Shown here one piece after another: positions 1 to 27,264 of a stretch of 27,264 bases of DNA. Below the pieces are notes generated by a model. The model saw nothing but the letters and a program-made list of their open reading frames with translations, was not told the DNA's origin and did no database searches. The DNA is from a virus: positions 1 to 27,264 of IMG/VR virus record IMGVR_UViG_3300022187_000185; one strand, written 5' to 3'. The translations under genes were made by a program, and so were the position numbers. How positions within the stretch are numbered: the stretch's first letter is position 1; every line of letters starts with the position of its first letter.

Positions 1-638
1 TCAGACATGGGTTCTGTTTTTATGTTTAGGGTATTTGAATTGAAAGCAAACGCCCTCAATGCTTTGGACGGCTGTCCGTCAATAATCTCATTCGCGAAGT
101 TGAAAGCAAGTAGCTGCTCACCGCTTAGGCTCGTTTCACTTTCCATCAATGCCCGAAGCTCAAAAGAAGCATCTCTACCTGCTCTATCCATGTAAGCAGA
201 TAGTAGCTTCTGGTCCGCATCTTCGTTGATTGACTTAATGCGCTCCAAAGTTTGAGCGTTGAGCATTATAGAGGGCTCAAGGTCCGCAGGTGAAATCCAA
301 GCATTATGAATAACAAATGAAGCTCCTTTGACTGCCTTGCGTACATTTCCTGCTAGGAAAACAACTGAAGCGATTGAATCAGCTCTCTTCGCTATTGTAG
401 TTACTGGCTTGCTTTGCGACTTAATAAGATCATACATTGCAAATCCGTCCACCACATCACCCCCTGGACTATCAATAGTCACCTCGTAGGCTTCCGCGTC
501 TGGTGCTTCCTTCTCAAAGAACGCCCTGAGCATGGAAGAAGAGAAGTAACTGCCTACGCCCGTATCGCCTAAAAGGGAATCTAATCTCTTGTCAGGCTCT
601 CCAATAGTGCCGTTAATAGTTATCTTTGCCACTTCCAT
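1..638 (-). CDS. ClpP-like prohead (head maturation) protease, 5' part
   Basis: The frame opens with ATG at 638-636 and runs off the left edge of the window with no stop, so only about 212 residues are visible. It reads as a ClpP-fold serine protease of the phage head-maturation type. An SPGGDV turn lies near residue 62. The catalytic Ser is in ADSIAS, followed by a hydrophobic helix ending LAGN. The catalytic His is in VIHNAW, and an Asp-rich helix follows near DRAGRD. This family cleaves scaffold or capsid precursor during head assembly, which is established knowledge. The placement is odd: it lies downstream of the tape-measure gene and is separated from it by a rightward three-gene island. 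Portal and capsid genes are not in the window and may lie further left. Confidence 0.85.
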   Translation of the reverse strand, partial: MEVAKITINGTIGEPDKRLDSLLGDTGVGSYFSSSMLRAFFEKEAPDAEAYEVTIDSPGGDVVDGFAMYDLIKSQSKPVTTIAKRADSIASVVFLAGNVRKAVKGASFVIHNAWISPADLEPSIMLNAQTLERIKSINEDADQKLLSAYMDRAGRDASFELRALMESETSLSGEQLLAFNFANEIIDGQPSKALRAFAFNSNTLNIKTEPMS

Positions 639-703
639 TGCGGCAAAATTGCCTTATATAAAAAAGAGGGTTGTGTATTTATATATTTTCTATATATTTT
701 TTA

Positions 704-711
704 TATATTTG
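704..711 (+). promoter_or_regulatory. Bacteroidota -7 element (TATATTTG) before the RHH gene
   Basis: TATATTTG fits the Bacteroidota TAnnTTTG element and sits in a very AT-rich stretch (675-710). Only four bases separate it from the ATG at 716, so transcription would begin at or next to the start codon, giving a leaderless or nearly leaderless mRNA. No TTG lies at the usual 19-21 base spacing; the nearest, at 671-673, is 30 bases away. The call rests on the -7 box alone. Confidence 0.45.
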
Positions 712-715
712 CTTT

Positions 716-874
716 ATGGAGCAAAGTCACTTACCCATTGTACCGATTCCCAAAACTTTGAAGATACGGTTTATTCGCGCAGCTAACAAGCAGGGCAGGT
801 CTATGAGTGATGTCGTCCGCCTGCTCGTTATTGAGTACACCGAGGAACAAGAGGCTAAAACCAAAGCGAGATGA
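716..874 (+). CDS. Small ribbon-helix-helix (Arc/CopG-like) putative regulator
   Basis: A 52-residue protein. A short strand-like segment (residues 4-12) is followed by a helix ending in the turn KQGRS and a second helix starting MSDVVRLL. That is the usual ribbon-helix-helix pattern, with Gly-Arg-Ser between the helices. Such proteins bind DNA as dimers and commonly act as repressors. I chose ATG 716 over the upstream TTG at 671 because the TTG start would add a low-complexity Tyr/Ile/Phe stretch that covers the promoter. Its stop overlaps the next start (ATGA at 871-874). It is the first gene of a rightward island lying against the leftward structural genes, so it may regulate its own island or other phage promoters. 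The target is unknown. Confidence 0.6.
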   Translation: MEQSHLPIVPIPKTLKIRFIRAANKQGRSMSDVVRLLVIEYTEEQEAKTKAR

Positions 875-1104
875 ATAGCAAAGTGTTTTTAATTGACATA
901 ATCACAACCAATAAAGTTGCGGAGTGGCGTTACGAACCAAACACAGAGATTACAATTCCTGTAAGGTCAAACAATCGTCATAGCGCATTGCTAAAGTTTA
1001 ACTGCACTTGTAGCGGTAGCGAGCATCCTACCTATAAAGTCTTAGGCGTTAGAGAGTGTGATTCATTCCTATTTACTCCTATGTTAGACGTAAATAAAAA
1101 GTAA
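871..1104 (+). CDS. Hypothetical protein, 77 aa
   Basis: Translationally coupled to the ribbon-helix-helix gene through an ATGA overlap. The protein is soluble-looking and beta-rich by eye, with two Cys close together (NCTCSG, near residue 45) and a third Cys near residue 64. There is no signal peptide or membrane segment, and I do not recognise a family. Its position inside a tightly packed three-gene unit with a terminator supports it being a real gene. Confidence 0.6.
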   Translation: MNSKVFLIDIITTNKVAEWRYEPNTEITIPVRSNNRHSALLKFNCTCSGSEHPTYKVLGVRECDSFLFTPMLDVNKK

Positions 1105-1105
1105 G

Positions 1106-1384
1106 ATGTCAGAAATAGGAAATATTATGGATTCCAGAGGTTATATTTTTGGATTGCCTCGACAGCTTTATGTGCATGAAAGCGATATTGACTTTGTGGA
1201 TGTGCGCCCATTCAAGGGGAATGGAAACCCTCCTGCGGAATGGGTAGAGTTTAATCTTTCGGTAAGAGTAGAAGATAATGCGGTTTGGTTTCAATACTAT
1301 GGCGAAGATGATAGAACGATTCTAGATGATTGCTTAAAAGATATTTTAGACGATCCTATATTTTACATGAATGGGGAAGTCTAA
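1106..1384 (+). CDS. Hypothetical acidic protein, 92 aa
   Basis: Starts two bases after the preceding stop. The protein is acidic, with many Asp and Glu and an Asp-rich C-terminal third (DDRTILDDCLKDILDDP). It has no membrane segment or recognised motif. Small acidic phage proteins can be inhibitors or DNA mimics, but nothing here proves that. It is the last gene of the island; a structured region and a terminator follow. Confidence 0.6.
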   Translation: MSEIGNIMDSRGYIFGLPRQLYVHESDIDFVDVRPFKGNGNPPAEWVEFNLSVRVEDNAVWFQYYGEDDRTILDDCLKDILDDPIFYMNGEV

Positions 1385-1393
1385 TTAAAGTAA

Positions 1394-1460
1394 AGCGAGT
1401 TCACAAACTAATAAGCTCTTAGGTCGGGATTAGAAGTCGCCCATAGTGGGCAAGCTCGCT
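1394..1460 (+). other. Structured non-coding stretch before the terminator
   Basis: Between the last island gene and its terminator, several inverted repeats nest. AGCGAG (1394-1399) pairs with CTCGCT (1455-1460). Inside lies a perfect hairpin GCCCA-TAG-TGGGC (1439-1451) and a weaker CTAA/TTAG pair (1408-1422). Together with the terminator hairpin this gives an RNA end of about 100 nt with four stems. It may simply be a 3' UTR or may be a small RNA. It lacks the T-arm GGTTCRA and the other invariant bases of a tRNA. Confidence 0.3.
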
Positions 1461-1461
1461 G

Positions 1462-1500
1462 AAAGCCTCTCCATAAAACTAAGCGGAGGGGCTTTTTTAT
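1462..1500 (+). terminator. Intrinsic terminator of the rightward island
   Basis: Eleven-base stem AAAGCCTCTCC (1462-1472) pairs with GGAGGGGCTTT (1485-1495) with one G-U pair and a 12-base loop. A run of six T (1493-1498) overlaps the stem end and continues past it. The T-run is on the plus-strand side, so it best serves the rightward genes 716-1384. It touches the stop codon of the converging tape-measure gene. Confidence 0.8.
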
Positions 1501-3812
1501 TCCACTATTTGAGCCTGAGCCTTTGCTCTGTTGTACTTCGCCTGCTCATCTTCAAGCTCCGTTAGCGATAAGAAGATAGGCATTTGTGTTATGCTACTCG
1601 CAAGCTGGCTAGTTTCATTCATACTCACCTGCGCGGCCTGTCTGCTTACGTTCATTCCTGCATTGATCACACCATTGGCAAACTTAGCACGCCCTATATT
1701 CCCAATGTTCGGACGGTTACCCATTGAAGCTTCAAGGCTCGCGAGGAGTGGGGCGTATGCGCTTGTGGTCTTGGCAGTAATGACAGATTCACCTGCGCTG
1801 ATCTTTGCATTTATACTGTCACTCGTTCCTGTTCCTGGTCCATCCACGCCAATAACTCCAGTTGCGAATTTAGGTAGTTGAATAGCGTTAATCTTTGCCA
1901 CGTTGGCCAGTCCGTTGATAGTGGTTAAGCCTGCGAGTATTGGACCAAGTACGGGACCTAAACCAACTGGAGGCGGTTCAAGTGCAGCCGTAGCTGCTTT
2001 GTATGTGCTGATTGCCGTTTGTGCTGAAGATAGGAGCTTGGCCGCTGCACTCTCTTTATTCATCTGAGAAGCTAAGGCGGCAATAGTGGCCTCTGTTGTT
2101 TGTTTCTTGGACTCTTCAGCGATTACAGTCGTGTCAACGTCTACTTCTTTATTTGCGATTTTATGAGCAAGTATTCTGTCTTCAAGTGCCGTTGCATCCT
2201 GCCCGTACTGCTCCCTTAATTCCTTTTGAGCTTGTAGGCTTTCGAGTTCTAATTCCTCAATTCTCTTGTTGTATTCCTCGCGACTGATCTCGCTTGCTAA
2301 AAACCTTTCACCCTCAATGCGTATTTGTTCCTCAGCTAGCTTTATAGCTGCATCAATCTCTTCTTTTAGGTTTTGCTGTATGCTTTCCTGAAGCTCTTTT
2401 TTCTTTAGCTCTGCGGCCTTTAGTCGCTCGGCTTCTTCCTCTTCACGTAGCTTCTTCAGCTCTTCAGCTTCTCTTATTCGCTCGTTTGCGGCTGCTTTGT
2501 CTAGGCTGTTGATTTGGTTACGGATCTCGAGCGATCGCTGATCTGTGTCTGCTTTAAGTTGATCTATTGCCCCATTAAGTTCAGCAAGTTCTATTAAAGT
2601 TTCTCTATCAGAGTTGTTTTGATCAGCCTTTAATTTAGCTAAATCCCTTTGCTCCTCAAGTATTTTTCGCTCTAAAGCTGCCCTTTCTTCAAGTGCTTGA
2701 ATTGCCTCCTCTCCTGCTGCCCTTCTTTCATCATCTGCTTTTGTGACATCTTGAATAAGTGCCTTTTGCTCTTGGAATTTTCTATTGAGCCTCCCTTCAT
2801 TTTCCGCTAGTTTCAATCGCGCATTCTCGAGTTCAATAGTAGATTCAGCAAATTTACGACCATCCTCTGCCCCCTGCTTTAATGCTTCCCCTATTCCTAA
2901 AAGCTCGTTTATTGCCTTCTCAAAATTCAAATCAGCTAATGCCGTAGCTACCTTCTGAAAGACTCCAATCAAACGCTGAAAGGCAAACGTGATCGGCTTT
3001 AATACCTTGTTCAGTGCATCAACGCCCCTTTGAGTAGATAGGAATGCAGCTACCAATGAACCAACAGCTACGACAATAGCACCAATGCCCGTTGATATTA
3101 AGGCAATCTTTAATACCTTCAAAGCCTTACTAAAGCCTCCGCTTGCTCGTGTTGCCGCAGTTGTGGCTGTTGCTTGCGCTGCTGTTGCCCCTGTTGCCGT
3201 TTCAGCCGATTGCGTAAATGTGGTATTAGATACAGTCGCTTGTGCGTTTACCTGAGTGTATTTATTGAATGTTTTTGAGATGGTGTTTAATGTGGTATTG
3301 TAGATGTTAAATACCTGTTGCGCTGCTTGCTGTTGCTTGGTGAATAGTCCGCTTTGCTGCAACGCCTCTTTTACACCTTCGGAATAGTTACCTACATTCC
3401 TTCGGGTGTCCCCTGTTTGCTTTTCTAATCGCTTCAGCTCATTGGTAAGTGCTAACTTTTGCTTACTGAGCTTCTTCCCTTGTTCGGTGTTCTCGCGCTC
3501 TTCTTTGGATAGCTTAACCCATTCAGACGTTACTGTACTTAACTGCGCTCTAAGCTGCTCTATACTCCCTTCATTCGCCTTCTGAGCTTTGGTGTTAGCT
3601 ATGACCACACGCTCGTTGGTGCGTATTTCTGCACTCAGCTCCTTAATCTTAATGGCATTCTTTGTAAACGCCTCAGAGCTCTTGTCGGTCATTTGCTTAT
3701 TAGCCTCCCTGAGCTTGTCTATTTCAGCTCGTGCCTTTCCAATCTCCGCAGTGGCCTGTTCAATTGCTCCCTTCGGTATTTGGATGTCCAGTAATACAGT
3801 TTCTTCTGCCAT
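1497..3812 (-). CDS. Tail tape measure protein
   Basis: At 771 residues this is the largest gene here, with the composition expected of a tape measure. The N-terminal 140 residues are a charged, heptad-like coiled coil. A Gln/Ala/Thr-rich low-complexity stretch runs to about residue 230, followed by a strong hydrophobic segment at about 233-258. A second long Glu/Lys/Arg-rich coiled coil (about 320-560) and an Ala/Gly-rich end complete it. Tape measures set tail length and help DNA entry. At about 0.15 nm per residue this would give a tail near 115 nm, consistent with a siphovirus (inference). It starts at ATG 3812, overlapping the upstream stop by one base (TAATG), so it is coupled to the preceding structural gene. 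Confidence 0.85.
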   Translation of the reverse strand: MAEETVLLDIQIPKGAIEQATAEIGKARAEIDKLREANKQMTDKSSEAFTKNAIKIKELSAEIRTNERVVIANTKAQKANEGSIEQLRAQLSTVTSEWVKLSKEERENTEQGKKLSKQKLALTNELKRLEKQTGDTRRNVGNYSEGVKEALQQSGLFTKQQQAAQQVFNIYNTTLNTISKTFNKYTQVNAQATVSNTTFTQSAETATGATAAQATATTAATRASGGFSKALKVLKIALISTGIGAIVVAVGSLVAAFLSTQRGVDALNKVLKPITFAFQRLIGVFQKVATALADLNFEKAINELLGIGEALKQGAEDGRKFAESTIELENARLKLAENEGRLNRKFQEQKALIQDVTKADDERRAAGEEAIQALEERAALERKILEEQRDLAKLKADQNNSDRETLIELAELNGAIDQLKADTDQRSLEIRNQINSLDKAAANERIREAEELKKLREEEEAERLKAAELKKKELQESIQQNLKEEIDAAIKLAEEQIRIEGERFLASEISREEYNKRIEELELESLQAQKELREQYGQDATALEDRILAHKIANKEVDVDTTVIAEESKKQTTEATIAALASQMNKESAAAKLLSSAQTAISTYKAATAALEPPPVGLGPVLGPILAGLTTINGLANVAKINAIQLPKFATGVIGVDGPGTGTSDSINAKISAGESVITAKTTSAYAPLLASLEASMGNRPNIGNIGRAKFANGVINAGMNVSRQAAQVSMNETSQLASSITQMPIFLSLTELEDEQAKYNRAKAQAQIVE

Positions 3813-5704
3813 TATAATCTTATTGCTTTCACAGTTGTAGTACCTGCCTTATTTGCCTTCCATTGCTTCACCTCCTGCAGAAACCAATAGTTACCGAGCA
3901 TCTTCACAGGGTAGGTGAAATCCAAACTCGCTATGTCCTCAGCGGTTAAATTAACTTGAACAGTAACTAGCTTCAATCGATTGAGCATTGCCTCAAAGCT
4001 CGTGTAGTTGTCCGCTTTAATCTCTGCCCACGTTTCAGGAAAACCCTGCATTTGATCAGTTACGGCAGATGCTGAGGTTATCTGAACGAGGTTATCTGTT
4101 GAACTTACCAAAGGCATGGCCCTAACAACAGGATTTATATCAGGTGCATCATAGGCAATCGAGCTATCTGAATAGCGAGGTATGTAAGCGTGAGTGTTAT
4201 CAGTAAAGCTCGAACGCCTCACACTCGCTGCGAATGGTGCAGTATACTCCACCTTCGTATCATCTAGCCCTCTATCGTCAATATCAAAGCTGCTATTGCC
4301 TAGCTCGTTATTTGCCTTGTACGCCACGTCTTCGTCAGTACCATCTTTCCATCGTAGCTCATTGACTTGCGCGTAATCGGTTAGCCTGTATTCGTACTTA
4401 GGCTTAATTGTCAAGTCTACCTTATCTGTCCAATCCCTAGCAGCTCCCCACCTATCAGCAATAGTATCGAAGGGGACAAACTCTAAAGTCTTGGTAATTG
4501 GATCAGCTACGATTAAAGCGTTTTGCCTTACAGCTTCAAATAAAAATAAGTCTTTGCATTTAATTTTTGGTAGCGTGTCGGCAATGTTTATGATGTTACC
4601 GTTTACGATTGGCTCTTTTCCTGATGTACACTTAAGCTTTGTACCTGTTGTGAATGTAGCCGTATTTCCTGCTATGCCGATAGTGACATTTCTATTGGCC
4701 TCATAACGCACTCCGAAGGCTTTTATTACAACTGTGCCAGTTCCTACGAAGTTTGTGATGGGTTCGGAAGCAGCTAATAGCTTTTGATACGCCCCTGAAT
4801 TATCTACGAGTATTATGCAGAAGTACGCACCGAAAGTAGGGGGATAGTTCACATCATAGTATATCGTTGCCTCAAAATCATATACGCCACCCTCTCTAAG
4901 CTTATAACTGTAATCTAAATCAGCCGTTCCTGAATAATTATATACATGATCTGTAGGATCACTTACAATTGTATTGAAGGCGTCTATGTTAATTGTTGTA
5001 TTTGTATAAATGGGCAATATTCCAGTAGGTGTAATACCTCCTGTCCAACTTCCATTTATACTAATTTCAAATAAACACCCCCTTTCACTTTCAATACTCT
5101 CTTTACTAAATGGAATTGATTGCGTTTCTGAATAGTTATTCAACGTCCAACCCAACTCCGTTGCTGAAGATTCTAGAAGCCTCTTAAAGTATACAGCGGG
5201 GAAGAAGTCAGTATTTGCCCTACTCGCTTTAATTCCCGTCCACCTTCCGTAATTTATGGCAGGATAACAATAATCTGTTGAGCTGTTGGTTGCAGACCTC
5301 ACATTTGCAGCCGTCCAATTGTGGTTCAAGTCGCTTAAATCCAATTCAGGTAGCGTCTTATCATTTAGCAGCTTGAAGAAATCAGTCAACCCACTAAACA
5401 CCCGAAGCTCGTAAAAGTCCTGAGTCAACTCCAAAATAGCCACCCCGTAAAATACAGGGTTTTGACCTATCTTAATCTCACATTCAAATCGTGTGTAAGG
5501 CCGTGAGCTTGTCTCTCTATTGTCCTCAGGAAAGCCTAACACCTGTCTATTGTTGACGGTCTTACCTAGCTTGATCTTATTGGAGAACGTGCCGCCCCTT
5601 GTCACTAGGTTATTGAACTTCGCCTCCGCAAATGTCAGGGCTATGACCTCGGAAGGCTTGAAGCCGTCAAGCTTGTATGATCTGTTTATGATAATCTCGA
5701 TCAT
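3812..5704 (-). CDS. Large tail/baseplate structural protein (Bacteroidota phage type)
   Basis: A 630-residue protein, beta-rich, with many Asn, Thr, Tyr and Ser. Its N-terminus carries TFSNKIKLGKTVNNRQVLG near residue 40. This recalls the FSN-x-hydrophobic-K-x-x-x-T-x-N-N-x-x-hydrophobic-G segment I associate with a structural protein common just before the tape measure in Bacteroidota prophages. The C-terminus ends in a strand-like segment with MLGNYWFLQEVKQW. The function is inferred from composition and position; a distal tail or hub protein is likely. It overlaps its neighbours by four bases upstream (ATGA) and one base downstream. It has no signal peptide or membrane segment. Confidence 0.55.
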   Translation of the reverse strand: MIEIIINRSYKLDGFKPSEVIALTFAEAKFNNLVTRGGTFSNKIKLGKTVNNRQVLGFPEDNRETSSRPYTRFECEIKIGQNPVFYGVAILELTQDFYELRVFSGLTDFFKLLNDKTLPELDLSDLNHNWTAANVRSATNSSTDYCYPAINYGRWTGIKASRANTDFFPAVYFKRLLESSATELGWTLNNYSETQSIPFSKESIESERGCLFEISINGSWTGGITPTGILPIYTNTTINIDAFNTIVSDPTDHVYNYSGTADLDYSYKLREGGVYDFEATIYYDVNYPPTFGAYFCIILVDNSGAYQKLLAASEPITNFVGTGTVVIKAFGVRYEANRNVTIGIAGNTATFTTGTKLKCTSGKEPIVNGNIINIADTLPKIKCKDLFLFEAVRQNALIVADPITKTLEFVPFDTIADRWGAARDWTDKVDLTIKPKYEYRLTDYAQVNELRWKDGTDEDVAYKANNELGNSSFDIDDRGLDDTKVEYTAPFAASVRRSSFTDNTHAYIPRYSDSSIAYDAPDINPVVRAMPLVSSTDNLVQITSASAVTDQMQGFPETWAEIKADNYTSFEAMLNRLKLVTVQVNLTAEDIASLDFTYPVKMLGNYWFLQEVKQWKANKAGTTTVKAIRL

Positions 5705-7083
5705 TGCCCCACGCTTATAACCTCGGCACTCTTATACACAGTTAAAGCAAAGTCGTTCATGTTCGCTTTGTACGGCTGCACCTTCTTCAGCTCGAAGCCG
5801 CCTCCCTCGGTAAATACCCTCGTGAAGTTGGAAGTGTCAATACCCCTCGTCCCTCCGCTGCCCGTAATGGATGCAATGAAGATCTGAGTTGAATAATGCA
5901 ATGTGTTCAAGACATCGAGTACAGATTCATTCTCCAACTCTGCCTTTAGATCTATGCCTTCAATTATGTCCTCGTATTGAATCGCTGAGCGCCCGCCGTT
6001 TCCCTTAACTATCGTTCCCGTGTTTCCGTCAATGAAATAGGTTTTTAGCATCTCGAAGCTGTATTGCTGCCAACCTCCATCAGGAGACCACCACACCAAC
6101 ACAACAGACTTGGACGCGCACTCTGTTCTACCTGCTAACCCGTCAACAGTTGCGAAGGTAACTAGGTATCTAACAACTGGGTTCACCCCGTCATCTTCTT
6201 CAATCTCGTAGCTACCATTTATCGTAGCTGCAACGGCATTGGCTGCTATCCTAATGCCCGTCAACGTCTGTCCTGAGTTCTCAGTAATGAAGCTCAACCC
6301 ACTTGGAAGCGCAGGTGTGGTAGTGGTGTCTGAATCGGTTATACTCGTTTCAAACATCACGTCAATAGAGTTGCTCAAGATGTAACGCAAGGTAACGTCC
6401 GCAGCCCCATCTAAAAGCGTATATGCCTTGTTGCTTTCACTGTATACCTTGTACTGTCCGCTGTCAAATTCCGTTATAATCCCTCTGAAATTAGAGTAGC
6501 TTATTGGCGGTTGCGGTGTTATCCCCGTCCTTTGCTTTAATAACACAATGTTAGACGGCTCGCTAATCGAAGTAGGATAGCCAACACATTGAACTTGGTT
6601 ATGATAGAAGTCTGTGAAGTTAGGCTCTTCCCAATTGAAACGAGTCTTTACAGCCGTTTGGCAGCTTACTCTATAAACCCCGTCAAGATCAGCCCTGACA
6701 GTTAGCGTTTGGCTCGTTCTCTTTGGTTGCGAGCTTACACCCGAATAGCCCGTTTTGATTGCGAAGTTCTCAGCGTTCATCAGGCGAATGTTACCACCGC
6801 TGTAACCTGCATCGTAAGCCGCATCCAAAGTAATGGTGTTAGTTCCCTCAGCTGTGATCAACGCCACTGCGGTATCTCTATCGTCAACGTCTTGAAGCTC
6901 CGAATACCAAACGTAGTCACCAACCGCGACATCCGCACCAATGCCCGTAACAGTAAGCTGAAGGAATCCAGCCGCGTTAGCCGTTCCTGTAACTGTCCGC
7001 TCATCCTGATACGTGAACTCACCTGTGCCCACCTGATAGGCAGGAGCAGGACTTGCAGGACTTGTGATTAAACTTAAAGCCAT
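5701..7083 (-). CDS. Structural protein, probable tail component, 460 aa
   Basis: A Thr/Ser/Gly/Val-rich, beta-rich protein without coiled coil or membrane segments, typical of virion structural proteins. The N-terminal third contains alternating hydrophobic/Thr strands and short Asp-Gly turns; the middle holds an Ig-like-looking stretch (about 240-300). I cannot tie it to a named family. Its position, just before the probable hub and tape-measure genes and after a gp10-like gene, suggests a tail tube, tail-tip or decoration protein. ATG 7083 overlaps the upstream gene by ten bases, and the stop overlaps the next start as ATGA at 5701-5704. Confidence 0.5.
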   Translation of the reverse strand: MALSLITSPASPAPAYQVGTGEFTYQDERTVTGTANAAGFLQLTVTGIGADVAVGDYVWYSELQDVDDRDTAVALITAEGTNTITLDAAYDAGYSGGNIRLMNAENFAIKTGYSGVSSQPKRTSQTLTVRADLDGVYRVSCQTAVKTRFNWEEPNFTDFYHNQVQCVGYPTSISEPSNIVLLKQRTGITPQPPISYSNFRGIITEFDSGQYKVYSESNKAYTLLDGAADVTLRYILSNSIDVMFETSITDSDTTTTPALPSGLSFITENSGQTLTGIRIAANAVAATINGSYEIEEDDGVNPVVRYLVTFATVDGLAGRTECASKSVVLVWWSPDGGWQQYSFEMLKTYFIDGNTGTIVKGNGGRSAIQYEDIIEGIDLKAELENESVLDVLNTLHYSTQIFIASITGSGGTRGIDTSNFTRVFTEGGGFELKKVQPYKANMNDFALTVYKSAEVISVGQ

Positions 7084-7277
7084 TTAGCAATCTCTTTTAG
7101 TACTTCTTGCTTCGCGTGTTCTTCGTTTGCTGTTATTGCTACCGCCTTTCTACCTAACGTATAGCTTTCCACCTTCCACACATACGCCTCGTTATCCCAC
7201 GGCAATTTCCTCACCTCAGCTACTATGTCCGTATCTTCATGAAAATACTGCAAGTAGTTATCAATCTGCTCCCACAT
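7074..7277 (-). CDS. Hypothetical protein, 67 aa
   Basis: A small, soluble-looking protein, mixed alpha/beta by eye, with a charged C-terminal helix (EEHAKQEVLKEIAKWL). Its start lies inside the preceding gene (overlap 17 bases) and its end inside the next (10 bases), so it is embedded in the structural operon and probably co-translated. I recognise no domain. It may be a minor virion or assembly factor by position only. Confidence 0.55.
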   Translation of the reverse strand: MWEQIDNYLQYFHEDTDIVAEVRKLPWDNEAYVWKVESYTLGRKAVAITANEEHAKQEVLKEIAKWL

Positions 7278-7773
7278 ATTGGAATTGATTTATGAATATG
7301 TCTGCCAATTTACTACTTATCGGCTTGACTACTGTCTCTTGAATGTACTCACGATTGCCTACGACGTCGAGGATGATTCCCGTACCCTTTCCCGTTGCTG
7401 TGTAATCTTGATACACCTGCGTTCCCTCGCGCCCTATCTTTCGGGCTATAAGGTAGGCTAATGACTCTTGACTTATATCGGAAGGGTTTATGCCTCTTTG
7501 TTGCACCCATTGAAATATCGGTTCAGTTGGCGGCATCTTACCGGGCTTCCTCCCCGTCTCCAATGTCATGATGTGATTGAAGCTCTTAGCCATTGTCGAG
7601 TAAATGACTAGGTTGCCATTGTCAATCTTCCACCGCAAGGAGTTAGCCGCCTCACCTGTGTTATTCATCGGTCCAAAGCTCGTAGGGGCTTTCTCTCGGA
7701 TGTTCCTTTGTAGGTCTTTGATTATCTTATTCGCAATGTCGCGAACCAACAAACCAATGTCAGGAGGCAGCAT
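7261..7773 (-). CDS. HK97 gp10-like head-tail joining / tail completion protein
   Basis: A 170-residue protein. Residues 18-60 hold a helix followed by NTGEAANSLRWKI, then the segment LETGRKPGKMPP (near 91-102) and an IFQWVQQRGI helix. The order 'tail-of-helix, LETGtrPg-mPP, W-v--rGi' is what I recognise from gp10-like proteins, which complete the connector or tail interface. The N-terminal residues overlap the preceding gene by 14 bases. The call rests on motif memory and operon position rather than an alignment. Confidence 0.5.
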   Translation of the reverse strand: MLPPDIGLLVRDIANKIIKDLQRNIREKAPTSFGPMNNTGEAANSLRWKIDNGNLVIYSTMAKSFNHIMTLETGRKPGKMPPTEPIFQWVQQRGINPSDISQESLAYLIARKIGREGTQVYQDYTATGKGTGIILDVVGNREYIQETVVKPISSKLADIFINQFQYVGAD

Positions 7774-8296
7774 AATTCGACCAATTGAAAGGGCTAATTT
7801 TCCTACTTATCTCACCTGCAAAGCTGCTCATGTCCGACCAACTGAAGGGAAGGCACGTATTCACATTCACGTTGAAGCGTAGGTATAGCCCTGAAATGTT
7901 TTGCCCAAATTGCTTGTAATACGGCTCTTTGCTGATTCCTGTATATTCAATGCCGTAATCGTTGGAAAGGTCTTGTGCTTCTCTTAAAAACTGCTCTACC
8001 AAGATTTCCATGCTTTCAATGATATTGGCGTGTTCTTGGCTTGTGCTATCGCTACTGTCTCGAATGCCGAATTGCATTAAAACATCTGCGGTGTCAAAAC
8101 TATCATCTACCCTGTCACGTCTGAATGTGATCGGTTGAAGGATGAAAGCAAATACGCGCTCTTGGTCGTTTATTACTTCGGTGCTGATAGTGTCCCAGGT
8201 TCCCGAAGCGAACTTCAGATCAGGTACTAGAGCTAATAAGATAGCCTCGTTGAAAGTCTTGAAGCGTGAGAAGCTTGCGGTGCTTGTTGTTGCCAT
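7760..8296 (-). CDS. Putative neck/tail-terminator-like structural protein, 178 aa
   Basis: An alpha/beta protein whose middle (about residues 90-125) forms a helix containing SMEILVEQFLREAQ and whose end has GLYLRFNVNVNTCLPF. That layout is common to small head-tail connector and tail-terminator proteins in Bacteroidota phages. Size, location before a gp10-like gene and overlap with it support a neck or tail-terminator role; no catalytic motif is present. It is the first gene after the single-gene cassette 8362-8556, and a -7-like box sits immediately upstream. Confidence 0.4.
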   Translation of the reverse strand: MATTSTASFSRFKTFNEAILLALVPDLKFASGTWDTISTEVINDQERVFAFILQPITFRRDRVDDSFDTADVLMQFGIRDSSDSTSQEHANIIESMEILVEQFLREAQDLSNDYGIEYTGISKEPYYKQFGQNISGLYLRFNVNVNTCLPFSWSDMSSFAGEISRKISPFNWSNYAAS

Positions 8297-8300
8297 GTGG

Positions 8301-8308
8301 CAAATTTA
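8301..8308 (-). promoter_or_regulatory. -7-like box (TAAATTTG) ahead of the structural genes
   Basis: Read on the minus strand, TAAATTTG matches TAnnTTTG and ends four bases before the ATG of the gene starting at 8296. This is the same spacing seen at 704-711 and 12260-12267. No TTG lies 19-22 bases upstream, where the terminator hairpin is instead, so promoter activity is uncertain. Confidence 0.3.
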
Positions 8309-8312
8309 CGCA

Positions 8313-8340
8313 AATAAAAAAGCCCCGTGTTAGGGGGCTT
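8313..8340 (-). terminator. Intrinsic terminator closing the 8362-8556 cassette
   Basis: On the minus strand AAGCCCC (8340-8334) pairs with GGGGCTT (8326-8320) across a seven-base loop, followed by a T-run (TTTTT from 8320, then ATT). It lies 22 bases beyond the stop of the small gene and directly before the structural gene at 8296. It would therefore separate the two transcripts. Confidence 0.8.
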
Positions 8341-8361
8341 GGTATCTTAGATGTATTGTTA

Positions 8362-8556
8362 TTAGTTTGCCTTGTTTTCAATGCTGCAGATTTCGTTTGC
8401 AAACATCAAGAGTAATCCAGCTTTGTTTGCGTTCCACTCTTCTGCCGTAATGCCCATTTTCTTGGCGGCTTCAATTGCGATCTGACGGAATTTAGGATCT
8501 TCTACTAAATCCATTCTTCTCTTCATTTCGCTTTCAAAAGTTACTTTAGTTGTCAT
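8362..8556 (-). CDS. Small hypothetical protein in a self-contained cassette, 64 aa
   Basis: A 64-residue, helix-rich, soluble protein (MTTKVTFESEM... ending FANEICSIENKAN) with no recognised domain. It has its own promoter module (8561-8618) and its own terminator (8313-8340). It lies between two structural genes read in the same direction, which is the arrangement of a moron. The promoter module is shared with three other loci in the window, so the gene is probably expressed at a different time from the structural genes around it. Confidence 0.65.
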   Translation of the reverse strand: MTTKVTFESEMKRRMDLVEDPKFRQIAIEAAKKMGITAEEWNANKAGLLLMFANEICSIENKAN

Positions 8557-8560
8557 GATG

Positions 8561-8618
8561 CTTTGCTTTTTGGTTTGTTTGATAGGTCAAATATACAACG
8601 GATATTTTAACTGCACAA
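8561..8618 (-). promoter_or_regulatory. Repeated promoter-leader module, copy 1
   Basis: On the minus strand TTG (8618-8616) is followed after 20 bases by TATATTTG (8595-8588), matching the Bacteroidota promoter layout. The -33 side continues as TTGTGCAGTTAAA and the transcribed side as ACCTATCAAACAAA. Both flanks are nearly identical in the copies at 13463, 17541 and 25260. The leader ends with an AAAGC close to ATG 8556. Confidence 0.75.
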
Positions 8619-8626
8619 GAATTATT

Positions 8627-9280
8627 TTACACCTTCGACATATTCGTCTCAAAATTGCTGCGCTCAATCAAATACGTCCACTTCACAAAGACATCATTAG
8701 TAAGCCACTCCTCCACCTGCTCAGGCGTTACACCATACTTCACCGCTAACCTATCGAGCATAGAGAATACACCGAAGGCTTGTAACCTCTCTATTCCTGC
8801 ATTAACCTCCTCTTGGCTTGGCTCGCTATCGTCAAAGATTCCCCATTGATCCCAACCATTTGTAAACTCGTTTATGGCATCCATTGCCTTCGCGCCCACC
8901 TCCAAGTATTTCGATTCGTCAAAGTCCAATACATCACAGATACGAGGGAAGGCCAGTGCCAATTCTTCAGGGTGTTTGACTATCGCTTGTCGGCACTTCT
9001 CGAAATCTCTAAACTTCCAAGTCTTGACAGACGGCAATACAACAGTATCACCAACGAGCAAGGGCATTTCAGTAACGAAGCTGCATATTTCGTAAAGGGC
9101 TAATAGATGCCCCTGATCCACTTTTAGCGAATCTGGTAGAGGTGGTGTCATTAGCACGTTCACACGCTTTCTTATCTCGTGTTCTTCTGTTTCGGCTAAT
9201 CGCTTAGCCTCTTCATACGTGACCTCGGACCACTTATTTTTAACGTTGAACGACCAGCCGCCTATTTTGATTTTTACCAT
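8627..9280 (-). CDS. Putative tail assembly chaperone-like protein, 217 aa
   Basis: A soluble, helix-rich protein, Trp- and Glu-rich. It begins with a short strand segment and a WSEVTYEEAKRLAE helix and ends with GVTPEQVEEWLTNDVFVKW and LIERSNFETNMSKV. Small helical proteins with such 'W..lt..ea..la' starts are often tail assembly chaperones, but I see no slippery-site frameshift extension. The position directly after the large terminase would be unusual for a chaperone. It starts three bases after the terminase stop. The function is tentative. Confidence 0.35.
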   Translation of the reverse strand: MVKIKIGGWSFNVKNKWSEVTYEEAKRLAETEEHEIRKRVNVLMTPPLPDSLKVDQGHLLALYEICSFVTEMPLLVGDTVVLPSVKTWKFRDFEKCRQAIVKHPEELALAFPRICDVLDFDESKYLEVGAKAMDAINEFTNGWDQWGIFDDSEPSQEEVNAGIERLQAFGVFSMLDRLAVKYGVTPEQVEEWLTNDVFVKWTYLIERSNFETNMSKV

Positions 9281-9283
9281 AGC

Positions 9284-10546
9284 TTAAGTATAACGCCCTC
9301 CAGCGTGTTTCTTCCGTCCTCCGTAACCGCCTGAATTGCCTTGAATGTTTTTTACTAAAGCATGAGTAACGCCCCAGACCAAAGCATCCATCCTGTCGGG
9401 GCTTCCCGTTTGTTGGTCTGGGTTAAAGCTAACCATCTGCGCTTCGAGCTTTGAATGATAGCCGACGTGGTGAATCCTTCCAAGTTGATATAAGCTGTAC
9501 ACAGGCTCTGCCCTCACGTACTTTCCTTTGGTTGCTCTCACTAATACAACTCGCAAAGTGTTATCTACACCCTTCAATACTGCCTCTACCATGTCATGTC
9601 CTTGGTTTCCCTCCGCCACCACCTCATTGCAGTTGTATTTGTTGTAAAGCTCAACCGCTACATTAGCCCATTGATTAGGCGTGTACACCCCTGACTTATC
9701 TTCCAATACATAGCCGTGCCCGTTTGCATCTACACCCACCACGACTACGCCCGTTTCATCGCTCTTCTCGTTTGCTGTTACAGCAGGATCAATAGCTACA
9801 AAGCATCGAATAAGCTGAGGCACTTCGGTAACTCTGAACTTGTCGATTATGTCCATGTCCCAAAGTAAACCACCTGCACCCTCAAGGAACTCCCCGTAAA
9901 TCTCTTGACGGACCATTTGTGGGTTCATGCGGCTAATCTCTTCTTTCAGCTCGTCAATGTCCTCCGTTTTGAGTAGTGGGTTGTCATAGCTTGAAAAGGA
10001 TAACCGCCTGTAATTGCTCTCACCTCTTTCGGCAGCTAAGGCCATAGTGTAAAAAGCGTGGTTCTTTCCGTCCTTTCCCTTCGTTCCCTTTGGCACTCCT
10101 GCGGCTATTAGCTGAGAGTCGCTGTAATCCATGAGCATGGGTAGAACAGCGTTTGTGTACAGATAAGGATCTTTAAGTATTATTCCTGCCTCATTCAGAA
10201 ATATAACATCATAGCCGAACCCTTCCCAGTTTTCTGGCCTATCTGCGCTCCTGAAGTCAATATGACCTGAAGCTATCCGCATTTCTTTCTTTTGGCTATT
10301 CCAGGTATAAGGTACGTTGTGTGCCTTCATTGCAGGCTCGAAGTATCTCTGAACGTATCTATCAATGTTTGAGTTGATGGTGTCGCCCCATAGCAACCGC
10401 CTTCCCTCTAGTCCCCATTCAATAAATGAGTGTGCAGCCCCGTGCGTAGCTCCGAACCTTCGCCCCTTTGTTACTACTGTAAATTTTGCTTTAGCTCCAA
10501 AGAAGATGTCAAGCTGTGGCTGTGTGTAAGTAAGCTCAATTTTCAT
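9284..10546 (-). CDS. terL: Terminase large subunit
   Basis: A 420-residue packaging motor with both expected domains. The N-terminal ATPase has an adenine/Walker-A-like KGRRFGATHG at residues 27-36 and a Walker B segment VIFLNEAG at 114-121. The base before the catalytic Glu119 encodes Asn rather than the textbook Asp. The C-terminal RNase H-like nuclease shows AIDPAVTANEKSDETG (Asp253), VVAEGNQGHD (Glu312) and DRMDALVWG (Asp384/Asp387). It cuts and translocates DNA into proheads. ATG 10546 lies inside the end of the small-subunit gene (11-base overlap), so the two are coupled. At 420 residues it is of ordinary length for this type. Confidence 0.93.
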   Translation of the reverse strand: MKIELTYTQPQLDIFFGAKAKFTVVTKGRRFGATHGAAHSFIEWGLEGRRLLWGDTINSNIDRYVQRYFEPAMKAHNVPYTWNSQKKEMRIASGHIDFRSADRPENWEGFGYDVIFLNEAGIILKDPYLYTNAVLPMLMDYSDSQLIAAGVPKGTKGKDGKNHAFYTMALAAERGESNYRRLSFSSYDNPLLKTEDIDELKEEISRMNPQMVRQEIYGEFLEGAGGLLWDMDIIDKFRVTEVPQLIRCFVAIDPAVTANEKSDETGVVVVGVDANGHGYVLEDKSGVYTPNQWANVAVELYNKYNCNEVVAEGNQGHDMVEAVLKGVDNTLRVVLVRATKGKYVRAEPVYSLYQLGRIHHVGYHSKLEAQMVSFNPDQQTGSPDRMDALVWGVTHALVKNIQGNSGGYGGRKKHAGGRYT

Positions 10547-10904
10547 CTCCCGTTATCACACGCCTTGTGATCTCAATCTTATCCCCTTTGCTAGTGTGAT
10601 CAATGTAGCTTTGATTGAGCTTTTGGTGCTCTTCAGGTGTGGCAATAAGACGATAAAGAGCAAGAAGCTCTGCGGCCTTATCTGACTTCCACAGCTTCGC
10701 CCTTATACCTGACTTCGTTTTGATCTTATTTTGATCTAGCCTTTCCTTTAGGTCGTTAAGTTCGTCAGAATCTACGGGAAAGTAATCATAGAATGTGGGC
10801 TTGGTACAAGGTATAAACGCAACTATGTCCTCAATAAAAAACAGATTGTTCTTTTCAATGGCTTCCTTCGCCTGCTCGTATAGTTTCGCTTTGTCGTATG
10901 CCAT
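10536..10904 (-). CDS. terS: Terminase small subunit (DNA-recognition)
   Basis: A 122-residue protein. The N-terminal half has a helix-turn-helix-like stretch with NNLFFIEDIVAFIPCTKPTFYDYFP, the hallmark I associate with small terminases of Bacteroidota phages. It is followed by a helical region (KSDKAAELLALYRLIATPEEHQKL) and a basic tail. It recognises the packaging site and recruits the large subunit. It lies directly upstream of and overlaps the large-subunit gene; its own start shares a base with the stop of the dioxygenase gene. Confidence 0.8.
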   Translation of the reverse strand: MAYDKAKLYEQAKEAIEKNNLFFIEDIVAFIPCTKPTFYDYFPVDSDELNDLKERLDQNKIKTKSGIRAKLWKSDKAAELLALYRLIATPEEHQKLNQSYIDHTSKGDKIEITRRVITGDEN

Positions 10905-11674
10905 TATGATTTGTTTATAAACGCATTCAAAGGGTAGAACACTAAGCTATTTCTGTAGCCACCTTCAAACGTGGGTTCAATAGGCGTTACTCCATGCACA
11001 TTTCTCCAAGCAGGGTAAACCAATATAGAGTTATCGCATTGGTCTATTGTTGCGCCATAGTCGGGCACGTGCAAATTCCCTCCTTTGCTGTTTCTGCGTT
11101 TGGTTATTATGACGTTTACTGTGTTCTTTATATTTCCAGTGTCTCTATGGAAAGGTGCGCTGATGTTGTAATTGCTAATTGATGAGGTGAACAAGTTGCC
11201 GAACTTCCATTCATTAGGCACTCGCTCAAATAGTTCTTTTTGCCTTTCGTATTGTTTTGGCATTATCTCGGCTAAGAGCTTTTCACTTTCCTTTACCAGT
11301 AATAACATAGCCTTGATGAATGTTTGCGCTGACTTGACTTGGTGTACGCTGCTTATAGTTGGATAAGGTCTTCGCATATGGGGCTTAGGTGGTACACTCC
11401 CTATAATAGTACTGAATTGTAGCACCTCACCTTCTTTGCTATGAAGTCCGCTAGAACGCTTCATCTCGCTTTTTGGTACGTTCTTACTCCTCAATTCCTT
11501 ATCTGCAAGATCAGCAAGCTTACAAGCCTTCTCTGGCATCTGTCGCATAAAGAAGCCAATCGGCTCGCCATCTGCGTAAAATATGCAATCTTCCGTTATG
11601 TTAGGTTTTATGCTCCCACAATTATCACCTATTTTAATGCTATGTTTTAATAGTTCAACATCAACTCTTTTCAC
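10904..11674 (-). CDS. TET/JBP-like 2-oxoglutarate/Fe(II) dioxygenase
   Basis: A 256-residue protein whose C-terminal half is a double-stranded beta-helix dioxygenase. It shows the iron ligands His176-x-Asp178 (FHRD), a strand-turn GGNLHVPDYG (198-207), the distal iron ligand His227 (NVHGVTP) and a 2-oxoglutarate-binding Arg241 (YRNSLVFY). This spacing and the GGNL...YG...H...R-S-hydrophobic pattern fit the TET/JBP group, which oxidises the methyl group of 5-methylpyrimidines in DNA. The N-terminal ~150 residues are helical and family-specific. It is translationally coupled to a ParB-like gene upstream (4-base overlap) and to the small terminase downstream. The base it acts on is not shown: the only methyltransferase in the window is an amino-methylase. 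Confidence 0.75.
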   Translation of the reverse strand: MKRVDVELLKHSIKIGDNCGSIKPNITEDCIFYADGEPIGFFMRQMPEKACKLADLADKELRSKNVPKSEMKRSSGLHSKEGEVLQFSTIIGSVPPKPHMRRPYPTISSVHQVKSAQTFIKAMLLLVKESEKLLAEIMPKQYERQKELFERVPNEWKFGNLFTSSISNYNISAPFHRDTGNIKNTVNVIITKRRNSKGGNLHVPDYGATIDQCDNSILVYPAWRNVHGVTPIEPTFEGGYRNSLVFYPLNAFINKS

Positions 11675-12255
11675 AACTTTTCCTTTTCAGCTTTCAGGTA
11701 ATCTAAGAGCATCTTACCAACATAGGCACCTTGCTCCCTCCAAAACTTCACAAGCTCATAAGCCTCTTCGTAATGCTCTTTTTCAAACTCTATTTGAATA
11801 GCCCTTTTCACTCCGTTAGCCATATCGCTAAGCTCACTGTCAACATCTTCATCATCCAATAAAGAATAATCAACCTCCTGCTCTTGCTGCCAAACATCTA
11901 AGCCCCATTCAACAAGCAAATCCGAGTTCCACTCATTCGCAAGCTGATCCCATTCCCATTCTCCGAAGCCGACATTATCCTTGATAGTAAACTCCCTGCG
12001 CTTGTCCTCTGTCCAGTCGTCTGCCATCATTACCCATGTTTCGGGTATTTCCTTCATCCCTAGCTCTTGGATAGCTCTCAGGCGCATATTGCCGCCTAAA
12101 GGGTATAACTTACCATCCACATCAGTAACGCATACCATAGGGCGTTTTTCCATCATCTCAGGAAAGTCTTGTAACGACTTGACGAGCTTCTTGAATTTCT
12201 CGTCTTTTATTACTCTCGGATTAGACGGGTTGGATTTTAGCTTACTGATTTTCAT
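11671..12255 (-). CDS. ParB-like nuclease/CTPase-fold protein
   Basis: A 194-residue protein. The N-terminal ~90 residues show the ParB/Srx fold: LKSNPSNPR at 6-14 and the nucleotide-binding motif as GGNMRLRAIQELG at 54-66, in place of the classical GERRxRA. A Trp- and acid-rich middle (80-140) and a helical Lys/Glu-rich end follow. In phages such ParB-like proteins occur near DNA-modifying enzymes and terminases. The stop overlaps the dioxygenase start by four bases, so the pair are probably made together. No partition partner (ParA) is present, so plasmid-style partition is unlikely. Nuclease, CTP-switch or DNA-binding roles remain open. Confidence 0.75.
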   Translation of the reverse strand: MKISKLKSNPSNPRVIKDEKFKKLVKSLQDFPEMMEKRPMVCVTDVDGKLYPLGGNMRLRAIQELGMKEIPETWVMMADDWTEDKRREFTIKDNVGFGEWEWDQLANEWNSDLLVEWGLDVWQQEQEVDYSLLDDEDVDSELSDMANGVKRAIQIEFEKEHYEEAYELVKFWREQGAYVGKMLLDYLKAEKEKL

Positions 12256-12259
12256 AATT

Positions 12260-12292
12260 CAAATTTACTCATTGTAAACGATAACATTGCAA
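12260..12292 (-). promoter_or_regulatory. Putative promoter of the ParB-dioxygenase-terminase operon
   Basis: On the minus strand TTG (12292-12290) is followed after 22 bases by TAAATTTG (12267-12260), four bases before ATG 12255. Spacing is slightly long, and the box overlaps the end of the preceding gene (stop near 12265). The short distance implies a leaderless or nearly leaderless message. Confidence 0.4.
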
Positions 12293-12477
12293 TGGGCGGC
12301 TAATGCCCTCCAGCTTGTGAAGTGTTCAGGAAGGATACAGCCGTTAGGGTAAAGCCTCCAGTCATCGGTGTATTGGTGTTTTACTAGGTAGGCTTCAAAG
12401 CGTTTCTTCCCTCTGAAGTAACCTATGCGCTCTTCATCGCTTACCTTCTTCCATGTGACTTGGCTTCGTTTTGTCAC
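12265..12477 (-). CDS. Hypothetical protein, 70 aa
   Basis: A small basic protein with aromatic-rich strands (GYFRGKKRFEAYLVKHQY, then DDWRLYPNG). No family is recognised. The start overlaps the preceding DUF3310 gene by four bases. A soluble fold is likely, and nothing suggests membrane location or export. Confidence 0.55.
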   Translation of the reverse strand: MTKRSQVTWKKVSDEERIGYFRGKKRFEAYLVKHQYTDDWRLYPNGCILPEHFTSWRALAAHCNVIVYNE

Positions 12478-12962
12478 CCTCTTAGCTCCCTTGCTTTATT
12501 TTCGTACCACCTTATTTTACCCACTTCATCTTCTAAAGCCTGCCCCTCCTTATGTCCTAAGCGCATCCGATACTTGAAAGCGCACATCTGGCAGTGCTTG
12601 GCAACGGCCTCTTTTCCCCATATGAATACCATTGCATCGATAGTCTCTTTGGGTAATTGCTTGTAATGCTCGGGGTTTACGTTGTCAGGCTTCTCGAAGT
12701 TGAGTAGTTCAGTTGGCCTCTCTTTATCTTCTTCTTGGTAGGGTGTAAGCTCCCCTTTTGCCTTTGCTATCTCTTCAGGGGTGGCGAGACGGTAGGTTTC
12801 ATGTGTTCCCAATAAAACCCTACATGGTAGAAGTGGCTCTCCTACATGGTCTACACCATTACAAGGCCAAGAAAATCCATTGGAATAAGTTATATCATCG
12901 TACCCCTTGGCTTCACTCGTTAAAGTGTACCATTGTCCAATAACTCCCTTTGGTCTTTCCAT
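12474..12962 (-). CDS. DUF3310 domain protein, 162 aa
   Basis: The C-terminal half is a clear DUF3310 domain: it starts VNPEHYKQLPKETIDAMVF near residue 95 and continues with a helical stretch containing CAFKYRMRLGHK and ending KIRWYENKARE. This domain is widespread in phages and was once labelled nucleotide-kinase-like; its role is not established. The N-terminal 90 residues are variable, with several Gly/Pro/Cys. It overlaps its neighbours by one base upstream (12962) and four bases downstream, so it is part of the small-gene run before the ParB operon. Confidence 0.75.
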   Translation of the reverse strand: MERPKGVIGQWYTLTSEAKGYDDITYSNGFSWPCNGVDHVGEPLLPCRVLLGTHETYRLATPEEIAKAKGELTPYQEEDKERPTELLNFEKPDNVNPEHYKQLPKETIDAMVFIWGKEAVAKHCQMCAFKYRMRLGHKEGQALEDEVGKIRWYENKARELRG

Positions 12963-13171
12963 CAGTCCTCGATTTTAATGATTTGCCCGTTTAAGGTGAA
13001 TGCGTTCTCCACCTCGATTAACTCAACCTTTAAGCCGTCGTACTCAAAGCTTTCTGCCTCTCTGCTTTTTCGGGCTAACATTGGGTAAGATGTCCCGTAG
13101 TGCTTTGAAGCTGTTGAGAGGAATTTCCAGTGCTTGACCTCTTCACCTCTTGTTATTTTGTATGCTTTCAT
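12962..13171 (-). CDS. Small hypothetical protein, 69 aa
   Basis: A short basic-acidic protein. The central HWKFLSTASKHYGTSYPMLARKSR could form a helix-turn-helix like those trailing homing endonucleases (NUMOD-like), but it is too short to be sure. The ATG follows an ACCAAAG leader (13180-13174 on the minus strand), one of several such start contexts in the window. It shares one base with the next gene. Confidence 0.5.
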   Translation of the reverse strand: MKAYKITRGEEVKHWKFLSTASKHYGTSYPMLARKSREAESFEYDGLKVELIEVENAFTLNGQIIKIED

Positions 13172-13181
13172 CTCTTTGGTT

Positions 13182-13412
13182 TTAGTGTCTATGCTTTGCG
13201 TTTATTGTGGGAGCCATTGAATAATTCCCATCCTTAACGTACTCATTGCCGTCTAAATCAATCTTTATTCTTCTTTTCAAAGTCTCATTTCGGCCTTCAA
13301 AAGTAACCGTCTTAGCCGTTCTTTCCATACATTGAAAAGCTGGGCGCAAATCGCTGTCACCGATAAACCTCATTTGATATGCGCGCCCTGAAATAAATTT
13401 TTGATTAGTCAT
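13182..13412 (-). CDS. Conserved small phage/mobile-element protein, 76 aa
   Basis: A 76-residue, basic, beta-rich protein. The pattern 'MRFIGDSDLRPAF..MERTAKTVTF' followed by charged strands and ending YSMAPTINA recalls a small family I have seen in phages and conjugative elements of Bacteroidota and Proteobacteria, whose function is unknown. The start is placed at ATG 13412: an upstream in-frame extension would run through the promoter module. It is the first gene behind module copy 2, with the small genes down to 12265 following. Confidence 0.6.
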   Translation of the reverse strand: MTNQKFISGRAYQMRFIGDSDLRPAFQCMERTAKTVTFEGRNETLKRRIKIDLDGNEYVKDGNYSMAPTINAKHRH

Positions 13413-13414
13413 GT

Positions 13415-13465
13415 CCTTGCTTTGTTTGATGGTGTAAATATATAAATAATTATTTAACCACACAA
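13415..13465 (-). promoter_or_regulatory. Repeated promoter-leader module, copy 2
   Basis: On the minus strand TTG (13465-13463), 20 bases, then TATATTTA (13442-13435). The flanks match the other copies: TTGTGTGGTTAAAT on the -33 side and CCATCAAACAAAGCAA in the leader. The last G of the -7 box is A here, which may make it the weakest of the four. Confidence 0.7.
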
Positions 13466-13545
13466 GCCGTCTTTAAAATTTTACTTCCCCTCCACTAATA
13501 AAGCCGCTTTCCTTCTCCTTCCATAGCTGATGTTGCCCGACCATT

Positions 13546-15270
13546 TCAAAAAGGTAAATCACCAACGTGACCACCATCGAACAAAGGCTCTTCAGGCTCA
13601 TCAAAAACAGTCTTCTGAGCCTCCGTTACAAAGCTGCCTCCCGTATTCTTTTGTTGTGAGTGCCTAAACCTACCAGAGCCACCCTCCCATTCGAAAGTCG
13701 TAGCTAAACCAACTTGCCCCGACTGATGTCGCATCTTCTTTTTCAATACATGGATGCGACTCAATCCCCCATTTTCAAAATCCCTGTAAACTGTCAAGGC
13801 GTTATGTATCTGGTCGGCAAAGTCACCTGAGTACTTGACGTCGTACAGCCCCGGAACCTCGTAATATTCGCTCTTTTCCTTCTTCCGCATCTTGGTTGGA
13901 TGTGCAACTAGCCATACACTAACTTGGTGTTGTTGACAGAATAAAGCAAGATCAGAAAGAACCCCTGCAATGCTTGATAGGTTGCCAACCTCAACGCCCA
14001 TCTTATTGAACGCATCAATTACGAAATGTTCTGTGCCGTATACTTTAACGTGCTCACTGAACTTCTTCAAAATCCATTCTGCCGTTGGCCTCCCCTCGCC
14101 TTTGTATTCCAAGTGGCGGACATGGTTCTTTAGCCAGTTAATACCCTCAAGTGCTTCCGTCTCCCTCATGTGGCTTGGATATTTTGGATCGGCTGTTTTG
14201 CCCACGACCTTCTCAAGCAAGGTCACTAGGTGATCGCTTGTACTTCCGTGCTCAGGTGTGAAGAATGCGACTTTGTGATCATTATGAAGGCACATATTCA
14301 AAATGTACCATTCAAGCCAATTCGACTTACCATGCCCGGGAATTCCAGTTATCAAATTGAACTGTCCCGGCAGCGTGTTAAAAAAGTCGTCCATCCCTTC
14401 AATTCCACTCATCAAAGGCTTGCGCGGACCAGTCTTGATATAGTGTAAAATATCGCTCTGATAATCCTCAGCCGTTACACTTCCCTCTATCGGGTAGTCA
14501 GATGCCTTGCCTACGCTTTTGAGCAGATAACCGCCTTGCAAATCTTCGTTTGCATCCTTTCCGATAAAATTAACTCGCTTGCAATTATGCCGCCCAAACC
14601 TCTTTAGTAGCTCATGTTCGAGGTCCTTTCCCTTCTCGTCCATGTCCACCGCAATAATCCAATTCTTGATGTGAGAAACATCGCAGTTTTCAAATACTTC
14701 AGTAAGGTCGTTCGCTCCATTCGGTACACTGATGCAATTCTTGATACCAACCTGCCACATTGATAGCTTGTCCATTTCGCCCTCGACTATGTAAGCTGTG
14801 TCTTCTGTGAGGTCATCAATGCCGTAGAATACTTTTCTCGCTCCCTTTATCTGCGTGAATTTCTTATCTGCTGATCGGTACTTTTTATTTACTAGCTGCC
14901 CTTTATAGAAGTAGTTGAAGCTAACGCAATTCATTTCACGTTGGTGAGCAGGAATGTATGCTCGCTCCTCAGATATTTTACAATCCTGCAGTGTTTTCTG
15001 ATAGATGCCCCGACCTTCAAACCATTTCACAAACTTATCGCTCAGGCTTGTGTGATTCTCCCAACCTTGAGGTGGTAAGCTGTATTCTTTGTACGGCTCA
15101 CGGCTTCCAGACCTTCCGCAATGGTGGCAATGTGCTAAGCCTTTATCATGATTCACCGCAAGGTCTTTCATGTTTTGCTTCTTTCGCTCATGTGAGCAGT
15201 AAGGGCAAACTATTCTTTCCTCTCCTGATGACCTCCGAAAGTTGAGATCTTTCCAAATTATACCGCTCAT
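13546..15270 (-). CDS. Primase-helicase (T7 gp4 / Twinkle type)
   Basis: At 574 residues with three modules, this is the main replicative enzyme. A zinc ribbon (Cys22, Cys25, Cys48, Cys51) recognises the priming template. A TOPRIM primase core has IVEGEMDK (Glu163/Glu165) and VDMDEKG (Asp209/Asp211). A RecA-fold helicase has Walker A GIPGHGKS (309-316) and a Walker B-like FVIDAFN. It synthesises RNA primers and unwinds the fork as a ring. The start overlaps the stop of the DUF6291 initiator gene by four bases, so initiator and helicase are co-translated. The length is normal for the family, and all key residues I looked for are present. No phage DNA polymerase is visible in the window. Confidence 0.9.
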   Translation of the reverse strand: MSGIIWKDLNFRRSSGEERIVCPYCSHERKKQNMKDLAVNHDKGLAHCHHCGRSGSREPYKEYSLPPQGWENHTSLSDKFVKWFEGRGIYQKTLQDCKISEERAYIPAHQREMNCVSFNYFYKGQLVNKKYRSADKKFTQIKGARKVFYGIDDLTEDTAYIVEGEMDKLSMWQVGIKNCISVPNGANDLTEVFENCDVSHIKNWIIAVDMDEKGKDLEHELLKRFGRHNCKRVNFIGKDANEDLQGGYLLKSVGKASDYPIEGSVTAEDYQSDILHYIKTGPRKPLMSGIEGMDDFFNTLPGQFNLITGIPGHGKSNWLEWYILNMCLHNDHKVAFFTPEHGSTSDHLVTLLEKVVGKTADPKYPSHMRETEALEGINWLKNHVRHLEYKGEGRPTAEWILKKFSEHVKVYGTEHFVIDAFNKMGVEVGNLSSIAGVLSDLALFCQQHQVSVWLVAHPTKMRKKEKSEYYEVPGLYDVKYSGDFADQIHNALTVYRDFENGGLSRIHVLKKKMRHQSGQVGLATTFEWEGGSGRFRHSQQKNTGGSFVTEAQKTVFDEPEEPLFDGGHVGDLPF

Positions 15271-16025
15271 AGCCCTCCAAAATTAATCTTTGGTGGATTG
15301 TAGTAGTCACTCCTGTGTGTGCGCATCCTTTTCCAATCTTCTTTGGCCTGCTTACGTGAAAAGCCCCATTTGTTAATCATTTCGTCTAGCCAATCTTTGG
15401 GAGGGTTTTCTTTGCAATGCTCGGAATCTACATCGAAAGTCGCTTTCGGACATTCTTTGAACCAAGATAGGTTGGTCATTTTGTTTTTCCAATTCACCAC
15501 CTTTTTCCCCATCTTATCCGTCCACCCTCTTTCCTCGTAGTAGTTCCAAGCGTTTTCGCAGTCGATATGATTTTCGTCCCTTCCTTTTAGCCTCCAGTAT
15601 TGCTGCCACTCTTCAAAACTTGGGCCTCCCCCAGTAGAGGAAGGAAGTTTACTTCCTTCTCCAGTAACACTATCACTTACAGTAACACTATCACTTACAC
15701 TTACGGCTTTTTTCGCTTCAAGTGGGTTTTCTAAATAACCCACTGGGTTTTTTGGGTTTTCTTCGGTTTTCTTTGGTCTGCCTCCCTTCTTCCCGTTTTC
15801 CCTATTCCTTTCCTTTTGCTCCTCGTATTTGTCCAGATCGCGCTTCAAAGTTGTTTTAATCGGAATAAAGGCTATCTGAGTTAACTTATCTGGAACTTCA
15901 GGATTCATGTCATTAACATACCTAAAAAGGTGTTTAATGAGCTTTCCTGCCTCTTCATCGCTCAGCTCGTCAAATGTGTTTATCCAATCACAGTAAGCTA
16001 CAAAACTCTTTTTTCCTTCTGCCAT
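15267..16025 (-). CDS. DUF6291-type replication initiator / replisome organizer
   Basis: A 252-residue protein. The N-terminus (FVAYCDWINTFDELSDEEAGKLIKHLF... to KYEEQKERNRENGKKGG) fits DUF6291, found at the start of Bacteroidota phage replication proteins. The C-terminal part has AWNYYEERGW followed by GKKVVNWKNKM, a motif typical of replisome organizers next to a helicase. A low-complexity Ser/Val/Asp linker joins them; it is encoded by tandem 18-bp repeats (15663-15698). I chose ATG 16025 rather than the upstream TTG at 16034, which sits in the terminator-like leader. Gene order (initiator, then primase-helicase) and the internal repeats both support an origin-binding role, as with lambda O. 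Confidence 0.7.
   Translation of the reverse strand: MAEGKKSFVAYCDWINTFDELSDEEAGKLIKHLFRYVNDMNPEVPDKLTQIAFIPIKTTLKRDLDKYEEQKERNRENGKKGGRPKKTEENPKNPVGYLENPLEAKKAVSVSDSVTVSDSVTGEGSKLPSSTGGGPSFEEWQQYWRLKGRDENHIDCENAWNYYEERGWTDKMGKKVVNWKNKMTNLSWFKECPKATFDVDSEHCKENPPKDWLDEMINKWGFSRKQAKEDWKRMRTHRSDYYNPPKINFGGL
15663..15744. repeat. Tandem repeats plus palindrome: candidate replication origin
   Basis: Two perfect 18-bp copies of AGTAACACTATCACTTAC lie head to tail (15663-15680 and 15681-15698), with a six-base partial third copy (ACTTAC, 15699-15704). Sixteen bases further on, AGTGGGTT (15721-15728) and AACCCACT (15737-15744) form a perfect 8-bp inverted repeat around an AT-rich loop, followed by a T-rich, strand-asymmetric tract to about 15790. 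All of this is inside the linker of the DUF6291 gene, the place where lambdoid phages keep their iterons. Confidence 0.5.
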
Positions 16026-16034
16026 TATTCTCAA

Positions 16035-16094
16035 ATTAAAAAAGCCCTATAAGTTCAGCGCGACCTCCACTTCGCACATCCCTTATAAGGCTTT
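16035..16094 (-). terminator. Terminator/attenuator hairpin just before the initiator gene
   Basis: On the minus strand AAAGCCTTATAA (16094-16083) pairs with TTATAGGGCTTT (16052-16041) with one mismatch. Six T in a row lie at the 3' side (16043-16038). The 30-base loop holds a small inner hairpin GCGA/TCGC around AGTGGAGG. It ends about 12 bases before ATG 16025, so any transcript for the initiator gene must read through it. It could also be the end of the upstream methyltransferase unit. Confidence 0.65.
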
Positions 16095-16136
16095 CAGTAA
16101 TGTTATTGATGTCCTATTGTGGAGGGGACATTACTG
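16095..16136 (-). promoter_or_regulatory. Structured 5' leader with alternative pairings
   Basis: On the minus strand CAGTAATG (16136-16129) can pair with CATTACTG (16104-16097, partly shared with flanking bases), while the overlapping ATGTCC can instead pair with GGACAT around the loop CCTCCACAATA. CCTCCAC in that loop is complementary to GTGGAGG in the loop of the terminator hairpin downstream. This allows a loop-loop contact or an anti-terminator. The pairings are visible; regulation is inferred. Confidence 0.45.
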
Positions 16137-16144
16137 CAAATATA
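16137..16144 (-). promoter_or_regulatory. -7 element (TATATTTG) of the replication unit
   Basis: A perfect TATATTTG on the minus strand, about 110 bases before ATG 16025 and just beyond the stop of the 68-aa gene. No TTG lies at the normal distance upstream (the region is inside the preceding gene), so it may need an activator or be weak. Confidence 0.45.
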
Positions 16145-16149
16145 GCGCT

Positions 16150-16356
16150 TTATAAAAAGAGAGCCTCTATCTTTTGATTAATTATAAAATCATTGAGCCC
16201 ACTCTGTTGGTGACAGTACTGGACTAAACACAGGCTCTCCCAGTACGCAAACCCTGCCGCCTGTATCCTGTCTATCAAATCGCTGAACTGCTCTGAGCTA
16301 TACTCATCTGCCTCGCCTGATCTGATCAAATCCCTGATGTTGTCGCGCTCAATCAT
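16150..16356 (-). CDS. Small hypothetical protein, 68 aa
   Basis: An acidic, helical protein (SSEQFSDLIDRIQAAGFAYWESLCLVQYCHQ) with two Cys and no recognised domain. It overlaps the methyltransferase stop by four bases (ATGA), so it is made with the methyltransferase and may assist or modulate it. It ends just before the replication promoter. Confidence 0.55.
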   Translation of the reverse strand: MIERDNIRDLIRSGEADEYSSEQFSDLIDRIQAAGFAYWESLCLVQYCHQQSGLNDFIINQKIEALFL

Positions 16357-17363
16357 AGCAACGAAAGCTGATCTTCATTTGTGAATCTATCACCTACCAA
16401 CTTCATGTTAGCTATCATTTGCTTAAAGTAGCTATCCTTCAACTCTATTCCGATAGCCTTTCTACCTAATGAAACAGGGCTAAAAACTTCTGAACCAACG
16501 CCTGCAAAAGGAGTAAGTACAACCTCGTTAGGATTTGAGTACAACTCTACAATTCGATCAATAACATCTAATTGCAAAGGGTGAACGTGCTTTTCATCAT
16601 CTTCATCTTTACCATCTCGGAAAGGTAAAACGTTATCAATCCTAACATCATCCCAAACAGAAGATGCGTAACGCTGCCAAATGTAGTGTGATAGCTTATT
16701 TGATTTTGGGTCCTTCCATCCTTTGTACTTAGAGTTTAAATAATCCCATAATTGAGACTCGTTTAAGCTGCTTTTAGTAGCATTATTCCAAGCCTTCAAT
16801 ATATTGGGTAGAATAGGTGTTTCACCAAAATACCTAGTCAATCCATGCTCATGAGTTACAGGCACTTCATTTTCCCCTTCCTTAGTGAATATCAAAACAT
16901 AGTCGGGCATAGCTGTAAAGCACTTAGTACTATCTTCTACGATAAACTTGTGCATTAAGCTTTGAACCATTGTTCTCATGCGAACTTTTAACGGCTCTTT
17001 CCAAATAGTTATACGATTGCGATACTCAAAACCATGCTTTTCGTGTAGTCTGATTATCTCATGAGGGAAGTCCCAAAGCCTACTAGTATTATCAAATACA
17101 TCAGTACAGTGAACGGCATTTACTCTGCCTGGCTTTGTTACTCGTGCCATTTCCTTTATTAGAAAATCGTACTGATCTAAAAACTGCTCTTTTGTTTCGC
17201 AGTTAGAGAAATCATTTTCAGAGCTTGAATAATTGTAAAGCCCTGCAAATGGAGGTGAATAAACAGAAAGGTCTACACTGTTAGACTCAATCTCTGGTAA
17301 AACGTACATACAATCTGAGTTATAGATTGAGTAGTTTTCTTCGTGGATTTGTTCTTTTGTCAT
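16353..17363 (-). CDS. Amino-methyltransferase for DNA (N6-adenine or N4-cytosine), beta-class order
   Basis: A 336-residue enzyme. The catalytic motif IV reads SPPF at residues 36-39. The AdoMet-binding motif I is at the C-terminal side (TPFAGVGSEVF near 284-294, followed by GIELKDSYF). IV-before-I is the order of beta-class N4/N6 methyltransferases. The middle (100-260) is the target-recognition region. SPP(Y/F) is more usual in N4-cytosine enzymes, but the substrate cannot be fixed from this alone. The ATG follows an ACCAAAG leader. It is preceded by a 30-codon leader ORF and module copy 3, and by a SNF2-like helicase gene read in the same direction. It may protect phage DNA from host restriction. 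Confidence 0.85.
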   Translation of the reverse strand: MTKEQIHEENYSIYNSDCMYVLPEIESNSVDLSVYSPPFAGLYNYSSSENDFSNCETKEQFLDQYDFLIKEMARVTKPGRVNAVHCTDVFDNTSRLWDFPHEIIRLHEKHGFEYRNRITIWKEPLKVRMRTMVQSLMHKFIVEDSTKCFTAMPDYVLIFTKEGENEVPVTHEHGLTRYFGETPILPNILKAWNNATKSSLNESQLWDYLNSKYKGWKDPKSNKLSHYIWQRYASSVWDDVRIDNVLPFRDGKDEDDEKHVHPLQLDVIDRIVELYSNPNEVVLTPFAGVGSEVFSPVSLGRKAIGIELKDSYFKQMIANMKLVGDRFTNEDQLSLL

Positions 17364-17399
17364 TTGAGCTTTGGTTTTTATCTATTGTTTTGTAGTGAT

Positions 17400-17492
17400 C
17401 TATTTATTTAGATCTTGTTTAGTTACTAATTGAACTGAAATACCTTTTGATTTTAGTTCCTTGTAGTGCTTAAGTGATGTTGTGCGTATCAT
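17400..17492 (-). CDS. 30-aa leader ORF ahead of the methyltransferase
   Basis: ATG 17492 to TAG 17400 encodes a 30-residue basic peptide (MIRTTSLKHYKELKSKGISV, then ten more residues ending DLNK). It sits directly behind promoter module copy 3, at the position where the other three copies have their real gene start. The methyltransferase ATG follows 36 bases after its stop. It may be a genuine small protein or a leader peptide controlling the methyltransferase. Confidence 0.5.
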   Translation of the reverse strand: MIRTTSLKHYKELKSKGISVQLVTKQDLNK

Positions 17493-17543
17493 GTTTGCTT
17501 TGTTTGATAGGTCAAATATAAGACAAATATTTTAACTACACAA
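17493..17543 (-). promoter_or_regulatory. Repeated promoter-leader module, copy 3
   Basis: On the minus strand TTG (17543-17541), 20 bases, then TATATTTG (17520-17513). The -33 side reads TTGTGTAGTTAAAATAT and the leader ACCTATCAAACAAAGCAA before ATG 17492. It is almost the same as copies 1 and 4. It would drive the leader ORF, the methyltransferase and the 68-aa gene independently of the helicase upstream. Confidence 0.78.
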
Positions 17544-17557
17544 AACATTATTGTGAA

Positions 17558-18925
17558 TTAAATAAACTTTGGTTTTTGTGTTTGTTGTAAGAACTCTTTT
17601 TTTGTGCTAGTGAATTTTCTATTCACGTTTTCGGTTAGTTGTTTATGCAGATCAATTGCCTTTTGCGTTTTCTGTTGCAACGCTTCTAAAACCCTTGTTT
17701 GACCATCTGAAATAACCATGTCAATCGTTACAGGCTTAGTCTGACCAAACCTCCAAAACCGCCTTACAGCTTGGTAGTATTGCTCGTAGGACCATGTAGG
17801 GAAGAATACAGAGTGATTGCAATGCTGCCAATTTAAACCCATTCCAGTCATCTTTGCTTTAGTTATGAGTCGCTTTATTTCTTCGTTAGCAAAGGCTTGT
17901 AAAATTTCCTCTTTCTTGTCAATGGATTGGCTGCCTATTATTTCAACTGCTTCTGAATCCAATCCTTTAAGAATTGCACTTTCATTATTGGTATTACACC
18001 AATATACGGATGTTTTGCCATCGGCTAACTCGATAGCTTTTTCGCACCTTTCTTGTTGTGTTTGTTTCTGTTCGTGCCTTATCTCATGAAAACTTTTAGC
18101 TACGATATTAAAAAGCTGAACTTGACCGTCGACATTGATAGTTGATTTGTTTTTTACCACGTGCTTATTAACTATCAACTCAGGCAACTTATAACGATCA
18201 TCAGAAAACCCTAGGTCACTAGGCATCTTTGCCATTATTGACCATTGATTAACCCATGCAAAGAAATCCTTTTCAGCGTGTGGCTTTAGGTAGAACTTTT
18301 CCCCGATGTTTCTATTATTACTATCAACACTGTTTTGATTGTTCTTAAAGAACTTTGTCAGCATATCCATGTAGCCCAAATAACCTAATGCCTCACTACT
18401 TGTACCAAGTTCTATAAAATCGTTAGGACTAGGCGTTGCAGTACTTAAGAATCGGTAAGGGATCTTCTTAATAAAAGCTGTTATCTGACTTTTTATCTTA
18501 CCATCAAAGTTCTTTAGAATTGAACTTTCATCAAGTATCACACACTCAAAATCTGAATGATCGAAGTAGTGTAATCTTTCATAATTGCAAACAACTATCT
18601 TCTTTGTATGCCTACCATCCTTTGAATACTCCACATCGCCAACTCCTATCTTTTCAGCCTCTATAATGAATTGAAACGCAACAGCCAAAGGAGTTAATAT
18701 CAATACCTTTTTATTGGTGTGATTAACGATGTTTTGAGCAATGGATAACTGAACCAAAGTCTTGCCAAGTCCAGTGTCAAGGAATACAGCTACTCGACCT
18801 TTTGCCACAGCTCGCTCAATAACGTGCCTTTGAAAGTCAAATGCTATGTCGGGTATAAAATTCGCCTCAAATCCAAACTCACCTACTGAATGTCGTTTGC
18901 TTTGTAAAAACTCTTCGTACTTCAT
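17558..18925 (-). CDS. SNF2-like DEAD/DEAH superfamily 2 helicase
   Basis: A 455-residue ATPase with the superfamily 2 motifs: motif I TGLGKT at 51-56, motif II DESS at 132-135 (the variant common in phage SNF2-like helicases), motif III STATPSPND at 161-169, and motif VI QAVRRFWRFGQT near residue 390. It remodels or translocates on DNA using ATP. No nuclease or methyltransferase domain is fused to it. It overlaps the upstream membrane-protein gene by four bases and is followed 65 bases later by the methyltransferase unit. The pairing helicase plus amino-methylase recurs in phages and mobile elements. Whether it serves modification, replication or defence is unknown. Confidence 0.85.
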   Translation of the reverse strand: MKYEEFLQSKRHSVGEFGFEANFIPDIAFDFQRHVIERAVAKGRVAVFLDTGLGKTLVQLSIAQNIVNHTNKKVLILTPLAVAFQFIIEAEKIGVGDVEYSKDGRHTKKIVVCNYERLHYFDHSDFECVILDESSILKNFDGKIKSQITAFIKKIPYRFLSTATPSPNDFIELGTSSEALGYLGYMDMLTKFFKNNQNSVDSNNRNIGEKFYLKPHAEKDFFAWVNQWSIMAKMPSDLGFSDDRYKLPELIVNKHVVKNKSTINVDGQVQLFNIVAKSFHEIRHEQKQTQQERCEKAIELADGKTSVYWCNTNNESAILKGLDSEAVEIIGSQSIDKKEEILQAFANEEIKRLITKAKMTGMGLNWQHCNHSVFFPTWSYEQYYQAVRRFWRFGQTKPVTIDMVISDGQTRVLEALQQKTQKAIDLHKQLTENVNRKFTSTKKEFLQQTQKPKFI

Positions 18926-19230
18926 TTGCTTTGATTATCTTTGTATCGTTCAGAGGGAGTTCTTCCCTCCTTGCTTTGGTTTAAGGGCTGCTCCTCGTGA
19001 GCGGCCTTTTTTGCTTGCTCGAATATAAATGTGAGCAGATTGTTCCCTATCCACACACCACCAATGACGATGGTTAGAATGACCACGAAAGCGGCTGTAC
19101 CTGCTACCAGACCTACCACCATGCGGAAGTAGTCTAAGGTTGTTTCATCCTGACAAGCGTGACCTATCGTAGCGATAATGCAGAGGGCTAAGCCTCCTAC
19201 ACTTATAATCTTGATTGTGTTTTTGTTCAT
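18922..19230 (-). CDS. Two-helix membrane protein, 102 aa
   Basis: A first hydrophobic segment (about residues 7-24, IISVGGLALCIIATIG) may be a signal anchor. A second (about 38-64, VVGLVAGTAAFVVILTIVIGGVW) is a clear membrane helix. The C-terminal 30 residues are charged and end in a basic/acidic tail. ATG 19230 follows an ACCAAAG leader. It overlaps the helicase start by four bases. Unexplained inner-membrane proteins near early phage genes can be superinfection-exclusion factors; that is speculation here. Confidence 0.6.
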   Translation of the reverse strand: MNKNTIKIISVGGLALCIIATIGHACQDETTLDYFRMVVGLVAGTAAFVVILTIVIGGVWIGNNLLTFIFEQAKKAAHEEQPLNQSKEGRTPSERYKDNQSK

Positions 19231-19282
19231 GACTTTGGTTTTTAGTTGTACATATCGTTGTTATACTTCATAGTCGTTAGGC

Positions 19283-19295
19283 CAGCTTCAAGCTG
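19283..19295. repeat. 13-bp palindrome in the intergenic space
   Basis: CAGCTT-C-AAGCTG is a perfect 6-bp inverted repeat with a one-base centre. It lies between the 19320-19688 gene and the membrane-protein gene. It could be an operator half-site pair or a small hairpin; no T-run follows it. Confidence 0.35.
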
Positions 19296-19319
19296 ATCTA
19301 AGTGATACAAAGTATAGCT

Positions 19320-19688
19320 TTAGCCCACCAGTTGAAAAGTAATAGCACACTCCCCATCAAAGTCCGCATCATCAATAACTGGCTCTAGCTTGATGTAGGC
19401 AATAGCGCATTGCACTTCATCAATGCTCCATTGTTTGATTTCGATGTTCTGATAGAACTGATCACCGACCTCCCATATCTGTTCCTCTCTTCCGTACTCA
19501 TCGGTAGTGCCTACCCCCTTAACCATGCGTTCACAGGTTAATACTAATTTACCTTCAACGTTAATTCGGAAGCCGTAAGCCCCTTCTATAACGTCAACTC
19601 TATAATGAAGCTCAGCTTCTTTAATCTCAACGTCTTCGGGCACGCCGTAGATTGCCAACTCCGATAGATTCTCAAATGTGTGTACCAT
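19320..19688 (-). CDS. Hypothetical protein, 122 aa
   Basis: A beta-rich, acidic soluble protein (alternating hydrophobic strands and Asp/Glu turns) without recognised motif or membrane segment. It is the first gene of the leftward early unit, directly behind the divergent promoter pair. Its ATG follows CCAAAG. Position suggests early expression. Confidence 0.6.
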   Translation of the reverse strand: MVHTFENLSELAIYGVPEDVEIKEAELHYRVDVIEGAYGFRINVEGKLVLTCERMVKGVGTTDEYGREEQIWEVGDQFYQNIEIKQWSIDEVQCAIAYIKLEPVIDDADFDGECAITFQLVG

Positions 19689-19711
19689 TGCTTTGGATTT
19701 TGGTTCGAGTG

Positions 19712-19741
19712 CAAATATAAGCCGAAAATTTAATTTAACAA
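19712..19741 (-). promoter_or_regulatory. Leftward early promoter
   Basis: On the minus strand TTG (19741-19739), exactly 19 bases, then TATATTTG (19719-19712). This is an excellent match to the Bacteroidota TTG/TAnnTTTG layout. It drives the gene at 19688 and possibly the membrane protein and helicase behind it. Confidence 0.8.
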
Positions 19742-19744
19742 GTT

Positions 19745-19774
19745 TTGCACATTAAAAATTTAGAGCTATATTTG
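19745..19774 (+). promoter_or_regulatory. Rightward early promoter
   Basis: TTG (19745-19747), exactly 19 bases, then TATATTTG (19767-19774), twenty bases before ATG 19795. Its -33 box lies three bases from that of the leftward promoter, so one bound polymerase or regulator would block the other. It drives the recombination operon 19795-22657. Confidence 0.82.
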
Positions 19775-19794
19775 CCTAACCAAAAGCAAACGAC

Positions 19795-20022
19795 ATGAGC
19801 GAAGAAAGTTTTTTAGTAGCTGCAACCCACTTTCAGGAATACAGGTATGCAGCCGCTGTGCATTTAAGAAATTACAGACGAGAAAAAGATTCTCTTTCAT
19901 TCCGTCTATACATTCAAAATTTGACTTATTCTCACGGATTTAGTCATGGTGTGTATTTAAGTAATAATACAGGACTGACACTTAACGGTTTGATAAGAAA
20001 ACTGAAAACAACCAAAGCATGA
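19795..20022 (+). CDS. Hypothetical protein, first gene of the rightward operon, 75 aa
   Basis: A basic, Tyr/His-rich small protein, soluble by appearance, with no recognised domain. First gene after the rightward early promoter; the leader has ACCAAAAGCAAACGAC before the ATG. Its stop overlaps the next ATG as ATGA at 20019-20022. Confidence 0.6.
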   Translation: MSEESFLVAATHFQEYRYAAAVHLRNYRREKDSLSFRLYIQNLTYSHGFSHGVYLSNNTGLTLNGLIRKLKTTKA

Positions 20023-20186
20023 GCAGAACAACAGAGTACATCCTAAGCCTACCCCCTCAGATAGATGAGGACTACTGGCGTACCCTCGAAGCCGAAAGGC
20101 TCGAAAGGCAAATGGAAGAAGAAAGTAAAGAGGGCGAAGAGATCGACCTCTATTTTGAATCAGTAACCAAAAACCAAGTACAATGA
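20019..20186 (+). CDS. Small acidic protein, 55 aa
   Basis: A 55-residue Glu-rich, probably helical protein (MSRTTEYILSLPPQIDEDYW, then charged residues ending in TKNQVQ). It fills what would otherwise be a 160-base gap and overlaps both neighbours by four bases (ATGA at each end), so I treat it as a real gene. ACCAAAG precedes its start. Function unknown. Confidence 0.65.
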   Translation: MSRTTEYILSLPPQIDEDYWRTLEAERLERQMEEESKEGEEIDLYFESVTKNQVQ

Positions 20187-20680
20187 GTGGATTTATTCCC
20201 GAAAACTATAGTGAGCCGTCATCAGGTAGCGGACACTATACCAAGATTGAAGAAGGTAAAAAAGTCAAGCTTCGCGTATTGGCAAGCCCAATTCAAGGCT
20301 TTCTAAAGTGGACCACAGAGCCTAAGCCAGTCCGTTGGCCTTTAACAGATAAAGAGCCGCAACGCAAAGATTGGAAAGATGACAACGCCAAGTTGTTTTG
20401 GGCAATGCCCGTATGGAATTACGGAACTGGTCAGATTGAAGTCTGGGAAGTAACGCAGAAAAGCATTCGCCAAGAGATCGCCTCGTTGGCTCAGAATGAA
20501 GATTGGGGCAGTCCTATCGAGTATGATTTAACTGTGAGCCGCACGGGTTCAGGGCTTGAAACGAAGTACCAAGTTCATCCAAGTCCACACCGCCAACAAG
20601 ACGATTTAGTGCAAGCAGCTTATGCCAAGTCAGCACCAAAGCTTGAGGCACTATTCACAGGTGATGATCCCTTTGCGTGA
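20183..20680 (+). CDS. Putative single-stranded DNA-binding protein, 165 aa
   Basis: A 165-residue protein, beta-rich in the middle with several Trp/Tyr/Phe (FLKWTTEPKPVRWP, LFWAMPVWNY). It ends in an acidic tip GDDPFA, the classical SSB C-terminal interaction tail. The N-terminal 25 residues are flexible and Ser/Gly-rich. The architecture is like phage gp32/gp2.5-type SSBs rather than the bacterial OB-SSB. The position, first recognisable gene of a recombination operon, fits. No alignment was run, so the call rests on the composition and tail. Confidence 0.6.
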   Translation: MSGFIPENYSEPSSGSGHYTKIEEGKKVKLRVLASPIQGFLKWTTEPKPVRWPLTDKEPQRKDWKDDNAKLFWAMPVWNYGTGQIEVWEVTQKSIRQEIASLAQNEDWGSPIEYDLTVSRTGSGLETKYQVHPSPHRQQDDLVQAAYAKSAPKLEALFTGDDPFA

Positions 20681-21108
20681 AAATAAGCGTAAATAGCAAA
20701 GTAGAGAATGGGCGGCTATCGGTTAATCGTGCCGCCCTCTCTCGCGCTATGCATGACTTTGAGGGTAAGGAGGTGACTATTACCATAGCCCGAAAGAAAA
20801 AGTCTCGGAGCAACGAGCAAAACAGGTATTATTGGGGCTGTGTCATCCCAATAGTAAGAGATGCATTTAGGGATGCAGGCCACCTAATAACGCAGGAAGA
20901 TACGCACCTAATGCTCCGCGCAAAATTCCTCACTGAAGCTTTGCCTATTGGCGAAGATGGTGAATTTATCGACCACATTAAAAGCACCACTGAGCTGACC
21001 ACATTGGACATGACAATTTACATTGACAATATCCGCTATTGGTGCGCTGAGTTTTTAGGGATAACGATTCCAGAGCCAAATGAACAGATTGAAATTTTCA
21101 ACGATTAA
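20677..21108 (+). CDS. NinB/Orf-like recombination mediator (probable)
   Basis: A 143-residue protein. The central RSNEQNRYYWGCVIPIV segment (about 44-60) is like the S-x-x-Q-N-R-Y-hydrophobic stretch of NinB-type proteins. The end has TTLDMTIYIDNIRYWCAEFLGITIPEP. Such proteins help load recombinases onto single strands. The start is GTG 20677, overlapping the SSB-like stop by four bases (GTGA). Its neighbours (SSB-like, NinG) support a recombination role. The family match is from memory and may be only distant. Confidence 0.45.
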   Translation: MKISVNSKVENGRLSVNRAALSRAMHDFEGKEVTITIARKKKSRSNEQNRYYWGCVIPIVRDAFRDAGHLITQEDTHLMLRAKFLTEALPIGEDGEFIDHIKSTTELTTLDMTIYIDNIRYWCAEFLGITIPEPNEQIEIFND

Positions 21109-21117
21109 ACCAAAGTG

Positions 21118-21531
21118 ATGAAAGAGAAGATAGAAGAAGCCGTTGCCAACTGCACTGAAGCTGTTGAAGGCGGTCACATGGATGCACTGAAAGCATTCAT
21201 CGAATTGAAAGCAAGTGCAAAGCTTATGGCAGAAGCACTAAAGCAAATTGAAGAGCTTGCTATTGACGAGCTGCGTAACTATCCAAAGGGAAAAGCTGAG
21301 ATGCTCGGAGCTGTTGCCGAGATTAGAAACACGGCAGGCAGGTATTCATTCAAGCACGTTGACGAATGGAACAATGCAAAAGCTATTATTAGCCAAGTTG
21401 AAGCAGATGCAAAGGAAGCTTTTAAGCTACGATTGAAAGGGCAGACGTTGTATGATGCCGATGGTGTGGAGATAACGCCTGCAGACTTCACAGATGGGAA
21501 AGAAACTGTATTTGTAACAATACCGAAATGA
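21118..21531 (+). CDS. Hypothetical protein of the recombination operon, 137 aa
   Basis: An Ala/Glu/Lys-rich helical N-terminal half (to about residue 70) is followed by a segment with GRYSFKHVDEWNNAK and a beta-rich end. I recognise no domain. The start is placed at ATG 21118 rather than GTG 21115, since an ACCAAAG leader ends just before the ATG. The stop overlaps the next start (ATGA at 21528-21531). Confidence 0.6.
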   Translation: MKEKIEEAVANCTEAVEGGHMDALKAFIELKASAKLMAEALKQIEELAIDELRNYPKGKAEMLGAVAEIRNTAGRYSFKHVDEWNNAKAIISQVEADAKEAFKLRLKGQTLYDADGVEITPADFTDGKETVFVTIPK

Positions 21532-22046
21532 GCAATAAAGTAATGAAGATAGTCGCTCAGGCGGCAAGTGAAGTGCAAAAAACACTAATCACAACGGACC
21601 ACATAAAAAGCCACTCTAGGAAGATGGAAATAGTACGAGCTAGGCAGTTTTATCACTATGTCATGCGGAAGTATACCAAGCTCACATTAGACACTATTGC
21701 GAGGGAAACGAGGAACGACCACGCGACAGTACTTCATAGCTTAAGAGTAATTGATAAAGCTGTCGGCTTTGAAAGGCGAATCTTTGACAGGATTTACAAT
21801 GTGGCATTTCCTCAGCTTTCAGGAATATTAGAAATGGAAGACTTTCAACTCGAGCTTGAAAAGGCAATGCAGCAAAAAGGACTGGACGAAGCAAAAAAGA
21901 TGATGGATCAAAATCTTCAGCGCGAAGTGGGAAAGGAAAGAGAGCGGACCAACAAGGTTAAAAGCATGGTATTTGAATATTTGCGAAGTCAAAAGGTGCA
22001 GGGCTATTTGATTGCGGGTTTGACTAAAGAGCTTGAAGAGGTTTGA
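21528..22046 (+). CDS. DnaA-domain-IV-like DNA-binding protein, 172 aa
   Basis: Residues about 28-78 form a DnaA C-terminal (domain IV) helix-turn-helix: RKMEIVRARQFYHYVMRKYT, then LTLDTIARETRNDHATVLHS and an IDKAV helix. NDHATVLHS corresponds to the conserved G-R-D-H-T-T-V-L-H signature that contacts the DnaA box. The AAA+ ATPase domain of DnaA is absent; residues 100-172 are a charged coiled-coil-like region. It therefore probably binds DnaA-type sites without ATP control. The stop overlaps the TTG start of the NinG gene (TTGA). Confidence 0.75.
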   Translation: MSNKVMKIVAQAASEVQKTLITTDHIKSHSRKMEIVRARQFYHYVMRKYTKLTLDTIARETRNDHATVLHSLRVIDKAVGFERRIFDRIYNVAFPQLSGILEMEDFQLELEKAMQQKGLDEAKKMMDQNLQREVGKERERTNKVKSMVFEYLRSQKVQGYLIAGLTKELEEV

Positions 22047-22657
22047 AACCACGCGCAAAGAAATGTGACATCTGTAAAAGGCCGATCGAGAATAGGCGCA
22101 ACAGTCTACAAGTCGTCTGCTCGATGGCCTGCGCGTTAGAGTTCAATAAACGTAAAGAGGCGAAGAGGAGGAAAGCCGAAACACAAAAGATGAAAGCCGA
22201 AACACGATCCCACTCGGAATGGATAGCTGTGATTCAACCAAACTTTAATAAGCTCATCCGCGAGATAGACAAATTTCAACCTTGTATTAGTTCTGGAAAC
22301 GCTTGGATTAACGGAGGGATGGATAGCGGTCACTATTGGCCAACTTCGACACATGGGCGGTTAAGGTTTCATTTCCTGAATGTGTGGGTCGAATCGAAGA
22401 ACTCAAACGGCTTTGACTCATCGCATCTTATAGGATACCGAAAGAACCTAATAGGGCTATTTGGGCAAGCTGTATTTGATGAGATTGATTCTTTGCCGCA
22501 GAAATACCAAACGCTTAAATGGGACATTCCAACCTTAAAAGAAGCTAATCGATTGATTAAAGTATTCAGGAAAGAGGCGCAAATGATGCCGATACTAACA
22601 ACGTCCCAGCGTTTGGAAGTACGGAGGGACTTTATGAGTAGGTTTGTTTTGTATTAA
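22043..22657 (+). CDS. ninG: NinG/Rap-like recombination protein with altered zinc site
   Basis: A 204-residue protein. The N-terminal zinc knuckle has Cys8, Cys11, Cys26 and Cys30, followed by a Lys/Arg/Glu-rich helix. The second domain matches the NinG order: CISSG near residue 81, DSGHYWP, LRFHFLNVW, then SNGFDSSHLIGYRKNLIGLFG. NinG (Rap) promotes Red-type recombination and branch cutting in lambda. In the classical form this domain has paired Cys (CxxC before and after the DAGHY loop); here CISSG keeps one, and the later pair reads ESKNSNG. It starts at TTG 22043, overlapping the previous stop. Confidence 0.75.
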   Translation: MKPRAKKCDICKRPIENRRNSLQVVCSMACALEFNKRKEAKRRKAETQKMKAETRSHSEWIAVIQPNFNKLIREIDKFQPCISSGNAWINGGMDSGHYWPTSTHGRLRFHFLNVWVESKNSNGFDSSHLIGYRKNLIGLFGQAVFDEIDSLPQKYQTLKWDIPTLKEANRLIKVFRKEAQMMPILTTSQRLEVRRDFMSRFVLY

Positions 22658-22662
22658 GTTGC

Positions 22663-22712
22663 TATATTTGACTAAATAAAAAAGGGTGCAGGATCTGGAT
22701 TCCGTACACCCT
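22663..22712 (+). promoter_or_regulatory. Promoter box and 5' hairpin before the HNH gene
   Basis: TATATTTG (22663-22670) is a full -7 match, but the nearest TTG (22644-22646) is only 16 bases away. Downstream, AGGGTG (22683-22688) and CACCCT (22707-22712) form a 6-bp stem with an inner GGA/TCC pair, flanked by A-runs. The ATG follows 15 bases later. The hairpin would sit at the 5' end of the mRNA. Confidence 0.45.
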
Positions 22713-22727
22713 AAAAAAATAAACGAG

Positions 22728-23240
22728 ATGCAAAGCTACAAAGAAATCTGGAAAGACGTCCCCGAATACGAGGGACTTTACCAAGTGTCTAATCTCGGGA
22801 GAGTGAAAAGCATCCCTCGAACCTATAAAAACCGAAATTATAAAGGCAGGGTGTTAGCTCCTACTAATGCAAGGGGGTATCTTCACGTGTTATTTAGTGT
22901 CAATACAACCAGAAAAACAATGAAAGTTCACAGGCTCGTTGCATTGGCTTTTTTAGGCCCAAGTGATTTGTATGTAAATCATATTAACGGAGTTAAAACA
23001 GATAATAGGTTAGAGAATCTTGAATACTGCACCAGTCAAGAAAACATGAATCACGCTGTTAAAATGGGTGTGATCAAACGAGGTGTAGAAGTAAATACTA
23101 ACAAGCTTACAGAAAACGAAGCGAAAGCAATTAAGTACGGTCATAGTGGGATGCTTCAAAAGGAAATTGCGAAACTTTACGGTGTAACTTCAACGCTTGT
23201 TAGCCTTATTAGATTAGGTAAAACTTGGAAACACATTTAA
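22728..23240 (+). CDS. HNH homing endonuclease (NUMOD4-HNH-HTH)
   Basis: A 170-residue free-standing homing endonuclease. NUMOD4 DNA-binding motif at 6-30 (EIWKDVPEYEGLYQVSNLGR). HNH nuclease core from His68 through VNHINGVKTDNRLENL (83-98). A C-terminal helix-turn-helix starts at about 117 and includes LQKEIAKLYGVTSTLVSLI. It cuts a DNA target to spread its own gene. The ATG at 22728 is chosen over GTG 22686, which would translate through the leader hairpin. It has its own -7 box and separates the recombination genes from two unknown genes, as expected for a mobile insertion. Confidence 0.88.
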   Translation: MQSYKEIWKDVPEYEGLYQVSNLGRVKSIPRTYKNRNYKGRVLAPTNARGYLHVLFSVNTTRKTMKVHRLVALAFLGPSDLYVNHINGVKTDNRLENLEYCTSQENMNHAVKMGVIKRGVEVNTNKLTENEAKAIKYGHSGMLQKEIAKLYGVTSTLVSLIRLGKTWKHI

Positions 23241-23250
23241 AACCAAAGAT

Positions 23251-23706
23251 ATGTATCCGATCAAGTTTAAAGCAGGCCGTGCATGGCCTAACATCAAAAG
23301 CGTCTTCCAAAGCATACGCGCTTTCAGAAGGCATAGGAAAGTAAAAGTCACAGTCACCTTTGACGGATCAATTATAGGTGCTATGACTGGCGGTACTAAG
23401 TGGCTGAAGATCGGGGGATGGAAGTCGGGCTGGTTAACTCGGACCAACAACGAAGAGCTTGTTGCGATTAGAGTCTATCCTTCAGGAGTCGTTGAGCTTT
23501 GCAATTACAGTCGAAGAGGCGAAAAGCTTTCATTCAATAACATTAAAGCTATGGGAGTTCCAGATAGGGCTACTAGCGTATCCTTTATCTTAGAACGTCC
23601 CGTAAACTCGGCTATGCGTTTTGTAGCTTGGGGATGGAATGAGGGTGGTGGTGAAAGCAGCTTAGGCGATTGGATGGTGTTTGTTAGTGTACAGAAGATA
23701 AAGTAA
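23251..23706 (+). CDS. Hypothetical protein, 151 aa
   Basis: A basic N-terminus (RAFRRHRKVKVTV) leads into a beta-rich, Trp/Gly-rich domain (WLKIGGWKSGW, then FVAWGWNEGGG). It has no membrane segment or known motif. The ATG follows AACCAAAGAT. It sits after the homing endonuclease and may be transcribed with it or by read-through. Confidence 0.6.
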   Translation: MYPIKFKAGRAWPNIKSVFQSIRAFRRHRKVKVTVTFDGSIIGAMTGGTKWLKIGGWKSGWLTRTNNEELVAIRVYPSGVVELCNYSRRGEKLSFNNIKAMGVPDRATSVSFILERPVNSAMRFVAWGWNEGGGESSLGDWMVFVSVQKIK

Positions 23707-23711
23707 ACGAC

Positions 23712-23936
23712 ATGATAGGTAGAGTTGAATTAAGAAAAGAATATAAAGAGCATACGGGCAAAGACTGGAAGATGTTAAATCCTACGGCACAACCAACAAT
23801 TGAATATGTCAAATGGCTCGAATCAAGGTTGATTGCTATACCTGATGATGTAGGTAGTTATTCTCAAGCTGAAATTGAGGCTGCTTACGACAAAGGACTT
23901 GAAGATGGATACGCTTGTATGCCAAGCAATCTTTAA
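23712..23936 (+). CDS. Hypothetical protein, 74 aa
   Basis: A small mixed alpha/beta protein. The N-terminus includes YKEHTGKDWKMLNP, and the C-terminus YSQAEIEAAYDKGLEDGYACMP, a segment resembling the 'eaY-kGyedG' repeat of small phage proteins. It is the last gene of the rightward operon and faces the phosphoesterase gene. The leader before the ATG (AAACGAC) is the same seven bases as that of the gene at 19795. Confidence 0.6.
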   Translation: MIGRVELRKEYKEHTGKDWKMLNPTAQPTIEYVKWLESRLIAIPDDVGSYSQAEIEAAYDKGLEDGYACMPSNL

Positions 23937-23956
23937 CTACCTACAACAGCTCCCAC

Positions 23957-25015
23957 CTACCCTATTTTATACACTCCCTTTTTATCCTTCCAGATCCTGA
24001 AGTTGTCAACGTAGAAGTCACCCGACTTTTCGAACTCAACAATAGCAGCTCCCCAATTCGTTTTGGTGCTTACAGGTGAATACTCAGGACGAAGCTCACA
24101 AAGACAACCCGTAGACCAAGCAGCTATCTGATCACCATCTAAATTGCTTTCCTGATGCTCGCTCGTTGCGTGATGATGTCCGACAAGTATATTTGACTTC
24201 CCTCGCAAGAAAGCCCCTCTTGCAGCGTTCACAGGATTGAAGAAGCCACCTCCGAACTCATGACCATGCAGGATGTTGAGCTTACCTGCTTTGATGATAT
24301 GAGCATCTATAAAGGTGATGTCGTATTTATCGAAGTGCAGGAATTGAGGGAATCCCAAGCCATTCCCGTACATCTCTTCCATTGCCTTTGCGATCTCCCC
24401 TCCTTTGGTCCATAGATAATGCGCCCATCTGTTTTCGTGGTTGCCTAATCTGTAATAAATCGGAATGCCTTTGAACTGCCAACGTAACCAAGCTAAGAAC
24501 TCACGCCCTCTTTTTATCTCTTCTACTGTGTCTGGCTTCTGCCCTATCTTCAGGAACCTACTCTTTGCCCAGAAGTCTAAAATGTCACCATTGAGAAGAA
24601 TACCATCTACCCCCTTTTCTTTGAAGTAGTGGCAGGCTTTCGCTATTACGTGAGGTTCGTGGTATGGTACGTGAACATCAGATAAGACGCCAAGCTTGCC
24701 AGTAGGAAGTATAAAAGGCTTCTTTTCCTTTACTTCGCTTGTAGGCATTGACGGCTGCGTTTCTCCTGTATTGCGATCTCGGATAGTAAAACGCTGCTTC
24801 ATTGTAGTGCCTTTATGCTTTCCTAAGTACCCACGCATGAGAACCCGAATGCGTTCAATCTCTTTATCGTTGTAGTCGATTAGCTGAGCGTGGTCTTTAA
24901 TGAAGTTGCGAGCGAGCGTCTTAATGCCTAACGGCTTTACTTCTCTATTGAGTTGATCTAAGTGTTCAGCTATGTAGGCTTCAATTAACCTACCTTGATT
25001 GCTTTGCTTTTTCAT
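23957..25015 (-). CDS. Calcineurin-like metallophosphoesterase with N-terminal helical domain
   Basis: A 352-residue protein. Residues 105-330 carry the full set of metallophosphoesterase motifs: SDVHVPYH (Asp113/His115), NGDILD (Asp144), GNHEN (Asn192/His193), HGHEFGG (His250/His252) and GHHH (His280-His282). The enzyme hydrolyses phosphodiesters or phosphomonoesters with two metal ions. The first ~70 residues form a separate helical domain (GIKTLARNFIK, then KEIERIRVLMRGYLG), perhaps a DNA-binding helix-turn-helix. The substrate is unknown: nucleic acid or nucleotide second messengers are possible. It faces the rightward operon and is followed upstream by a 72-aa gene. Confidence 0.85.
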   Translation of the reverse strand: MKKQSNQGRLIEAYIAEHLDQLNREVKPLGIKTLARNFIKDHAQLIDYNDKEIERIRVLMRGYLGKHKGTTMKQRFTIRDRNTGETQPSMPTSEVKEKKPFILPTGKLGVLSDVHVPYHEPHVIAKACHYFKEKGVDGILLNGDILDFWAKSRFLKIGQKPDTVEEIKRGREFLAWLRWQFKGIPIYYRLGNHENRWAHYLWTKGGEIAKAMEEMYGNGLGFPQFLHFDKYDITFIDAHIIKAGKLNILHGHEFGGGFFNPVNAARGAFLRGKSNILVGHHHATSEHQESNLDGDQIAAWSTGCLCELRPEYSPVSTKTNWGAAIVEFEKSGDFYVDNFRIWKDKKGVYKIG

Positions 25016-25016
25016 T

Positions 25017-25235
25017 TTAATCGATTAGCATTCTATTGATGAAGATCTCGTCAAGGTGATGTACTCGCTTTAGTCTCGTTTGCTCCTTGTCCTTAGCCCA
25101 TTGGATTTCGTCCTTTGTGCTGTCTTTGCCTAGTTGAGTGAACATGATAGCGTTCTTTTCTAACACTTCATCAATCTTCTCTCGTGCTTCTTGGTTTGTG
25201 TAGTAAGGTGTATCCACTTGCTTTATTTTCTGCAA
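25017..25235 (-). CDS. Hypothetical small protein, 72 aa
   Basis: A charged, helical protein (EAREKIDEVLEKNAIMF, then QWAKDKEQTRLKRVHHLDEIF) with no recognised domain. The longest frame begins with TTG 25235; the downstream GTG at codon 7 is an alternative start. It ends one base before the phosphoesterase start and is probably cotranscribed with it. Confidence 0.5.
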   Translation of the reverse strand: MQKIKQVDTPYYTNQEAREKIDEVLEKNAIMFTQLGKDSTKDEIQWAKDKEQTRLKRVHHLDEIFINRMLID

Positions 25236-25259
25236 TTTACGAATAATTACTATTTAGGG

Positions 25260-25310
25260 TTGTGGGGTTAAATTATTATGATTATATTTGACCCATCAAA
25301 CAAAGCAATC
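25260..25310 (+). promoter_or_regulatory. Repeated promoter-leader module, copy 4
   Basis: TTG (25260-25262), 20 bases, TATATTTG (25283-25290). The -33 side reads TTGTGGGGTTAAATTATT and the leader ACCCATCAAACAAAGCAA, leading directly into ATG 25311. It is on the opposite strand to copies 1-3, so the module has moved with orientation changes. Confidence 0.8.
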
Positions 25311-25646
25311 ATGAACACACTGAAAAACACTCCTGAGAACAACGCTAAAGTTTTAGCCTTGAGAGTGGTCAAAGAAACGCAATGGACTGGTGAGGTTACT
25401 CATGACACAATAGAGAAGGCATTGACAGCTATAAACCTATTTAGCCAAACAAATTCAGGATGGTACAACCCTGTACCCGTTAGAATCAAAGGAGCTCAAG
25501 GCATCTTTATGATTAACCAAGATGGTGGGTTGCACTTTGAGTCAAGAATTATTAAGATTGAAAATGGACACTATAAAATTGAGCACCTTACCAATAGCGG
25601 TTATGATGCCTTTGAAAGTAAATACATTGAAGTTATTGAAGCGTAA
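25311..25646 (+). CDS. Hypothetical protein in a self-contained cassette, 111 aa
   Basis: A 111-residue soluble, mixed alpha/beta protein. A helix around IEKALTAINLFSQ is followed by a beta-rich half with QGIFMINQDGGLHFESRI. No recognised family. I placed the start at ATG 25311: an upstream in-frame extension to 25278 would run through the -7 box. It has its own promoter (module copy 4) and terminator between two leftward operons, so it is a rightward moron-like unit. Confidence 0.65.
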   Translation: MNTLKNTPENNAKVLALRVVKETQWTGEVTHDTIEKALTAINLFSQTNSGWYNPVPVRIKGAQGIFMINQDGGLHFESRIIKIENGHYKIEHLTNSGYDAFESKYIEVIEA

Positions 25647-25656
25647 GAAACGAGAC

Positions 25657-25679
25657 AAGCCCCCTAATAAGGGGCTTTT
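25657..25679 (+). terminator. Intrinsic terminator of the 25311-25646 cassette
   Basis: AAGCCCC (25657-25663) pairs with GGGGCTT (25671-25677) around a short loop, with TTTT (25676-25679) at the end. It follows the stop by 11 bases and abuts the stop of the converging lysis gene. Confidence 0.75.
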
Positions 25680-26088
25680 ATCTTAGCACCCTATCCAAAA
25701 CCTTTCTAGCCACAGCGGCAAAAGCGAAGATTCCTAAGATAAAAAGTACGCTATCTTTCCACTTTGGCGAAGGCTTATATTCAATCGTTGGAGGCAACTG
25801 CACCTCTCGAACTACCTCAATAGTATCTGCCCTGCATTCACCGACTACCCTTAAAGTGTCATGAATGCGCTTTATCTGTATTCTCAGACGTTCTTTCTCA
25901 ATTGTGATGGTATCGCTTATGAAATGCGCTAAAGTGTCTACACGGATAGAATTTGTGTAAACAGTATCTCGAAGTATAATGGCTTTGTTATTTAGAAAAA
26001 TACTAGGATCTTTCGATACGGCTTGTCTAATATGCCATTGAGCAGAACAGGAAGAAAGAAATATCAGAAAGGGAAGTAGGGTTTTCAT
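25678..26088 (-). CDS. Unimolecular-spanin-like lysis lipoprotein
   Basis: A 136-residue protein. The first 14 residues form a lipoprotein signal (MKTLLPFLIFLSSC), with lipobox L-S-S-C and Cys14 as the probable lipidated residue. A long hydrophilic, Thr/Asp/Arg-rich periplasmic part follows, and a membrane helix lies near the C-terminus (about 112-127, SVLFILGIFAFAAVA). Outer-membrane lipid anchor plus inner-membrane C-terminal helix is the architecture of unimolecular spanins such as T1 gp11, which fuse the two membranes at the last step of lysis. It is the last gene of the lysis cassette and overlaps the preceding coiled-coil gene by four bases. Confidence 0.65.
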   Translation of the reverse strand: MKTLLPFLIFLSSCSAQWHIRQAVSKDPSIFLNNKAIILRDTVYTNSIRVDTLAHFISDTITIEKERLRIQIKRIHDTLRVVGECRADTIEVVREVQLPPTIEYKPSPKWKDSVLFILGIFAFAAVARKVLDRVLR

Positions 26089-26333
26089 TTATCTTGCGTC
26101 TCTTCAATGACAGGATAAAGCTTCGCCTCTAATTGTCGCACCCGTTCACGTAACTCCAAGTTTTCAGCGCGTAGTATTTCCACTTGCTCAGATAGGTGCT
26201 TCACGGTTTTCTCGAATACTTCAATAGTTGCATCAATCCCTTCAGCTTTTATCTTTCTCCTTCCACTAAGCCAACCAATCAAGCCGCCACCAGAAGCTAG
26301 TCCAACGTATTCTAAAATATCTTGTAGTGTCAT
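26085..26333 (-). CDS. Coiled-coil lysis-cassette protein, 82 aa
   Basis: A short hydrophobic Gly-rich N-terminus (about 10-23, YVGLASGGGLIGWL) is followed by a strongly charged, heptad-patterned coiled coil (about 38-73). This could be a holin partner, an inner-membrane spanin subunit or a regulator of the peptidase. It lies between the M15 peptidase (stop adjacent to its start) and the spanin-like gene. Confidence 0.6.
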   Translation of the reverse strand: MTLQDILEYVGLASGGGLIGWLSGRRKIKAEGIDATIEVFEKTVKHLSEQVEILRAENLELRERVRQLEAKLYPVIEETQDK

Positions 26334-26726
26334 TTACCAACGTGCCTTTTTCAATCTGATGTCGTAATGACAAAATGTAGAATAAAGACCTAAGCCGCCT
26401 TGCTTCATCTTGCCTACTTTGATTAACTCTTCTATCTTCTCCTTAATCTGCTTAGGAGTGTATTCATTTGAGCGTATATCTGCCGCCTTTCCTGTTAGAT
26501 GTTGGCTGTTTAGACTGCCTCCAATGCTTTTATTATGCTCAGGGCTGCGATAACCCGAATTGACGTATAAAGGACTTCCAAGCTCTTGCCTCAACACATT
26601 AAGATTGCCGATAAGCTCAATGACATTCACCTTCACATCAGAGGGCATCTCCGCGCCATCCTTAGAATCGAACTCAGATATTTTGAAATAACTCACAGCC
26701 TCTTTTCTATTATCTTTTGAATCCAC
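26334..26726 (-). CDS. M15 family D-Ala-D-Ala peptidase endolysin
   Basis: A 130-residue peptidase with the M15A fold motifs: SGYRSPEHNKSIGGS (57-71), QHLTGKAADIR with zinc ligands His76 and Asp83, and FCHYDIR with the third ligand His120. It cleaves the D-Ala-D-Ala or peptide side chains of peptidoglycan. No signal peptide is present, so it depends on a holin for release, consistent with the holin-like gene directly upstream (34-base overlap). It is short and single-domain, as for other phage M15 lysins. Confidence 0.88.
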   Translation of the reverse strand: MDSKDNRKEAVSYFKISEFDSKDGAEMPSDVKVNVIELIGNLNVLRQELGSPLYVNSGYRSPEHNKSIGGSLNSQHLTGKAADIRSNEYTPKQIKEKIEELIKVGKMKQGGLGLYSTFCHYDIRLKKARW

Positions 26727-26896
26727 TCAATGAGCTTATGTCTATCCGCAAACAATAGCAAGAAACCCATTGCGAAATGTGCCAAGGATAAGTAGGCGCT
26801 CTCTGAAATTGGCCATTGAAAATAGTAATCACAGATAGCAAAGGCCATGAATACAAAGCCAGAAATCGTAGTAATCCAATCCTTAAAGTTGCTCAT
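26693..26896 (-). CDS. Holin-like two-helix membrane protein, 67 aa
   Basis: Two hydrophobic segments (about residues 7-22 and 34-50 from ATG 26896), separated by a short loop (YYFQWPISESAY), with a charged C-terminal tail (RHKLIEWIQKIIEKRL). Size and topology suit a class II holin, and it is adjacent to the M15 peptidase. An upstream ATG at 26911 would add five residues (MIGFQ); I prefer 26896, but the two cannot be told apart. Alternative starts are common in holin genes. Confidence 0.65.
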   Translation of the reverse strand: MSNFKDWITTISGFVFMAFAICDYYFQWPISESAYLSLAHFAMGFLLLFADRHKLIEWIQKIIEKRL

Positions 26897-27113
26897 CTGG
26901 AAACCAATCATTTGTTAAAGTATCAACGAGTTTGAGTCCAGAGCTTTCATCGGGCGTTATGCTTGAGTGAGCTATTACGGAAAACAAGCTCTTTGATGGG
27001 TGTCTTCTAACATCTGACCAACGGGTGGTTAGGTTGCCCGTAAAGCCTAGTTGATTGCTTACTTTGGTGTCGTAAGCCTCACAAGCTGTCTTTGTACCTA
27101 CATAGTGGCTCAT
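26883..27113 (-). CDS. Hypothetical protein at the head of the lysis cassette, 76 aa
   Basis: A small Ser/Thr-rich soluble protein (SHYVGTKTACEAYDTKV...) with one Cys and no known domain. It overlaps the stop of the upstream structural gene (ATGA at 27113-27110) and the holin-like gene, so it is co-translated between tail-fibre and lysis genes. It may be a minor virion or lysis-timing protein. Confidence 0.6.
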   Translation of the reverse strand: MSHYVGTKTACEAYDTKVSNQLGFTGNLTTRWSDVRRHPSKSLFSVIAHSSITPDESSGLKLVDTLTNDWFPDEQL

Positions 27114-27264
27114 GGGTAGATAGAGTAGAAGGTGTTGATGTTTGTTTCAATGGCGGTTCTGTTTGATGATTGGTCGGAGGCATAAACCATATACTCTTGA
27201 ATTTTACCGAAAAAATCAGGATTCGCATCGTGGTCAGAACCAATGGTGATGCCTTCAATAGTTT
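27110..27264 (-). CDS. C-terminal end of a lectin/LamG-like structural protein
   Basis: An open frame enters from the right edge and stops at TGA (27112-27110). The visible 50 residues include GKIQEYMVYASDQSSNR and IETNINTFYSIY. That recalls the 'G-i-q-E-hydrophobic-h-x-x-x-S-x-x-R-x-x-i-E-x-N-i-n-x-Y' ending of concanavalin-A/LamG-like jelly-roll domains found in phage tail and adhesion proteins. The rest lies outside the window. Confidence 0.55.
   Translation of the reverse strand, partial: TIEGITIGSDHDANPDFFGKIQEYMVYASDQSSNRTAIETNINTFYSIYP

Follow-up and report, generated by a model that had tools for sequence, protein, structure and literature searches.

Can the gene of a phage initiator hold, between the codons of its two halves, the origin at which that initiator acts? 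The question is raised by a gene of the DUF6291 family in a virus record from IMG/VR, which was analysed whole; this window of 27,264 bp is possibly part of a phage genome, and no end repeats were detected in it. A sequence-only reading had placed a candidate replication origin within the linker-coding part of the gene. We find an origin inside the initiator gene to be well supported, but some of its parts had been misassigned: the likely iterons are AACCCA half-sites, which lie in what had been read as a palindrome and a T-rich tract, and not the 18-bp repeats upstream of the C-terminal codons. In our judgement the gene very probably contains a lambda-O-like replication origin of its own, with half-sites bound through the segment NRENGKKGGRPKK of the encoded protein, where both the binding and the firing are what we infer.

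The gene (15267 to 16025, minus strand) encodes a protein of 252 amino acids, laid out as a DUF6291 domain (residues 7 to 85), a linker and a helical C-terminal part. The domain, encoded at 15771 to 16007 on the minus strand, matches Pfam PF19808 with an E value of 7e-30 and a score of 103.4 bits, against a curated cut-off of 27.2. In an AlphaFold2 model the pLDDT is mostly above 90 over residues 10 to 70 and a long helix spans residues 47 to 79; confidence is restricted to these N-terminal helices, while the linker scores low and is modelled as disordered. No solved relative was found in the PDB by sequence or by fold, a comparison that a weak fold match could escape, and a literature search found no described function for DUF6291 or for the DUF1376 tail. 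The family search found DUF6291 in only 4 of 395 Bacteroidota genomes. The C-terminal domain (approximately residues 134 to 252; 15270 to 15626, minus strand) is the part that is retained where the N-terminal half and the array have been exchanged. The end of the gene is overlapped by a gene for a primase/helicase with TOPRIM and RecA-like parts (13546 to 15270, minus strand), and primase/helicase, helicase or loader genes adjoin the DUF6291 gene in many relatives. Upstream of the initiator, 16353 to 18925 encodes a DNA N6/N4-methyltransferase beside a SNF2/DEAD-type helicase. The product of 21528 to 22046 carries the C-terminal DNA-binding domain of DnaA (Pfam Bac_DnaA_C), but no AAA+ part was found in it. 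A gene annotated as DnaA-like likewise lies close to the DUF6291 gene in the Cellulophaga phages phi13:2 and phi19:3.

Read in the direction of the gene, the codons of NRENGKKGGRPKK are followed by the half-site array, then by a hexamer tract that includes the 18-bp repeat, then by a hairpin and finally by the C-terminal domain. The segment comprises residues 74 to 86 (15768 to 15806, minus strand), is basic, and is proposed as the recognition segment on the evidence that segment type tracks motif type and that the segment also occurs behind a DUF1376 domain. Directly behind its codons lies the proposed iteron array (15721 to 15770), with AACCCA/TGGGTT half-sites at 15723, 15737, 15744 and 15753 and a degenerate GGTTTT at 15765. 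The core site is the palindrome AACCCAcTGGGTT at 15737 to 15749, the sole match in the window with fewer than two mismatches; a blind scan of viral contigs supports it as well. It is 13 bp long with a free centre, and the perfect 8-bp palindrome described earlier is absent. As for the T-rich tract, its strand asymmetry is real, with T strongly favoured on the plus strand (AT skew of -0.68 to -0.75 across 15700 to 15849), but the tract itself is an array of TGGGTT repeats. TGGGTT/AACCCA occurs four times in the 91 bp from 15700 to 15790, where the remainder of the window predicts 0.05 (p ~3e-7), and with the protein held fixed the four copies in the window gene compare with 0.74 in synonymous recodings (p <= 0.001).

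The two exact 18-bp tandem copies of CAGTAACACTATCACTTA that had been taken as iterons are present at 15662 to 15679 and 15680 to 15697, and Tandem Repeats Finder (TRF) scores them as the top array of the window (15662 to 15699, 2.1 copies, 100% match, score 76). We rejected them as iterons because they are not conserved as a unit, the relatives L002 and L005 having a different unit, GTAACTGTAACTGATACT, at that place, and because the stretch behaves as a hexamer tract, of which the direct repeats (15662 to 15697) are part. Family-wide, their position is taken by a hexamer tract of variable sequence. In the window this tract (15663 to 15704, minus strand) is built of GTAAGT/GATAGT units, is poor in C and has 33% GC; it is our candidate for an easily opened tract beside the sites and is proposed as the unwinding region, a proposal drawn from codon choice in the family and from non-coding counterparts. 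In the hexamer tracts of the family the Ser codon AGT makes up 85%, against 16% elsewhere in the same genes, with corresponding values of 95% against 61% for the Asp codon GAT, 95% against 54% for the Asn codon AAT, and 6% against 18% for C content. Slippage could partly account for this codon bias.

Directly past the hexamer tract lies a feature that the earlier reading did not contain, an inverted repeat with 9-bp arms (GAAGGAAGT-TA-ACTTCCTTC on the plus strand, 15640 to 15659). Across 38 genes, hairpins in this position exceed in strength both those of synonymous recodings (Wilcoxon p 1e-7) and those elsewhere in the genes (p 4e-6), but only five of the 38, including that of the window (p 0.03), are individually significant. 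An entry point for helicase or primase would be a guess at the role of the hairpin. The folding energy of the single strand is ordinary (z -0.14), and searches found no RNA families or tRNAs.

Repeat conservation among related phages at the level of DNA rather than protein had been put forward as a check, and it holds for the AACCCA half-sites in the linker of relatives, beyond what synonymous recodings produce. In a blind scan, IMG/VR viral contigs were searched for AAAACCCAnTGGGTT as DNA only; at least 120 stretches match, and the matches listed contain 93 distinct sites. Among these listed matches, 43 of the 93 sites lie in an open frame no more than 40 codons behind a segment of the N-G-x-x-GG-R type, the figure for positions drawn at random from these contigs being 0.7%; in these 43 the palindrome is read as KPxG (22 sites), NPxG (19) or TxWV (2), and all three reading frames are used. 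Starting instead from 55 distinct segment-bearing genes found by protein or peptide, we counted AACCCA/TGGGTT 117 times in the next 45 codons, compared with 21.7 +/- 4.1 in synonymous recodings drawn from each gene's own codon usage, the highest count in 1000 being 37; permuted words stay at the null level. Approximately one third of the 55 genes are without a half-site, and many of those are not initiators. A de novo mixed-frame repeat statistic, which has low power per gene and is not significant for the window alone, gave Fisher combined p values of 7e-7 (k=5) and 3e-5 (k=6) over 51 genes. Repeated sites that are conserved as DNA are found inside the initiator gene, between its DNA-binding and C-terminal halves, and the motif, the tract and the hairpin are all constrained as DNA beyond the needs of the protein.

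Five types of segment or N-terminus go with five motifs (AACCCA, TCGCA, CGTATA, GGCAAA/AGCAAA and AAAGCA), and each motif is enriched only behind its own type, four of the five types being represented by small numbers (2 to 8 genes). The motifs were read from the same loci, and for this reason the correspondence is descriptive, save for the blind palindrome scan. The segment NRENGKKGGRPKK probably recognises the DNA site directly behind its codons. In the relative L026 the segment stands behind a DUF1376 domain and goes with AACCCA-type sites; Pfam places DUF1376 at residues 2 to 87 and DUF6291 profile positions 52 to 78 at residues 80 to 106, the latter match reaching 24.8 bits, just under the family cut-off of 27.2. 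An exception is L007, in which GGRPKK goes with AAGCAAA, so GGRP is an imperfect predictor. The segment ENGKKGGRP is also seen at the extreme C-terminus of short proteins that are not initiator-like and have no AACCCA array (L175, L177, L209, L215, L216, L225 and L229).

The exchange of parts between relatives follows the same lines. L003 and L004 have the C-terminal domain of the window protein (95%) and the same start of the primase gene, but an unrelated N-terminus, which gave no match in Pfam or NCBIfam. Their array consists of AAAGCA spaced 11-12 bp apart, with pairs at approximately 23 bp or two helical turns, and runs through three reading frames; this N-terminus and its array are also joined to other C-termini. 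L002 and L005 (C-terminus 82%) go with AAGCAAA sites, and L002, whose sequence extends as far as the N-terminal domain, carries a different recognition segment. The N-terminal half and the array can be replaced as one, leaving the C-terminal half and the primase in place. Absence of the repeats from relatives with the same initiator had been named as grounds for abandoning the origin; it does not count against it, because relatives that lack this array also differ in their N-terminal domain or recognition segment and carry an array of another kind. L003, L004 and L267-L281 can be regarded as a second initiator family, with the N-terminus MNGYDLSR..., an AAAGCA array and several different C-termini.

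The same arrangement, with matched pairs of segment and DNA motif, recurs in phages and prophages whose bacterial hosts differ widely. A wider proposal, to which we give slightly less than an even chance, is that a short exchangeable segment (NRENGKKGGRPK and variants), which can follow N-terminal domains as unrelated as DUF6291 and DUF1376, serves as a recognition code, and that the codons immediately after it spell out its cognate sites. Segment and sites would then form a single initiator-plus-origin cassette, shared among phages of Bacteroidota, of Bacillota and of Pseudomonadota and also occurring as solitary modules linked to DnaA boxes in Clostridia chromosomes.

In several Clostridia genomes (L017, L287-L291 and L306) the DUF6291 gene has its stop immediately behind the segment, and the motif and a GATA/AAAGA tract follow all the same, now as non-coding DNA. 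A comparison of L289-L291 shows a one-base difference in spacing, and therefore the reading frame is not kept. These solitary copies may be remnants; their agreement in DNA, and not in frame, speaks for a function of the DNA. Exact DnaA boxes (TTTTCCACA) are clustered in L289-L291 from approximately 135 bp after the stop codon onwards, L306 resembles these loci when its sequence is read, L017 has one exact box, and L287 and L288 have none. The 27,264-bp window contains no exact DnaA box, coding DUF6291 loci show no excess of them, and the arrangement of a DnaA-dependent origin, with boxes beside an unwinding tract, is not seen at the window. According to their flanking open reading frames, the DUF6291-only genes of L287-L291 and L306 lie in the chromosomes beside differing housekeeping genes (for example ftsZ and argD in L290, ispG in L289); origin modules that are mobile or have been domesticated would be one possible explanation for them.

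The main rival to an embedded origin is an operator, in which the DUF6291 protein would regulate early-operon transcription by binding within the gene that encodes it, while the origin lay elsewhere. A palindromic site beside the gene of its presumed binder suits autoregulation, as do solitary DUF6291 genes without other phage genes within 3 kb; however, the array is situated over 250 bp into the gene, has the C-poor tract and the hairpin behind it, is located in replication modules and, in solitary relatives, is succeeded by DnaA boxes. We consider this rival improbable, and an operator role is in any case compatible with an origin role, the two not being exclusive. Partition systems also use half-site arrays, and 11671 to 12255 encodes a weak ParB_N-like domain that falls short of the Pfam cut-off, two points that would suit a partition, packaging or recombination site in place of an origin; yet the array follows the DUF6291 protein's own recognition segment beside primase/helicase genes, and partition or packaging leaves the match of segment and motif unexplained, which makes such a site very unlikely. 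That the repeats merely reflect a low-complexity linker and slippage, in DNA with no function of its own, agrees with the disorder of the modelled linker and with the dipeptide repeats encoded by the hexamer tract, but the motif excess over synonymous recodings, the use of three frames and both strands, and the retention of motif and tract in non-coding DNA where the spacing varies by one base make it the least credible reading of all.

For an origin embedded in the initiator gene we propose the following mechanism. The N-terminal domain would bind the AACCCA half-sites through NRENGKKGGRPKK, as a dimer or higher oligomer, at sites that sit in the coding DNA directly behind the segment's own codons. 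Assembly of the initiator would open the C-poor, hexamer-repeated tract next to the array, with the hairpin coming after the tract, and the C-terminal domain would recruit the adjacent primase/helicase or its loader. That replication starts here we infer from the architecture, the neighbouring genes and the DnaA boxes in solitary relatives. Cumulative GC skew, suggested earlier as a further check, reaches its minimum at approximately 19.5-20 kb, where gene direction switches, and is uninformative for the origin. We rejected it as an origin marker, since it is confounded by gene direction; at 4-fold sites the contrast has the expected sign but is weak (+0.08 on the left compared with -0.11 on the right). 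If the proposal is right, the sequences of many phages and prophages would reveal their origins and initiators, the segment-motif matches would provide natural data from which to work out a protein-DNA recognition code, and the exchange of origins would be visible as a unit of phage mosaicism.

The embedded-origin architecture is already known from lambda O and from pSK41 Rep, and by the tests run here the DUF6291 family appears unrelated to either. A more limited resemblance is to the DnaD recognition element of Bacillus subtilis oriC, a TnnT single-strand motif (PMC10201434). The tracts coding for Asp, Ser and Asn (GATAGT, GATAAT) have T at every third base of the coding strand and therefore contain TnnT, but the AAAGAT and GTAAAT tract types do not fit, so this is a resemblance only, and the search of the window protein gave no DnaD domain. 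In the RepA_N plasmid initiator pSK41 Rep the Rep boxes are central in the rep gene, and in pPR9 the N-terminal half and the origin have been exchanged (PMC5703833). The DUF6291 system is similar in having boxes inside the initiator gene and in the joint exchange of N-terminal half and origin while the C-terminal half stays. It differs in that RepA_N uses a winged helix-turn-helix, which was not detected in the window protein; there was no Pfam match to RepA_N (PF06970), and no PDB match by sequence or fold, where a weak fold match could escape. The closest parallel in layout is ori-lambda, with iterons and an AT-rich tract within gene O (PMC7466680, PMC6022878), although Pfam, NCBIfam and PHROGs gave no homology of the window protein to the lambda O family. 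Both systems have iterons and a tract that is, or for DUF6291 would be, easily opened in the middle of the gene, an N-terminal half that binds DNA (putatively so here), a C-terminal half for a partner, and the gene of that partner adjacent. The iteron sequence, the recognition segment and the domain all differ from those of lambda O, and it is the DUF6291 system that has a portable segment with several matched motifs.
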